A stretch of DNA of 64,000 nucleotides from Sphingomicrobium sp. (lineage in GTDB: Bacteria; Pseudomonadota; Alphaproteobacteria; Sphingomonadales; Sphingomonadaceae): the NCBI GenBank assembly GCA_030447545.1, contig JAUJOV010000001.1, positions 124,001 through 188,000 of the forward strand, in the 5' to 3' direction. The translations under genes were made by a program, and so were the position numbers. Of this stretch, positions 1-64,000 are shown one piece after another. Numbering within the stretch: position 1 is the first letter of the stretch; every line of letters begins with the position of its first letter. Below the pieces are notes generated by a model. It was not told the DNA's origin. It made no database searches and saw nothing but the letters and a program-made list of their open reading frames with translations.

Positions 1-90
1 GCGGGGTATTTGATTTAACGTGTTCTTTGTGGAGCATTGGCGGGATAGCCGTTCCGCTGATAGCCGTTCTCCGCCTTTCGCCGGCGCCTA

Positions 91-156
91 AATGTCTGCT
101 TTCCACCCAAAGCAGACAGAAGCCTAATGTCGCTTTCGACCCAATGCAGACATTAG
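91..156 (+). repeat. Family A hairpin repeat, two copies
   Basis: Two head-to-tail copies of the dispersed hairpin repeat (family A). The first is a perfect 10-bp inverted repeat, TGTCTGCTTT and AAAGCAGACA around a CCACCC loop. The second is degenerate on its left arm but keeps GCAGACATTAG on the right. The same element recurs near 0.5, 1.1, 1.7, 2.2, 2.8, 6.9, 11.6, 14.6, 46.3 and 47.1 kb. Confidence 0.85.
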
Positions 157-177
157 GCATCCCCCTAGGATGGTAGC

Positions 178-463
178 ATGACCATAGAGCAAGCTCCGCT
201 GGCCGAGGCGCTAACTCGTCTAAACGTGCCGGAGAACGTGCAGGGGCGTTCATCCGACGAACCTGTTGAGTGGGAAACCGCCTACGCGCTGTGCCACATT
301 CTGCGTTCGGCCCGCACGACTGAGGAGCAACTCATCCCGGCCATAATGACGGGCCACTTCTCAGCACGAAGCGACGGAGGCCTTGCATGAGGTGCGAGAG
401 GAACTCCGGCACATCCTCTACCACATCAGGAACGCGAGCTACTTCTCCGTAGTCGCGGAGTGA
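178..463 (+). pseudogene. Small hypothetical protein, probably frameshifted
   Basis: The ATG at 178 opens a 70-codon frame that stops at 388-390. Reading frame 2 across the same point continues with a natural-looking sequence, EATEALHEVREELRHILYHI and onward, to a TGA at 461-463. The second part has the charged, helical composition of a real C-terminus, so I read the locus as one protein of about 95 residues split by a one-base shift near 355-368. I recognise no domain or family. It lies between two family A repeats, and the stop codon touches the next one. The alternative is that only the 70-residue frame is used. Function is unknown. Confidence 0.4.
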
Positions 464-490
464 CTGCTTTCCACCCATTGCGGACATTGC
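461..490 (+). repeat. Family A hairpin repeat, degenerate single copy
   Basis: The sequence has TGACTGCTTTCCACCCATTG followed by CGGACATTGC. The right arm and loop match family A; the left arm has lost the TGTC start. It sits between the small hypothetical gene and the P-loop kinase gene. Confidence 0.7.
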
Positions 491-512
491 GAATACCCTA
501 CAACCTTAGCAG

Positions 513-1070
513 ATGATCGTTGAGCTGAACGGCCTCCCCGGAGTGGGGAAGTTCACCATCGCCCGTGTGCTGGCGGAGTCCTTGGGCGCGCGCTTGGTGG
601 ACAATCACACGATCTATAATCCTGCCTTCGCATCCACTTCGTTTCGATCCCCCGAGTTTTACGAGACAGTTTGTGCAGTGCGAACGATCACGTTCGGCAA
701 CCTGGAGAAGTTACCAGCGGGCGTTCCCCTTGTCCTGACGATCGCACCAGGCATGGACCTAGCTTGGGGACGGGACTGGCAGGCTGCGATAAAACAGCTC
801 GCCAAAAGGCGAGACGCTGCTCTGCTTGGTGTTCACCTACATTGCAGTAGACAAGAGAGGGTGCGTCGCATGAGCACGCCGTCACGGGCGCTATTGGGCA
901 AGTTGATTGACCCCAGCATGACCGACGACGAATTGCAGCGTCCCGTTCTTCTCGACCACTGTGACCGAGTTTTAGAACTAGACGTTACTGCGCTCGATGC
1001 CTCGGGAGCGGCTGATGAGATTCTGGACTGGTTGAATTGCCAGCCGGGAATGACTGCTCCCCACCCTTAG
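513..1070 (+). CDS. P-loop NTPase, small-molecule kinase-like
   Basis: A 185-residue soluble protein with a nucleotide-binding loop at residues 7-15 (GLPGVGKFT) right after the first beta strand (MIVELN). Size and layout resemble the shikimate-kinase or chloramphenicol-phosphotransferase type of small ATP-dependent kinases. The residue after the Walker A lysine is Phe, with Thr next, instead of the usual Ser/Thr; related uncharacterised kinases often carry a GKLT variant, so this may be normal for the subfamily. A DNHTIYNP segment follows the loop as a possible substrate-site region. The last residues (MTAPHP) and the TAG stop are encoded by a family A repeat, so the original C-terminus may have been altered by repeat insertion. 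Substrate unknown. Confidence 0.7.
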   Translation: MIVELNGLPGVGKFTIARVLAESLGARLVDNHTIYNPAFASTSFRSPEFYETVCAVRTITFGNLEKLPAGVPLVLTIAPGMDLAWGRDWQAAIKQLAKRRDAALLGVHLHCSRQERVRRMSTPSRALLGKLIDPSMTDDELQRPVLLDHCDRVLELDVTALDASGAADEILDWLNCQPGMTAPHP

Positions 1071-1080
1071 CGGGCATATG
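1049..1080 (+). repeat. Family A hairpin repeat overlapping a stop codon
   Basis: The sequence TGACTGCTCCCCACCC, then TTAGCGGGCATATG, is a diverged family A copy. It overlaps the last codons of the upstream kinase gene and supplies its stop codon. Confidence 0.6.
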
Positions 1081-1111
1081 CTGATGGAACCCAACCAGAT
1101 AAACTAACCGC

Positions 1112-1663
1112 ATGGTCATCCATACAGACCGGCTTGTGCTTAGAAGGTGGCGCGAGGAAGACATCGAGCCCCTATCGGTCATCAACTCCGATCCTTTGGT
1201 CATGAAGTGGCTCGGGAGCGGTCCCCTCGGTCGTGAAGAAACGGCCCGATACATCGAGACCAATGACAGCTTTTTCGATACGCACGGTTTCGGCACTTGG
1301 GCCGTGGAACTGAGAGCCGAACGCCGCCTGATCGGATTTAGCGGAGTGCGCCCCTTTGCAAGGCTAGGGCATCCGATGAGCCCATGTGTAGAAGCGGCAT
1401 GGAGGCAAACCAGGGAAGTGTGGGGGTCCGGGTACGCCACTGAGGCCGCAAGTGCGGCTATCGCGGATGCCTTTGAAAGGTGCAATGTTTCCGAAGTCCT
1501 CGCCTGGACTCCTGTGCTCAATGTCAGGTCACAAGCAATGATGCGACGACTCCAGATGAATCGGCGCATCGAGCGCGACTTTGACGCCCCGAGTTTGCCA
1601 GCTGATCATCCGCTTAGTCCCCATGTAGTGTTTGATCTGCGGGGGCCGCCGCCGAGCAGGTGA
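1112..1663 (+). CDS. GNAT-family N-acetyltransferase (RimJ/RimL type)
   Basis: A 183-residue protein that opens with the typical signature of RimL-type acetyltransferases, TDRLVLRRWREEDIEPL, followed by the NSDPLVMKWLG helix. The acetyl-CoA pyrophosphate loop is represented by the VWGSGYATEAASAAI stretch (residues about 108-122), where family members have a Q/R-x-x-G-x-G/A-like turn. Such enzymes transfer acetyl groups from acetyl-CoA to N-termini of ribosomal proteins or to small amines; the substrate cannot be told from sequence. It stands alone between repeats and is transcribed away from the next acetyltransferase gene. The frame is intact and there is no sign of truncation. Confidence 0.82.
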   Translation: MVIHTDRLVLRRWREEDIEPLSVINSDPLVMKWLGSGPLGREETARYIETNDSFFDTHGFGTWAVELRAERRLIGFSGVRPFARLGHPMSPCVEAAWRQTREVWGSGYATEAASAAIADAFERCNVSEVLAWTPVLNVRSQAMMRRLQMNRRIERDFDAPSLPADHPLSPHVVFDLRGPPPSR

Positions 1664-1695
1664 CGCCGGTTTCCACCCAATGCCAACATTTAGCC
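1661..1695 (+). repeat. Family A hairpin repeat, strongly degenerate
   Basis: The loop TTTCCACCCAATG is kept with ACATTTAG on the right, while the left arm is lost. It lies in the convergent gap between the two acetyltransferase genes and slightly overlaps both ends. Confidence 0.5.
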
Positions 1696-2154
1696 ATGGC
1701 AATTGTTGTCTCGCAGAATCCTGACGTGTGTGGCGGTGGCGAGCTGAACAGGATTGAAGCCAAGGCGCTCGTAGAAAGCGACCGCCTCGGTAGTGTACGT
1801 GCGGAGGCGCATCTCGTCGAACACGTCGCGAGCTTCTTTGAGCAGATGGCTCACAAGCGTCCTTGCAACTCCCCGTCGCCGGAATGGGTGTAAAACGTAC
1901 AGATGCCGGAGCCGAGCACGCCCAGGCGCGGGCTCGTACGGCTCCTGGTTCAACGCTGCAATGCCAACCAACTGCACTCCGACGAACGCACCAATGAGCT
2001 TCTCGCCGGAAGCCTCGAAGCGGTTTGTGCCCGCTGTCCAGTCATCAACGAGCCTCTCCAAGAACCGAAAGCCTTCTTGTGATGCTTCTTGCCGCAGGGC
2101 GGCCACGCCCGCGGCGTCTGGCGAGATTTGTTGAACGTCCACCGGCAGCAACAT
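1690..2154 (-). CDS. GNAT-family N-acetyltransferase
   Basis: I use the ATG at 2154, giving 154 residues, because the longer track ORF to 2460 runs back through a family A repeat (its MGGKRTLA translation) and an opposing gene. The fold is seen in LVGIAALNQEP (strand), LRHLYVLHPFRRRGVARTLV (residues about 85-104, containing the R-R-G-V-A acetyl-CoA loop) and AVAFYERLGF near the C-terminus. These are the hallmarks of stand-alone GNAT enzymes acting on amines or amino acids. Its first codons overlap the upstream region of the divergent lipoprotein gene. Substrate unknown. Confidence 0.8.
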   Translation of the reverse strand: MLLPVDVQQISPDAAGVAALRQEASQEGFRFLERLVDDWTAGTNRFEASGEKLIGAFVGVQLVGIAALNQEPYEPAPGRARLRHLYVLHPFRRRGVARTLVSHLLKEARDVFDEMRLRTYTTEAVAFYERLGFNPVQLATATHVRILRDNNCHG

Positions 2155-2176
2155 GCCGGGGCAACTACCATCGGCT

Positions 2177-2207
2177 AATGTCCGCTTTCCACCCATTGCG
2201 GACATTC
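2177..2207 (+). repeat. Family A hairpin repeat, near-consensus copy
   Basis: ATGTCCGC and GCGGACAT arms around a TTTCCACCCATT loop. It lies between the divergent acetyltransferase gene and the lipoprotein gene, in the likely shared promoter region. Confidence 0.85.
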
Positions 2208-2230
2208 GGATAAGTTGCGAGCTTGCTCTC

Positions 2231-2761
2231 TTGAGCCGCGTTTCAACAGCACTTGCTTCGGCAGCTTTGGTCGCCTTGGCCGCGTGCATGAGGGTACCGC
2301 CTGCAGGGTCTGAGGTCAGCCGTTGGCCCTCTGTGACTCTCGTGAAGAACCCGCCTCTACCGAACGTGACGGTGTCGCTGCCGCCGGGCTTCTCCGTCAG
2401 CGGCAGCGGGCATGGAACCGACAGCACAGTTGCACGGATCGTTGGGCCCGGTCTCATCATAAACGCAGATTACGGTCGGGCTGGAATGCAGACCTGCGGC
2501 AATCTCCCCGGGTGCCGCGAGGTCACGGCGACCGTAGATGGCAGGCCTGCGAGCTGGGTGCGCTTTCCGCAGCAAGGAACCGCCTTGAACCACAGTTTCT
2601 CGGAGCGGCTCGATTTCGCCGTGAAGCTGTGGCCATCACAGGACCCACGGCTAGGCCCGACTGCTGGGCTTATGTTGAGCGCCTTCTGTGCCGCTGCTGT
2701 CCAGTGTGACTTAGCGGAACATATCGCCCGGAGTGTCAAGTTCAGCGAGCCGCCGCGGTAG
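2231..2761 (+). CDS. Putative lipoprotein of unknown function
   Basis: The track ORF starts at 2153 but its first 25 residues translate a family A repeat, so I place the start at the in-frame TTG 2231. That gives about 176 residues opening with a signal peptide and lipobox (SAALVALAAC). The mature part has no domain I recognise; it contains a glycine-rich stretch, two internal cysteines about eight residues apart (MQTCGNLPGC) that could form a disulphide, and a C-terminal AFCAAAVQC segment. It is predicted to be anchored in the outer or inner membrane facing the periplasm. The start is uncertain; the internal ATG at 2288 would remove the signal peptide. Confidence 0.5.
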   Translation: MSRVSTALASAALVALAACMRVPPAGSEVSRWPSVTLVKNPPLPNVTVSLPPGFSVSGSGHGTDSTVARIVGPGLIINADYGRAGMQTCGNLPGCREVTATVDGRPASWVRFPQQGTALNHSFSERLDFAVKLWPSQDPRLGPTAGLMLSAFCAAAVQCDLAEHIARSVKFSEPPR

Positions 2762-2774
2762 CGCGCTTCTGCAG

Positions 2775-2914
2775 AATGTCCGCTTTCCACCCAAAGCAAA
2801 AATAAGCGGCTAATGTCTGCTTTCGACCCAAAGCAGACATAAGCTGAGTGTCCGCTTCGCACCCTTAGCGGACATAAGGCTAATGTGCGCTTTCCACCCA
2901 TTGCGGACATAGCC
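2775..2914 (+). repeat. Family A hairpin repeat array, four tandem copies
   Basis: Four head-to-tail copies about 35 bases apart. The arms vary together: GTCTGC pairs with GCAGAC in the second copy and GTCCGC with GCGGAC in the third, so pairing is kept while bases change. The first copy has a damaged right arm (AAGCAAAAATAAG). The spacers are only short linkers such as AGGCTA, so this is not a CRISPR array. Nothing else is visible between 2762 and 3038. Confidence 0.88.
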
Positions 2915-3038
2915 ATCGCGGAAGCCTCGGGTCAGGCAACCATCGTCACGGCTCGTCATGCGCTCGGCTTCGCGGAACGACCTCACCGCCCTTGTGGAAG
3001 TTGAGCGCTCAGCAGTGGAGCAGACTTCGTCGCGGGTC

Positions 3039-4688
3039 CTATTTCGTTGCCTGCTCCAGCAAAGTCCGGGCCATTCGCTGGTTCGGATCGAGCTTGATTG
3101 CCCGCTCCGCGGCGGATTTGGCGATATCCTTGCGGCCGGTCTCAAGAGCAACGTAGGCAAGCACGAGCCACGCATCGACCGAGTCCGGAACTGCTTCGGC
3201 GACGGCTTGAGCGGCCGGCACTGCCTCGTCCCGATGGCCCTTGTGGAACACCATCTCGGCCGCGCGGGGGAGAGCGAGCTTCCGGTTGGCATAGCGGTTG
3301 GCCGGTACGGTGATGTAGGACTGCACGAAAGCACGCGCACCCGCCAGGCCGCCTTCCCTCGCGGCCTGCTGAAGCCGGTCCTCGAGTGGGCGGCCATCGG
3401 CATATGTGAGAGCCGCCTCAAGCGCCGGATCGCGGCCCGCCGCATAGTCGGCAAATTGAAGGGGGGTGTGCACGTCGACCCAGGTCCAAGGGTCGAAGTT
3501 CTGCCCCTCCTGCCAATAGACGATGGACGTGCGGATCGCGATTCCGCTGTTCGGCATTATGCTTCGGTAGGCATCGCCGTAGCTGGTCGGCGAGGAACTC
3601 GCTGGCTCGCCAATGAAGATTGCATCGGTCAACCGATCGAGATCGTCGAGGATGAACTGACTGGCTGAAAAGGTGCCGCGCGCCGTCAGAACGAACAATC
3701 GCGTGTCGTCGTCCTCCGCCTTGATCAGTTGCCTGACCAGTTTGGTACGCAGGTTGCCATTGCCGCCGAAGTTCAGCCGCAGGTCGAGAATGATGGCGCG
3801 TGCCTTGATTGCTTCTGCGCGCTCCCGGATCTTGGTCGCGAAATCACCGATTGACTGTCCGTCGATGTTGGCAACCATGTTCAACTGCGCGTAGATCGCT
3901 CGCTGTTTCGGAAGCTCGATGAGGCGGTGGTAGTCCAGCGGTGCCTGCAGCCAAACCGGCGTCGGGCCGTTGGTGGCGTCGACCCAGCCTTCGGGCGTGA
4001 TCAGCGAAATGTCCGTGTCCGGCGGCCATAGAGGGTCAACTTCGCCGGCCTGCAGCTGCACGGTCCGTCGGCGCCCCCCCTGCTCCAGCGTCAACGTCGC
4101 ACGGTCGCGGCGGCCCGACATGCGAAGCGCGTGCAATATGTCCGGCATAGACAGGTAGAGCGGCGCGAGGACCAGGTCCGCCATCGGATTGTCGCGGGAG
4201 ATGATCGCGGCCACGCGCTTGATAGCTTCGTCGATCGGAACGCCGCCGATCGCCACCACGCGCGCACCGATCAGCGACGCCTGGGCCGGCTTTGCGGCAC
4301 GAATGAACAGCCCGTCGTCGAAGGCGTAGAGCTTGATCGGCAACGACGGGAACTGGAATTTGGCGTCCTTGCGCGGATCGACGCGGGTGTGGCCGTCGCC
4401 AACCAGAGCAGCGATGCGCATCATGCCGACGATGATCTCGTCGCGCTCGAGGGTCGGTATGCGCGCGTGGAGATCGGCTACGGCGGCGTCGAAGGTCTGG
4501 CGATCGACGGTGTGGTAGAGGTTCGCATGGCGGCGCTTCATGTCCGCTACCATGAACGCCAGATCCTCACGCCATTGCTCGGCGGTGAGCTGCTGGGGCG
4601 GCGGCGCTGCAGCTGCAGCTGCAGCGGCGACTTGCGCGGACGCCAGGCACAAGGCGAGCGTCACGGCCCGGAAAAGCCGAGTGAACAT
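3039..4688 (-). CDS. S41-type peptidase with C-terminal TPR, secreted
   Basis: A 549-residue protein with a cleavable signal peptide (LFRAVTLALCLASAQVAA) followed by an Ala/Pro linker encoded by CTGCAG repeats. The body has the layout of S41 tail-specific peptidases: an N-terminal helical part with GDGHTRV (about residue 95), a strand with LDLRLNFGGNG (about 300-310, the conserved D-x-R-x-N-x-G-G motif), and TFSASQF (about 340), which carries the likely catalytic serine. The last 90 residues look like a tetratricopeptide pair (YVALETGRKDIAKSAAERAI). It should act in the periplasm on protein substrates. It lies just downstream of the decayed BlaI/BlaR1-like pair and could have been part of that operon. 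Confidence 0.75.
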   Translation of the reverse strand: MFTRLFRAVTLALCLASAQVAAAAAAAAPPPQQLTAEQWREDLAFMVADMKRRHANLYHTVDRQTFDAAVADLHARIPTLERDEIIVGMMRIAALVGDGHTRVDPRKDAKFQFPSLPIKLYAFDDGLFIRAAKPAQASLIGARVVAIGGVPIDEAIKRVAAIISRDNPMADLVLAPLYLSMPDILHALRMSGRRDRATLTLEQGGRRRTVQLQAGEVDPLWPPDTDISLITPEGWVDATNGPTPVWLQAPLDYHRLIELPKQRAIYAQLNMVANIDGQSIGDFATKIRERAEAIKARAIILDLRLNFGGNGNLRTKLVRQLIKAEDDDTRLFVLTARGTFSASQFILDDLDRLTDAIFIGEPASSSPTSYGDAYRSIMPNSGIAIRTSIVYWQEGQNFDPWTWVDVHTPLQFADYAAGRDPALEAALTYADGRPLEDRLQQAAREGGLAGARAFVQSYITVPANRYANRKLALPRAAEMVFHKGHRDEAVPAAQAVAEAVPDSVDAWLVLAYVALETGRKDIAKSAAERAIKLDPNQRMARTLLEQATK

Positions 4689-4736
4689 TTTTTCAAACTC
4701 CTGGTTGAGTTGGTTAGGCGGCGGTGGGCGCGAGCC

Positions 4737-6268
4737 TCATCCGCTGACGCGCCTCATTATTCGTTCGGCGTCTTCGACCTGGCCGAGCGCCCAAGCGACT
4801 TTCGAGCGAACTGCCGGGTCGGCGTCCGCTCGCGCCGCTTCAAGCGCGGGGCGGGTCTCGGGAAGCTGGAGATCACCGAGCGCGTGAGCGGCAGCGATGC
4901 GAACCTCCGGGTCGCGGTCGGTCAGCAAGTCCGCAATCCGGCGCGCGTCGGCGATGCTTTCGAATTCCGCCAGAGCCCGGGCAGCCTGCGCCCGCACCCT
5001 TGGCGCCGGGTCTCCGAGCAATGGCCGCAAGCTTGCGCCTGCGTCGGCGCCGGGCGGGGGTCGCATCTCCGACAGGCCCCAGATCGCGATTGCGCGAACG
5101 TCGGCATCGTCGTCGGCCAGAGCGCGGACAAGCGGCGCACTGGCGGCGGGCTAGTTGAAGGTTGTGTCCCCGGCAACCCGCCGAGCATCCCAGCTGCGCA
5201 GGTGGATTGCCCGCCCGAGTGTGCGCGCCTGCGGAGTACCAAGCTGCTCGAGTCGGCTTGCCGCTTTCTCCCCTGCCGCAGGAGCGATGGCCGCGGCAAC
5301 TGAGGTGCTTGCTGCCGGAGTTGCCGCCGCGAGCACGCCGTTGAGCGATGCCGCGAGCACCAGGCTTACCGCCGCCCATCCAAAGCGCACGCCCTGGCGC
5401 TGACGGTTGGAATCGAGGACGTGGCTGATGCGCTGTGACAGCGAGGAGCGGCTCGGCGCGACACCATTCGCCGCCAGCAGCGATGAGCGCTGGGCGTGGC
5501 GGACGGAATGGAGCAGCAGGTCCGCATAGTCCGACCTCGGCACGTTGGTACGAAGAACCGCATCGTCGGCCGCTTCCTCAGCAAGCTGGTGCGACCGGCG
5601 CACAAGCAGCCAGACGAGCGGGTTGAACCAGAAGAGCGCCAGCGCGACGCGACCGAGGATGAGTCGGAGCCAGTCGAAACGGACGACGTGAGCAAGCTCG
5701 TGGGCGATGATTGATTCGGCCTGGTCGACGGCCTTGGCGGCGGTGGAATCGATGATGATGGTCGGGCGCAGCAGCCCCCAGCTGACCGGGGAGTCGAGTT
5801 CATCGCTGACGAGGAGCGCGGTACCGTTCTTGCAGCCCACCCTGCGCTGCGCCGCGACGAGTGCCGAAAGCCAGCGGGGGTCCGCGAGAAGCTCCGCTCG
5901 CGCGCGGATTTGCCGCAGCCGGATGAGCGCCGCGGCGAGCCCTACGAGCAGCATCAGCGCGACAAGGCCGTAGGCAAGCATCACACCGCCGGACCAGTCG
6001 AAGACAGCCGTCGCAGGCGCCGAGTCTTGCGTCACAACAGACGGTGAGACAGCGGCCGGAAGAACGGCGGGAACGGCTTGAGCCGCGGTCGACACCGCTT
6101 GCGGTGTTGCGACGCTGAGGTTCGGCAACAGCACTGCAAAGACCGGAAGCAGAAGCATTGCGAGGACGCCGAGGGCATAGCGATGAGAGATTGCCGCTGA
6201 AAGGGCGGTACAGTAATGACGATCGTAGCAAGTGCCGAGCCGGCGCACAGCGTCGACTTCCACGCCAT
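4737..6268 (-). pseudogene. M56 (BlaR1-type) metallopeptidase fused to HEAT repeats, broken
   Basis: One gene read in three pieces. MAWKSTLCAGSALATIV begins at 6268, then a one-base shift near 6210 moves into the long frame (SHRYALGVLAMLLLPVF), which holds several membrane helices and the zinc motif HELAH of M56 peptidases. That frame meets an in-frame TAG at 5151-5153 and continues in the same frame as HEAT-type helical repeats (PRVRAQAARALAEF, PEVRIAAAHALGDL, PAVRSKVAWALGQV) to 4737. BlaR1/MecR1 family proteins sit in the inner membrane, sense cell-wall damage or beta-lactams and cleave a BlaI-type repressor. A single C-to-T change (CAG to TAG) would explain the stop. With the shift and the ruined blaI upstream, it is probably non-functional. 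Confidence 0.7.
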
Positions 6269-6312
6269 CTCAACAAGTACTGACGGTCATTGACCGCTCT
6301 GCGCGCCTTATA

Positions 6313-6646
6313 TCACTCCGCCTGCTGTTCGAGTTCTCCGGCGGATGCTTTCGCTCATCCCGATGAGTTGCCGCTGCGCTGGCGGCGAGCCACCGAAGAA
6401 AGTCTGGATGAACTGGCGAACCGCATTTCCATGGTACAGGTGATCGGGAACAAAGGCGCAGATATATTCGTCTATCGCGCATGGTATTGACGAAAACCTT
6501 CTTCTCCGGGGCCGCGACAGTTACGATCCGAACGGTCAGTTTGCTCGGCGCGATCTTCCATTGATTCGTGTCTACGCTGTCAAGTCACCGCGGCTATAGA
6601 GCGTATCGAACACCTGGCGTTCGCGCGGCGGCAACTTGTCGATCAC
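6313..6646 (-). pseudogene. Degraded BlaI-family repressor
   Basis: The piece from GTG 6646 reads VIDKLPPRERQVFDTLYSRG, the typical start of BlaI/MecI-type winged-helix repressors, and stops at a TAG after LTA. Another frame then gives LTVRIVTVAAPEKKVFVN, where family members have a TVR-x-x-L-x-R-L-E-K-K-G recognition helix region. A third gives EYICAFVPDHLYHGNAVRQF and QTFFGGSPPA, matching the dimerisation part, and the last residues ELEQQAE end at 6313. At least three frame changes and one stop are needed, so it cannot encode a repressor. It lies 44 bases upstream of the M56 gene, the normal blaI-blaR1 order. It was not in the ORF track as a gene. Confidence 0.6.
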
Positions 6647-6881
6647 TGGCGAGTCTCCTGCAACTGCTGTTGCATGCAACATTTGTTGCAACCATGCAAG
6701 CGACTTCTTGGTTGTCACTCGGTCGGCGATTTTCCGACAAGTGGAAGCCTTCTCCGACGATGGCTACAAGGTTCACTTCATCATCTAGGCAGCGCGTCAC
6801 AAAGGGCTTCAGCTTCGTCTGTCAGACACCGGGGAATGAAGCACGATGACAGGAGCAAGCACGCCTCAGTGTTAGCCATCG
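6647..6881. other. Region with no clear gene; palindromic hexamers
   Basis: Upstream of the BlaI relic I see a perfect 12-bp palindrome GTTGCATGCAAC (6669-6680) followed by two further half-sites (GTTGCA, TGCAAG). A short plus-strand frame ending at a TAG near 6790 (RQVEAFSDDGYKVHFII) looks protein-like but has no start and no known family. The palindrome could be a leftover operator; this is inference. Confidence 0.3.
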
Positions 6882-6946
6882 CAATCTCCGCTTTCCACCC
6901 ATTCCGGACATAGCCGAATGTCTGTTTTCGACCCGAAACGGAGTTA
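6882..6946 (+). repeat. Family A hairpin repeat, two copies
   Basis: AATCTCCGCTTTCCACCCATT with CCGGACATAGCC, then GAATGTCTGTTTTCGACCCG with AAACGGAG. Both copies have imperfect arms. Confidence 0.75.
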
Positions 6947-6985
6947 CTCTGGCGATGATCAGAGACTGAAAGTCTCAGGCTGAGG

Positions 6986-7110
6986 CTACTTGCGAGTAAG
7001 TTCCGCTAGGAGAACATCCACGTCTGCCTCAGTGGTGCGGAAGCTGGTCACCCCGGCCCGTATCACCTCTGTGTGCTCAAATTGCGAAACGGATATCCAA
7101 CACGTCCAGC
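6986..7110 (-). pseudogene. C-terminal stump of a PLP-dependent decarboxylase or aminotransferase (tentative)
   Basis: The last 40 residues of a minus-strand frame read HTEVIRAGVTSFRTTEADVD and then VLLAELTRK. This resembles the C-terminal strand and helix of PLP-dependent decarboxylases and aminotransferases of fold type I. Nothing recognisable precedes it: the upstream sequence belongs to the PadR-associated membrane gene. I take it as a truncated remnant; the family assignment is weak. Confidence 0.3.
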
Positions 7111-7139
7111 TGACTGCACACGCGCGAGCACAGCCGATA

Positions 7140-7708
7140 TTACAGCCGGTGCCGTAGTATATCGAGAAGGCGCGTCGTTGCTGCACAAGCAGCAGTGACG
7201 AAAACTGCGCCAAAGCCTCCATAAAGCAGAAGGCCCAGCCTGCTCTCCAGCGATGGAGCGGGGTCCATAAGCCAGCTTCTCGCTGAGACGAATGCTACGG
7301 CAATCGCAAAGAAGATTACCCCGCATGCAGCGCCTGCCCTAACTCCGCCCTTGAGCGCGCCCATCAGCCCACCCGGGCTATGAAATGCCTTCGGCCCCAC
7401 CGCGACCAGAACCCCGGCCACAACCGGCCAGATCCACGGCCACTTCTGGCTGTTCGGAATGCAGCATGAAGAGCGTAGAACGCCCCTGCCGCCAATCCGG
7501 CCGCGACCTCGGGTGTTCTGGCAATTGAAGTCGCTCGTTCGCTAACCGCTGCCCACGAGCAGCCAAGTGCGAAGGCAAAGGCAGCCCGGGTTCCTTCGAT
7601 GTGAGAAACTTCTGCTGACATTGCCCGCACCCAGTCGCCTCGCTCGTCCGGCATGATGCGCTCCGCGTACCGTAACAAGGTCATCGCAAGGCGTGCTGCC
7701 AACGTCAT
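7140..7708 (-). pseudogene. PadR-associated membrane protein, frameshifted
   Basis: The N-terminal part from ATG 7708 (MTLAARLAMTLLRYAERIMP, DERGDWVRAMSAEV) resembles small membrane proteins encoded next to PadR regulators. After AGAFYALHAAFR the frame slips; another frame gives SQKWPWIWPVVAGVLVAVGP followed by two strong hydrophobic helices (AGAACGVIFFAIAVAFVSA and LLLYGGFGAVFVTAACAA) to the stop at 7140. One base near 7450 would join them into a protein of about 190 residues with three or four membrane helices. The start overlaps the padR stop as ATGA, so both are translated from one mRNA. Function unknown; related loci often encode envelope or multidrug-stress functions. Confidence 0.55.
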
Positions 7709-8022
7709 GCCGTCCTGGCTCTAGCTGCACGACTTTGAATGAGTTGGCGCTCGTAATCTGCAGTCACGCTTGCGGCCAGTCGCCTCCCTTCACTTGTCAG
7801 GCGGTAGGCATGTCGTGGTGGGCGGCCAACAACCTCGGCAGGACGCCACTCAGACTGTAGGAACCCTTGGTCGTGCAGCCGCATCAGCAGTGGGTAGAGC
7901 GTGCCGGACTTTACTCCAGTAAGCTTGCAGAGCTCATAGCCATAGCGCCACCCGCGAGGAGCCGCGCTGAGTGCCGCCAGAACCGCGTGGGCCTGAGGTG
8001 AACTGTTGGGCTTTCGTGGCAC
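7705..8022 (-). CDS. PadR-family transcriptional regulator
   Basis: A 105-residue winged-helix protein with the PadR pattern: HAVLAALSAAPRGWRYGYEL (first helices), TGVKSGTLYPLLMRLHDQGF (recognition helix and start of the wing) and PPRHAYRLTSEGRRLAA (wing and C-terminal helix). PadR proteins are dimeric repressors that usually act on their own promoter and a neighbouring membrane or efflux gene. It is the first gene of an operon with the membrane protein at 7140-7708 (4-base ATGA overlap) and is divergent from the serine hydrolase gene, with an inverted repeat in between. Confidence 0.85.
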   Translation of the reverse strand: MPRKPNSSPQAHAVLAALSAAPRGWRYGYELCKLTGVKSGTLYPLLMRLHDQGFLQSEWRPAEVVGRPPRHAYRLTSEGRRLAASVTADYERQLIQSRAARARTA

Positions 8023-8081
8023 ACGTATGACTTAGCATCGGGAATCTTGAGAGGCGAGCCCCGGCCGTGCGGGTGGGGAAG

Positions 8082-8104
8082 CTCGATCTTGACTATTGAT
8101 CGAG
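8082..8104. promoter_or_regulatory. Candidate PadR operator (inverted repeat)
   Basis: CTCGATC and GATCGAG form a perfect 7-bp inverted repeat separated by nine bases (TTGACTATT) in the 129-base gap between padR and the divergent serine hydrolase gene. The position and dyad fit a repressor operator serving both promoters. Assignment to PadR is inference from location. Confidence 0.4.
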
Positions 8105-8151
8105 ATATATAGAGTTTATGCGCTACCCTGGCGCAGTGAAAGGCTCAGAAG

Positions 8152-9678
8152 GTGCGCGGTCTCGTATTGATGCTCCTCGCTACTGCGCTCCTCCATGGGG
8201 CGCCAACATCTGCCGCTGCATCTGCCCAGCCCATCGACCTCCGTAACCCGGTACAGAGAGTAGATCTCGAGGGGCTGGAGGCTCACGTCGAGCGGTCCAT
8301 GGAGCAGTGGGGCACCGCCGGTCTGGCGCTCGGGATCGTCCACAACGGGGAAGTGGTCTTCCTCAAAGGCTTCGGCACCCGCAACGTGAGAACGGGCGAG
8401 CCAGTGGACCCGGACACGATTTTCGCCATCGGCTCGATCACCAAATCGTTCACCGCAGTCCTCGCGGGCGTCTTGGTCGATGATGGGCGGATCAGCTTCG
8501 ACGATCGTCTCGTAAAGCATGTACCGAACTTTGCCGTTGGGGACGCATACATTACGGGCGCAGCGACTCTGCGAGACGCGCTCTCGCACCGCACCGGCTA
8601 TGACTGGCGCATGGATCCGATAGTGTTTCTCAGCGGGGGATCGAGAGCGGAAATCATCAAGCGAATGCAGCATGTGGAGCCGCACTTTCCGTTCCGGAGC
8701 GGATATGGCTACTCCAACGTCATGTACATGGTCGCCGGCGAAGCTCTGGGCGGAGCCGCGGGAGCAGGCTGGGACCGAGCGGTGGCAGACAGGATTTTCA
8801 TGCCGCTCGGCATGAATCGCAGCAGCACGACGATCCGTGGCCTGGAGCGGCAGACCAACGTCGCGACGCCGCATCGGTATGTAGCGGCAACGCAAGGGCC
8901 GAAGCCGATTTCCTGGCGCAACGTCGACATGATCGGGGGCGGGGGGCCGATCAATTCGACCGCTCGGGACATGACGCGCTACATCCAGATGCTCGCGAAC
9001 GATGGGAAGGTAGAGGGGCGGATCTTGCTCAAGTCCGAAACCCTGAAGGAACTCCTTACCTCCCACGTCGATGCGGGCGAAGACCCTGATCTCCGGCCCT
9101 TCACGAACTTCCACACCTGGGGGCTAGGCTGGGATCTGAAGGACTATAAGGGCAGGAAAATTGCGTCCCATGGCGGGCACATAGACGGAATGCAGGCAGA
9201 GATGGCGTTCGTGCCAGGCACGGGCTTCGGCGTTGTCGTACTGACCAACACCGATGGGGTGCGCTACTTGCCGACCGCGATTGTCCGCAATGTCCTCGAC
9301 CGCGCGTTCGGGGGCATCCGGCCCGAGTGGAATGCCGGCTTGCTGAAGCGCGGCCATGCCTTCCGCGAGCGACTTGCCGCGGTCCCGCCACGCGTGAAGG
9401 GAACTCGGCCGACCCTTCCCCTCACCGCATATGAGGGGTCATATCGCTGGCCTCACGGTGTTGCCTCGGTTCGGAAGCAGGGTGAGCGACTGATGATCAT
9501 ATATGGGCCCCACCAGGTCGCGCTGGAGCATTGGCAATACGACACCTTCCGCGGCTCCTGGGACGTGTTCGGTGAGCAGCTGGCCACCTTCAGCCTGGCC
9601 GGGTCCGGCAAGCCGGACCGCCTGAGCATCAACTTCGTCGGTGACTTTAAACGCGTCGCCGGGGGAGGCGCGGAGTAG
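8152..9678 (+). CDS. Serine hydrolase, class C beta-lactamase / PBP-like fold
   Basis: A 508-residue secreted protein starting at a GTG, with a signal peptide (LVLMLLATALLHGAPTSAAA). It carries the three landmarks of the beta-lactamase/D-Ala-D-Ala peptidase superfamily: S95-I-T-K98, GYSN (about residue 185, the Y-x-N motif) and HGGH (about 340, in place of KTG), as in class C and esterase EstB-type proteins. The last 120 residues look like the lipocalin-like DUF3471 domain often found after such domains (TAYEGSYRW). It probably acts in the periplasm on peptides, esters or cell-wall fragments; true beta-lactamase activity cannot be inferred. It is divergent from padR and may be regulated by it. 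Confidence 0.83.
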   Translation: MRGLVLMLLATALLHGAPTSAAASAQPIDLRNPVQRVDLEGLEAHVERSMEQWGTAGLALGIVHNGEVVFLKGFGTRNVRTGEPVDPDTIFAIGSITKSFTAVLAGVLVDDGRISFDDRLVKHVPNFAVGDAYITGAATLRDALSHRTGYDWRMDPIVFLSGGSRAEIIKRMQHVEPHFPFRSGYGYSNVMYMVAGEALGGAAGAGWDRAVADRIFMPLGMNRSSTTIRGLERQTNVATPHRYVAATQGPKPISWRNVDMIGGGGPINSTARDMTRYIQMLANDGKVEGRILLKSETLKELLTSHVDAGEDPDLRPFTNFHTWGLGWDLKDYKGRKIASHGGHIDGMQAEMAFVPGTGFGVVVLTNTDGVRYLPTAIVRNVLDRAFGGIRPEWNAGLLKRGHAFRERLAAVPPRVKGTRPTLPLTAYEGSYRWPHGVASVRKQGERLMIIYGPHQVALEHWQYDTFRGSWDVFGEQLATFSLAGSGKPDRLSINFVGDFKRVAGGGAE

Positions 9679-9682
9679 AAGC

Positions 9683-11403
9683 ATGCGTGGCCGGAACTTC
9701 AGAGCAGCCCTGACCAGCGTGGCGCTCATCTCGGCTGCCGTAATGAGCGGATGTGCCACTCCCGTCCCTCCGGCGGCGAGGGTTATCCTACTCTCCATCC
9801 TTGCCGTGCGCTGTTCCTCGCTCGTCCTGGCGCATGTTCCATCCGCTTCCCAGTTCCTCGGCAGCTTGGCGCCAGTCCAGGCGGGGTGGCCGGATCGCAG
9901 CCCGGCGGCGCGGCGCGGCTAGGGCAATGCCAGCGACGGTATTCTCGCGAGATCTGCACTTGATCCCCCTAGACCGGCTAGGAATGCACGAGAGTGCACT
10001 GCGCTCAGCCATGTTGGAGCGACTGGAGGCGCGCAGTCAGCTTGAGATCTGCCGATTGCCGCTCTGGGCCTCGATCAACCATATGGAAGGCTGGCACCTG
10101 GAGCTCCCCGGAACAGCGGCCGGACAGCGCGTTGAGACGGAGCTCGAGCGACGTGTCGCCATTGAGCGCTGGGCGTCTCTGGGATCGCGGGTGGACCAAG
10201 AGATCGCGAATGCTCGGAACGGACTGAGGCAAGGCTATTCTTCTCCACGCCCCGTGGTCCGCAAGGTAATCAAGCAACTCGACGGGCTGCTGCGCGGACC
10301 GGTTGACCGCTCCCCTTTATATTCTCCTGCAGAGCGGTCCGACGACGCGGCCTTTCGGCGGACCTTTGGCGGCATCGTGGAAGGCCCGGTGAGGCTTGCG
10401 CTCTCCCGCTATCGCGACTTTCTTCAGACGGAATATCTTCCAAGGGCCCGCGAGACACTCGGGATATCCTCCCATCCAGACGGCAAAGCCTGTTACGCGG
10501 CCTTCCTGCGTCGCCACACGACCATGGCCCGCTCACCCGAAGAGGTTTATCGTTTGGGGCAGCAGACAGTTGGGCGGGCCCTCACCGAGGTCGCGGAACT
10601 GGGCAAGGCGCATCTCGGCACATCGGACATCACGGAGATTGTGAAGCGGCTCCCTCAGGACCCCCAAAACCGCTTTCGCTCCGAGGAGGAATTGATCGCT
10701 TTCTCCCGAAACGTTGTGGCGTCGGCCGTGGGAAAAAGCCGGTCGCTCTTCGTTAAGCTTCCGGAACAGGCAGTGCATGTAGAGCCATTCCCTGAGGTCC
10801 AGCGCGGATCAGGGCGGAGCGCCCATTACCAGCCTCAGCTTCGATCCGACCAAACCTGCCTACTACCGCATCAATTCGGAGGCATGGCAAACCGAAACAC
10901 GCGGCAGCGCAGGTTACAGCAGTGCACGAGGGTGTCCCAGGACATCACCTTCAAATCAGCAGGGCTCTATCCCGGACGAGCCACCCAGTCGCGAAGCTGA
11001 TGACGAATGGTGCCTTCGTCGAAGGTTGGGGTCGCTACGCGGAACAATTGGCCGAGGAAGCGGGGAGATCTACCGAACGCCACACGCCCTCATTACTCGC
11101 CGGCTTTGGCCCGCGCGAGGCATGGTGGCCGACCCGGGACTCCATGTTTTTGGATGGAGCCGTGAGAAAGTGGTCGATTACTTCATCCAGTCCGGCCGTT
11201 TGGCTCGGGCAGACGCTGACGATCTTGTGGACCGGATGGCGATCCTGCCGGGGCAGCTCACGTCGTATGACTCTGGATTGTTGGAGATCATGGCCCTTCG
11301 GAAAGAAGCTCAGGCGGCGCTGGGCGGCCGGTTCGATGTTCGTTTATTCCACGAGGTCGTTCTTGAGAATGGACCCGTGCCACTGAGACGCTGCGCTGGT
11401 TAG
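9683..11403 (+). pseudogene. DUF885-family lipoprotein, broken by several frameshifts
   Basis: The ATG at 9683 opens a lipoprotein signal (SVALISAAVMSGC). The body resumes in other frames: KACYAAFLRRHTTMARSPEE and SLFVKLPEQAVHVEPFPEVQ, then VHEGVPGHHLQISRALSR, the conserved H-E-G-x-P-G-H-H metal-type motif of DUF885, then WSREKVVDYFIQSGRL and DVRLFHEVVLENGPVPL at the C-terminus. At least four frame changes are required. An intact paralogue lies at 54427-56283 and shows the same order of motifs. DUF885 proteins are presumed periplasmic metallo-hydrolases. The density of changes suggests genuine decay. Confidence 0.7.
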
Positions 11404-11573
11404 TGGCCGAGTGGACCCGTACCGTTCCCCTCGCGCCGATTGGATAGCCGGCTCTCACGGAAGAGCAAGGAAAGAGTGTTTGAATTGCTCAGCAACACCA
11501 GCGTGTCGGTGGCACATCGCCAGCCAGTTCAACCTCCCCAGGCAACAAGAGCGCGGCTCCTAAGGGCTATGCG
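11404..11573. other. Intergenic, no feature seen
   Basis: Between the DUF885 relic and the MASE1 gene (11404-11780) the only recognisable structures are two family A repeats, listed separately. The small ORF at 11440 translates one of these repeats and has no coding character. Confidence 0.5.
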
Positions 11574-11642
11574 CAATGTCCGCTTTCCACCCATTGCGGA
11601 CATACGCGTTATGTCCGCTTTCGACCCATTGCGGACATTAGC
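11574..11642 (+). repeat. Family A hairpin repeat, two near-consensus copies
   Basis: Two tandem copies, ATGTCCGCTTTCCACCC and ATGTCCGCTTTCGACCC, each closed by ATTGCGGACAT, with a 7-base linker. They differ only at the loop C/G position and in the flanks. Confidence 0.88.
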
Positions 11643-11780
11643 GGCTAAGGTTGCCTTCGATGATTGGAGGATGTCGGCTTACACCATGCCGCAATTCTGG
11701 TTTACGCGCTGTTCACTCGTCGCTTCTAATAAACATCTGACCCAACGCGGCATTCCGTTGCTCGGGCAGGAGTCGGCCAA

Positions 11781-14420
11781 ATGGCTGGATCAGTTGCTAG
11801 CACGACTGAACGTCGAACCAGCCACGCGCCAGATGTGACTGCTGCACACAGCGTCCAACCCCGCCAACCGTCAGTCGCAGTTTACCCACTGATCGGTGTC
11901 GCCTATTTCGTGGCCGCTGTTTTTGCCATTCACCTCAATTCAGATGTCGGAAACGTCGCGTCGTTTTGGACAGCAGGCGCGATCTTGCTGACGGCGCTCA
12001 TTCGATGCCGAGTAGAAGCTTGGAAAGGGCTTTTGGCGTCAGCCGGGGCGGCAGATCTCGCTGCTAATCTGGTGATGGGCGGCTCCGTTGTCGCATCCTT
12101 TGGCATAGCATGTGTCGACATGCTCGAAGTGGTCGCGGTCGTCACGGCATTGCGTTGGACTTGGGATGGCCGCCCCTGGTTCCTGTCAATGCGGTGGATT
12201 ACCGTGTTCGGCTTGGCCAGCGCGGCCGCGTCGCTCGGGGCAGCCACCTTGGGGTCCTTATGGCTGAACGCGCTAGGCGAAGCGTCCTTCATGGCGGTGT
12301 GGCAGACTTGGGTGCTTGCCGACTCCTTGGGCTTTTTAGTCGTCACTCCATTTCTTCTGAGCTGGACGGACCCTTCATTCAGGGCAGCGGTGAGCCCGCG
12401 CACCATGGCCGAAGTTGCTGGAGTGACGGCACTTTTGGCGACCGTCTCGGCATTAGTATTTACCGGCACATTCCCTTTTCTGTTCCTCATGTTTCCATTG
12501 CTCGTGCTGCTGGCACTGAGAGGCGGGCTCCTCGGCGCAACGACAGGTGTGTTGGTACTTGCGTTCATAGGAACTTGGTTCACATTCACTGGGGCAGGAC
12601 CAATTGCGGAGGTGTCGAGCAGCTCCTCGACACGCATTTTTGTCCTGCAGCTCTATCTCTTCTCCGCGGCAATTTCGATGCTCTCCATCGCGCTCATCAT
12701 GACGCAGCGTCGGCGGCTGGCGGATCGGCTGGAGCAGCAAACTGTCATCAGCCACGCGGCTCTCGACAACATGACGCAGGGATTGTCGATGTTCGACGAT
12801 CAGCATCGGCTGGTGACATGCAACCGGCGATACCGCGAGATTTACCAGTTGCCGGCAGAACTCTGTACTCCCGGTACCCCTCTCAGCGAAATTCTAGAGT
12901 ATCACTCCCGTAAGGGGATCTATGCAGGTAAACCCAAAAAGTACTTGGAAGCACTGCAACTGGATGTAGCGGACATTTCGAGGTTTCACTGTCGGACGGG
13001 CAGATCATACAAATCAAACGCAAGCGACTAGCTGGAGGAGGGGGTGTGTCCACGCATGAGGACATAACCGAGCAAAGGCTGAGTAGCGATCGAATTTCTT
13101 ACCTTGCCAGCCCACGACTAACAGGCACCTATAACAGATCATACTTCGGAGAGCAGCTGCAGGAGGCGCTCACGGCGGCCATGCGGGATCGTTTGGTCGC
13201 TTTGCACTCGGTCGACCTGGACCGTTTCAAAGAGGCAAATGACACGCTTGGCCATCCTGCAGGCGACGAAATCCTCAGGCAAGTTGCAACGCGCCTGCTC
13301 GGTCTCGTGCGAGACAGGGATGTGGTGCTCGCGTAGGCGGCGATGAGTTCTGTATCCTCCAGCGCGACGTCAAGGACGAGGCGCAGGCCGCTGCACTGGC
13401 GAGCGCGTACTCGATTGTCTCCGCAAGCCGTTCGATGTCAGTGGCCACCCAGTGGTAATCGGCGCAACGGTCGGCGTTGCCTTGGCAGACGGGGAAATCT
13501 GCGCGAACGAATTGATGAAGCGTAGCGACCTGGCACTTTACCGGGGAAGCAGGAGGGCCGAGACATTCACCGCGTTTTCGAGCAGGGAATGGACGTCTCG
13601 CTCCAAGCGCAGCGGCTGTTTGAGCAAGAGCTGAGCTGCGCGGTGCGTAACGGAGAGCTCGAGCTCGCTTATCAACCGATCCTCAACCTGGAAACGAAAG
13701 CGATCACCGGCTTCGAAGCGCTCGTGCGATGGAACCATCCAACACGGGGCCTCATCGCTCCAGCAGACTTCATTTCGGTCGCCGAGGACCGCGGCCTCAT
13801 CATTTCCATCGGCAAATGGGTTCTGCGGGAGGCTTGCAGCAAAGCCGCCGAATGGCCCGACGACATCACGGTCGCCGTGAACCTCTCGTCCGTGCAATTT
13901 AAAGCGCAGAAGGGCTCGTGGACGTGGTGGCTGCTGCTTTGTCGGCGTCCAACTTGGCCCCTCGCCGTCTCGAGCTCGAGGTGACCAGTCGGTGCTACTC
14001 CTGGACTCAAAGTCTGTGTTGCGCACCTTCAAGAAGCTCCGCGTCCTGGGCGTCGGGCTTGCCATGGATGATTTCGGTACCGGCTACTCAAGCCTGTCGT
14101 ACTTGCGCAAATTTCAGTTCGACAAGATCAAGATAGACAGGAGCTTCGTCGCAGGCATTAGAGACGATGACTGCCTGGCCATCCTTCAAGCAACGATAGC
14201 ATTGGCGACGAAGCTTGGCATGACGACCACGGCTGAGGGCGTCGAAACAGCTCAGCAGCTGGCAGTGGTTCGCCTTGAGGGCTGCACTGAGGCACAAGGA
14301 TACTTCATCAGTAAGCCGCTTTCCAGCGACGGTGTCCGAACATTTCTGGAAAAGCAGAATACGCTCCATCCGGCCGCACAGACACTTTCTCCCGGCAAGG
14401 CACCTCTACTTAGTGGCTGA
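11781..14420 (+). pseudogene. MASE1-PAS-GGDEF-EAL cyclic-di-GMP enzyme, frameshifted
   Basis: The first frame (416 residues) has eight or so hydrophobic helices of the MASE1 sensor type (GVAYFVAAVFAIHLNSDVGN, ASFWTAGAILLTALI) and a PAS-like segment (AALDNMTQGLSMFDDQHRLV). After a shift the GGDEF domain appears (HSVDLDRFKEANDTLGHPAG); the catalytic GGDEF motif itself lies just past a second shift at about 13335. Further shifts separate FDVSGHPVVIGATVGVALA, the EAL motif in GFEALVRWNHP, and AMDDFGTGYSSLSYLRKFQF. All landmark residues are present but at least four frame changes split them. An intact version would be a membrane enzyme making or degrading cyclic-di-GMP. Repeats flank it on both sides. 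Confidence 0.75.
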
Positions 14421-14542
14421 GGCTACAGGATCGGTCTGTGACACTATCCGCAATCGTGCATGACGGAGGCCTCTACTGCGCGCACAGCTGTGGCTTTTCT
14501 ACTGCGCACGGCGTTTCCCGTCAGGTCGGGCATTAAGGGGCT

Positions 14543-14673
14543 GAATGTCCGTTTTCCACCAATTGCGGACATTAGCGTAATGTCCGCTTTCCACCCAAAG
14601 CGGACATTAGCCTTATGTCTGCTTCCCACCCATTGCGGACACTAGCCGAATGTCTGCTTTCGACCCCAGACAT
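14543..14673 (+). repeat. Family A hairpin repeat array, four copies
   Basis: Four tandem copies at about 35-base spacing; the fourth is cut off after TTTCGACCCC. Arm pairs vary (GTCCGC with GCGGAC, GTCTGC with GCGGAC). No gene is visible between 14421 and 14780. Confidence 0.85.
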
Positions 14674-14742
14674 GCTGATGCGATCGTGGAATTTACGGCA
14701 CGGTAGAAGGTGCATCATCAGTGCACCGCGCATCCACTGGAA

Positions 14743-14770
14743 AGTCCGCTCTCCACCCATAGGGGACGTC
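14743..14770 (+). repeat. Family A hairpin repeat, degenerate copy
   Basis: AGTCCGCTCTCCACCCATAG followed by GGGACGTC. The loop is kept and the arms are partly lost. It ends ten bases before the stop codon of the amidohydrolase stump. Confidence 0.55.
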
Positions 14771-14780
14771 GAGGAAAATT

Positions 14781-15281
14781 CTAAGGGGAGCCGTTCGCAA
14801 GGGCAGCAGCTCTAGCCAACAGGGCCTGGCGTTCCTTCGGGCCGAGCCAGCGTCCTGCAAAAACCACCGCGTGGATCTTGTCGATGTTAGCGATGCCCTC
14901 CAGCGGGTTTGCATCAAGCAAGACAATGTCAGCAGGTGCGCCTGCCTTAAAAGCTGCTGTGGCGTCGACGCCTGACACGTAGCGGGAGACGTAGCGGGTG
15001 GGGTTCACCGTGGCAGCGGCCAGAGCCGCCCTCACCGGTAGTCCTGCCGCAACCAGAGCGAGCATCTCGTCATGAACAGATGCGCCCGGCGCGACGTAAG
15101 TTGAGTCGCTGCTGCCGGCGTCGGTTCCGGTCATCAGCGGCACGCCGGCGTCGTGGAGGTCCTTCAGATTTTTGAACAGGGCCGCCTCTACGCCTGGCTG
15201 GGCCGGTGCAGAAGCTACCGATCCCGGCAAAGCCACAGTCGTGGCTCCGCCGCGGGCCCATCTCATCCTGCTGGGCGGCAA
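14781..15281 (-). pseudogene. Amidohydrolase C-terminal stump
   Basis: About 166 residues with the C-terminal part of metal-dependent amidohydrolases (imidazolonepropionase/prolidase-like): LKDLHDAGVPLMTGTDAGSS holds the last metal-ligand Asp, and ATVNPTRYV and GAPADIVLLDANPLEGI are the closing helix and composite-domain strands. Full-length relatives have about 400-480 residues with an N-terminal HxH metal site; none is present upstream, so roughly two thirds of the gene is missing. The upstream boundary falls close to the 33-base direct repeat at 15293, which may mark the deletion joint. Confidence 0.7.
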
Positions 15282-15292
15282 ACGTCAGGTCG

Positions 15293-15446
15293 TAGCTATT
15301 GGCACTGATGGCGCTATTGGCACGGCTTCCGGATCTTTAGCAGCTTTAGCGGGTGAGCAGTCGTAGCTGATGCCGCAACCGAGCGCACTCCGCGGAAAGT
15401 TCGCTGAAAACAATAGCTATTGGCACTAACGACACTATTGGCACGG
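15293..15446 (+). repeat. Two 33-base direct repeats, each with a doubled CTATTGGCAC
   Basis: Copies at 15293-15325 and 15414-15446. Each contains CTATTGGCAC twice, 18 bases apart. They lie in the 310-base gap between the amidohydrolase stump and the TonB-dependent receptor; no coding sequence is visible there. The arrangement (four identical half-sites) could be an operator or a remnant of a mobile element joint. Confidence 0.6.
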
Positions 15447-15592
15447 GTGCTTCTCAAGGCCCTGGGTCACGGCGATCGCCTTTTTTCAAAGCGCTCATGG
15501 GGTAGAAAGCGGGGTAAGAGTTATGGGTAATCGTCAGTTTCTCCTAGGTAGTTTGGCGGACACCATCTCCGCCAGCACTCGCGGCTGATTGC

Positions 15593-17608
15593 ATGCAGGC
15601 CGCACCACCGCCCGAACCGCCGACGACCATCGTCGTGACGGCCGAGGCACTACCCGATCCGGCCGCCGAGCGTGCGTTTGCCGTCGAGACGATCGGCGCC
15701 GAGCGGCTGCGCAACGCTGCGACCACGCAGCTCGACCAGCTGCTGAAGGAAGTGCCGGGGCTGCAGCTTTTCCGCCGCTCCGACTCACGCAGCGCCCACC
15801 CGACCAGCCAGGGCGTGACCCTGAGGGCGCTGGGCGGCAACGCGTCGAGCCGGGCGCTTCTGATCCTCGACGGAGTGCCGCAGGCCGACCCGTTCGGCGG
15901 CTGGGTCAACTGGCCGGCGTATGACCCGGCGTCCCTGGGCGAAGTGCGTGTGGTGCGCGGTGGCGGGAGCGTCTCGGCGGGCCCGGGAGCGCTTGCCGGG
16001 GTGATCGAGATGACCAGCCGGCTTCACGACGGCTTCTCGGCCGAGGCGCAGGCGGGCAGCCGCGAAGCGTTCGAAGGCCGCGTCCTCGCCGGAGTGCCGC
16101 TCGGCGGTGGGACAGCCACCCTGTCGGCGCGGGCCGGGCGAGGCGAGGGCTTCGTGCCGATTACCGCGGGCACTCGCGCGGCCATCGACGAGACCGCCGG
16201 CTATGAGGAGGCGAGCGTCCGCGGCCACTGGTCGGCGCCGCTGTCGGACGGCCTGGATGTGCAGCTCGGCGGTCTCGGCTTCACCGACCGGCGCGAGCGC
16301 GGGGTGCCGTTCACCGGCAACCGCACGGACGGGGCGGATGCGTCGGTCCGGCTGGTCGGGCGCGGGCGACTGCAATGGTCGGTGCTCGGCTATGGGCAGT
16401 GGCGCGAGCTCGAGAGCAGCTTTGCAAGCGTCAACGACGACCGATCGGCGGCGAACCGCGTGCTGCTTCAGGATTCGGTGCCCTCGCACGCCTACGGCGG
16501 AAGCTTCGAGCTGCGCCCGCATTTGGGTGACGCCGTGGAGCTTCGCATCGGCGGCGATGCCCGTAAGACGCAGGGCGAAACGCGCGAGCGCTTCTTCTTC
16601 GTTGAGGGCGAGCCGACCCGCCGCCGCCGCGCGGGCGGCGAAACGCTGACGAGCGGCCTGTTCGCGGAGGCGACGGTGCGGGCGGGTGCGCTGACGCTGA
16701 CCGGCGGCGCTCGGCTCGATCGCTGGCGGATTTCGGACGGCGAGATCAGCGAGCGGGTGATCGCGACCGGCGAGCAGCTGCGCGACGAGAGCTTCAAGAA
16801 CCGCTCGGGCTGGCGGCCGACCGCTCGCGCGGGTGCGGTCTACGAGCTTGGACCTGGCCTCAGCCTGAGGTCCGCCGCCTATCTCGGCTGGCGCTTGCCG
16901 ACGCTCAACGAGCTGTTCCGGCCGTTCCGCGCGGGTGCCGACGCGACTGCGGCCAATGCGCTGCTCGACCCGGAGCGGCTCGCCGGGATCGAGGCGGGCG
17001 CGCTCTACAGCCGCGGCGGGCTCACCCTGTCGGCAACGGCATTCGCCAACCATCTGACCGACGCGATCGCCAACGTCACGCTGGGCCAGGGGCCCGGACT
17101 CTTTCCAGGCGTCGGCTTCGTCGGCCCTGGCGGCGATTATCGTCAGCGGCAGAACCTCGACGCCGTGCGGGTGCGCGGGGTCGAAGCGTCGGCCGAGTGG
17201 CGGCGCGGGCCGCTGAGCCTGGGCGGCGGCATCAGCCTGACCGAAGCCGAGGTGCGCGCGAAGGGCGCTGCCGCCCCGCTCGACGGGCTGCGGCCGGCGC
17301 AGACTACGCGCGTTGGGCTCACGGGCCGCGTCGGCTGGGAAAGCGGCGGCCGGGCGCTGTCGCTGGTCGCGCGCCATGTCGGCGGACAATTCGAGGACGA
17401 CCTCAACCAGCGCCTGCTCCCTTCCGCGACGACCTTCGATGCGTTCGGTGCGTGGCCGCTCGGCCGCCGCTTCGAGCTGGTCGCGCGCGCCGAGAATTTG
17501 CTCGACGAGACGGTGGTCGCCGGGATCGGCGGCGGCGGTGCGGTGGAACGCGCGACCCCGCGCACCTTGTGGATCGGGCTGAGGTTCGGCCCGGACCGCG
17601 AGCGCTGA
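15593..17608 (+). CDS. TonB-dependent outer-membrane receptor
   Basis: A 671-residue protein starting with a proline-rich stretch and a TonB-box-like TTIVVTAEAL, then the plug domain (LDQLLKEVPGLQLFRR, RALLILDGVPQADPFGGWVN, VRVVRGGGSVSAGPGALAGV) and a beta-barrel ending in LWIGLRFGP. Such receptors import siderophores, cobalamin or carbohydrates across the outer membrane; the ligand is unknown. No signal peptide precedes the ATG at 15593, but the upstream frame reads PPALAADC, and a nearby ATG at about 15522 opens MGNRQFLLGSLAD in another frame, so the signal may be shifted out. It is followed after 56 bases by a TonB-type energy protein, which suggests a functional pair. Confidence 0.85.
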   Translation: MQAAPPPEPPTTIVVTAEALPDPAAERAFAVETIGAERLRNAATTQLDQLLKEVPGLQLFRRSDSRSAHPTSQGVTLRALGGNASSRALLILDGVPQADPFGGWVNWPAYDPASLGEVRVVRGGGSVSAGPGALAGVIEMTSRLHDGFSAEAQAGSREAFEGRVLAGVPLGGGTATLSARAGRGEGFVPITAGTRAAIDETAGYEEASVRGHWSAPLSDGLDVQLGGLGFTDRRERGVPFTGNRTDGADASVRLVGRGRLQWSVLGYGQWRELESSFASVNDDRSAANRVLLQDSVPSHAYGGSFELRPHLGDAVELRIGGDARKTQGETRERFFFVEGEPTRRRRAGGETLTSGLFAEATVRAGALTLTGGARLDRWRISDGEISERVIATGEQLRDESFKNRSGWRPTARAGAVYELGPGLSLRSAAYLGWRLPTLNELFRPFRAGADATAANALLDPERLAGIEAGALYSRGGLTLSATAFANHLTDAIANVTLGQGPGLFPGVGFVGPGGDYRQRQNLDAVRVRGVEASAEWRRGPLSLGGGISLTEAEVRAKGAAAPLDGLRPAQTTRVGLTGRVGWESGGRALSLVARHVGGQFEDDLNQRLLPSATTFDAFGAWPLGRRFELVARAENLLDETVVAGIGGGGAVERATPRTLWIGLRFGPDRER

Positions 17609-17664
17609 TCCGCCATGGCAAGAGGCGGCAACCGTGCAGCATTGCACGGCGTTGACCGGGGGAA

Positions 17665-18423
<759 letters not shown>

Positions 18424-18485
18424 AGCCGCGGCCCTCGCTTATTGCTCGCGCTGTCCCTAGAGCCGGCCGCCTGGAGGAAGTGGCG

Positions 18486-19187
18486 ATGATCGAAGCCGAA
18501 TGGTGGGAGTATGACAGCCCCGACGAGCTGGCCGAGGCGGTCGCGGGCGACGTGTGCTTCATCATCGAAAGCGCCCTCGATGCGCGCAGCGCCTCGCTGG
18601 TTGCGCTTCCCGGCGGCGATACTCCGCGAACGATTTTCCCCCAGGTCGCGGACAAGAAGCTCAAGTGGAAGCAGGTGACGATCATCCCGACGGACGACCG
18701 GCTCGTCTCCGTCGACAGCGAACTGTCGAATGTGCGCGCTCTGGCGCAGGCCTTCCTTCCGGCCGGAGCGCGCGTAATCCCGATCGCGACGCCGCTCGAC
18801 GACTATCGCCAGGCGGGGAACGCCGCCGACGCGCGGCTTCAGGACCTGCCTTGGCCGCCGGACCTCGTCTGGCTTGGGATGGGCGAGGACGGGCATACCG
18901 CCTCGATTTTCGCCGGCCCCGACCTTCAGGCGGCGCTCGATGCGCCCAAGGCGCGGCGGGCGGTCGGAGTCATGCCCGACCCGATGCCCAAGGACGCGGC
19001 GGTGCCGCGCGTGACGCTGACTCGCGCCGGGATCCTGTCGGCGCGCACGATTCTCGTCACGGTCACTGGCGCGAACAAGCGCGAGTTGCTCGAGGGAGCG
19101 ATCGCGGACGGGCACAGCTCGAGGCTGCCGATCGGCCGGGTTCTCGCCGAGGTCGACCAGCCGATCGACATCCACTGGTGCCCGTGA
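18486..19187 (+). CDS. pgl: 6-phosphogluconolactonase
   Basis: 233 residues from ATG 18486, which follows a GGAGGAAG ribosome site; the longer track ORF reads back through the TonB gene. The glucosamine-6-phosphate isomerase/6PGL fold is seen in LVALPGGDTPRTIFPQVADK and the family motif LVWLGMGEDGHTASIFAGPD. It hydrolyses 6-phosphogluconolactone to 6-phosphogluconate in the pentose-phosphate or Entner-Doudoroff route, in the cytoplasm. No zwf or edd is in the window next to it. The stop is followed by the convergent end of the MFS gene. Confidence 0.9.
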   Translation: MIEAEWWEYDSPDELAEAVAGDVCFIIESALDARSASLVALPGGDTPRTIFPQVADKKLKWKQVTIIPTDDRLVSVDSELSNVRALAQAFLPAGARVIPIATPLDDYRQAGNAADARLQDLPWPPDLVWLGMGEDGHTASIFAGPDLQAALDAPKARRAVGVMPDPMPKDAAVPRVTLTRAGILSARTILVTVTGANKRELLEGAIADGHSSRLPIGRVLAEVDQPIDIHWCP

Positions 19188-19208
19188 CCCGCAGCCGCTG
19201 AAGGCCGT

Positions 19209-20545
19209 TCAGTCGCGCGGCGGCGCCACGGCATCGAGCCGGGCCTGGGGGATGCGTCCAACCAGCAGAATCGCAAGCGCGGCAAGCTGCGCGATTACCA
19301 GCCAGACGAAGAGTGCCGGCGCTCCGCCGTGGTCGCGCGACAGCGCCACCAGCCAGGCGCCGATGCTGATGCCCAGGTTCGCAAGCGCCATGTAGAGCGT
19401 GAACTGGGTCGCGGCGACCGCCGGATGGCTGAGCCGCATCGCGATGGGCACCAGCGAGATCATCAGGAGCACGTCGATGGCGATCGAGCCGATGATGAAG
19501 GCGGTCATGAAGTTCGAGTCGGCCCATTGCGATTCGAGCAGGCGCATCGTCGTGAACAAGGCGATGAATGCCGCCAGTGCGATCGCGGCCCCCCGCTTGG
19601 CGCCGAGGCGGTCGCCGAGATAGCCGAACAGGGTGAGGCCGAGGATCCCCGCGACCAACTGCCCAGTGCCGGCAATGGTCGTCACCCGGCCCTCGGCCCA
19701 GCCAGTAGTCTGGGTGGCGATCAGCGGCGTGATCCCGGTGACCGCGCCGTAGGTCGCGCCCTTGACACCAGCACGGGGATCAGCACGAGGCTTATCGGCC
19801 GCAGGAGCGAGACGATGGTGTTGCGCAGGATCGGCCACCAGGCACCCGCATGCACCGCCAGATTCTCGGGCCGGGCGCTTCCCTCGCTCCACGGAAGCAG
19901 CCGCTCGCCGGAGCGCTCGCGCACCAGCAGGACGAGAAAGGTGACGAGCTCAATGAACAAAGCCGCGGCCGCATAGGCCGCGCTGATTCCGAACGAAGCG
20001 ATGACCGCGCCGGAGCCCGCGGCCGAGGCGGCGATGCCGATCGACTGGCCGCCGAACATCATCCCGCCCGCCCGAGCGCGTTCATCCTCCTGCATCACAT
20101 CGACCGCCATGCCGTCGATCGCCACATCCTGGACGGTGGTGGCGGCGTTGACGACGAAGCCGATCGCGCCGAGCAGCGCGACGTCGCTCGGCACCGGCCC
20201 GATGAAGGCTCAGCCAATCAGGCAGGCGATCATCACCAGCTGCGCACCGATCAGCCACACCCGCCGCCGGCCCATCGGCAGGAAGGTGTAGCGGTCCATC
20301 ACGAAGCCGTTCACGAACTTGAGGCTCCACGGCAGCGCCGTGAGGCCGAGCACGTAGCCCACGTCCCGCGCATCGGCGCCGTTCGCGGCCATCCACGCGG
20401 GAATCGCGTACCAGAACAGGCCGAACGGTATTCCTTGCGCGACGTAGAGCACGAACACCGCAAACAGGCGCAGCCGCCGGTTGTCGGCAAGCGCGGGCAG
20501 CACGGGGCGCGGCTCGACTGCCGCACTGGCCGCCGGCCCGGTCAC
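19209..20545 (-). pseudogene. AmpG-like MFS transporter, broken by one stop and one frameshift
   Basis: The first part from GTG 20545 (VLYVAQGIPFGLFWYAIPAW, SLKFVNGFVMDRYTFLPMGR) has the look of AmpG/PAT-family permeases, which import muropeptides or acyl-CoA-type solutes. An in-frame TGA at 20210-20212 follows CLIG, and the same frame goes on with AFIGPVPSDVALLGAIGFVV; a TGG-to-TGA change would explain it. A one-base shift near 19770 then leads to VKGATYGAVTGITPLIA and the last helices to 19209. In total about 440 residues with 12 likely helices. The GTG start overlaps the stop of the upstream MFS gene (GTGA), so the two were cotranscribed. Confidence 0.7.
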
Positions 20546-22194
20546 ACGTCGGCGAGCCGCTTGCCGCGGGTTTCCCTGAGGAACAGGATCGCGACGATTG
20601 CCGACAGGCCGGTGAAGAACAAGGGGTACCAGAGGCTTGCGTAGATATCGCCAGTGATCGCGACCAGGGCGAAGCTGGTGACCGGCAGGAAGCCGCCGAC
20701 CCAGCCGGTGCCGACGTGGTAAGGCAGCGACATGGCCGTGTAGCGCACTCGGGTCGGGAACATCTCGACGAGCGCGGCGGCCTGCGGCCCATAGACGGCG
20801 GTCGCGGCCACGACGAAGCCGAGCAGCACCGCGATCATCAGCGGCAGGTTCATGGTCCGGGTGTCCGCGGCTTTGGGATAGCCGGCCGCTTCGAGGGCCA
20901 AGCCGATCTGCTTGCCGACGTCGCCCTTCAGGCTCTTGAGCTCGGCGTCGCTGAGCGCGTCGCCGGCTGGGATCGCAAGCCGCTGCTGGCCGACGAGCAC
21001 ATAGGTGCGCTCGTCAGGTGAGCGCGTCGTGTCGTAGGAGATTCCGCGGGTGACCAGCAGGCTCTTGGCGATGTCGCAGGCGCTCGAGAAGCGGGCGGTG
21101 CCGACGGGGTCGAACTGGATCGAGCAGGTGGCGGGATCGGTGGCCACCGCGACCGGAGTCGAGCGCTGCGCCTCGACCAGCGCCGGGTTCGCCGCGCCGG
21201 CGATGGCGTGGAAGCCGGGGATGTAGAGCGCGAGCGCGAGCAGCATTCCCCCGATGAGCACCGGTTTGCGGCCGACGCGGTCGCTGAGCCAGCCGAAGAA
21301 GACGTAGAGCGGCGCGCTGATCACCGTCATCACGATCAGCAGCATGTTCACCGTCGGCTCCGGCACTCCGAGCGAGCGGCCGAGGAACACCTGGCTGTAG
21401 AAGAAGGTCGAGTACCAGACGGCGCCCTGTGCGCACATGATGCCGAAGAAGGCGATGAGCACTCGCTTGACGTTCTCGCGCTGAGTGAAGGCTTCGCGCA
21501 GCGGGGTGTGGCAGATTTCGCCTTCTTCCTTGAGCTTGGCGAACTCGGGGCTCTCCGAAAGCTTCAGCCGCAGCCACAGCGAGACGATCAGCAGGATCAG
21601 CGAGACCAGGAACGGCACTCGCCAGCCCCACTCGGCGAACGCCTCCTCGCCGATTGCCGTGCGGGTGCCGAGGATCACCAGCAGTGCCGCCAGCAAGCCG
21701 AACGACGCCGACGACTGGATCCAGCCGGTCGCCGCGCCGCGCTTTTCGGCTTGCGCATGCTCGGCGACATAGATTGCGGCTCCGCCATATTCGCCGCCAA
21801 GCGCAATGCCCTGGAGAATCCTCAGGAAGATGAGCAGCACCGGGGCGAGGATGCCGGCGGTTTCGTAGGTCGGCAGAAGGCCGATGAGGAAGGTCGCGCC
21901 GCCCATCAGGCTCACGGTCATCAGGAACGCGCCCTTGCGCCCGAGCCGGTCGCCGATCACGCCGAAGATGATCGCTCCCAGCGGCCGGAAAGCGAAGCCG
22001 GCGGCGAACAGGCCCAGTGCGGCAATCAGCGCGGCGGTCGGCTCGAGCCCGGCGAAGAAGACCTTCGAAATGGTCTGCGCAAGCGCTCCGAAGATGAAGA
22101 AGTCGTACCACTCGAACGCGGTACCGGCCGACGAAGCCGCGATCACCCGCTTCATCGACCACCGTCTGTCCTGTTGCTCGGCCAGCGTCGCCAT
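20542..22194 (-). CDS. MFS transporter, metabolite:H+ symporter (MHS) family
   Basis: A 550-residue, 12-helix inner-membrane protein. The start AASSAGTAFEWYDFFIFGAL is the signature of the MHS family (ProP, ShiA, KgtP), and RPLGAIIFGVIGDRLGRKGA is the MFS loop 2-3 motif; LRILQGIALGGEYGGAAIYV matches helix 4-5 of the family. Between helices 8 and 9 there is an unusual insertion of about 100 residues (VATDPATCSIQFDPVGTARF and onward) with two cysteines, probably periplasmic. Substrates of the family are carboxylates, osmolytes or shikimate; which one is unknown. It heads an operon with the broken AmpG-like permease. Confidence 0.85.
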   Translation of the reverse strand: MATLAEQQDRRWSMKRVIAASSAGTAFEWYDFFIFGALAQTISKVFFAGLEPTAALIAALGLFAAGFAFRPLGAIIFGVIGDRLGRKGAFLMTVSLMGGATFLIGLLPTYETAGILAPVLLIFLRILQGIALGGEYGGAAIYVAEHAQAEKRGAATGWIQSSASFGLLAALLVILGTRTAIGEEAFAEWGWRVPFLVSLILLIVSLWLRLKLSESPEFAKLKEEGEICHTPLREAFTQRENVKRVLIAFFGIMCAQGAVWYSTFFYSQVFLGRSLGVPEPTVNMLLIVMTVISAPLYVFFGWLSDRVGRKPVLIGGMLLALALYIPGFHAIAGAANPALVEAQRSTPVAVATDPATCSIQFDPVGTARFSSACDIAKSLLVTRGISYDTTRSPDERTYVLVGQQRLAIPAGDALSDAELKSLKGDVGKQIGLALEAAGYPKAADTRTMNLPLMIAVLLGFVVAATAVYGPQAAALVEMFPTRVRYTAMSLPYHVGTGWVGGFLPVTSFALVAITGDIYASLWYPLFFTGLSAIVAILFLRETRGKRLADV

Positions 22195-22293
22195 CTCTGC
22201 GCTCCCCCTCAGCCGAGGGATAGCGGGTGGGCGCCGGCGCGCAAGCTGCGACCCCCTTGAGCCGCGTCTTCGGGCTGCCCATTTGACCGCCCT

Positions 22294-23166
22294 GTGCGCA
22301 AGAGTGTGGATTCCGTCGCCATCGTGGGCCTGGGGCTCATCGGCTCATCGATCGCAAGCGCGGTTCGCTCTTCGCAGGCGGGGGTGCGCATCACGGGCTA
22401 TGATGTCGCGCCGCAGGTGCGCGAGCAGGCGCGGCAGATGGGCCTGGCCGACCGCGTTGCCGACCACGTGCAGGATGCGGTTCGCGGGTCCGACCTGATT
22501 GTCCTGTGCGTCCCCGTAGGCGCCATCGAGGGGGTCGCCAGCTCGATGTCCGGGAGCGTTTTGCCCGATTCCCTCGTGACGGATGTTGGATCAACCAAGG
22601 CAAAAGTTGGCGCGGCGCTTCGCAAGGCCTTGCCGCACGCGCGGATCGTTCCTGCCCATCCTGTCGCGGGATCGGAGCGAAGCGGACCGGCAGCCGGGTC
22701 GGCGCAACTGTTCGAGGGACGATGGTGCATTCTCACTCCCGAGCCCGACGCAGCGCCCGAGGACGTCGAAGCGGTTGCCGCCTTCTGGCGCAGCCTTGGC
22801 ACAAAGGTGGAGATCATGTCGGCCGCCCGGCACGACCGACTGCTTGCGGCCATCAGCCATGTTCCGCATCTGATCGCCTACTCCACCCTCGCCGCAGTCG
22901 CCGCGCTCGAGCAGCAACAAGGCCAGCCGATCATGAAATATGCGGGGGGCGGCTTTCGCGACTTCACTCGGATCGCCGGTGCGGACCCGCAAATGTGGAG
23001 CGACATTTTCCTCAGCAACAGGGAAGCCGTGCTCGAGACTGCCGCCGCGTTCCGAACGATGGCGAAGCGGATCGAGAGCCTGATCGCTGCTGGGGATGAG
23101 GCCGCGCTTGTGGAACAATTGGAGAGTGCTCGCCGGACCCGGCTGGACCTCTGCACCGACGCATAG
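22294..23166 (+). CDS. tyrC: Prephenate/arogenate dehydrogenase
   Basis: A 290-residue TyrA-type enzyme starting with GTG. VAIVGLGLIGSSIASAVR is the NAD-binding Rossmann loop (residues 8-25), DLIVLCVPVGAIE the next strand, and ARIVPAHPVAGSERSGPAAG contains the conserved H-P-x-A-G-x-E substrate site. HDRLLAAISHVPHLIAYSTL belongs to the helical dimer domain. It converts prephenate to 4-hydroxyphenylpyruvate (or arogenate to tyrosine). The DAHP synthase gene begins ten bases after its stop, forming an aromatic amino acid operon. The gene symbol reflects the cyclohexadienyl dehydrogenase name and is not certain. Confidence 0.88.
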   Translation: MRKSVDSVAIVGLGLIGSSIASAVRSSQAGVRITGYDVAPQVREQARQMGLADRVADHVQDAVRGSDLIVLCVPVGAIEGVASSMSGSVLPDSLVTDVGSTKAKVGAALRKALPHARIVPAHPVAGSERSGPAAGSAQLFEGRWCILTPEPDAAPEDVEAVAAFWRSLGTKVEIMSAARHDRLLAAISHVPHLIAYSTLAAVAALEQQQGQPIMKYAGGGFRDFTRIAGADPQMWSDIFLSNREAVLETAAAFRTMAKRIESLIAAGDEAALVEQLESARRTRLDLCTDA

Positions 23167-23176
23167 AAGAGCAGAT

Positions 23177-24256
23177 ATGGCACAACGCATCGACGACCTG
23201 CGGGTCCTTGACCTCAAAGAGCTTTCCTCGCCTTATCAGCTCTCGTCGGAGTACCCGATCACCGAGCGCGGCAGGGCCACGGTGGATGCCGCCCGACAGT
23301 CCATCGGCCGAATTCTGGAGGGTTCGGACGATCGATTATTGGTCGTAGCCGGCCCGTGCTCGGTCCACGATGTGAGAGCGGCACTCGACTATGCGGCCTT
23401 GCTCACTGCCGTCCGCGAAAGGTTCGCCGACCAGCTCGAAATCGTGATGCGCGTCTATTTCGAAAAGCCGCGCACCACCGTCGGCTGGAAGGGGCTGATC
23501 AACGACCCCGATCTCGACGGCAGCTTCGACATCAACAAGGGCCTGCGGCTTGCACGCCAGCTGCTGGTCGAGATCAATGATCGGGGACTTCCCGCCGGCA
23601 CCGAATATCTCGACATGATCACCCCGCAATATATCTCCGACCTGATCTCCTGGGGCGCGATCGGCGCACGAACGACCGAATCGCAGGTGCACCGCGAGCT
23701 CGCGTCCGGACTGTCATGCCCGGTCGGGTTCAAGAACGGCACCGACGGGAACGTCAGGATCGCCTTCGAAGCAGTCCGCGCGGCGTCCCATCCGCACCAC
23801 TTCCTCGGGGTGACGAAAGAAGGCCGCTCGGCAATCGTCTCGACGGGCGGCAATTCCGAATGCCACGTGATCCTGCGCGGTGGACGCAAGCCCAATTACG
23901 AACCGCATTGCATCGCAAGCGCCGCCGAGGAGGCGGCGAAATCGAGCGTGCCATGCCGACTGATGGTCGATGCGAGCCACGGGAACAGCGAGAAGAACCC
24001 GGACAACCAGGCGAAGGTGATCGACAGCATCTCGCACCAGGTTGAGAGCGGCGAGGCCGCGATTGTCGGCGTGATGATCGAGAGCAATCTCGCTTCGGGC
24101 CGGCAGGACCTCGGGCGCTCCGAAACACTCGCCTATGGCCAAAGCATCACCGACGCATGCCTCGGCTGGGACGAGACCGTGCCGCTGTTCGCCCGTCTTG
24201 CCGAAGCGGTCGAGCGGCGGCGTCAGGAGCCGGCGCGGGCAGTCACCCGCGCGTAG
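23177..24256 (+). CDS. aroG: 3-deoxy-7-phosphoheptulonate synthase, class I (AroG type)
   Basis: 359 residues from ATG 23177. Landmark motifs of type I-alpha DAHP synthases are present: LLVVAGPCSVHD, MRVYFEKPRTTVGWKGLIND, SGLSCPVGFKNGTDGNVRIA and MVDASHGNSEKNPDNQ. It condenses phosphoenolpyruvate with erythrose-4-phosphate to start the shikimate pathway in the cytoplasm. It is cotranscribed with the prephenate dehydrogenase gene and its last 34 bases overlap the 3' end of the convergent chorismate mutase gene. Feedback by an aromatic amino acid is usual in this class, but the effector cannot be read from the sequence. Confidence 0.92.
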   Translation: MAQRIDDLRVLDLKELSSPYQLSSEYPITERGRATVDAARQSIGRILEGSDDRLLVVAGPCSVHDVRAALDYAALLTAVRERFADQLEIVMRVYFEKPRTTVGWKGLINDPDLDGSFDINKGLRLARQLLVEINDRGLPAGTEYLDMITPQYISDLISWGAIGARTTESQVHRELASGLSCPVGFKNGTDGNVRIAFEAVRAASHPHHFLGVTKEGRSAIVSTGGNSECHVILRGGRKPNYEPHCIASAAEEAAKSSVPCRLMVDASHGNSEKNPDNQAKVIDSISHQVESGEAAIVGVMIESNLASGRQDLGRSETLAYGQSITDACLGWDETVPLFARLAEAVERRRQEPARAVTRA

Positions 24257-24742
24257 GCAAATCCCACGACCGCCCCGGCAGAGCTTCTGATTTCGCCCAG
24301 ATCAGCAAGGTCTGGCTCTTCCATCTGCGTGTCGAGAACGGCGATGACCGGGCCGGCGCGAGCGCAGGCCAGCGCCGCCTCTGCGCTGTCGGCCCATTCG
24401 ACCGGTATGGCCGAGCTGAAGTGGCGGCGTGCGCACTCTTCCAGGAGCGGCGCATTACCGTTGCTGAACAGCACCAGCCGCATCTGTCCCTGCGCCTGCC
24501 GTCCTGGCCGATGAGTTCGCGCCAGATGATCTCGACCAGTCGAGGGTCGCGCAGCGGCCCGGACTTTCAGGCGCTGCAGGATGGCGACTTCGCGCGACGG
24601 GCGCAGTGGAGACCCGCCTCGGGACTTTTGCAGCTGACATTTCGGCAGCGAGGCTCAGCCGCCGTTCGATCAGGTCGAGGATCGCGTCATCCGTCTGGTC
24701 GATGCGATCGCGGATCGCGCGCACATCCTCGGGTTGGTCCAT
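24223..24742 (-). pseudogene. Chorismate mutase with C-terminal domain, frameshifted
   Basis: The ATG at 24742 opens an AroQ-type helix: [33 protein letters not shown]. The frame then slips; another frame gives LVEIIWRELIGQDGRRRDR, the end of an AroQ domain, and the last frame (MRLVLFSNGNAPLLEECARR to VVGFAYARVTARAGS) is a small alpha/beta domain of unknown role. Two frame changes (about 24640 and 24490) are needed. Chorismate mutase makes prephenate, the substrate of the dehydrogenase encoded 1.1 kb away, so the block covers the entry and the tyrosine/phenylalanine branch. A sequencing indel is as likely as real damage. Confidence 0.65.
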
Positions 24743-24783
24743 CGGCGCCGTGTCGCACGATGCGCCGACTTGTCAAACGCGCT

Positions 24784-26725
<1,942 letters not shown>

Positions 26726-26726
<1 letters not shown>

Positions 26727-27586
26727 CAGCTCTTCTCCTCTCGGGTCCTTGCCAGAACGCGCCGCGCTGCAAGGAGATGCGGCCGGTCGACCATTCGTCC
26801 GCCGACGGACAGCACGCCGGCGCCGGGTTGACAATCGAACGCCTCGACGATTGCACGCGCATGCTCGACCTCGGCTGCCGACGGAGTGAAAGCGGCGTTG
26901 ATCACGGCGACCTGCGCCGGGTGGATCGCGAGCTTGCCGGTGAAGCCCTCGCGCGCCGCCGCTTCGGCTTCCGCGCGCAAGCCCTCACCGTCGCGGAAGT
27001 CCGCGAACACGCCGTCGACCGGCTGGACGCCTGCTGCTGCCGCACCCGCGAGGCACAGCGAGCGCGCCAGCTTGTACGTGAACGCGAGCTCGCCGCTCTC
27101 GTCATATTTGGACGACGCGCCGAGCGCCGCCGACAGGTCCTCCGCCCCCCAGCTCATTGCCGCCAGCGGCGATCTCGGGTCGCGGTAGGAAAGCAGGTTG
27201 AACAGGCTTGCGGCCGTCTCGGTGACGATCGCGTGGATCGGGATGTTGCCGGTGCGGTGGGCGAGCTGGATGATGTCCGCCCCGCTTTCCGCCTTGGGCA
27301 GCACGACTCCGTGAACGTCGGCGTTCGCGATCAGCTCGAGATCCGTCTTGTGGTCGTCGCTGCCGATGGGATTGATGCGCACCCACCATTGCGGGCCGGT
27401 GGAGCGTGCCGGCAGGGCTTTGAGGATCTCTCGGGCCTGGGCCTTTCGGTCGGCGGCGACGCTGTCCTCGAGGTCGAAGATCACTGCGTCGGCGTTGCTG
27501 TCGATGGCCTTGGCAATCTTCTTCTCGCTGTCCGCGGGGACGAACAGCCAGCTGCGAGGTTCGCTGTGGCGAACCTCGGCGGTCAT
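26726..27586 (-). CDS. HpcH/HpaI (CitE-like) CoA ester lyase
   Basis: 286 residues from ATG 27586. [20 protein letters not shown] is the family start, [12 protein letters not shown] the strand with the metal-ligand Glu/Asp, and [27 protein letters not shown] and [16 protein letters not shown] are the conserved barrel segments of CitE/malyl-CoA lyase enzymes. Members cleave or hydrolyse malyl-, methylmalyl- or citramalyl-CoA. The start overlaps the maoC stop (ATGA) and the stop overlaps the acs start (TGATG), so the three are translationally coupled. With a MaoC hydratase before it, a hydration-then-cleavage route for a mesaconyl- or similar CoA is a reasonable inference. Confidence 0.85.
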
Positions 27587-28035
27587 GCGGGCCTTTTGTG
27601 CAGCAGCGCGGTGCGCTTCATCGAGCAGACCAGCTCGCCGCGCTGGTTGATCGCGCGATGCTCCCAGGTAACAATCCCGGCGCTTGGCCGCGACTGGCTT
27701 TCCCGAACCGCGATGCACTCGCTCTCGATGCGCAGCGTATCGCCGATGAAGACCGGCTTTGGGAATTTCACCTCGTCGAAGCCGAGATTGGCGATCAGCG
27801 TGCCGAGCGTGGTGTCGCCGACCGAGATTCCGACGGCGAGGCTGAACGTGAAGCAGCTGTTGACGAGAATCTGCCCGAACTCGCTCTCCTTTGCCGCCTC
27901 GGCGTCGAGATGCATCGGCTGCGGGTTGTGGGTGAGCGTGGAGATCAGGAGATTGTCGGTTTCGGTCACGGTGCGCGTGATCGCATGTTCGACGCGGTCA
28001 CCTACCTGCCACTCATCGAAATAGCGCCCGGCCAT
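27583..28035 (-). CDS. MaoC-like (hydratase 2) dehydratase
   Basis: A 150-residue hot-dog fold protein: [20 protein letters not shown] at the start, [20 protein letters not shown] holding the N-P-x-H-x-D type hydratase site, and [20 protein letters not shown] in the second half. MaoC-type enzymes hydrate enoyl-CoA thioesters in the cytoplasm. First gene of the maoC-citE-acs operon; family C repeats lie just upstream, between it and the E1 gene. The exact substrate is unknown; pairing with CitE favours a C4-C5 dicarboxylic CoA ester such as mesaconyl-CoA. Confidence 0.82.
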
Positions 28036-28072
28036 GCCGGTCCTAGAGCACTGCTGAAGTGAGTTGCCAAGG

Positions 28073-28200
28073 TTCGTTGTCCTGAGCGAAGTCGAAGGGC
28101 GCTGGCTCCGCGCTCGAGCAGCGCCCTTCGACGTAGTTTATCCTGAGCGACGCCGCAGGCGCCGTCGAAGGGCGCTACGCGCTCCGCTCAGGACGAACGG
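28073..28200. repeat. Family C palindromic repeats, intergenic
   Basis: Several copies of the unit TCCTGAGCGAAGTCGAAGGG and its inverse GCCCTTCGAC with CTCAGGACGAAC, arranged as two nested inverted pairs in the gap between maoC and the E1-like gene (both on the minus strand). The same unit is found translated inside bkdB (32282-32388) and lepA (61196-61224). It may form a strong hairpin between the two genes. Confidence 0.85.
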
Positions 28201-28207
28201 GGGAGGT

Positions 28208-30520
28208 TCATGCGTTCAGCAGCAGCTCGGCAACGCTTTGAGTGATTGCTTCGCCGTCGAGTCGGTAGGCGGCATAGAGGTCGGCGAGGGTGCCGGTCTG
28301 GCCGAAGCGCTCGACGCCGAGCGGCGCGACGCGCTGGCCGAGCACTCCGCCGAGCCAGGACAGCGCCGCCGGAGCGGCGTCGGCGATGGTCACCAGCCCG
28401 GCATCGCGTCCAAGCCGGGACAGCAGCTGCTCGATGTGGCTCGGCTTTCGCTCGCCGCCCCAGCGCGCGGCCTGCGCGGCCGTCCAGCCGCGATGGAGGA
28501 GATCGGGCGAGGTGACCGACAGAAGGCCGAGGGACGGGATGTCGCTCCTGAGCTCGTCCCACGCGGCGAGCGCCTCCGGCATCACCGCCCCCATGGCCAC
28601 GATCGCCGCTTCCGCCCCGGCTTGAGGCTCGCGCAGCCAGTAGCCGCCGTCGAGCGCGCCCTGGCGCCAGCCGTCGTCACTGCGCTCGACCTGGCGGATG
28701 CTGCGGGTCGAGAGGCGCAAATATGTGCTTTCGCCGTCCGGATCGTCGATCAGGCGAAAGGCCTGCTCCATCATGGCCGCGAGCTCGTCGGCGAACGCGG
28801 GCTCGTAGTGCCTGAGGCCGGGCTGGCCGAGCGCGATCAGCGGCGGGTTGATCGACTGGTGCGCGCCGCCCTCGGGCCCGAGCGTGATCCCGCTCGGCGT
28901 GGCGACCAGGATGAAGCGCGCGTCCTGGTAGCAGGCGTAGTTGAGCGCATCGAGCCCGCGGGCGATGAATGGGTCGTACAAAGTCCCGATCGGCGCGAGC
29001 CGCGCCCCGAACATGTCCCCCGCAAGACCTGCCGCTGCGAGCATCAGGAAGAGGTTGTTCTCGGCTATTCCAAGCTCAACGTGCTGGCCCTTCCTTGTAG
29101 CGGACCACTTTTGTGCCGAAGCAATCCTTGCCTGCGCGAACACATCCGGAATTTCGGTCCCCCGGTACAGGCCTCGCTGGTTGACCCATGCGCCGAGGTT
29201 GGTGGAGACCGTCACGTCGGGCGATGTGGTGACGATGCGCTCGGCAAGCGTGCCGCCGGCTTTGGCTAGGTCGAGCAGGATTCGCCCAAAGGCCGCCTGG
29301 GTCGACTGCTCCTCGCCCGCCGGGACCGGGACTGCCGGGACCGCAAGCTGCCCGAACGCGCGCCGCCGCTTCTCGCGGGCAATGCGGCTTTTCTCGAGCG
29401 CCGCCTCAACGCCGGGCCGTGAATTGTCGCCGACCCCCTCGAGCGGCTCCCACTCGTGGCCCTGACGCACACCCATCGTCTCTCGCCACGCGGCCATCTG
29501 CGTCGGGTTCATGAGCCCCGAGTGATTGTCCTTGTGCCCGGCAAACGGCAGGCCGCGTCCCTTGATCGTCCAGGCGATGAACAGGGTCGGCACGTCGTCG
29601 CGTGCGCCGTCGAAGGCTTCGATCAGCGATTCCATGCAGTGGCCGCCGAGGTCGCTGAACAGCGCCGCCAGGGCCGCATCGTCGTGGTTCTCGAGCAGGC
29701 CTGCGGCGGGCTTGCCCAGATCCGCCTCGATCCGCGCCCGCAATGCCGCGCCGCCTTGATAGTGAAGCGCCGACAATTGGGCATTCGACAGGCTCTCGAA
29801 CCAGCGCTGGACCTTCGGATGCTCGTCGAGCGCCGCCTGCAGCTTGTTGCCATACCTGAGCTCGACTACTCGCCAGCCGCACGATCGGAAGATCTCGTCG
29901 AAGCGTTCGAACATGCGGTCGGCGCTCACCGCATCCAGGCTCTGGCGGTTGTAGTCGACGATCCACCACAGGTTGCGGACGTCGTGCTTGTAGCCCTCGA
30001 TCAGCGCTTCGTAGATATTGCCTTCGTCGAGCTCGGCGTCGCCGATCAAGGCGACGAAGCGGCCGCGCTCGGCCTCATCCATCAGCGCGTGCGCGGTGAG
30101 ATAGTGCTGCACCAGGCTCGAGAAAGCAGTGATCGCCACGCCGAGCCCGACCGACCCGGTCGAGAAGTCTACCGGGATATGGTCCTTGGTGCGGCTCGGG
30201 TAGGACTGAGCGCCGCCGAGCCCGCGGAAGTTCTCGAGCGCCTCGCGCGATTGCGTGCCAAGCAGATAATGGATTGCGTGAAGCACCGGGCCGGCGTGGG
30301 GCTTCACGGCGACGCGATCGTGGGCGCCTAGCGCATGGAAATAAAGCGCGGCCATGATCGTCGTCATCGACGCGCAGCTCGCCTGGTGCCCGCCGACCTT
30401 CAGCCCGTCGGCATTCTCGCGCACGTGGTTGGCGTGGTGTATCGTCCACGCCGACAGCCACAGCAGCCGCTCGTCGAGGATCTTCAGGGCTTCGATGTCG
30501 GCGGCAACGGGCTTGAGCAT
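28208..30520 (-). CDS. AceE-like / transketolase-family E1 enzyme
   Basis: A 770-residue thiamine-diphosphate enzyme, close in length and layout to homodimeric pyruvate dehydrogenase E1 (AceE, about 890 residues). ALIGDAELDEGNIYEALIEG, followed by WIVDYNRQSLDAV, is the ThDP-magnesium motif (GD-x(~26)-N). VELGIAENNLFLMLAAAGLA in the second half is the transketolase C-terminal active-site region. It lacks a nearby E2 or E3 of the pyruvate complex; the closest E2 belongs to the branched-chain complex 1 kb upstream, with its own alpha/beta E1. It may use a stand-alone or shared E2. The substrate is inferred only at the level of a 2-oxoacid or ketose. Confidence 0.75.
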   Translation of the reverse strand: MLKPVAADIEALKILDERLLWLSAWTIHHANHVRENADGLKVGGHQASCASMTTIMAALYFHALGAHDRVAVKPHAGPVLHAIHYLLGTQSREALENFRGLGGAQSYPSRTKDHIPVDFSTGSVGLGVAITAFSSLVQHYLTAHALMDEAERGRFVALIGDAELDEGNIYEALIEGYKHDVRNLWWIVDYNRQSLDAVSADRMFERFDEIFRSCGWRVVELRYGNKLQAALDEHPKVQRWFESLSNAQLSALHYQGGAALRARIEADLGKPAAGLLENHDDAALAALFSDLGGHCMESLIEAFDGARDDVPTLFIAWTIKGRGLPFAGHKDNHSGLMNPTQMAAWRETMGVRQGHEWEPLEGVGDNSRPGVEAALEKSRIAREKRRRAFGQLAVPAVPVPAGEEQSTQAAFGRILLDLAKAGGTLAERIVTTSPDVTVSTNLGAWVNQRGLYRGTEIPDVFAQARIASAQKWSATRKGQHVELGIAENNLFLMLAAAGLAGDMFGARLAPIGTLYDPFIARGLDALNYACYQDARFILVATPSGITLGPEGGAHQSINPPLIALGQPGLRHYEPAFADELAAMMEQAFRLIDDPDGESTYLRLSTRSIRQVERSDDGWRQGALDGGYWLREPQAGAEAAIVAMGAVMPEALAAWDELRSDIPSLGLLSVTSPDLLHRGWTAAQAARWGGERKPSHIEQLLSRLGRDAGLVTIADAAPAALSWLGGVLGQRVAPLGVERFGQTGTLADLYAAYRLDGEAITQSVAELLLNA

Positions 30521-30540
30521 CGCTCGTGCCTAGCGCGCGG

Positions 30541-31353
30541 CTATGGCTTCGTCACCGTCACCTTGAGGTAGGTCGCCGGTATTTCCGTGCGCTCCGAGCC
30601 GCCGCGGTTCTGGCTTTCGAACAGCTGGGTGAGCTCGCGTTCGAGATCGGCTTCGCGGGCGTCCTTGGCCGCAGCCTCGAACGCATTCATCGTCGGGCCG
30701 TAATAGGTTCGGAACTGGCGAAGAAAGTCGGCCGGCGGGCCCGGATGGCGGAAGACATAGGTTGCACGCTCGCACGAGATGTTCTCCGGCGCGATGCCTG
30801 CAGCGCCGAAGCGCTCGCGGACATTGTCTTCGACGCCCCAGGTCACCGGGCTGACGAAGCCTTCCGGTGGAGGCGGCGTGTAGGCCGCGCTGATCTTCAG
30901 GATCTGCGCGACCAGGGTCGGGTCGCCGGGGATCCAGTTGCCCATGACGATCCGGCCGCCGCGGCGGGTGACGCGCACCATTTCGCGCGCGACGTCGGTC
31001 GGGCGAGGCGCGAACATCGCTCCGAAGATGCTGACGACGAGGTCGAAGCTCTCGTCCGCAATCTCCTCGAGGTTCGACGCGTCGCCTTCCTGGAAGCGGA
31101 TGTTTGTCAGGCCGGCCTCGGCCGCGCGCGCATTGCCGCGCTCGACGAGATTGGCGGCGATATCCACGCCGAGCACGTTTGCGCCGCGCTGCGCCTCCGG
31201 TATCGCCGTGGTTCCGTCGCCGCAGCCAAGGTCGAGCACGTCCATTGCCGGACGAATGGCAAGGCTGTCGACCAGCTCCTCCCCGCTCTCGCGCATGGCC
31301 GCCGCGATGCGGGTGAAATCGCCTTTCTCCCACAGTGCCTTGTTCGGGTTCAT
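30541..31353 (-). CDS. Class I SAM-dependent methyltransferase
   Basis: A 270-residue soluble methyltransferase. MDVLDLGCGDGTTAIPEAQR is motif I (glycine-rich SAM loop), GVDIAANLVERGNA motif Post-I, FDLVVSIFGAMFAPRPTDVA motif II, and VTRRGGRIVMGNWIPGD motif III, as in UbiE/methyltransferase-11 proteins. The C-terminal third is unusual in its own right (FRTYYGPTMNAFEAAAKDA) and probably carries the acceptor site. It stands between the E1-like gene and bkdB on the same strand (20 and 55 bases away), so it is likely in the same transcription unit. Acceptor unknown. Confidence 0.82.
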   Translation of the reverse strand: MNPNKALWEKGDFTRIAAAMRESGEELVDSLAIRPAMDVLDLGCGDGTTAIPEAQRGANVLGVDIAANLVERGNARAAEAGLTNIRFQEGDASNLEEIADESFDLVVSIFGAMFAPRPTDVAREMVRVTRRGGRIVMGNWIPGDPTLVAQILKISAAYTPPPPEGFVSPVTWGVEDNVRERFGAAGIAPENISCERATYVFRHPGPPADFLRQFRTYYGPTMNAFEAAAKDAREADLERELTQLFESQNRGGSERTEIPATYLKVTVTKP

Positions 31354-31408
31354 CGGCTGCTCCTCTCCAAAAAAGCGGCGGAAATCGGAGGCTTGCGCGC
31401 CTTTGGGC

Positions 31409-32788
31409 TCAGGCGAGCAGGCGCAGCGGGTTTTCGATCAGATGCTTCATGTCCTGCAGGAAACTGGCCGCGTCCCAGCCGTCCACGACGCGATGGTCGC
31501 ACGACAGCGACAGGTTCATGCGTCTGCGCACCTCGATGTCGCCGTCCACCGGCACGACCTTGTCCTCGATCTTGTTGACCGCGATGATCGCGACCTGTGG
31601 GGGAGCGATCACTGGCGTGGAGGTGATGCCGCCCATCGGACCGAGGCTGGAGATGGTGATCGTGGGGCCCGTCAGCTCCTCGCGCGACGCCTTGCCGGTG
31701 CGCGCGGCTTCGGACAGGCGTGCGATCTCCGAGGCGAGCTCCCACACGGACCTGGCTTGAGCATCGCGCACGACCGGGACCATCAGGCCATTGGGCGTCT
31801 GCGCGGCGATGCCCATGTCCACCGATCCGTGGCGGGTGAGGCTCATCGCCTCGTCGTCGAACCTGGCGTTGAGCATCGGCCAGTCGCCGAGCGCGCGGCA
31901 CATCGCGGTGACCAGGAAGGGGAGCAAGGTCAGCTTGGGATTGTCGCCGCGGTCGCGGTTCATCATCGCGCGCGTCTCTTCGAGCGCGGTGACGTCGAAC
32001 TCCTCGACCAAAGTGAAGTGCGGAATTCGCCGGTTGGCCTCGGCCATGTTCTCGGCGATTTTCCGGCGCAGGCCGACGACCTTGATGACTTCGTCGTCAC
32101 GCCGGCGAGCGCCCGCGCGCGGAGCGACCCCGCCGCCCTGGTAGAGAAGGAAGGCGTCGAGGTCCGAGTGGCGCACGCGCCCGTCCTTCGACTTCACCTG
32201 AGCCAGGTCGATCCCGAGGTCGCGAGCACGGGCGCGCACTGCTGGTGAGGCGAGGACATGCGCTCGTGCCTGCTCCCCACCTTCGTTCGTCCTGAGCGAA
32301 GTCGAAGGGCGCGGCTCGGCCGCTGGTGCAGTCGGTCCTTCGACTTCGCCCCCGGATCGAGTCCGCGCGCTCCGTTCAGGACGAACGGCCGGCTCAGCGG
32401 CCTCTTCTGCCGTGCTCGGCAGCTGCTCTTCCATCGCGGGCGTGGGCGCGACGGCGCCGTCGGTCATCGCGACCGTGTCGGTGCGCTTGCCCTCGGCATT
32501 TGTCTCCTGGCCGTCCTGGTCGCTTGCCGGAAGCTCGGTTGCCGCGCCGTCGGTTTCGATCACGGCAAGCACCGAGCCGATCGGCACCTGGTCGCCGACC
32601 TCGCCCGCGAGCTCGACCACCTTGCCCGCTACCGGGGACTCCATTTCGACCGTGGCCTTGTCGGTCATCATGTCGGCGATCTGCTGGTCTTCCTCGACCC
32701 GCTCGCCGACCTTGATGTGCCAGGCGACGATCTCCGCCTCGGCAATTCCTTCGCCGATGTCGGGCAGCTTGAACTCGAACCGTGCCAT
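31409..32788 (-). CDS. bkdB: Branched-chain 2-oxoacid dehydrogenase E2 (lipoamide acyltransferase)
   Basis: 459 residues: lipoyl domain (ADMMTDKATVEMESPVAGKV, lipoyl lysine about residue 44), a long linker, a peripheral-subunit-binding domain (SPAVRARARDLGIDLAQVKS), and the acyltransferase domain ending with CDHRVVDGWDAASFLQDMKH, which holds the catalytic His and Asp. It transfers branched acyl groups from the E1-bound ThDP to CoA. The linker at residues about 136-171 is encoded by family C palindromic repeats (RPERSARTRSGGEVEG and [13 protein letters not shown]). The ATG overlaps the bkdA2 stop (TGATG). Third gene of the bkd operon; no E3 (lpdV) follows. Confidence 0.88.
   Translation of the reverse strand: MARFEFKLPDIGEGIAEAEIVAWHIKVGERVEEDQQIADMMTDKATVEMESPVAGKVVELAGEVGDQVPIGSVLAVIETDGAATELPASDQDGQETNAEGKRTDTVAMTDGAVAPTPAMEEQLPSTAEEAAEPAVRPERSARTRSGGEVEGPTAPAAEPRPSTSLRTNEGGEQARAHVLASPAVRARARDLGIDLAQVKSKDGRVRHSDLDAFLLYQGGGVAPRAGARRRDDEVIKVVGLRRKIAENMAEANRRIPHFTLVEEFDVTALEETRAMMNRDRGDNPKLTLLPFLVTAMCRALGDWPMLNARFDDEAMSLTRHGSVDMGIAAQTPNGLMVPVVRDAQARSVWELASEIARLSEAARTGKASREELTGPTITISSLGPMGGITSTPVIAPPQVAIIAVNKIEDKVVPVDGDIEVRRRMNLSLSCDHRVVDGWDAASFLQDMKHLIENPLRLLA
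32282..32388. repeat. Family C palindromic repeat translated within bkdB
   Basis: CCTGAGCGAAGTCGAAGGGC and the inverse TCCTTCGACTTCGC with TTCAGGACGAACGG form an inverted pair lying inside the E2 coding region. The length keeps the reading frame, so the repeat adds about 35 residues of linker without breaking the gene. Confidence 0.85.
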
Positions 32789-33801
32789 CAGTCGCTCATC
32801 ACTTTCTCAAGGGCTCGCTTGAGCCGCTTGGGTCCCGGGAAATAGGCCCACTCGTAGGCGTGTGGATAGGGCGTGTCCCAGCCGGTGACTCGCTCGACCG
32901 GCGCTTCGAGGTGATAGAAGCAGCGCTCCTGAACGAGCGTCGCGAGCTCCGATGCGAAGCCGGAGGTGCGCGGCGCTTCCTGGACCACCAAGCAGCGGCC
33001 GGTCTTCTCGACCGAGCGCTGGATCGTGGCGATGTCGAGCGGCACGAGCGTCCTTAAGTCGATCACTTCTGCGTCGACTTCATTCTCCTCCACTGCCGCC
33101 AGCGCGACGTGGACCATCGTACCGTAGGCAAGCACGGTAAGGTCGGCGCCTTCGCGCACCACCGCGGCCTCGCCCAGCGGAACGCTGTAGTGACCGTCGG
33201 GGACCTCGCTCGCCGGATGCTTGGACCAGGGCTTGACCGGGCGGTCGTGGTGGCCGTCGAACGGGCCGTTGTAGATGCGCTTGGGCTCGAAGAAGATCAC
33301 CGGGTCCGGGTCCTCGATCGCGGCGATCAGCAGCCCCTTGGCGTCGCGCGGAGTCGAGGGGATGGCGACCTTGAGGCCGGCGATATGGGTGAACAGGCTT
33401 TCCGGGCTCTGGCTGTGCGTCTGACCCCCGAAGATTCCGCCGCCATAGGGTGAACGGATCACCATCGGCATCGTCCATTCGCCGGCGGTGCGATAGCGCA
33501 TCTTGGCCGCCTCGCTGACGATCTGGTCGTAGCCGGGGTAGATATAATCGGCGAACTGGATCTCGATCACGGGCTTGAGGCCATAGGCGGCCATTCCGAC
33601 CGCTGTGGCGACGATTCCGCCTTCGGTGATTGGAGCGTCGAAGCAGCGCTCCTTGCCGAACTCGCGCTGCAGGCCTTCGGTGACCCGGAAGACGCCCCCG
33701 AAATAGCCGACGTCCTCGCCGAACACGACCATGTCGGGATCGCGCGCCATCATCACCTTGTGCGCGCTGTTCAACGCCTGGATCATGTTCATCGCCGGCA
33801 T
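32788..33801 (-). CDS. bkdA2: Branched-chain 2-oxoacid dehydrogenase E1 beta subunit
   Basis: 337 residues from ATG 33801; the track ORF extends wrongly into the alpha gene. MPAMNMIQALNSAHKVMMAR opens the subunit, DMVVFGEDVGYFGGVFRVTE is the transketolase pyrimidine-domain signature, and FDAPITEGGIVATAVGMAAY and RSPYGGGIFGGQTHSQSPES form the core of the cofactor site. The C-terminal domain (GWDTPYPHAYEWAYFPGPKR) closes it. With the alpha subunit it decarboxylates 2-oxoisovalerate and related acids. Start and stop overlap the neighbours as TGATG. Confidence 0.9.
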   Translation of the reverse strand: MPAMNMIQALNSAHKVMMARDPDMVVFGEDVGYFGGVFRVTEGLQREFGKERCFDAPITEGGIVATAVGMAAYGLKPVIEIQFADYIYPGYDQIVSEAAKMRYRTAGEWTMPMVIRSPYGGGIFGGQTHSQSPESLFTHIAGLKVAIPSTPRDAKGLLIAAIEDPDPVIFFEPKRIYNGPFDGHHDRPVKPWSKHPASEVPDGHYSVPLGEAAVVREGADLTVLAYGTMVHVALAAVEENEVDAEVIDLRTLVPLDIATIQRSVEKTGRCLVVQEAPRTSGFASELATLVQERCFYHLEAPVERVTGWDTPYPHAYEWAYFPGPKRLKRALEKVMSD

Positions 33802-35072
33802 CAGCCGCGGCCCTCGTCCACCGCGATGTCGCGCTGCTCGGCGAGGTGCCACGGGACTTGCTCGTAGACGTCCTCGAACATGCTCTCGATATTGTCCTTG
33901 CCCTGCTCGGACAGGATGCCCTGGCGCTCGGCTTCTTTCTGGGCGGAGCGAACCGCCGCGTCGCATTCGGAGCGCATCGCCTCGTGGCGCTCGTCGTCCC
34001 ATTCGCCCAACGCGGTCAGGTGGAGCTTCAGGCGCTCGACGGGGTCGCCGAGCGGCCAGGCCTTGGCTTCGTTGACCGGCCGGTACCCCGACGGGTCGTC
34101 GGACGTGGAATGGCCTTCCGCCCGATAGGTGAAGAACTCGATCAGCGTCGGGCCCATGTTCGAGCGCGCGCGGTCCGCGGCCCAGCGCACAGCGGCGTGC
34201 ACCGCAAGCGCGTCATTGCCGTCGACGCGGAAGGCCGGCATTCCATAGCCGACTGCGCGCTGCGCGAACGTCGCTTTCTCCGCTCCTGCAATGCCGGAGA
34301 AGCTCGAGATCGCCCATTGGTTGTTCACGACCGCAAGGATGACCGGCACGTCGTACACGGCCGCGAAGGTCATTGCGGCGTGGAAGTCGCCTTCCGCGGT
34401 CGCTCCGTCGCCGATCCAGCCCATGGCGATTCGGCTGTCGCCCTTGATCGCCGCGGCCATCGACCAGCCGACCGCCTGCGGGAATTGCGTCGCAAGGTTG
34501 CCGGAGATGGAGAAGAAGCCGTGCTCCCGATCCGAATACATGATCGGAAGCTGCCGGCCCTGGAGCTTGTCGCCCTTGTTCGAGTAGATCTGGCACATCA
34601 TGTCGACCAATGGATAGCCGCGCGCGATCAGGAGGCCCTGCTGGCGGTAGGTCGGGAAGTGCATGTCCTCGAAGTCGAGCGCGGCCGCGGCGGCTACGGC
34701 AATCGCCTCTTCGCCGAGGCACTTCATGTAGAAGCTGGTCTTCCCCTGGCGCTGAGCGCGGTACATGCGGTCGTCGAAGATGCGCACGGTGACCATGTCG
34801 CGCAGCATCTTCCTGAGCGTGTCTGGGGCGAGCTTCGGGTCCCACGGGCCGACTGCGCGATGCTCGTCGTCGAGCACGCGCACAAGCGTGGTTGTGAGCG
34901 GGTGAGTCTCGGCTGCGGCCGCAGCGATGTCGGGCCGCGGCGCGGATCCGGCGGCGGGAATGCTCTGAGCCGAAATATCCGGCTTTTGACGCTGCCGGAA
35001 CGGCGGCTCGGGCACGTGCAGCGCCAGCTTGGGCCGGTTGGGCTTCAGGCGCGAGGGGTCCCTGTCACTCAT
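33801..35072 (-). CDS. bkdA1: Branched-chain 2-oxoacid dehydrogenase E1 alpha subunit
   Basis: I use ATG 35072 (MSDRDPSRLKPNRPKLALHV, 423 residues); ATG 35126 is possible. The TPP-binding motif is GWIGDGATAEGDFHAAMTFA followed by NNQWAISSF (the G-D-G and N ligands). TYRAEGHSTSDDPSGY is the phosphorylation-loop region of E1 alpha proteins. LPIMYSDREHGFFSISGNLA is typical of the bacterial branched-chain alpha subunit. First gene of the three-gene bkd operon. The complex links valine, leucine and isoleucine breakdown, and branched fatty acids, to acyl-CoA metabolism in the cytoplasm. Confidence 0.9.
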   Translation of the reverse strand: MSDRDPSRLKPNRPKLALHVPEPPFRQRQKPDISAQSIPAAGSAPRPDIAAAAAETHPLTTTLVRVLDDEHRAVGPWDPKLAPDTLRKMLRDMVTVRIFDDRMYRAQRQGKTSFYMKCLGEEAIAVAAAAALDFEDMHFPTYRQQGLLIARGYPLVDMMCQIYSNKGDKLQGRQLPIMYSDREHGFFSISGNLATQFPQAVGWSMAAAIKGDSRIAMGWIGDGATAEGDFHAAMTFAAVYDVPVILAVVNNQWAISSFSGIAGAEKATFAQRAVGYGMPAFRVDGNDALAVHAAVRWAADRARSNMGPTLIEFFTYRAEGHSTSDDPSGYRPVNEAKAWPLGDPVERLKLHLTALGEWDDERHEAMRSECDAAVRSAQKEAERQGILSEQGKDNIESMFEDVYEQVPWHLAEQRDIAVDEGRG

Positions 35073-35173
35073 CTGCAATCGCTCATCCAAGGGCAGGCGC
35101 TTAGTGCCCGCCGCGAGGCTCGGCAACTGGCGCTGCGTTGACCGCCGCAGCGGCGCGAGGGTAGGGCGCGCGC

Positions 35174-35479
35174 ATGGCTGAAGACACTGACGCTCCCGAG
35201 CTTCCCGACCGGCTGTCGCTCGACCCGCGCAGCCCGCATTTCAACGAGGAGATCCTGAGCCGCGGCGTCGGGATCCGCTTCAACGGTCAGCAAAAGACCA
35301 ACGTCGAGGAATATTGCGTCTCGGAAGGGTGGATTCGCGTGGCCGCGGGCCGCAGCCGCGACCGCTACGGCAACCCGATGACTCTAAAGCTCAAGGGCCG
35401 CGTCGAGCCCTATTACGAACCGAGCCTTGGCTCCGGTCAGAAGCCGGAAGGCGAGCCGGGCGTCGCGTCCGAAGGGTAG
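35174..35479 (+). CDS. DUF3297 family protein
   Basis: 101 residues; PDRLSLDPRSPHFNEEILSR, GVGIRFNGQQKTNVEEYCVS and EGWIRVAAGRSRDRYGNPMT match the small DUF3297 family of proteobacteria; the C-terminal KLKGRVEPYY closes the domain and a short Gly/Glu tail follows. Function unknown; members are cytoplasmic and small. It is divergent from the bkd operon (101 bases between starts) and its end overlaps the convergent gene at 35437. Confidence 0.8.
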   Translation: MAEDTDAPELPDRLSLDPRSPHFNEEILSRGVGIRFNGQQKTNVEEYCVSEGWIRVAAGRSRDRYGNPMTLKLKGRVEPYYEPSLGSGQKPEGEPGVASEG

Positions 35480-35670
35480 GACGGATTGCGGCGCTGCCGC
35501 CGCTCCCACAGCTTCTTCGCTCCCCAGCCGAGGCCCAGCGCGAGGCCGAGCGGCCCAAGGCCACGCCGCGCGAGCGCGGCCGCGCCATAGCCGAGCATCG
35601 CGCCCTTGGCGCCGCTATGCCGTCCGGCGATCCGCTTGCCGATAAAGGCTCCAGCGAGCTTCCCGATCAT
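35437..35670 (-). CDS. Small hypothetical glycine-rich membrane-associated protein
   Basis: 77 residues, MIGKLAGAFIGKRIAGRHSG, KGAMLGYGAAALARRGLGPL, GLALGLGWGAKKLWERRQRR. Glycine-zipper-like spacing and a basic tail suggest an amphipathic or membrane-inserted peptide. The gene overlaps the end of the DUF3297 gene by 43 bases in convergent orientation. No known family can be named. Confidence 0.5.
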   Translation of the reverse strand: MIGKLAGAFIGKRIAGRHSGAKGAMLGYGAAALARRGLGPLGLALGLGWGAKKLWERRQRRNPSYPSDATPGSPSGF

Positions 35671-35908
35671 GCCAAATCAACCTTTCTCAAGCTGCTTGCA
35701 TGGCTATCAAGGCGCAGCGGCCGCCGAAGGTTCCCACCAGGGTTGGGAAGTTTCGCCAACCTTAAGTGGCGAATCCCGCCACCGGCGCTGACGGCGGCTG
35801 CGTTCAAATGCATTTTTGGCGGTTTTGCGCGTTTGGCACGGCTCTTGAGTATGTCCCTGGTGTCTGGCCCGCGATTGGCTGCGGAGCCTGAAAAAAGGGA
35901 GATTAAGA

Positions 35909-36040
35909 ATGTCCGGTCAGTCCAGGTTCGCCCCGCTCTTCGCCGCCGCCGCGGCGCTGCTGATGAGCTCGGCCGCCATCGGCGCAGCGGTCGGTCCGGC
36001 GCAGGCCGGCACGACCTCGGCTGTCGCCCGGATCGCCTGA
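35909..36040 (+). CDS. 43-residue secreted peptide, hypothetical
   Basis: Too short for the ORF track. ATG 35909 follows an AAAAAAGGGAG ribosome site. The product, MSGQSRFAPLFAAAAALLMS, SAAIGAAVGPAQAGTTSAVA, RIA, is a typical cleavable signal peptide with an A-Q-A site and a tail of about ten residues; it could also be a short membrane peptide. It lies 25 bases before the pspC-like gene in the same direction and could be part of that envelope-stress unit. Whether it is translated is unproven. Confidence 0.5.
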   Translation: MSGQSRFAPLFAAAAALLMSSAAIGAAVGPAQAGTTSAVARIA

Positions 36041-36065
36041 GCGCTTCAAACCAAGGGGAAGCAAA

Positions 36066-36461
36066 ATGGCCCGCAAGCAGTATCGCTATTCGCTGAACCG
36101 CCGCGACGCCAAGCTGGTCGGGGTCTGCTCGACACTCGGCGAAATGGTGGGAGTCGACCCGACCTTCCTCCGCATCGGCTTCGTCGCCGCCTTGTTCCTG
36201 ATCGGCTGGGAAGTCGCGTTGCTGACCTCTGTCGGGCTCGGCATCTATTTCACGGTCCAGCGCAAGCGCGCGCTGGACGGCCGCGCCCGGACGAGCGACT
36301 TCGACCGGATGGGTGAGGCGCCGAGCGTCCGTCCGTCTGTCCACGCGCTGCGCACCGAGCTCGACCCCACCGACCGCCGGCTGATGGCGATCGACCATCA
36401 TCTCAACTCGACCAACGACGAGCTGGCGCGCGAGACCGAAGCGCTCCGGGAGGAAAAGTGA
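36066..36461 (+). CDS. PspC-domain membrane protein
   Basis: 131 residues. YRYSLNRRDAKLVGVCSTLG and the following EMVGVDPTFLRIGFVAALFL are the PspC signature, with a membrane helix through FLIGWEVALLTSVGLGIYFT. The C-terminal part is a cytoplasmic coiled-coil-like tail (LMAIDHHLNSTNDELARETE). PspC proteins respond to inner-membrane stress. The stop TGA overlaps the ATG of the next gene, so they are translationally coupled. Confidence 0.85.
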   Translation: MARKQYRYSLNRRDAKLVGVCSTLGEMVGVDPTFLRIGFVAALFLIGWEVALLTSVGLGIYFTVQRKRALDGRARTSDFDRMGEAPSVRPSVHALRTELDPTDRRLMAIDHHLNSTNDELARETEALREEK

Positions 36462-36691
36462 TGGAACCGCTGACGATGGTCTTGCTCGCAGGAGGTCTCT
36501 TCGGGGGGCTCGGCGCGGCAAGCTGGGCGGGGCTCAAGGCCTGGCAGGGCTGGCTCGAGCTCAAGCGCTTCGAGCTCACACATGCGAGCCCCGACCGCAC
36601 CCTGCCGCCTGCCGGCAACCGGATCGAGCTCGCCGATCTTCGCGAACGGGTGCGCAAGCTCGAAGCCATCGCCGCAGGTATCGACCTTTAA
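36461..36691 (+). CDS. Small single-helix coiled-coil protein, PspB-like role
   Basis: 76 residues from ATG 36461 (GTG 36458 adds one). An N-terminal hydrophobic helix (MVLLAGGLFGGLGAASWAGL) is followed by a charged region ending in an amphipathic helix (ADLRERVRKLEAIAAGIDL). Size, topology and coupling to pspC resemble phage-shock protein PspB, but sequence similarity to PspB is only general; the family assignment is inference. Confidence 0.55.
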   Translation: MEPLTMVLLAGGLFGGLGAASWAGLKAWQGWLELKRFELTHASPDRTLPPAGNRIELADLRERVRKLEAIAAGIDL

Positions 36692-36826
36692 AAGGAACGG
36701 CACCGCCTCCCCAGGTGCCTTCCCGCTCGAGGCGGCCGGACTGCCCCAGTCCGCCGCCTCTTTTTCCTCGCTTGTTCAAAGGAGTGCATTCAAGCGCGGT
36801 TCAGCGCAGGCCGCGGCTATGCGGCT

Positions 36827-36842
36827 TGTTACGTAATAATGT
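36827..36842. promoter_or_regulatory. Candidate Zur-type operator upstream of TonB receptor
   Basis: TGTTACGTAATAATGT contains the perfect palindrome TTACGTAA and resembles the AT-rich dyads bound by Zur/Fur proteins in alphaproteobacteria. It is the only such AT-rich dyad in a GC-rich setting and lies 50 bases before the GTG start of the His-rich receptor. Assignment is inference. Confidence 0.4.
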
Positions 36843-36891
36843 CTCGGCTAATTCGCCGCGCGCCTTTTTTCAAAGTGAGCTCTGGATCCTC

Positions 36892-39090
36892 GTGAAGATC
36901 ATTGCCGCCTTTCTTGCGTCCGCAGCACTTGGTGCTTCGCCGGCCCTTGCGCAGCAGACTAATCAGCCCGACCCGGAGGATCAGCAGCAGGAGGCGGCGC
37001 AGCCGCAGCCCGCCGCCCAGGAGCCTCCGGCGCACGAAGGCCACGAGCATCACGAAGAGGCGCCGGAAATCGTCGTGACCGGCGTGAGGCAGCTGGACAT
37101 CCTTGCCGGCACCTCGGTCTTGTCCGGCGAGGAGCTTCAGCGCGACGTCCGCGGGCAGATCGGCGAGACCCTGACGCGCCTGCCGGGCGTGTCGGCGACA
37201 TCCTTTAGCCCCGGCGCCTCGCGGCCCGTGCTGCGCGGCTTCCAGGGCGAGCGCGTCCGAGTGCTAACCGATGGCATCGGCTCGATCGACGTGTCGAGCA
37301 CGTCGGCGGACCATGCGGTGACGATCGACCCGCTCACTGCCGAGCGGGTCGAAGTGCTCCACGGGCCGGCTGTGCTGCTGTTCGGCAGCCAGGCGATCGG
37401 CGGCGCGGTCACTGTCATCGACCGGCGCATCCCGCGCTCCGTCCCCGAGGAGGGCGTTCACGGTGATGTGCTCGGCGTCCTGGGCTCGGCCGCCGAGGAA
37501 CGCTCGATCGGCGGAGCCTTCGATTTCGCGCTCGGCAGCGGGTTTGTCGCCCATGTCGACGGCACCCTGCGCAAGAGCGACGACCTTCGCACCGGCGGGT
37601 TCGTGCTTTCGCCCGAGCTTCGCGAGGAGCAGTTCGAGATTGCCGAGGAGGAGCTCGAGGAGGGCCACCCCGACGAGGCGGCCGAAGCGCTCGAGCTTGC
37701 CAATCTGCGCGGCGAGATCCCCAACAGCGCGACCGAGCAGCAGACCGTCGGCATCGGCCTCGCGCTGATCCGCGACAGCTTCAACATCGGCGGGTCGATC
37801 AGCCGCTTCGAAAGCAACTACGGCGTGCCTTCGCGGCCCGGTGCGGGGCACGGGCACCACGAGGAAGAGGGCGTTGAAGAAAGCGACGGCGGCGAGGACA
37901 AAGAGGAGGAGCACGGCGAGGCGCCGGTCACGATCGACCTCAAGCAGACCCGTTACGACCTTCGCGGCGGATATGAATTCGGCTCGGGCTTCTTCGAAAG
38001 CGCGCGCCTGCGCATGGGCGCGGCCAATTACGAGCACACCGAGTTCGAGGGCGAGGAAGTCGGCACCGTGTTCAAGTCGGACGGCGTCGAAGGGCGGCTC
38101 GAGTTCGCGCAGCGCGAGCAGGGCGGCTGGACCGGCGCGAGCGGAGTTCAGTATTTCACGCGCGACTTCGCGGCGATCGGCCCGGAGGCGTTCGTTCCGC
38201 CCAACGAAAGCCGGCAACTCGGCCTCTTCACGCTTCAGGAGATAGACCTCGGACGCGTCGGGCTCGAGGCCGCCGCGCGTTACGAGCGCAGCAGGGCCGA
38301 GGCGCACACGCTCGGGCTTGAGCGCACCTTCAATGCCTTTTCGGCCGCCCTTGGCGCATCGTACGAAGTGGATCCGCGAGTCCGCGTCGGGCTCAACCTG
38401 TCGCGCAGCGAGCGCGCGCCTGCGGCCGAGGAGCTGTTCGCCAACGGCCCGCACATCGCCACGCAGGCCTTCGAGATCGGCGACCCCAATCTCGATACCG
38501 AAAAGAGCATCGGCGCCGAGGCCTACGTACGCGTCGAGAAAACCGGCTTCGAGTTCAATGTGACCGGCTTCGCCAACCGCTTCAACGACTTCATCTACCA
38601 GGAAGAAACCGGCTTCGAGGAAGACGAGCTGCCGGTGTTCCAGCACCGGCAGGCGGACGCGACCTTCTACGGCTTCGAAGCGGAAGCTTCCGCGCGGCTG
38701 TTCGAGGCGGGCGGGTTCCGCTTCGTTGCCGACGCCGTCGCGGACTATGTACGCGCGACGATCAAGGGCGGCGGCCCCGTGCCGCGCATCCCGCCGCTGC
38801 GGCTGCTCGGCGGACTCGAGGCGCAGTCGGACCAAGTCGACGGCCGCGTCGAGGTCGAGTGGGTGAATGAGCAGGACCGCGTCGCCGAGTTCGAGAACCC
38901 GACCGACGGCTTCACCTTGTTCAACGCTTCGCTCGCGTGGCGGCCGTGGGGCAAGGCGCGCGAAGCCAGCCTGGTGCTGAGCGCGAACAACATCTTCGAT
39001 GTCGAAGCGCGTCGGCACGCCTCGTTCACCAAGGACTTCGTGCCGCTGGGCGGCCGCGACATCCGCCTCAGCGCCCGTTTCGGCTTCTAG
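36892..39090 (+). CDS. TonB-dependent receptor, zinc (ZnuD)-type
   Basis: From GTG 36892 (the track start at 36715 is upstream of the signal): MKIIAAFLASAALGASPALA is the signal peptide, followed by a His/Glu-rich stretch (AHEGHEHHEEAPEIVVTGVR) that runs into the plug (LPGVSATSFSPGASRPVLRG, VDVSSTSADHAVTIDPLTAE). A second His/Glu-rich loop sits in the barrel at about residue 320 (GAGHGHHEEEGVEES, then GGEDKEEEHGEAP). About 732 residues; the barrel ends in IRLSARFGF. Metal-binding loops and the CDF exporter gene downstream point to zinc or a similar divalent metal, as for ZnuD. The metal is inferred. Confidence 0.85.
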   Translation: MKIIAAFLASAALGASPALAQQTNQPDPEDQQQEAAQPQPAAQEPPAHEGHEHHEEAPEIVVTGVRQLDILAGTSVLSGEELQRDVRGQIGETLTRLPGVSATSFSPGASRPVLRGFQGERVRVLTDGIGSIDVSSTSADHAVTIDPLTAERVEVLHGPAVLLFGSQAIGGAVTVIDRRIPRSVPEEGVHGDVLGVLGSAAEERSIGGAFDFALGSGFVAHVDGTLRKSDDLRTGGFVLSPELREEQFEIAEEELEEGHPDEAAEALELANLRGEIPNSATEQQTVGIGLALIRDSFNIGGSISRFESNYGVPSRPGAGHGHHEEEGVEESDGGEDKEEEHGEAPVTIDLKQTRYDLRGGYEFGSGFFESARLRMGAANYEHTEFEGEEVGTVFKSDGVEGRLEFAQREQGGWTGASGVQYFTRDFAAIGPEAFVPPNESRQLGLFTLQEIDLGRVGLEAAARYERSRAEAHTLGLERTFNAFSAALGASYEVDPRVRVGLNLSRSERAPAAEELFANGPHIATQAFEIGDPNLDTEKSIGAEAYVRVEKTGFEFNVTGFANRFNDFIYQEETGFEEDELPVFQHRQADATFYGFEAEASARLFEAGGFRFVADAVADYVRATIKGGGPVPRIPPLRLLGGLEAQSDQVDGRVEVEWVNEQDRVAEFENPTDGFTLFNASLAWRPWGKAREASLVLSANNIFDVEARRHASFTKDFVPLGGRDIRLSARFGF

Positions 39091-39140
39091 CCAGCCCTCT
39101 GCTTGTGTCCGGCCGGGCCGACGCCTAGTCCGACCCGGCT

Positions 39141-40028
39141 ATGGACGTCCACGGCCATTTGCACGTCGGGACGCGAAACTTCGACCGCGTGTTCGCGATC
39201 GGCATCCTGCTCAACCTCGGCTTCGTGATCGTCGAGGCGGTGTTCGGCTTCATTGCCAATTCGGTCGCGCTGATGGCGGACGCGGGCCACAACCTGTCCG
39301 ACGTGCTCGGGCTGATCGTCGCCTGGGCGGGAGCGGTGATGGCTCGTCGGGAGGCGTCGCGGCGCTTCACTTACGGGCTGAAGAAGGCGTCGATCCTCGC
39401 CGCGCTGATCAATTCGCTGTTCCTGCTGGTGGCCGTCGGCGCGATCGGGGCGGAAGCGGTCCGCCGGCTGTTCGACCCGTCGAGCACTCAAGGCACGCTT
39501 GTCATCATCGTCGCCGCGGCGGGCATTGCAGTGAACGGCTTCACCGCCTTTCTCTTCTCGCGCGGCAGCCGCGACGACATCAACATCCGCGGCGCCTTCC
39601 TCCACATGAGCGCGGACGCGGCCGTCTCGGCCGCCGTGGTGTTCGCCGGGCTGGTGATCCTGCTGACCGGGCAGATGTGGGTCGATCCGGTCATGAGCCT
39701 CGCGGTTGCAATCGTCATCCTGTGGAGCAGCTTCGGCCTGCTCAAGGAATCGGTGTGGATGTCGCTTGCCGGGGTGCCGTCGGGCATTGTCATCGACGAG
39801 GTCGAGACGGCGCTTGCCGAGCTCGACGGAGTGGCCGCGGTGCACGACCTCCACGTCTGGCCGCTGAGCACGACCGAAAATGCGCTGACCGCACATCTGG
39901 TCGTTCCCGATCACGATTCATCCGACGGGCTGTTGCGCTCGGCCTGTGCGATGCTTCATGGCCGCTTCGGAATCGGCCACTCGACCATCCAGATCGAGCG
40001 GGAGCACCAGGGCAACGCGCACTGCTGA
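39141..40028 (+). CDS. Cation diffusion facilitator (CDF) family exporter
   Basis: 295 residues with six membrane helices. LMADAGHNLSDVLGLIVAWA carries the D-x(3)-D / H-x-x-x-D metal site of helix 2, HMSADAAVSAAVVFAGLVIL (helix 5) a second H-x-x-x-D, and the cytoplasmic C-terminal domain (VAAVHDLHVWPLSTTENALT) has the conserved HDLHVWP. The N-terminus is His-rich (MDVHGHLHVGT). It exports zinc, cobalt or cadmium with proton antiport. It starts 50 bases after the receptor gene in the same direction, forming an uptake/efflux pair for one metal. Confidence 0.9.
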   Translation: MDVHGHLHVGTRNFDRVFAIGILLNLGFVIVEAVFGFIANSVALMADAGHNLSDVLGLIVAWAGAVMARREASRRFTYGLKKASILAALINSLFLLVAVGAIGAEAVRRLFDPSSTQGTLVIIVAAAGIAVNGFTAFLFSRGSRDDINIRGAFLHMSADAAVSAAVVFAGLVILLTGQMWVDPVMSLAVAIVILWSSFGLLKESVWMSLAGVPSGIVIDEVETALAELDGVAAVHDLHVWPLSTTENALTAHLVVPDHDSSDGLLRSACAMLHGRFGIGHSTIQIEREHQGNAHC

Positions 40029-40029
40029 C

Positions 40030-41234
40030 ATGAACGTGACCCATCTCGAATGTTCGCTGACGGGCGAGCGCTACACGGCGAACGAGCCGCACAATCTTAG
40101 CCGCGCAGGCAAGCCCCTGCTCGTTCGCTACGACTTCGATCAGGCGCGCGCCACGCTCACTCGCGAGAGCATTGCCGGCCGCCCGCGCGACATGTGGAAA
40201 TGGCGTGAGCTGCTTCCATTGCCCGACGGATGTGAGCCGGTGAGCCTGGGCGAGAACGAGACTCCGCTGATCGAGCTCGCCAACACCGCGGCGCGCGCCG
40301 GCGCGTCGAGCCTCATCGTCAAGGACGAGGGCCGGCTTCCGACCGGCTCGGTCATGGCGCGCGGCCGCGCCCTCGGCGGGACCATGGCGCGGCCTTTCGG
40401 CATCGCTTGAGTGGCGCTTCCGACCAACGGCAATGCCGGCGCGGCGCTCGCGGCCTATGCGGCCCGTGCAGGGATGGACTCTTCTCGTCGTCTGCCCCGC
40501 AGAAACTCCGCAGATCAACGTCACCGAAACCGCGGCTTACGGCGCGCGCGTGTGGGTGGCGGACGGTCAGATCGACGAGTGCGGGCGGCCTGATCCGCGA
40601 AGGGGCGGCCGAGGGCCGCTGGTTCGACTGCTCGACCCTCAAGGAGCCGTACCGCCTCGAGGGCAAGAAAGTGATGGGGCTCGAGCTTGCCGAGCAGCTC
40701 GGCTGGACCCTGCCGGACGCGATCTTCTATCCGACCGGCGGCGGCACCGGCCTGATTGGCATGTGGAAGGGCTTCGACGAGCTCGAGGCCGCAGGCCTGA
40801 TCGGGCCGGAGCGCCCGCGCATGTACGCGGTCCAGGCGTCCGGCTGCGCACCGATCGTCCGCGCGTTCGAACGGGGCGACGAGTTCGCCGAGCGCTGGGA
40901 AGGCGCGGCGACGGCGGCAATCAGGAATCTGCGTGCCGAGCGCGGTCGGCGACTTCCTGATCCTGCGCGCCGTGCGCGACAGTGGAGGCGCGGCCATCGC
41001 CGTGGACGAGGACTCGATCCTGCAAGCCGTCGAGGACGTGGCCCGCGACGACGGCATGCTGTTCTGCCCCGAAGGCGGGGCGGTGCTCGCCGGCTGGCGC
41101 TCTGCGCTCGAGCGCGGGCTCGTCAGGCCCGACGAGCGCGTGGTGCTGTTCAACTGCGCCAACGGAAACAATATCCGCTGCCCGATCGCTCGAAGCAGCT
41201 GGAACTGTCGAGCGCCGGCGCCGCGATGCTTTAA
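40030..41234 (+). pseudogene. thrC: Threonine synthase, broken and lacking the PLP lysine
   Basis: The start MNVTHLECSLTGERYTANEP, LSRAGKPLLVRYDF and MWKWRELLPLPDGCEPVSLG is that of the archaeal/plant-type threonine synthase. In the cofactor site the family sequence P-T-G-S-F-K-A-R-G reads PTGSVMARG, so the lysine that binds pyridoxal phosphate is Met. An in-frame TGA follows FGIA at about 40408, after which VALPTNGNAGAALAAYAARA continues. Three or more further frame changes separate WFDCSTLKEPYRLEGKKVMG, PTGGGTGLIGMWKGFDELEA, FLILRAVRDSGGAAIAV and LELSSAGAAML. Substitution of a catalytic residue in addition to shifts argues for true inactivation, so another threonine synthase should exist elsewhere. 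Confidence 0.7.
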
Positions 41235-41301
41235 CGCGACCGAAAAGCCCGGCAGCCGCCGAACGATAGAACGGTTTGGGCTCCCGCGGGTTCGTGCGTC
41301 C

Positions 41302-42266
41302 ATGGGCAAGAAGCGCCGGCTGCGGATCGCCAGCTACAACATCAACGGGATCAACACGCGGCTGCACCTGCTTCTGCGCTGGCTCGAGGAGTTCGCGCCC
41401 GACGTCGTCGGCCTGCAGGAGCTCAAGTGCACCGACGAAGCCTTCCCGCGAGCGACATCGAAGCAGTGGGCTATTCGGCGATCTGGCACGGTCAGCGCAG
41501 CTGGAACGGCGTCGCCATTCTCAGCCGGGTCGGCGAGCCCGTGGAGACCTGCCGCGGCCTTCCTGGCGACCCGGACGACAGCCACAGCCGCTACATAGAG
41601 GCTGCGGTGTGCGGGATCCTGATCGGCAACCTCTATCTCCCCAACGGCAATCCTTGGCCCGGCCCCAAGTTCGACTACAAGCTCGCCTGGATGGACCGCC
41701 TTCACGAGCACGCCCGCGCGCTGCTCGACAGCGGCGTGCCGGCGATGCTGATCGGCGACTTCAACGTGATCCCGACCGACGAGGACGTGTACAAGCCCGA
41801 ACGCTGGGCGAAGGACGCGCTCTACTCGCCCGAGGCCAGGGCCAAGTTCGCCGAGCTGGTCGCGCAGGGCTGGACCGACGCGATCCGCACTCTCCATCCC
41901 GACGAGCGGATCTACACCTTCTGGCACTATTGGCGAAACGCGTTCGAGCGGAACGCCGGAATTCGCATCGACCACCTGCTGCCCAGTCCGCCGCTAGCGC
42001 CCCGCTTGAAGGCTGCGGGAGTCGATCGCACCCCGCGCGGCTGGGAGAAGCCCAGCGACCATGCGCCGGCGTGGTGGAAGTCGAAGTGCCTTGAGCCGCT
42101 CGAGAGGCGTGTCCGCGGGCCGCTGGTGCGCGACGCAGTTACGAGCGAACCAGTCTCCACAAGATTTCCCCGATCTGCGGCCATTTACAGGGATAATCGC
42201 GGCATCGACCCTGTTCGGGGCTTGGCGGCGTGGAAATTCCAGGGCAATTCCAGTGCATTAGCCTGA
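41302..42266 (+). pseudogene. xthA: Exodeoxyribonuclease III (AP endonuclease), frameshifted and read through
   Basis: ATG 41302 opens KRRLRIASYNINGINTRLHL, then VVGLQELKCTDEAFPRA, the first two metal-site motifs (N and E). A one-base shift at about 41450 leads to VGYSAIWHGQRSWNGVAILS, IGNLYLPNGN, MLIGDFNVIPTDEDVY and GIRIDHLLPS, ending in the catalytic WEKPSDHAP. The normal stop just after this is missing and the frame continues for about 55 unrelated residues to 42266, up to the prophage remnant. Xth repairs abasic sites and 3' blocked ends. The shift may be a sequence error; the altered C-terminus coincides with the accessory boundary. Confidence 0.75.
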
Positions 42267-42297
42267 GAATTCCCTATGATCTTGAACAGGGAAGTTC
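42267..42297. terminator. Inverted repeat at the prophage-remnant boundary
   Basis: GAATTCCCT and AGGGAAGTTC form an imperfect hairpin (one bulge) immediately after the extended exonuclease frame. The next gene is the end of the terminase pseudogene on the other strand, so it could be a convergent terminator or part of the element end. Confidence 0.35.
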
Positions 42298-42352
42298 TGA
42301 TCTAGAACAGAGATCTTGATGTCAGTGCCCTAACGGAACAGGGATTATGGGT

Positions 42353-43774
42353 CTATCGGCCAAGGATGCGAGCCAAGCCGAAAGTGGGTCCACTACTTAG
42401 GCGCGCCCAGTTCAGGTACTGGGAGATGCTATCGATCTGATCGTCGTACTGCCCATTCGGAAATTGCGTGATCTCAGTGCGGAGCGGCTCGAGCCAATCA
42501 GCCCGTTTGGGCAGAAGAACATGACCAGCCTCGATGGCTGGACTTTCGGCTACGAGGCGGGACACTTTGTCCGCTTGCGGCGTGCACCCAATCGGATTCG
42601 GTACGCCGACTAATTTTTCCTGCGCTAGCTGCTGGATTAGCGCCGTCCCCGTCACTTTGTCTTCGATCAGAATGGTGTTCGCTTGGTATTTACGCGCGAG
42701 CTCCACGACCATCCACTTTAGGTCCGGGAAATCCCATCGATGACGCAGGATGTAGATCAGGTAGTGGTCGCTCCTGTCGAACCCAGGTTGTGCAAACCGA
42801 AATAGTCGTTGCCTGCTCCAGCCTTCATGCCGATGTCCCAGCTCTGCACGATTGTGTGGCCGGAACCAGCCGGCGCTCTCTCGAATGGCTTAAACCATCT
42901 CCACTTGATGAGCTCTCCTTCGACAGGAATAGGCCGCTGCTGGTACTGAGCGGAGAAGTTATAGCTACCAAGGGTCGTACGAAGGTGCTCCAGGGCGGAC
43001 CGAGGCTCCCTCGCCGTATGAAGTACGTCGCCGGTGGGCCGATTGAACACCCGCTGGATCCCGATTGGCACAGACTGGGGTTCATCGGCGATCGCTGGCA
43101 GGGAGAGTACCGTCCAGCCTCCCTGGTCTCGAAGGTGCCCTGCAAGGTCATTCTGATGAAGCCGCTGCATGACAACAACGATCGCCCCATTCACCTTATC
43201 GTCGAGCCGCGAGAACGCCGTGTTCGCGTACCAGTTGATCACCGCTTCACGTTTTGCGTCAGAGGCCGCTTCCTTCGCGTTCATGATGTCATCCAAGATC
43301 AACAGGTCGCCGCCGCGCCCTGTCAATGTGCCGCCCGGTGACGTCGAGTGTCGGTAGCCGCGAGCGGTTGTATGAAACTCGGTCTCGGTGTTCTTGCCGT
43401 TGCCGATGACAGTGCCTGGAAACAGGGCGCGGTACATGTCAGTCCGCATCAGTGTCCGGCAGTCGTTGGCATGCTTGATAGCGAGATCGGCTGAGTAGCT
43501 AGCAGCGATAATCTTGCGCGCGGGATTATGGCCAAGGCAGAAGGCGGGGAATGCCACCGACGCCGCGATCGACTTCAGAGATCGGGTGGCACTTCGATGA
43601 TGAGGCGTGTCACCTCGCCACTTCGGACGCCCTCCAGCTGATAGCAAATGGCATCAAGATGCCAGTTCCACCGGAGCGGCTCGCCGGCAACGATCAGCGG
43701 AACGCCATTCGGAGAAATGACGCCAAGTCGGAGCGAAGGATCGCGTCGCGCAGACGCCGTTGGTCAATTGTCAT
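42353..43774 (-). pseudogene. Phage terminase large subunit, frameshifted
   Basis: ATG 43774 opens MTIDQRRLRDAILRSDLASF, then a shift gives LIVAGEPLRWNWHLDAICYQ and VTRLIIEVPPD, and a third frame LKSIAASVAFPAFCLGHNPA (around the Walker A region, family R-S-L-K-S), LILDDIMNAKEAASDAKREA (Walker B, L-I-L-D-D) and the nuclease half (SWDIGMKAGAGNDYFGLHNL). The last piece, VELARKYQANTILIEDKVTG to the stop at 42353, is in yet another frame. At least three shifts. It would have packaged phage DNA with its ATPase and nuclease. Overlaps the DUF5681 gene by 11 bases. Confidence 0.7.
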
Positions 43775-44225
43775 CGACGTCGCTGACGGGAGGCAGGTTC
43801 CGCCAATAAGCGTCGATGATTTCCTGATCCTCGCGGATCACAGCTGCTAGATCAGCAGGGGGTTCAGCCGGCAGGTGCGCGGCAGCCAGCAGCAACAGTC
43901 GATCGATGGCGCGAACGTCACCATTCAGGACTTGCTGGCGCAGCCTCAGGAGCATCGCGTGCGTTGTCGACACCTTGCTCTTGCGGCCGCCTTCTGTGAC
44001 CACGACCTTGGCCTGGAGCACCTCCCGCAATTCAGTTTTGAATGAGCGTCGGCCTTTGGGCCGCCCGGCCGGATCCCAAGAGACACCTTTCTTAAACTGG
44101 CTTGCAGCAGGTGGTTTCTTGTAGCCCACCTCCTCAGATTTCTGTTCGTTGCTAGTGCGGGCTGTAGTTTCCCCACTTTTCCCTTCTACTGGCTCAACCT
44201 CGCCGTCGCTTGTCTTAATGCTCAT
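43764..44225 (-). CDS. DUF5681 phage-associated protein (small-terminase-like position)
   Basis: 153 residues. KKPPAASQFKKGVSWDPAGR, followed by PKGRRSFKTELREVL, is the DUF5681 signature (normally KGVSGNPAGRPKG; here G-N is W-D). Such proteins are encoded between methylase and large-terminase genes in sphingomonad and rhizobial prophages and are thought to act as small terminase or DNA-binding partners. The frame is intact. ATG 44225 overlaps the stop of the methylase gene (ATGA) and its end overlaps the terminase start. Confidence 0.75.
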   Translation of the reverse strand: MSIKTSDGEVEPVEGKSGETTARTSNEQKSEEVGYKKPPAASQFKKGVSWDPAGRPKGRRSFKTELREVLQAKVVVTEGGRKSKVSTTHAMLLRLRQQVLNGDVRAIDRLLLLAAAHLPAEPPADLAAVIREDQEIIDAYWRNLPPVSDVDDN

Positions 44226-45539
44226 TGGCCCTTTTCCCCGGTCGACATGGCGGAGGCGCTGCTACGAGCGGCGAAGGTCCGTCCCGCTTGGTCGACCGCT
44301 GATGTGCCAGTTGCTTCTTCGAAGCGCCGGACAATCAGGTCGCAGTAGAGCGGATCGAGCTCAATCAGACGCGCTCGCCTCCCGTCTGCTCGGCAGCAAG
44401 CAGCGTCGTGCCGGAACCACCGAATGGATCGAGAACTAGGCCGTCGCGGCGGCTGACGTCGAGAATGGCGTCAGCTACCAGCTCGAGCGGCTTGACGGTT
44501 GATGCCAAGCAAGCTGAACGGCACGATCGGCGGAGAAGCTGTTAGCTCCAGCATATGCCCAGACGTTCGTACGGTATCTGCCATGTTGCCCGAGCTCGAC
44601 CGCATTGATGCGCGCTCGTGTTCCACGCTTGAAGACGCCGACAAGCTCATGCTGGCTCCTATAGAGTGAACCCATGCCTGCGTTAGTTTTCGTCCAAACG
44701 CATAGGTTGATCAGTGCATCGTAGACCGAACGACCTGCCGTCTGGAGCTCAAACAAGTGTCTCCAATCCATGCACACGAAGTGTATCGAGCCATCTGCGC
44801 TCGCTCTTGCTGTGTGGGTTAGAGCCGTCGTCAGAAAGGCGATGAATTCGCTTTCACTCATCTCACCCGAGGCCTGGACGAACTCACGATGTCGAACTCG
44901 GCCTAAGCCCGAGACGTGCCCCTGCACGGGCACATTGTAGGGCGGGTCGGTAAACACCATCTGCGCGCGCGAACGTTCAAGCAGCCGCTGGTGCTTGCCG
45001 CTTGGTTGCATCGCCGCAGAACAAGCGGTGTGGCCCAAGTTGCCACAGGTCACCTAATTGGGTGACCGCGGGGCCTGGCTGCAACGCAGGAGGTGGCACG
45101 GCCTCCGACCGCTTCGCTACTGCGTCCTGATCGAGCAGGAGCTCGATGGTACCAAGCTCAAAGCCGGTCAACTCGAGATCGAAGTCAGGATCGATGTCGA
45201 TAATCGCTGCGAGTTCTCGGGCCAGGACGGGCTTCGCCCAGCCCGACTTCAGCCAAGCGATTATCGGCAACAATGTACGCTTTCTTCTCGGCACTGCTAA
45301 GATAGTCCACGCAGATAGTTGGCACCTCGGGCAGATTGAGATCCTGGCTGCCGCCAGTCGAGCATGCCCCGCTAGAACTGTCCCATCACCGTCGACGAGG
45401 AGCGGGCAGTGAAGCCGAACCGCTCAATCGATTGTGCGAGCTGCTGCACCTGCTTTGCGCTGTGAGTGCGTGCGTTACCTTGGTAAGGCGTCAGCTCGCT
45501 CGGACGACGGTAGCTGATGCGTTTCTTGGACTGCTTCAT
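44222..45539 (-). pseudogene. ParB-domain DNA adenine/cytosine-N4 methyltransferase, frameshifted
   Basis: ATG 45539 gives KQSKKRISYRRPSELTPYQG, NARTHSAKQVQQLAQSIERF, a ParB/Srx-type N-terminal domain. After a shift PVLARELAAIIDIDPDFDLE continues to LGPHRLFCGDATKR; then MVFTDPPYNVPVQG holds the D-P-P-Y catalytic motif, and near 44440 the minus strand encodes DPFGGSGTTLLAAEQTG, the SAM motif. Four frames are involved. Intact relatives are orphan prophage methylases that modify host or phage DNA. Part of the packaging remnant. Confidence 0.65.
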
Positions 45540-45633
45540 GCAATGGCTCCTCACAAGAGGACCCTCAGATGAAGCGCCGATCAGCGAAATGCATTTATGG
45601 AAAATCAGCGGCCGTGACGTTCCTCGCTCATCT

Positions 45634-46131
45634 TCACAAGAAACCGTTCTGCCGCGAAGGGAAGGCGGAACTTAGTTCGCACGATCTCTGCATAGTGGCG
45701 TGGCAGTCATCGTGCAGGGTAAGTTGATGATCAGAGTAGTGTTGGGCCAGCATCGAGTTGCGCCGACCCTGTCGGCGCCAACGTTGAAGAAGCTTTAGGT
45801 AAACAGGGTATTCGACGCTCGCGACCATGTAGCGAACACTGGCCGGCTTTTTCGGGCGGCCGCGAGGGCGACGTATCCGACCGCGTGCGAATTCATCGCA
45901 GTAAGTGCTAAAAGCCTCGTGCTCTTGCCACGCCGGGTTGTTCTCCTTGATGGCGGTGATCTGCTCCGCATCCACAATCAAGCCCTTGGCACGTTTATTC
46001 GCGAAGTTGATGAGTGAGCCGGGATGGAACGCCCTAGTGATCGCTCCGAGATCACTGAGCGTGGAGACCCCATTTGAATTCAAACGCCCCGCCTGATGCT
46101 TGTTGCAGTTCACGGTTGGCGCGGATCTCAT
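45634..46131 (-). CDS. Hypothetical protein of the prophage remnant
   Basis: 165 residues from ATG 46131 (an earlier ATG at 46194 is possible). Middle part VDAEQITAIKENNPAWQEHE, AFSTYCDEFARGRIRRPRGR, PKKPASVRYMVASVEYPVYL is basic, with an R-P-R-G-R-P-K-K AT-hook-like motif that suggests DNA binding. No family recognised. It is upstream of the methylase on the same strand. Its lower GC content fits phage origin. Confidence 0.45.
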   Translation of the reverse strand: MRSAPTVNCNKHQAGRLNSNGVSTLSDLGAITRAFHPGSLINFANKRAKGLIVDAEQITAIKENNPAWQEHEAFSTYCDEFARGRIRRPRGRPKKPASVRYMVASVEYPVYLKLLQRWRRQGRRNSMLAQHYSDHQLTLHDDCHATMQRSCELSSAFPSRQNGFL

Positions 46132-46287
46132 AGTTCTCTTGTTAGCTTTGCCACTGGGGCTAGGCCAGCACCGATTGCCTCCAAATGCCAGCACTCAACG
46201 CGCCGTCGAAGGCCGCTCCGCGCTCGGCCGACATCAGCTTATTGCTGGCTGTAACCTTTCAGTCCTGCCCCTTGGATATCGGTTAGC

Positions 46288-46319
46288 AATGTCTGCTTTC
46301 GACCCATTGCGGACATTAG
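46288..46319 (+). repeat. Family A hairpin repeat
   Basis: AATGTCTGCTTTCGACCC with ATTGCGGACATTAG; the arms differ at one position (T-G pair). It lies in the 395-base gap between the phage-type gene and csbD, which otherwise shows no gene. Confidence 0.85.
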
Positions 46320-46468
46320 GGGTACCATCGAGTAGACGCTGATCAGAGCCCGTTGAGCGGGTAGACCTCTGCGGCATTGAGCAGGCCGTCATCCTCGCCT
46401 GCAAATATACCAGGCGGCGCGGCCAAGCACCTGTGGCGCGCAGGGTTACCCGAAAGCAGCAGCCACTC

Positions 46469-46493
46469 AGAACTATCGGACGCGGGAGCTGTT
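46469..46493 (+). promoter_or_regulatory. Candidate general-stress (EcfG) promoter of csbD
   Basis: AGAAC, 16 bases, TGTT, 33 bases before the csbD start. The alphaproteobacterial EcfG consensus is GGAAC-N16/17-CGTT, so two positions differ. CsbD genes are commonly stress-induced. Weak support. Confidence 0.28.
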
Positions 46494-46526
46494 GATTGGG
46501 TACACCTAGATCAAGAGGAGTAACCA

Positions 46527-46757
46527 ATGAACGATCGTGAGAACAGGCGCACAAAGGTCGACGAGGACCGCACGGAAGGCAGCATGAAGCAGACGGGTGG
46601 ACGCCTGAAGGAGGGCGCCGGTAAAATTGTCGGCGATGAAAAGATGAAGCGCGAGGGGGAGGCCGAGCAGAGCGAAGGCAAGATCCAAAACGCTTGGGGC
46701 GGTGCCAAGGACAAGGCGCGAGAAGTCACTGGAGGTGATGACCGCAACGAGCGGTAA
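46527..46757 (+). CDS. CsbD family stress protein
   Basis: 76 residues, highly charged: SMKQTGGRLKEGAGKIVGDE, KMKREGEAEQSEGKIQNAWG, GAKDKAREV. This is the CsbD fold of small stress proteins, expressed under general stress in many bacteria; function is unclear. A clear GAGGAG ribosome site precedes ATG 46527. A hairpin follows 18 bases after the stop. Confidence 0.88.
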   Translation: MNDRENRRTKVDEDRTEGSMKQTGGRLKEGAGKIVGDEKMKREGEAEQSEGKIQNAWGGAKDKAREVTGGDDRNER

Positions 46758-46774
46758 TCGCGGCCCCTTAGACC

Positions 46775-46801
46775 TGCGGGAGGCGGTCAACGTCTCCCGC
46801 A
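46775..46801. terminator. Hairpin downstream of csbD
   Basis: TGCGGGAG and CTCCCGCA, perfect 8-bp stem with an 11-base loop, 18 bases after the csbD stop. There is no T-run, so it could be a terminator or an mRNA 3' structure. Confidence 0.5.
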
Positions 46802-46870
46802 CCTATGTGACATCAGTCAGAAACTTTCAACTTGCGAAGGTCCTAGCATCGACCTTCGAAGGAGGCGCTC

Positions 46871-47047
46871 ATGATCGGATTTGCAGTCACGCTTCTAATC
46901 ATCGCGGCGATAGCGGCGATCCTGGGATTTGGCGGCATTGCCGGAGCTTTAGCCGATGTCGCCATCATCATTTTTGTGCTCGCTCTGGTGGTGGGTCTCG
47001 TGCTGCTAGTGCTCGGATGGAAAGCAGGCAAAGCAATCACCGACTGA
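46871..47047 (+). CDS. DUF1328 (YtjA-like) small membrane protein
   Basis: 58 residues, below the ORF-track limit: MIGFAVTLLIIAAIAAILGF, GGIAGALADVAIIIFVLALV, VGLVLLVLGWKAGKAITD. Two membrane helices with the G-F-G-G-I-A-G-A turn are typical of DUF1328. A perfect AGGAGG lies five bases before ATG 46871. Like CsbD, this family is often stress-induced, so the two neighbours may be coregulated. Confidence 0.85.
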   Translation: MIGFAVTLLIIAAIAAILGFGGIAGALADVAIIIFVLALVVGLVLLVLGWKAGKAITD

Positions 47048-47063
47048 ACGATCTCATGCGCGC

Positions 47064-47095
47064 AATGTCCGCTTTCCACCCGAAGCAGACATAAG
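47064..47095 (+). repeat. Family A hairpin repeat
   Basis: AATGTCCGCTTTCCACCC with GAAGCAGACATAAG. It is the last copy in the window and marks the right edge of the accessory segment. Confidence 0.82.
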
Positions 47096-47182
47096 CCCCC
47101 TGCGGCGTCGGAGCGTTTGCCTCCTCGGCAACCCCGCACTATCAGCGGCCGCCAAATCCAACCGCAGCTGCCAAGGAACCTC

Positions 47183-48325
47183 ATGACACTCACGATCTCG
47201 AGCGCGTTCGACGCGGGCAATATCCGCGTCGTCAGTCAGGACGGCGACCGGGCCGACCTGGAGATCGTCAAGGATCACATGAGCGACTTCTACCAGTGGT
47301 TCTATTTCCGCGTTGCGGGGGGAGCCGGGCGCGAGGTGACGCTGAGGATCACGAACTGCGCGGGCGCGGCCTATCCGCACGGCTGGCACGACTACAAGGC
47401 GTGCGTGTCGGCCGATCGCGAGGAATGGCTGCGCGTTCCCGACACGAGCTATTCGAACGGCATCCTCACCATCCGGCTGACGCCCGCGACCGACTGCATC
47501 TGGGTCGCGTACTTCGCGCCTTATTCGATGGAGCGGCACCACGACCTGATCGCCTCGATCGCGGCGCTTGAGTTCGTCGACTATTCGTCGCTCGGCAAGT
47601 CGCTCGACGGGCAGGACATCGACTGCCTGACGATCGGCGAGGGCGAGCTTAGCGTGTGGCTCTACGCGCGCCAGCACCCGGGCGAGACCATGGCCGAATG
47701 GTGGATGGAGGGCGCGCTCGACAAATTGTGCGACCCCGACGATCCGGTTGCGCGCGTGCTTCGCCGCGAGTGCACCTTCCGCGTGGTCCCCAACATGAAC
47801 CCCGACGGGTCGCGCCGCGGGCATTTGAGGACCAACGCCGTGGGCGTGAACCTCAATCGCGAATGGCATGCGCCGAGCGCGGACAAGAGCCCCGAGGTGC
47901 TGTGCGTGCGAAACGCCATGGACGAGGCGGGCGTCGACTTTGCCATGGACGTCCACGGCGACGAAGCGATCCCGGCCAACTTCCTCGCGGGGTTCGAAGG
48001 CATTCCGTCGATCACCGAGCGGCAGACGCGGATGTTCGGGCTGTTCTCCGACGCGCTCGAGCGCATCTCGCCCGACTTCCAGACCCGGCAGGGCTATGAG
48101 ATTCCGGCTCCCGGCGAAGCGAACATGTCGATGTCCACGACCCAGCTCGCCGAGCGCTACGGCTGCGTGTCGATGACCCTGGAAATGCCGTTCAAGGACA
48201 ATTTCGACCTGCCCGATCCGGTCGCCGGGTGGAGCCCCGAACGCTCGCGCCACCTGGCCTTTTCCTGCCTCGACGCGCTGCACGCGATCCTGCCCGAGCT
48301 GAAGAAGGCGAATGGCTCGCGCTGA
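47183..48325 (+). CDS. M14-family metallocarboxypeptidase (cytosolic CCP-like)
   Basis: 380 residues from ATG 47183. The N-terminal beta-rich domain ([34 protein letters not shown]) is that of cytosolic carboxypeptidases. The zinc ligands are in [15 protein letters not shown] (H-x-x-E) and [19 protein letters not shown] (H), with [20 protein letters not shown] between and the catalytic Glu in TLEMPFKDN. Family members remove C-terminal amino acids, in eukaryotes glutamates from tubulin; the bacterial role is unknown. Stop and the next ATG overlap (TGATG). Confidence 0.85.
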
Positions 48326-49017
48326 TGCCCAGGCTCGTCCTCCTGCGCCACGGCCAGTCGCAGTGGAACCTCGAGGACCGCTTCACCGGCTGGTGGGACG
48401 TGGGCTTGTCGGAGCGGGGCGTCGGCGAGGCTTTCGAGGCGGGCCGGCTGATGAAGCGGGCGGGCGTGGACTTCGACCTGTGCTTCACCAGCCTGCTCAC
48501 GCGCGCGATCAAGACGCTCGACCTCGCGCTCGAGGAGATGGACCGGCTGTGGCTGCCCGTCACCAAGGACTGGCGCCTCAACGAGCGGCACTATGGCGGG
48601 CTTACCGGGCTCAACAAGCAGGAGATGCGGGAGAAGGTCGGCGCGGAGCAGGTGCAGATCTGGCGCCGCTCGTTCGACGTCCCGCCGCCGCCGATGGAGC
48701 AAGGCAGCCAGTATGACGTGAGCTCCGACCGCCGCTACGCGGGGATCGACGTGCCTCGGGTCGAAAGCCTCAAGGATACGATCGCGCGCGCGCTGCCTTA
48801 TTATGACGCGGCGATCGCTCCGGCGCTGCGCTCGGGCAAGCGGGTGCTCGTCTCCGCCCACGGCAATTCGATCCGCGGGATCATCAAGCATCTGTCGAAC
48901 ATCAGCGACGAGGACATTTTGGGGCTCGAGATCCCGACAGGGCAGCCGATCGTCTACGAGCTGAACGACGATCTTGGCGTGGGTGAGCGCTACTATCTGA
49001 GCGAGCGAGTGGCCTAG
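48325..49017 (+). CDS. gpmA: 2,3-bisphosphoglycerate-dependent phosphoglycerate mutase
   Basis: 230 residues. LVLLRHGQSQWNLEDRFTGW carries the phosphorylated histidine, FTSLLTRAIKTLDLALEEM and LNERHYGGLTGLNKQEMREK are family motifs, and LVSAHGNSIRGIIKHLSN holds the second histidine. It interconverts 3- and 2-phosphoglycerate in glycolysis. Translationally coupled to the M14 peptidase gene by TGATG. A duplicated hairpin follows the stop. Confidence 0.92.
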   Translation: MPRLVLLRHGQSQWNLEDRFTGWWDVGLSERGVGEAFEAGRLMKRAGVDFDLCFTSLLTRAIKTLDLALEEMDRLWLPVTKDWRLNERHYGGLTGLNKQEMREKVGAEQVQIWRRSFDVPPPPMEQGSQYDVSSDRRYAGIDVPRVESLKDTIARALPYYDAAIAPALRSGKRVLVSAHGNSIRGIIKHLSNISDEDILGLEIPTGQPIVYELNDDLGVGERYYLSERVA

Positions 49018-49023
49018 GCCGCC

Positions 49024-49098
49024 GCGGCGGCTCTTCACGCTGCTACGGCAGCTAAGCCGCAGCGGCGGCTCTTCACGCTGCTACGGCAGCTAAGCCGC
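49024..49098. terminator. Tandemly duplicated 38-base hairpin between gpmA and a convergent GGDEF gene
   Basis: Two copies of a 37-base unit (49024-49060 and 49062-49098). Each starts with GCGGCGGCT and ends with AGCCGC, able to form a stem, with CTTCACGCTGCTACGGCAGC inside. The stop codon of the GGDEF gene lies in the second copy. A bidirectional terminator is likely; the tandem copy is unusual. Confidence 0.6.
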
Positions 49099-49667
49099 CG
49101 CTTTCTCGCGGTACATCGCCTGGTCGGGGCGGGCCATCACCGTCTCGGCAGTGTCGCCGGCCGCGATTTGCGTAATTCCGATTGCGACGCTGAGCGGCAG
49201 GCCAGTGCCCTGGAAGCAGAACTCGCAGCCGGCGATCTGCGACACGAGCCGTTCGGCCGTCTCTCGCGCGCTGTTTCGTCGGCATGCTCGAGCAGGATGC
49301 CGAACTCGTCGCCGCCCAGGCGCGCGACGCAGTCGCTTCGGCGCACTCCGCCGGCAAGCGCGCGCGCGACCTGGATGAGCGCCTCGTCGCCGGCCGCATG
49401 GCCGAACGAATCGTTGATCTTCTTCAAGCCGTCGATGTCGACGAACAGCAGGGCCGCGGGGTCGCCATAGCGGGTCACCCGGTCGATAAGGCGCTCGAGC
49501 TGGCGCATGAAGCCGCGGCGGTTGGGAAGCTCGATCAGCGAGTCCTGGTGAGCGAGCCGGTCGAGCATCTCGACGCGCTGCTCGAGCCGCGAGATCTCGC
49601 TGCGCAGGCGCGAGATTTCACCGAGCAAAGCCTCGGCATCGGACGCATCGAGCAGCCTGTCGTCCAT
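49090..49667 (-). pseudogene. Diguanylate cyclase (GGDEF), C-terminus frameshifted
   Basis: ATG 49667 (49700 is possible). A coiled coil (LLGEISRLRSEISRLEQRVE) leads into the GGDEF domain: LIELPNRRGFMRQLERLIDR, LLFVDIDGLKKINDSFGHAA and RLGGDEFGILLEHAD (GGDEF at residues 118-122). Near 49255 the frame slips by one base and TAERLVSQIAGCEFCFQGTG, LPLSVAIGITQIA complete the domain to a TAG at 49090. No sensor domain; the coiled coil may dimerise it. One sequencing indel would explain the shift, and the active site is intact before it. Makes cyclic-di-GMP if functional. Confidence 0.75.
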
Positions 49668-49815
49668 GGTGCCTGAATTCCCCTGTATCGAGCGCGACAT
49701 AACGCGAATCGCACCCCGTGGGAATTGCTCTCGAGCCCAGTATCTGCGTTGCGCCGCCGCCATCCTGTTCCTAAACGGCACGCTTTCGTTTCTGGCTTGA
49801 GAGCGATGCGGCGCG

Positions 49816-50298
49816 ATGGCTGAGCCTATGGTCGGGATCATCATGGGCAGCAGCTCCGACTGGGACACGATGCGCCATGCCGCCGAGACCCTCGAGCGCC
49901 TGGGGGTCGCGCACGAGGTCAGGATCGTCTCGGCGCATCGCACCCCAAGGCGGCTCTACGATTACGCCTCTTCTGCCAGGGAGCGGGGCCTGAAGGTGAT
50001 TATCGCCGGGGCCGGCGGGGCCGCGCACCTGCCGGGGATGACCGCGTCGATGACCAGCCTTCCAGTGCTCGGAGTGCCGGTCGAGTCGCAGTCGCTCGGC
50101 GGCCTCGACAGCCTTCTGTCGATCGTCCAGATGCCCGCCGGAGTGCCCGTCGGAACGCTTGCGGTCGGGCGCGCCGGAGCAGTCAACGCAGCGCTGCTCG
50201 CCGCCGCAATCCTCGCGACCTGCGACGCTGAGCTCCAGGCGCGGCTCGACCTTTATCGCGACGAGCAGACCCGCTCGGTGGCCGAAACGCCCGAATGA
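49816..50298 (+). CDS. purE: N5-carboxyaminoimidazole ribonucleotide mutase
   Basis: 160 residues of class I Pur[58 protein letters not shown] and [20 protein letters not shown]. Converts N5-CAIR to CAIR in purine synthesis. purK overlaps by four bases (ATGA). Confidence 0.95.
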
Positions 50299-51362
50299 GT
50301 CTTGCCCCGGGCTCGACCGTCGGGATCGTCGGCGGAGGCCAGCTCGGCCGGATGCTGGCGATCGCGGCGGCCCAGCTCGGCTACAAGTGCCACATCCTCG
50401 ACCCGCACGAGCATCCCTGCGCGGCCGACGTCGCCGCTTCCTTCACGCGCGCGGCCTACGACGATGCCGCTGCGCTCGAGGCGTTCGCCCAGGCAGTCGA
50501 CGTCGCCACTTACGAGTTCGAGAATCTGCCGGTCGAGCCGCTTGGCCGGCTGGGCGAGAAGCTGCGGCCGGGCCGGAAGTCGCTCGCCGTCGCTCAGGAC
50601 CGGGCCGAGGAGAAAAGCTTCATCGAAGCCAGCGGCACTCGGGTCGCTCCGTGGCGCGCGGTCGCAAGCCTCGGCGAGGTCGGGGCGGCAGTCGCCGAGC
50701 TCGGGCTGCCGCTGGTGCTGAAGACCCGGCGGTACGGATATGACGGCAAGGGCCAGGCCTGGATCCGCGAGGCGGCCGAGGCCGAGGCGGCGTGGAACGC
50801 GATTGCGCACGAGCCCGCGATCGCCGAGGCCGGAGTCGACTTCGCGGCGGAATATTCGGTGATCCTCGCGCGCTGGGCCGATGGAACGACGCGATTCTGG
50901 GACAGCCCGGAAAACGTTCATGAGGGCGGGATCCTCAGGCGCTCGAGCGTGCCCTGCGGCCCGGCAGTCGCGCCCCAGGTTCCCGAGGCCCGCGCGGCGG
51001 CCGGACGGATCGCCGACGCGCTCGGCCACGTCGGCGTTCTCACGGTCGAATTCTTCGCCAGCGCCCAGGGCCCGCTGGTCAACGAGATCGCGCCGCGAGT
51101 CCACAACAGCGGCCACTGGACGATCGAAGGGGCGGAGACGTCGCAGTTCGAGCAGCACATCCGCGCGATCTGCGGCCTTGCGCCAGGCTCGACGCGCCTC
51201 GCGGGCGCTTCGGCAGTGATGGAAAATCTGATCGGCGAGGAGGTCAACCGCTGGCCCGAGCTGCTCGCTCGAGCCGGAGCCCATGTGCACATCTACGGCA
51301 AGGGCGAGGCGCGCTCCGGCCGCAAGATGGGGCACCTCACGACGGTGAACGGCGGAGGCTGA
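50295..51362 (+). CDS. purK: N5-carboxyaminoimidazole ribonucleotide synthetase
   Basis: 355-residue ATP-grasp enzyme: [20 protein letters not shown] at the N-terminal domain, [20 protein letters not shown] in the ATP-grasp loop, [20 protein letters not shown] and [20 protein letters not shown] in the metal and substrate site. It carboxylates AIR with ATP and bicarbonate, supplying PurE, its operon partner. Confidence 0.95.
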
Positions 51363-51492
51363 GGCTTCTCCGTTTCGGACCTGTCGTTGATTGGCTGTTA
51401 GCCGATCGAGCGACAAGGAACGCGCTTAACGACCTCGCTCGGTGCAGGGTCAGTGGGCAGATGCTCGCATTGGCTGGGGTGAAAAAGCGCAC

Positions 51493-52738
51493 ATGAATCT
51501 TGTCCCGTTCATCACTCGTGCCGTGGCGATCGATGAAAATTCGACGCAGCTGAACCGCATCCTTCGAGCGATCCGGACGCACCTCGACATGGACGTGGCG
51601 TTCATCTCCGAGTTCGTCGACGGCCACCGCGTGTTTCGCGAGATCGACGCTGCGGAGGGCTGCGAGTGCATCGAGGTCGAAGGATCCGATCCGCTCGGCG
51701 AAAGCTATTGCTACTGGGTTGCGGAAGGCAGGCTGCCCAAGCTTATCCGCGACCCGGCCGACCATCCGCTGACCGCCATGCTGCCCGCGACCAACAGGGT
51801 GCCCGTGGGCGCGCATCTCAGCGTTCCGATCAAGCTGCGCGACGGCAGCGTCTATGGCACCTTCTGCTGCTTCAGCTTCTCGCCCGATCGATCGCTGACC
51901 AGCCGTGACCTGTCGACAGCGGAGGCGTTCGCCCAGGTCGCTGGCGAGCTGATCGACGACGCCCTCGAGAGGGAGAGCGAGAGCCAGCGAACCGTGGAAC
52001 GCATCTCGTTGATTCTCGCGACTCGCAACCTGGATATCGTCTACCAGCCGGCCATCCGGCTCGACGCCCCGGGAGTGGCCTTCGGTCGAGGCGCTCGCCC
52101 GCTTCCCGGGTGAGCCCTACGAGCCGCCCAACCGCTGGTTTGCCGCTGCGGCTCGAGTGGGGCTGACGGTCGAGCTCGAGATGCTCGCGATCGAGCGCGC
52201 GCTCGAGGGACTGTCGAAGCTTCCGGCGAAAACCGCGATCAGCGTCAACATCTGTGCCGAGACGGTGCTGAGCGCCGAATTCGCAAAGCTCATCGAGCCG
52301 GCGCCGCTCGATCGCATCATCCTGGAGATCACCGAGCACGACCTGGTGACCAGCTACGCCCAGCTGATGGGGGCCTTGCAACCGCTCCGCGCACGAGGCT
52401 TGCGGCTTGCCGTCGATGACGCCGGAGCGACCTACTCGACCTTCCGGCACATCGTTCTGGTCCGGCCGGACATGATCAAGCTCGACATGAGCCTCGGCCG
52501 CGGCATCGATTCGGACCCGGCGCGGCGCGCACTCGCTTCGGCGCTGATCACCCTGGCGCGCGAGATCGGAAGCGAGGTCGTCGCCGAGGGCGTCGAAACC
52601 GCGGGCGAGCTCCGCCGGCTGCGCGAGCTTGGAGTCACTCTCGCCCAGGGCCACCTGATCGCCCGTCCGGGCCCTCCAGGCGCGGTTTCCGCACGGGCGG
52701 GCGCCAAGGCGCGGCTGGAGACGTCCTCGGAGCTGTAG
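51493..52738 (+). pseudogene. GAF-EAL cyclic-di-GMP phosphodiesterase, one-base frameshift
   Basis: ATG 51493. A GAF-type domain (LRAIRTHLDMDVAFISEFVD, ESYCYWVAEGRLPKLIRDPA, VPIKLRDGSVYGTFCCFSFS) is followed by the EAL domain. One base near 52085 separates LDIVYQPAIRLDAPGV from the second frame, VEALARFPGEPYEPPNRWFA. The EAL residues are kept: E in VEALARF, N in SVNICAET, E in ILEITEHD, D-D in LAVDDAGATYSTF (normally D-D-F-G-T-G), K in MIKLDMS and E in VAEGVETAG. So the active site looks complete apart from the shift and a variant loop 6. Probably degrades cyclic-di-GMP. Confidence 0.75.
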
Positions 52739-52811
52739 TGAACGGGCGCATTCGCGCGCTTGAACGCGATGCTCGGGAACCGAGCAGCACCCCCTTCGTC
52801 ATTGCCGGGCA

Positions 52812-53201
52812 ATGGTGCGCACCAGCGAGGATTCGAAGCAGGGGATCCAAGGCCTAGGCGTGCTGGTCGTAGAGGATTCGCCGGTAGTCGCGCCCAATGT
52901 GCACGACATCCAGACCGATCTCGGCTGCACGGTGGTCGGCCCGGCACACAACATCGCGCGGGCACGCGAGCTCGCCCAGGAAGAGCAGTTCGACGTTGCC
53001 GTCGTCGACCTTCACATCCGCGGTGACAAGATCTTCCCGATTCTCGACATGCTCGAGGCGCGCGGAGTCCCGTTCATCATCACCAGCGGCTATGCCGACT
53101 GGACCATGCCGGACAAATGGCAGGACCGGCCGCGGCTGGCCAAGCCCTATACGATCGACACCCTCCAGAACGCGCTCGAGGAGCTGGTCGCCGCCCGCTG
53201 A
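52812..53201 (+). CDS. Stand-alone response-regulator receiver domain
   Basis: 129 residues: LGVLVVEDSPVVAPNVHDIQ (acidic pair), FDVAVVDLHIRGD with the phosphoacceptor D66, FIITSGYADW with the T/S switch, and RLAKPYTIDTLQNAL with K111. No output domain, so it acts by phosphotransfer or protein contact. It is 73 bases after the GAF-EAL gene and could belong to the same signalling unit; no histidine kinase is adjacent. Confidence 0.85.
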   Translation: MVRTSEDSKQGIQGLGVLVVEDSPVVAPNVHDIQTDLGCTVVGPAHNIARARELAQEEQFDVAVVDLHIRGDKIFPILDMLEARGVPFIITSGYADWTMPDKWQDRPRLAKPYTIDTLQNALEELVAAR

Positions 53202-53259
53202 GCCTTTGGTCCGGTCCGGATCGTTACGGAACCTCAAGGTTCTTCAACCGTTTTTTCGC

Positions 53260-53728
53260 GTGCAGGCCCCGAAGCACGGGCGGGGGGCATCGGGGCGTAA
53301 ACTTGCACTTGCCGCGCTGCTCGGCAGCTCAATCGCGCTCCATGGCTGCGCGACGGTTCCGGCCACGACGGCGACGGCTTCCGGCAAAATGTGCGGAACC
53401 TACGGCTACATCGACGTCAACAATGACGGCATCATCACCGGCACCGAGTGGACCACCTACCGGACCAACGCCTACGGCCATTGGGACGTCAACAAGGACG
53501 GCCGGATCGACCGCGCCGAGTTCGAGAATTGCTGGCGCGGCGGCGGCTTCTACCGGCAGGCAGGCTACAGCCCCGACTATTGGACCCACTACTGGACCGC
53601 GTTCGACGCGAATAACGACGGCTACCTGTCGAACGAGGAATATTGGTCGGCATCGGCCTGGAGCCGGATGGACGCGAAACGCCAACGGGCGGATCGACGC
53701 CAACGAGTGGGTGTGGTGGCGGATGTAG
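53260..53728 (+). pseudogene. EF-hand lipoprotein, one-base frameshift near the end
   Basis: Start GTG 53260 is a guess. A lipobox occurs at LGSSIALHGC. The mature part has four EF-hand-like calcium loops, DVNNDGIITGTEW, DVNKDGRIDRAEF, DANNDGYLSNEEY and DANANGRIDANEW; the last is visible only after correcting an extra A in GCGAAACGCC (about 53678). After correction the protein ends in WVWWRM at 53728. It may bind calcium in the periplasm. The single extra base in a short A-run suggests a sequencing error. Confidence 0.65.
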
Positions 53729-53863
53729 TGCCGCTTCCAGGTTGAGCGAGTGGCGGCTAGACGGGGGCTTGGCAGCGCGACTGCCGGCCCCCGGGGCACG
53801 CGAAGCTTACACAATCTTAACTGTCGCGGGGCCATTCCTCCTCAAGAAGGAGTGCGCGTGCCC

Positions 53864-54340
53864 ATGGCCATCCTTGCGCAACTGCAGGAAGCCGACAGCA
53901 GCGAACGCCGCGGCGCAGCCCGCCGGCGGCTCCAGCTCGAGACGGCTGGCGCGACCCAGGCGACTCCGAACATCCGCGTCATGATCCACGATCTGTCGGT
54001 GAGCGGGCTGCTGATCGAGACCTTCGCGCAGTTTTCGATTGGCGAGCGAATCGAGCTGCAGCTTCCCGAGGCCGGCGCGGCCGAGGCGCTGATCGTGTGG
54101 AACAGCGGGCGCTATTTCGGCTGCCGTTTCGCCCAGCCGATCTCGACCGCAACGGTCAGCGCGGCCTTGCTGCTCAGCCCCGGCCATTCGGCGAATGCGG
54201 ACAGTGCGCAGCTCATTTCCGTGGCGCTCAGCGAGCTTCGCGCGCTGGCCTCGCGGGTCGAGCACATCACCGACAAGCTCCACCAGGCGATTGACGATCG
54301 TGGCGCCCCCCAGGCCGAGGGCACGCGCGAACAAAGCTGA
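53864..54340 (+). CDS. PilZ-domain protein
   Basis: 158 residues from ATG 53864; in-frame GTG codons at 53852 and 53858 are alternatives close to the AAGGAG site. ERRGAARRRLQLETAGA carries the R-x-x-x-R type motif and IRVMIHDLSVSGLLIETFAQ the D-x-S-x-x-G motif that bind cyclic-di-GMP; ELQLPEAGAAEALIVWNSGR is the barrel core. The C-terminal helix (SELRALASRVEHITDKLHQA) may form a coiled coil. It lies in the same 5-kb neighbourhood as a GGDEF and an EAL protein and is a likely effector of their signal. Confidence 0.82.
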   Translation: MAILAQLQEADSSERRGAARRRLQLETAGATQATPNIRVMIHDLSVSGLLIETFAQFSIGERIELQLPEAGAAEALIVWNSGRYFGCRFAQPISTATVSAALLLSPGHSANADSAQLISVALSELRALASRVEHITDKLHQAIDDRGAPQAEGTREQS

Positions 54341-54426
54341 AGGGCCGCGGGAGCGGCGCGTATACGGTGCAACCCGGCGTCGCATTCGCTAAGACAGGCG
54401 AAGTCACGACAGCCAAGGACCGCCCG
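54341..54426 (+). promoter_or_regulatory. Short gap before the DUF885 lipoprotein gene
   Basis: 86 bases between the PilZ stop and the TTG start. No clear promoter or terminator; a weak start and a close upstream gene suggest cotranscription. Low information. Confidence 0.2.
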
Positions 54427-56283
54427 TTGAAGCACGCTCTATCCGTCTGCGCCCTTCTCCTTCTCTCCACGGCCTGCGCAACCGCGCCGGCTCCGCCGCC
54501 AGCGCCGGCGCCCGCGCCACCGCCCGCCGCACTTGCGCCGGTCCCGCCGGCCGACGCCGCGGCCGAAGACCGGCGGCTCAGCGCCTTTCTCGACGCCGCA
54601 TTCGAGGAACAGGCGGCGCGCAGCCCGCAATTCCTGACCGCGCTCGGGCGCAAGGACCAGTACGACCGGCTCAACATCCACACGGACGAATATAGCCAGC
54701 AGGGCCTCGCGCTCGCGCAGCGGCAGCTGCAGCAGATGCGGGCCCGGTTCGACCCGGCGCGCCTCAGCCCCGCCGGGCGGCTCAGCTATCGCCTGTTCGA
54801 GGAGGAGATCGAACAGGACGTCGAGAACTTCCGCTGGCGCTGGCACGGCTATGAGGCGGACACCAACGGCAGCCCGACGGGCGCGATCCCGGTCTTCCTG
54901 ATCAACCAGCACCGGGTCGCGAGCGTGGCCGATGCCGAGGCCTACATCTCGCGCCTGCGCGAGGTCGAGCGGGTGATGGGCGAGATCACCGCCAACATGC
55001 GCCGGCAGGCGGCGATGGGCGTGGTTCCGCCGCGCTTCAATTTCGAGCCGGTGCGTGCCGATGCCCGCCGGGTGCTTGCCGGCGCGCCGTTCAGGGCGGG
55101 AGCCGACACGCCGGTGTTCGCCGACTTCAAGTCGAAGGTGAACAAGCTCGACATTGCCGAGGCGGAAAAGGCGCGGCTGATCGCCGCTGCGCGCGAGGCG
55201 CTGACCGGTCCGTTCCACCGCGGCTACCGGACATTCCTCGGCACCTGGGACGCTCTCGAGCGGCAGGCGACCGGCAACCGCGGGGCGTGGAGCCTGCCCG
55301 AGGGCGACGCTTATTATGCCCACCAGCTCGAGGGTTCGACGACGACGGATCTGACCGCAGACCAGATCCACCGGATCGGGCTCGAGCAGGTCGCGCGAAT
55401 CCATGGCCAGATGGAGCGGATCAAGGGGCAGGTTGGGTTCAAGGGTACGCGGCAGGAATTCTTCCAGCACATCATCACCAGCCCGCAGTTCAAATATCCG
55501 AACACGGAGGCGGGCCGGCAGCAATATCTCGCAGACGCGCGGCGCTACATCGCCCAGGTGATGGCGGTTGCGCCGCAATGGTTCCGGCGCTTGCCCAAGG
55601 CGCCGCTCGAGGTGCGCGCGGTGGAGGCGTGGCGACAGGAGACCGCTCCGGTCGCCTTCTACAACCGTCCGTCGGAGGACGGGTCGCGGCCGGGCATCTA
55701 CTACGTGAACCTCGCCGACATGACGCAGGTGCTCAAACCGCAGATCGAAGCCATCAGCTATCATGAGGGCGCGCCCGGGCACCATTTCCAGAGCGCGCTT
55801 GCGCAGGAGCTGCCCGACGTGCCGAAGTTCCGCCGCTTCGGCGGCTATGGCGCCTACGGTGAAGGCTGGGGGCTCTATTCGGAAGCACTGGGCAAGGAGA
55901 TGGGATTCTACCAGGACCCGATCTCGGAGCTTGGCATGTATTCGACCCAGCTGTGGCGGGCGGTGCGGCTGGTGGTCGACACGGGCATCCACTCGAGGCG
56001 CTGGACCCGCGAGCAGGCGATCCAATATTTCGTCGACAATGCTTTGCTGTCGCGGCGCGATGCCACGAAGGAAGTGGAGCGCTACTTCAACTGGCCCGGC
56101 CAGGCGACGAGCTACAAGATCGGCCAGCTCAAGATCCTGGAGCTGCGCGACCGGGCGCGCCAGGCGCTCGGGGACCGGTTCGACATCCGCGACTTCCATG
56201 CGGTCGTGCTGGAGAACGGAGCAGTGCCGCTCGACGTGCTCGAGGAGCTGGTCGACGCCTATATTGCGCAACGCAGGGGGTGA
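54427..56283 (+). CDS. DUF885-family lipoprotein, presumed metallo-hydrolase
   Basis: Start TTG 54427 gives a lipoprotein signal ([13 protein letters not shown]) and a Pro/Ala linker; the track start at 54367 is upstream. About 618 residues. [20 protein letters not shown] is the conserved H-E-G-x-P-G-H-H motif of DUF885, with [20 protein letters not shown] and [20 protein letters not shown] later. It is probably a periplasmic metallopeptidase. An inactive paralogue is at 9683-11403. The stop overlaps the GTG of the protease gene. Confidence 0.82.
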
Positions 56284-56927
56284 TCGTCGGTCCGTTGAGG
56301 GCGCTCGCGCTCGCCGCGCTTCTGCTCGCCCGCGCTTGCCGGCAGGACGCCGCGCCTGCGCCTGCGCCCGAGTACAACCCCGAAGAGGCAGGCACGGTCG
56401 ACCACGCGATGTGCCTGCTCGGCTTTGCCGCAGTGCCGCTTCGCGAGGTCTCGACCGGGCATCACCTGGTCGAAGCCACGCTCAACGGTGAGAAAGGAAG
56501 CTTCGTCCTCGATACCGGCGCCAACGCGACCGTGCTCGACGCGGGGCACGTCCAGCGCTTCCGCGTCGGCGGGCGCTCCGGCGGCTCCGGAGGCGCGATC
56601 GGCGTCGGCGGCGGCGGAAGCGCGAACCAGGTCGGGATCACAAGCCTGCGCGTTGGCCCGGTCGACATCCGGCAAAGGCGGATCGTCACCACCGATCTGT
56701 CGCAACTGCTCGGCGTGATGAGCCGCATCACCGGGCGCACCGTCTACGGCATCATCGGGCAGGACGTGCTGCAGGAGCACCGGGCGATCATCGATGTGGC
56801 GCGCCCTATGCTTTATCTGATGGAGCAGGACCGGGACCCGGCGCCGGTGCCTGCGGAACGGTGCCGCTCGGCGGAGAGCGAAGGTGAGTCGGCTCCGGAG
56901 GCGGCACGCGGGCGGTCACGCGAGTAA
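56280..56927 (+). CDS. Retropepsin-like aspartic protease, lipoprotein
   Basis: 215 residues from GTG 56280, overlapping the DUF885 stop. A short signal (LRALALAALLLARAC) suggests a lipoprotein. EKGSFVLDTGANATVLDAGH carries the single D-T-G-A active-site motif of bacterial retropepsins (TIGR02281/gag-asp family), with TVYGIIGQDVLQEHRAIIDV as the second conserved strand (G-I-I-G-x-D). Between lies a Gly/Ser-rich flap. Active as a dimer. The last codons and the TAA stop are encoded within the hairpin at 56915-56937, which is repeated after lepA. Confidence 0.8.
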   Translation: MIVGPLRALALAALLLARACRQDAAPAPAPEYNPEEAGTVDHAMCLLGFAAVPLREVSTGHHLVEATLNGEKGSFVLDTGANATVLDAGHVQRFRVGGRSGGSGGAIGVGGGGSANQVGITSLRVGPVDIRQRRIVTTDLSQLLGVMSRITGRTVYGIIGQDVLQEHRAIIDVARPMLYLMEQDRDPAPVPAERCRSAESEGESAPEAARGRSRE

Positions 56928-56972
56928 ATCGCGTGACGTCAGACCTGTCGCGACGCCGGAGGTTTTCCGGCG
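56915..56972. repeat. Family B hairpin (GTAAA loop) plus terminator-like stem
   Basis: GTCACGCGA, loop GTAAA, TCGCGTGAC is a perfect 9-bp stem; 16 bases later CGCCGGA, GGTTT, TCCGGCG is a 7-bp stem. The first stem has a counterpart on the minus strand after lepA with a different stem but the same loop. It separates the convergent protease and M16 peptidase genes. Confidence 0.65.
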
Positions 56973-57057
56973 GCGCGCAGGCTGGCTGGCCTTCGCCGTC
57001 TCTACGCGCTGCTGACGATTGCTGCGCAATCGCTGCGCTGCGCTCGGCGGCTCCGGC

Positions 57058-59909
57058 TTAGCGGGGCTGGATCTCCTCGATCGGCATTCCGAGCTTCTCG
57101 AGCTGCGGCCGGATCTTCGCCGCGTCGCCGACCACCACCCACACAAAGCTTTCCGGAGTGACCGCCGCGCGAATCGCCTCGTCGAGCGTCGAGCGGGTCT
57201 GCGCCCGGTAGAGGCCGGCGAGACGCTCGAAATAATCATCGGGGCGGCCGAGGAAGTCGTTGGTAATCATCCCCTGGAGCACCGCGGCCGAAGTTTCGAA
57301 CCGGCCGGGGAGCTGCTGGATGTTGTTGGCGAGGATGCGCGTGAGCTCCTCGTCGGTGGTTCCCTTGACCGTCAAGAAGTCGCGGTAGTTGGTCGCGAGC
57401 GCCATGATCGAGTCGGCGGTGCGGTCGGCCTGGACCGGCGCACTGACGACATAGGGCACCGCCTTCTCGTTGAGCGAAAGGCCTCCGCGAACGCCGTACG
57501 ACCAGCCCTTGGTCTCGCGCAGGTCCATGTTGATGCGCGACAGGAAGTTGCCGCCGATCACGTCGTTGGCGCTGGTCAGCGCAGTGACGTCGCTGCGCGG
57601 GTCGACGGGAGTGATCTGGCCTCCGACGATCACCGACTGTGGCGACTGCGGGCGGTCGATCAGGACGATCTTCGGGCTCGCAGGGCGCGAGGGCGCGGCC
57701 GTGAACTGCTTCTGCCCGCGTCCGGCGGTCGGCGCCTGCCACTGGCCGAAGCGCCGGTCGAGCTCGGCCCTGATCTCCTCGAGCGGGCGATCCGAGACGA
57801 CGAAGATCTCGAGATTGTCGGGCCTGAGCCAGGACTGCTGGAAGGCGACGAGATTGTCGCGCGTGAAGCCCTGGACGGTCCTCTCGTCGCCGATCCCGGT
57901 GTTCGCATAGGGGTGCGCTGCGCCGTAGAGCAAAACAGGAAGCGCCCGGCTCGCGAGGCCGTTCGGGTCCTTCAATTGCTGCGCGATGGCGGTGAGCGTC
58001 TGGCTGCGCACGCGCTCGACTTCTGCCGGGGCGAAGGCCGGATTGCGCACGATGTCCGCGAGAAGGTCGAGCGACGGGCCGAGGTTGGCGCTGAGCGCCG
58101 ACAGGCCGACGGTGCTTCGGTCGGCCGAACCGCTCGCGCTGATCTCGGCGCCGAGCCGCTCCTCTTGTTCCGCGATCTGCTGCGAGGTGCGGGTGGTCGT
58201 GCCCTCCTGTAGCAGGGCGAGGGTCATGTTCTGAAGGCCGCGCGCGGTCGGAGCGTCGGCCGCATAACCGGCGTCGAACGTCAGAGCGAGCTGCGTGACC
58301 GGCACCGCGCTGCGCTGCGCATAGTGGAGCTGGACGCCGTTCGACAAGGCGACATGGCTGACTTCGGGGAAGTCGAGCGCCTGCATCCCCCCGAGCGGCG
58401 GAATCTCGCGCTTTTTCGTGACCCTGATCCGGTCGGAGCCCTTGCTGGCCTTTTGCGCGACCGCCTTCGATTCCTGGTAGGGTGGCCGCTCGCCGGGCTC
58501 GAGCCGCACGCGAAATGCGGGGTTGCCCAGCCACTGCGCCATGGCCGCGCGAACTTCGGCGGGCGTGGTGGTCGCGTAATTGGCGAGCGTCTTGCGGTAG
58601 AAATCGCTGTCGCCGAACGCGAGCACCTCGCCCTCGGCCAGAGTGACGGCCTTGCCGCCGAACCCGCCGGCCTGCTCGAGCGCGCGTATTCGCCCGCCGG
58701 CCTCGCGCGTCGCGGCGCGGGCGACCTCGTCGGCAGTCGGCCCTTCGGCGATATATGGCGCGATGATCTCGTCGAGCCGCCGCTCGACCAGCGCGACGTC
58801 CACCCCAGGCTTGACCGTCGCCTGGGCGAAGAAGATGCCGACCCGCTGGTTGGGATAGAGGCCCGCGCTGACCGAAACGGCGATCTTCTCGTCGCGCACC
58901 AGGATCCTGTCGAGGCGCGAGCTTGCAAGCCCGCCGAGCACCGACCCGCCGATGTCGAGCGCGACCAGCTGGCGGTCGAGCAGGCCCGGCATCGGCCAGT
59001 AGCGCGACACGGTGGTCGTCGCGACGCGGTCCTTCATCACCACCGACGTGGGCGCGGCAAGCACCGGCACGCTCGCTTCGGCGGGCACGTTCTGCGGCCC
59101 GCGCGCGATGTCTCCGAAATATTTCTCGACCAGCGGCCGGGCGGTCGCCGCATCCACGTCCCCGGCAAGCACCAGCACCGCATTGTTCGGACCATCAATG
59201 TCGCGGAACCAGTCGCGCACGTCGGCAAGGCTCGGAGCGTCGAGGTCGGCCATCGAGCCGATGACGGTGGCGGTACGGGTGGCCCTCGGGGAAGAGGTTC
59301 TTGAGCACCTCCTCGAACACCAGGCCGCCCGGCCGGTTGTCGCCCTGGCGCTTCTCGTTCTGGACGACGCCGCGCTGATTATCGAGCTTCGCCTGGGTGA
59401 CCGCGCCGAGCAGATAGCCCATCCGGTCGCTCTCCATGAACAGCGCGCGCTCGAGGGCTCCAGTGGGCACCGTCTGGAAATAGTTGGTGCGGTCGAAGTG
59501 GTCGTGCCGTTGTAGTCGGTCGCGCCGATCTGCTGGAGATATTCGAAGAAGTCGCCCGGCAGGTTTCCGAGCCGTTGAACATCAGATGCTCGAACAGATG
59601 GGCAAAGCCGGTGCGGCCCTTCGGCTCGTCCTTGGAGCCGACATTGTACCACATGGCGACGCCGACCACCGGCGCCTTGCGGTCGGTGTGAACGAGCACG
59701 GTGAGCCCGTTGGCGAGCTGGAACTGCTCGTGCGGGATCTCGACCTGGCTGATCAGCTGCGGGACCGGCGCGGGCTCGGCGGGAGCCGGCGGCGCCTCAG
59801 CGAGCGCAGGCGGGGGCGGAGCAACTTGCGCGACCTGGGGCGCCGTCGCGCAGGCGGCGAGGATCGAGGCGCTGGCGAGCAGCAGGGCCAGGCGGTTGCG
59901 GCTGATCAT
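57058..59909 (-). pseudogene. M16-family metallopeptidase (double-domain), N-terminal half frameshifted
   Basis: ATG 59909 opens a lipoprotein signal (LALLLASASILAACATAP) and the first M16 domain: QLANGLTVLVHTDRKAPVVG, then GFAHLFEHLMFNGSE with the zinc H-x-x-E-H motif. Frames then change near 59560, 59480 and 59290, between FFEYLQQIGATDYNGTT, LERALFMESDRMGYLLGAVT and MADLDAPSLADVRDWF; the rest to 57058 is one frame with the second, inactive M16 domain (VQLHYAQRSAVPVTQLALTF). Total about 950 residues, typical of pitrilysin-type periplasmic peptidases. The shifts may be sequence errors, since conserved motifs flank each. Confidence 0.75.
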
Positions 59910-60056
59910 CTTCAAAAGGCTCCCAAAACAGCGGTCGACACCTGTTGAGCCTGAGCCTCCCCGAGCGCAACCCGCTTCGACATAGCGGCGAGCTATATCG
60001 ACCAACGGCGGAACGCGGCTGACACTCCCCAACCGCTCTGCTAGCGCGCCCGGCCA

Positions 60057-61919
60057 ATGACCAAGACTGACCGCATCAGAAATTTTTCGATCATTGCCCA
60101 TATCGACCATGGGAAGAGCACGCTGGCCGATCGGCTGATCCAGCGGACGGGGGGGCTTAGCGAGCGCGAGATGAGCGCTCAGGTGCTCGACAACATGGAT
60201 ATCGAGCGCGAGCGGGGGATTACGATCAAGGCGCAAACCGTCCGCCTCGAGTGGAACGGGTACGAGCTGAACTTGATGGATACTCCTGGGCATGTCGATT
60301 TTGCCTATGAAGTTTCCAGGTCGCTGGCGGCTTGTGAGGGTGCCCTTTTAGTCGTGGATGCGGCGCAGGGGGTTGAGGCTCAGACTTTGGCCAATGTCTA
60401 TGCGTCGATCGAGCATGATCATGAGATCGTGCCGGTGATCAACAAGATCGACCTTCCCGCCGCGGATGCGGAAGGGGTTCGGCAGGAGATCGAGGAGATC
60501 ATTGGGCTCGATGCGTCGGGCGCGGTGCTTGCCTCCGCGAAGACCGGGATCGGGATCGATGAGGTTCTGCAGGCGATCGTCGACAAGATTCCGCCGCCCA
60601 GGGGCGATGCGGACGCGCCGCTCAAGGCGATGCTCGTGGACAGCTGGTACGACCCGTATTTGGGCGTGGTCATCCTGGTGCGGGTGATCGACGGGTGCCT
60701 GAAGAAGGGCGCGCAGGTGCGCTTCATGGCCGCGGGCACGACGCACCTGGTCGATCGCGTGGGCTGCTTCCGGCCCAAGATCGAGCAATTGGGCGAGCTC
60801 GGCGCGGGCGAGATCGGCTTCATCACCGCGCAGATCAAGGAAGTCGCGGAAACGCGGGTCGGCGACACGATCACCGACGCGAAGCGGCCGGCCGCTCAGG
60901 CTCTGCCCGGGTTCAAGCTGGTCCAGCCGGTGGTGTTCTGCGGGCTTTTCCCGGTCGATGCGGCCGAGTTCGAGAAGCTTCGCGAGAGCCTGTACAAGCT
61001 CAGGCTCAACGACGCCTCGTTCAGCTTCGAGATGGAGACCAGCGCGGCGCTTGGCTTCGGCTTCCGCTGCGGCTTCCTTGGCCTGCTGCACCTCGAGATC
61101 ATCCAGGAGCGGCTGACTCGCGAGTACGACCTCGACCTCATCACCACCGCTCCGAGCGTCGTCTACAAGATCCATCTGAGCAGGAGCAGGAAGGACCGCC
61201 CTTCGACAGGCTCGGGACGAACGGAGGAGGGGGAGCACGAAAGCGGCGGCAGCATCATCGAGCTGCACAACCCGGCGGATATGCCCGACCCCAACCGGAT
61301 CGAGACGATCGAGGAGCCGTGGATCGAGGCGACGATCTATGTGCCGGACGAATATCTCGGGCCGATCCTCAAGCTGTGCCAGGACCGGCGCGGCGTGCAG
61401 AAGAACCTGACCTATGTCGGCAGCGGCAGCCACCAGCGCGCGCAGATCACCTACGAGCTGCCGCTCAACGAGGTGGTGTTCGATTTCTATGATCGGCTGA
61501 AGTCGATTTCGCGGGGCTATGCGTCGTTCGACTATCACCAGATCGGCTATCGCGAGGGCGACCTCGTCAAGATGAGCATCCTGGTCAACAACGAGGCGGT
61601 GGATGCGCTGAGCATGATCGTCCACCGCGGCAACGCCGAGGCCCGCGGCCGGGGCATGTGCGAGCGGTTGAAGGACCTGATCCCGAGGCATTTGTTCAAG
61701 ATCCCGATCCAGGCGGCGATCGGCGGGAAGGTCATCGCGCGCGAGACGATCGCGGCGCTGCGCAAGGATGTGACGGCGAAATGCTACGGGGGTGATGCGA
61801 CGCGCAAGCGCAAGCTGCTGGAGAAGCAGAAGGAGGGGAAGAAGCGGATGCGGGAGTATGGCTCGGTGAGCATTCCGCAGGAGGCGTTTATTGCTGCCCT
61901 GAGGATGGGGGAGGAGTGA
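60057..61919 (+). CDS. lepA: Elongation factor 4 (LepA) GTPase with repeat-derived insertion
   Basis: 620 residues. GTPase motifs [40 protein letters not shown] and [20 protein letters not shown]; LepA-specific C-terminal [19 protein letters not shown]. It acts on ribosomes (back-translocation or assembly). In the domain after residue about 375 it carries [20 protein letters not shown], whose first half is encoded by a family C palindrome; relatives have a short linker there before [20 protein letters not shown]. The reading frame is kept. Confidence 0.93.
61196..61224 (+). repeat. Family C repeat inside lepA
   Basis: CCGCCCTTCGACAGGCTCGG followed by GACGAACGG is a half-unit of the family C palindrome, in frame within lepA and coding for about 10 residues. 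Confidence 0.8.
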
Positions 61920-61927
61920 AGCACCGA

Positions 61928-61966
61928 GCCTAAGGGAGGCTTTGCGAAGCAAAGGCGAGCTTAGGC
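61928..61966. terminator. Nested hairpin after lepA
   Basis: Outer arms GCCTAAG and CTTAGGC, inner arms CTTTGC and GCAAAG with a GAA loop, 9 bases after the lepA stop. No T-run; may end lepA transcription. Confidence 0.5.
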
Positions 61967-62035
61967 GTAGAGATGCGGAACTCCCGGCCGGCGCGCGAGC
62001 GAGCGGCCTAAGGCGCGCTGCGAGACGCGTCCGAC

Positions 62036-62056
62036 GTCACGAATTTACTTCGTGAC
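62036..62056 (-). repeat. Family B hairpin (GTAAA loop), minus strand
   Basis: On the minus strand GTCACGAA, loop GTAAA, TTCGTGAC, followed by GTCGGACGCGTC. The copy at 56915 reads GTCACGCGA, GTAAA, TCGCGTGAC, then GTCAGACCTGTC. Loop and flank agree while the stem bases change in pairs. Confidence 0.6.
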
Positions 62057-62061
62057 AATGT

Positions 62062-62346
62062 TTATTTGTTGGTTGTTCCCTGACTTACGTCGCTGATCGC
62101 ACGGTGCGTGGCTTCGTTCTTCAGGCTTGTCATGATTTTCTCCCTGAGCATGGTGATGCTGGGAAAACTGCGCATTGACCCTTTCGGAACAGCAAATCGC
62201 TCTGTCGCGATCCTTTCTAAAGTCTTCCGAACGTCGCTGTCATTCACGATATGGCGAATCTCGCCTGGCCTTAGAGCGCCGGCGCCTGCGATGCGCGAGG
62301 CCGGCGCAGCCTTGGATGTGAGTCTTGCCGTCTGTGGTCCAGACAT
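62062..62346 (-). other. Small frame overlapping the integrase relic, coding status unclear
   Basis: A 94-codon frame whose second half (VRKTLERIATERFAVPKGSM, RSFPSITMLREKIMTSLKNE) looks protein-like, while its first part overlaps the end of the integrase frame. It could be a fused or shifted tail of the integrase or an unrelated small protein. No family recognised. Apart from hairpins nothing else is seen in 61967-62239. Confidence 0.25.
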
Positions 62347-62734
62347 ATGCCCCGAACCGCGGCGTCAACTGAAGGAGCGTGACCGCCTGCCGCGAGAGAG
62401 GCACAAGGTGCGAGCGGGCGGACTTCGTCTCTTCACTACCCAGTACCCACGTCCCTCGCTCCAGGTCGAGCTGGGCCCACCGCATGGACGCAACCTCAGT
62501 GCGCCTCTGGCCGGTTAGGAAGAGCATCCGAACGAAACCGGCATAAGGGTAGCCAAGTAGTTCAGAGGCTTTCCATGCGCGGGAAACCTCCTCCATATCG
62601 AGGAAGCGGTCGCGCGGAGCCTCATCCTCTCCAGTTTTCCGATCACAGCGCCGACAAACCCTTGAGTCCTCGGTTGCGCTCCGCCCGGAGGGCTGCGCTG
62701 GGGTTCGAATGCCTCCGCCCGCGTCGGCCGCCAA
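62240..62734 (-). pseudogene. Tyrosine recombinase (integrase) remnant
   Basis: The frame contains FVRMLFLTGQRRTEVASMRW, the first catalytic-arginine box of tyrosine recombinases, and the beta-hairpin segment TWVLGSEETKSARSHLVPLS with the lysine. The later H-x-x-R and Y motifs are missing: after VWTTDGKTHIQG the sequence becomes unrelated. The N-terminal arm-binding domain is also absent. A relic of an integrated element; no tRNA or att duplication is visible next to it. Confidence 0.7.
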
Positions 62735-62737
62735 TGG

Positions 62738-63847
62738 TTACAGCGAGATGCTCGGGCTGTAGCGCATTTCGTGCTGGGCGATGGTGGCGCGGACCACGTT
62801 CTGCATCAGCGCCATTCGGGTCGGGAGAGGAACCGAGGTCTTCCTGATCATCACCGCGACCGAATAGCTGCGCCCGTCGGGGGCGGTGAGGATGCCGATG
62901 TCGTTGTACCCGGCCTGGGTGGCGCCGAGCACCTGGCCGGTGCCGGTCTTGTGGCTGAGGCTCCAGCCGGCCTTGAGGCCGCCCTTCAGCCTGTTCGGGC
63001 CGGTCCTGGTCTGGCTCATGATCGACAGCAGGCGCGCGGTCGAGGCGGGCGAGAGCAGTTCGCCCCGCTTCAGGCGCGCGAGCGCATTGACGATCGCGCT
63101 GGCCGAAGCGCCGTCATAGGGGTCCTCGAGGTAGCGGTTGAACGCCGCGCGGCGGACCGTCATCGGAAGCGCGTTCCTCGCCTGGTAAAAGGCATTGCCG
63201 ATCGAATAGCTCTGGGTCCAGGTGAGGCCGGCGATGCGCGCCTGGAGCGAGCGCTCGCCGTTGTAGAAGCGGATCGCGCCGAGGCCCTTGGTACGGATCA
63301 TCGCGCGCACCGCTTCGGGCCCGCCGACCGAGCGCATCAACTTGTCGTTGGCCGTATTGTCGCTCTTGGTCAGAGCTTCGCTCATCAAATTGGAGAGGCT
63401 CGTCGTATAGCCGCCACCGAGGATTTTGGAGCGGATCGGCTGGTGGAACAGCGTCAGGTCGCTTCGCCCGAGGCTAACCCTATCGGTCAGACTCACGCGG
63501 CCTTTGTCGACCGCGTCCAGCGCGGTGATCGCCACCCACAATTTGCTGACGCTCTGCTGCGGCGTGAGCACGGCTCCGTTCCAGTCGGTGGCCCAGCCCT
63601 CGTTGACCGACTTTACCGCGATCCCGACGCTGCCGTTGAAGCCGCGGCCGAGCTGGTCGATGCGGTTCGCGAGGTAGGCCGGCGCCTGCGGCGTGCGGAC
63701 TGCTTGAACCGGGCGCGGCGCAACCGGCCGCGGCTGCGCCGCGGGCTGCGCGGCGGCGGACCCGGCCATGCTCTGGAGAACCACGCCGGTCCCGGTTTGC
63801 CCAACCGAAAACAGCGCCATTCCAAGGCTGATCCAAAGCGACGTCAT
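62738..63847 (-). CDS. Class A beta-lactamase-type serine hydrolase
   Basis: 369 residues from ATG 63847 (GGGGGAAAG ribosome site), with a signal region and a Pro/Ala/Gln-rich linker. Motifs: S99-V-S-K102, S-D-N at about residues 162-164 (ALTKSDNTANDKLM) and K-T-G in SLSHKTGTGQVLGATQ, all of class A beta-lactamases. The usual omega-loop E166-x-x-L-N is not evident; GERSLQARIAGLTW stands near that place, so deacylation of beta-lactams may be poor. It acts in the periplasm; whether it gives resistance is not known from sequence. Confidence 0.85.
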   Translation of the reverse strand: MTSLWISLGMALFSVGQTGTGVVLQSMAGSAAAQPAAQPRPVAPRPVQAVRTPQAPAYLANRIDQLGRGFNGSVGIAVKSVNEGWATDWNGAVLTPQQSVSKLWVAITALDAVDKGRVSLTDRVSLGRSDLTLFHQPIRSKILGGGYTTSLSNLMSEALTKSDNTANDKLMRSVGGPEAVRAMIRTKGLGAIRFYNGERSLQARIAGLTWTQSYSIGNAFYQARNALPMTVRRAAFNRYLEDPYDGASASAIVNALARLKRGELLSPASTARLLSIMSQTRTGPNRLKGGLKAGWSLSHKTGTGQVLGATQAGYNDIGILTAPDGRSYSVAVMIRKTSVPLPTRMALMQNVVRATIAQHEMRYSPSISL

Positions 63848-64000
63848 GACTGTACTTTCCCCCACCAAAACCCAAGCAATGCCAGCAGGTTAGCGTATCA
63901 TGCCTGAACGCAGCCTGTTCCACCCGGCGACTTGAGAATCGCACTGCGGAGGCGATTTGCCAAGCCCGTTATGACGCGGGCGGCGGGCTCCTGGCGAGCA
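63848..64000. other. Window end, no gene seen
   Basis: Upstream region of the beta-lactamase gene. I see no further ORF or clear promoter in these 150 bases. Confidence 0.4.

Follow-up and report, generated by a model that had tools for sequence, protein, structure and literature searches.

The window, a stretch of 64,000 nucleotides from a Sphingomicrobium genome (2.3 Mb, 70% complete), contains a locus in which four genes follow one another on the + strand: a pspC-like gene (36066), a TonB-dependent receptor, a CDF cation exporter and a threonine-synthase-like gene beginning at 40030. The features of the locus are collected in Table 1. The same locus is carried by S. hankyongi. In the window the threonine-synthase-like gene is broken up across several reading frames, but in S. 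hankyongi (locus L120) it is open, and rpoB of the window's genome is also fragmented; together, the two broken genes make indel errors in the assembly likely. Phage-type genes (Terminase_6C domain, DUF5681) lie close downstream of the locus, at 42353-44222 on the - strand.

Table 1 Features of the receptor-exporter locus (positions in the window).
Feature	Position	Strand	Basis
Zur-type operator within the promoter; registers 36825-36843 and 36829-36849 overlap	36825-36849		two matrices; same box before merC-zur
-35-like element TTGTTA, receptor promoter	36826-36831	+	TTG/NTA pair with Zur box within, 30 of 31 genus orthologs
-10-like element CTAATT, 16 bases past TTGTTA	36848-36853	+	ortholog promoter comparison
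TonB-dependent receptor, ZnuD-type, 732 aa, GTG start	36892-39090	+	phmmer, Pfam, ligand alignment
-35-like element TTGTGT, putative promoter of the CDF gene	39103-39108	+	ortholog comparison
-10-like element CTAGTC, 16 bases past TTGTGT, 10 before ATG	39125-39130	+	pattern at 12 of 18 CDF orthologs
CDF cation exporter, 295 aa, zinc-type HDHD site (H50, D54, H155, D159)	39141-40028	+	domain models, solved relatives, orthologs
Threonine-synthase-like PLP-enzyme gene, usually 3' of CDF or receptor; frameshifted in assembly	40030-41199	+

A ZnuD-type receptor

The receptor begins with a good signal peptide, and its plug (PF07715, 69 bits) and barrel (PF00593, 134 bits) both matched Pfam above cut-off. 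By phmmer, the closest solved structure was ZnuD of Neisseria meningitidis (4rdr, 2e-59), with the runner-up at 1e-11. The buried zinc of ZnuD is held by Asp-99, His-100, Glu-340 and His-499 (PMC4557270), and alignment to 4RDR gave a counterpart for all four ligands in the receptor (D140, H141, E384 and H521); across 35 orthologs three of these were invariant and the Glu was retained in 33. The two proteins are ~30% identical overall. The score of the receptor against the NCBIfam ZnuD model NF038289 (362.8 bits) was far below its cut-off (950 bits); therefore, the receptor is a ZnuD-like relative and not the Neisseria equivalog. These results bear out the ZnuD-type assignment of an earlier, sequence-only reading of this DNA, and we regard the protein as a predicted ZnuD-type outer-membrane zinc importer.

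That reading had also described two loops rich in His and Glu. Residues 316-344 (GAGHGHHEEEGVEESDGGEDKEEEHGEAP) match the position of the metal-sensing loop 3 of ZnuD, and residues 244-268 are Glu-rich with a single His (loop positions are taken from the alignment to ZnuD; a single-sequence AlphaFold model had a mean pLDDT of 35). To this extent the description holds, but the most His-rich stretch of the receptor, AHEGHEHHEEA at residues 47-57, is N-terminal to a TonB-box-like EIVVTG, which predicts a position in the periplasm and not in a surface loop. The receptor and ZnuD appear to share the plug and barrel, the four buried zinc ligands, an acidic/His loop 3 and a Zur-type operator, whereas loop 3 of the receptor is richer in Glu and its periplasmic N-terminus is His-rich.

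A Zur-type operator inside the receptor promoter

An AT-rich dyad had been noted about 50 bases upstream of the receptor. The dyad, TGTTACGTAATAATGT, occupies exactly 36827-36842 and ends 49 bases before the receptor start; here, at a zinc-uptake gene, it fits the inverted repeat GTTA-N5-TAAC in seven of eight fixed bases (GTTA-CGTAA-TAAT). The window was scored with two matrices. With the matrix built from 22 sites upstream of receptor orthologs, which excluded the window and used no zur locus, the site at 36829 was the top site of the 64 kb at 12.9 bits and the next independent site reached 5.7; by chance this matrix is expected to give 0.2 sites per 64 kb with scores of at least 10 bits, and no site at 12. 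With the matrix built solely from five sites of Zur-repressed Caulobacter promoters, which according to PMC4176598 are bound by Zur in gel shifts, the site at 36825 again ranked first (16.6, the second being 10.6). Since two separate matrices both place the dyad above every other Zur-type site of the 64 kb, it is not a chance occurrence.

The genome encodes a Zur protein most similar to Xanthomonas and E. coli Zur, and a strong box (19.0 bits by the ortholog matrix, at L033:9456) stands just before its merC-zur operon. When zur loci across the genus were scanned with the same matrix, each of the 30 covered had a box ahead of merC-zur, at 13-24 bits. The window operator is among the weakest of the genus, with 12.9 bits against 17-28 for most. 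We can say with good confidence that the box is a putative Zur operator, as the sequence-only reading had suspected, though a weak member within the genus.

The Zur box lies between a TTG and an NTA element spaced by 15-18 bases in 30 of the 31 orthologs from the genus, and the window shows the same arrangement (TTGTTA-N16-CTAATT). A sigma-70 consensus scan found no promoter; its consensus is that of E. coli, and the promoters here read TTG-N(15-18)-CTA. Zur operators of Caulobacter repress when located between -10 and -35 and activate when located upstream of -35, as described in PMC4176598. Since the box in the window lies between the -35-like and -10-like elements, repression by zinc-bound Zur would be the expected outcome under the Caulobacter rule. 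In its position the operator resembles those of Caulobacter zrpW and znuM, to go by that report. The Zur regulon of Caulobacter crescentus described there (znuK, znuL, znuM and zrpW, with czrCBA activated) shares with our locus the Zur-repressed TonB receptors, predicted in our case, and the GTTA-N5-TAAC operator. The exporters of Caulobacter are, however, of the RND and P-type and activated by Zur, and a znuGHI ABC system is present, unlike here; the available text of PMC4176598 reports no CDF adjoining a receptor.

The exporter and its own promoter-like element

The CDF gene starts 50 bases past the receptor stop, and its product has a His-rich N-terminus (MDVHGHLHVG, three His in eight residues), both as previously noted. 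The sequence-only reading had assumed one transcription unit and pointed to a paradox: an importer and an exporter of presumably the same metal would be induced together, unless the CDF has its own promoter or serves another metal. The first of these alternatives found its counterpart in the 50-base gap, where we detected a conserved promoter-like element. The pattern TTG-N(15-17)-YTA(G/C), located 5-14 nt before the start codon, was present in 12 of 18 CDF orthologs and missing in 6, a count that is somewhat inflated because some start codons were picked by eye near the -10-like element. As the orthologs are related, a binomial value for this count overstates its significance. The background frequency of the pattern was 4 of 3296 ATG/GTG in the window (0.12%) and 27 of 10432 in the genus loci (0.26%). 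The pattern was kept whether the receptor was upstream, divergent or absent; it was seen in all three genomes with the receptor-then-CDF order, and also in the divergent layout of S. hankyongi. Because the -10-like element ends only 10 nt before the ATG, a nearly leaderless CDF transcript would be expected. No Zur box was found in the receptor-CDF gap of any of the three genomes.

We surveyed the arrangement in 18 genomes that have a CDF at 55% identity or more. The receptor was directly upstream of the CDF in 3 (G000, G016 and G026), divergent from it in 6 (G004, G005, G007, G022, G027 and G030) and downstream of it in 3 (G010 and G025, and G028 by contig overlap). In 4 genomes the CDF was at the locus with no receptor adjoining (G012, G031, G034 and G036), and in the remaining 2 the CDF was located elsewhere (G014 and G029). 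A receptor without the CDF was found in many genomes. Such varied arrangements suggest that the pair is linked by place and not by one operon. In G036, which lacks the receptor, a decayed Zur-type box of 10.3 bits was observed upstream of the CDF (L061:1395-1415); it is perhaps the relic of a lost receptor.

The two genes could still form one co-induced unit, in which transcription of the CDF at low zinc comes mainly from the receptor promoter and the exporter protects against zinc shock once the metal returns. They lie on the same strand with a gap of 50 bases, the order is common to three genomes, and no terminator-like site was found between receptor and CDF, so transcripts from the receptor promoter may read through into the CDF. 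Nevertheless, we consider this reading unlikely. Instead of a single promoter for both genes, a second promoter-like element is kept in the gap of all three genomes, and 15 of the 18 genomes have the CDF in some position other than downstream of the receptor, so that its function cannot depend on this layout. The assumption of one transcription unit, and with it the co-induction, is thus not upheld, and the paradox is most likely only apparent: the locus would have two promoters, one of them with a Zur operator.

The other way out of the paradox, a second metal, appears unnecessary. The CDF matched PF01545, PF16916 and TIGR01297 above cut-off, its HDHD site was invariant across 18 orthologs, and its best solved relatives were the SLC30 zinc antiporters. 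ZitB was the best named model, although the CDF scored 176.6 bits against an equivalog cut-off of 408 and in this differs from ZitB itself; with ZitB/SLC30-type zinc exporters it shares the HDHD transport site, a C-terminal ZT_dimer domain and the His-rich N-terminus. The features point to a zinc-type CDF, from which we infer zinc export. Export of Co, Ni, Mn, Fe or Cd in place of zinc would also remove the conflict, and sequence alone does not fix the specificity of a CDF, the DmeF and MntE models matching as well, if weakly; with the invariant HDHD site and the zinc antiporters as nearest solved relatives, we give this possibility little credence.

Zur may also act on such exporters in the opposite sense. 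In some Erythrobacteraceae and close relatives (L140, L156, L180, L182, L185 and L188), one or two strong Zur-type boxes were observed ~100-180 bases upstream of the CDF, immediately ahead of its own promoter, as would suit activation; other CDF loci of this group (L145, L152, L171 and L193) were without them. In each of the six genomes with the divergent layout, the box likewise precedes the CDF start by ~75-100 bases, and activation of exporters by Zur is described in PMC6103462, PMC4176598 and PMC9827704. A link between CDF and Zur, as in S. coelicolor zitB and X. campestris XC2976, may thus exist in some relatives. That Zur bound to the shared box likewise activates the window CDF when zinc is high, in the manner of S. 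coelicolor zitB or Caulobacter czrCBA, is nevertheless very improbable: 2.3 kb and a whole gene separate the box from the CDF promoter-like element, and unlike zitB and XC2976 this element has no Zur box. Binding of the dyad by Fur, which this genome also encodes, or by another AT-preferring regulator would suit a weak-match site, Fur boxes being AT-rich too, but it is highly unlikely given that the Caulobacter Zur matrix ranks the dyad first and the same motif precedes zur in every locus scanned.

Probable receptor exchange beside a resident exporter

Between pspC and the threonine-synthase-like gene, two ZnuD lineages that are ~50% identical and oppositely oriented alternate (L003-L032, L037 and L038). 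The receptor tree split by orientation relative to these flanking genes, with + receptors forming one deep clade and - receptors the other, and no mixing was seen. Almost every genome had one receptor only at this level of similarity. The rpoB tree disagreed with the receptor tree: G020 (+) fell inside a clade of - genomes that had full support, while G008 (+) stood beside G009 (-) and G025 (+) beside G014 (-). The AU test with the receptor data rejected a tree in which G020 was held with its rpoB relatives (p 6e-9), and with the rpoB data it rejected holding G020 with G008 (p 1.6e-4) or all scattered + genomes together (p 1e-5); these p values are optimistic, as the groups were picked after the trees were seen. 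The simplest account is horizontal replacement of receptors at a fixed site. It would also explain the window, where a + receptor precedes a CDF that is 70-76% identical to the CDFs of genomes with a - receptor, and the pairing most plausibly reflects a receptor that was exchanged upstream of an exporter already in place.

More generally, the interval between pspC and the threonine-synthase-like gene is probably an exchange site, at which the two ZnuD lineages replace each other horizontally beside the resident zinc exporter, so that the receptor type is decoupled from the descent of the species, perhaps through selection by receptor-using phages or bacteriocins.

The account we favour for the window combines a Zur-repressed receptor, a separately promoted CDF and a receptor swap, and as a whole we hold it to be likely. 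When zinc is sufficient, zinc-bound Zur would occupy the operator, which lies between the -35 and -10 elements, and so block the receptor promoter; under zinc shortage, Zur would leave the operator and the receptor would be produced. The CDF would act as an inner-membrane zinc exporter, expressed from its own promoter in the gap without a Zur box, and its transcript would lead into the threonine-synthase-like gene. The + lineage of ZnuD receptors may have replaced whatever preceded the resident CDF, by horizontal exchange between the pspC and threonine-synthase-like flanks. In this way, what looked like an importer-exporter paradox may become two separately driven genes, with an operator and a second promoter that are both open to testing.

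How zinc crosses the inner membrane in these bacteria is a related point. A ZnuABC-type permease (PF00950) was absent from the 37 genus genomes searched, in which only weak matches were found, as expected from related permease families, and ZIP proteins occurred in fewer than half of the genus genomes. A gene for a MerC-family membrane protein headed the zur operon in every zur locus examined (L087-L116; in the window's own genome L033:8543-9440, C78), and a literature search on MerC and Zur returned no report naming the MerC domain. The lack of ZnuABC in the genus, together with a Zur-linked receptor and a zur-linked MerC, suggests an inner-membrane zinc route so far undescribed, for which MerC is a candidate.

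Much of the locus is otherwise ordinary, and the receptor swapping is its most interesting part. If two receptor lineages do replace each other at one site, the genus would offer a natural experiment on what drives the turnover of outer-membrane receptors.
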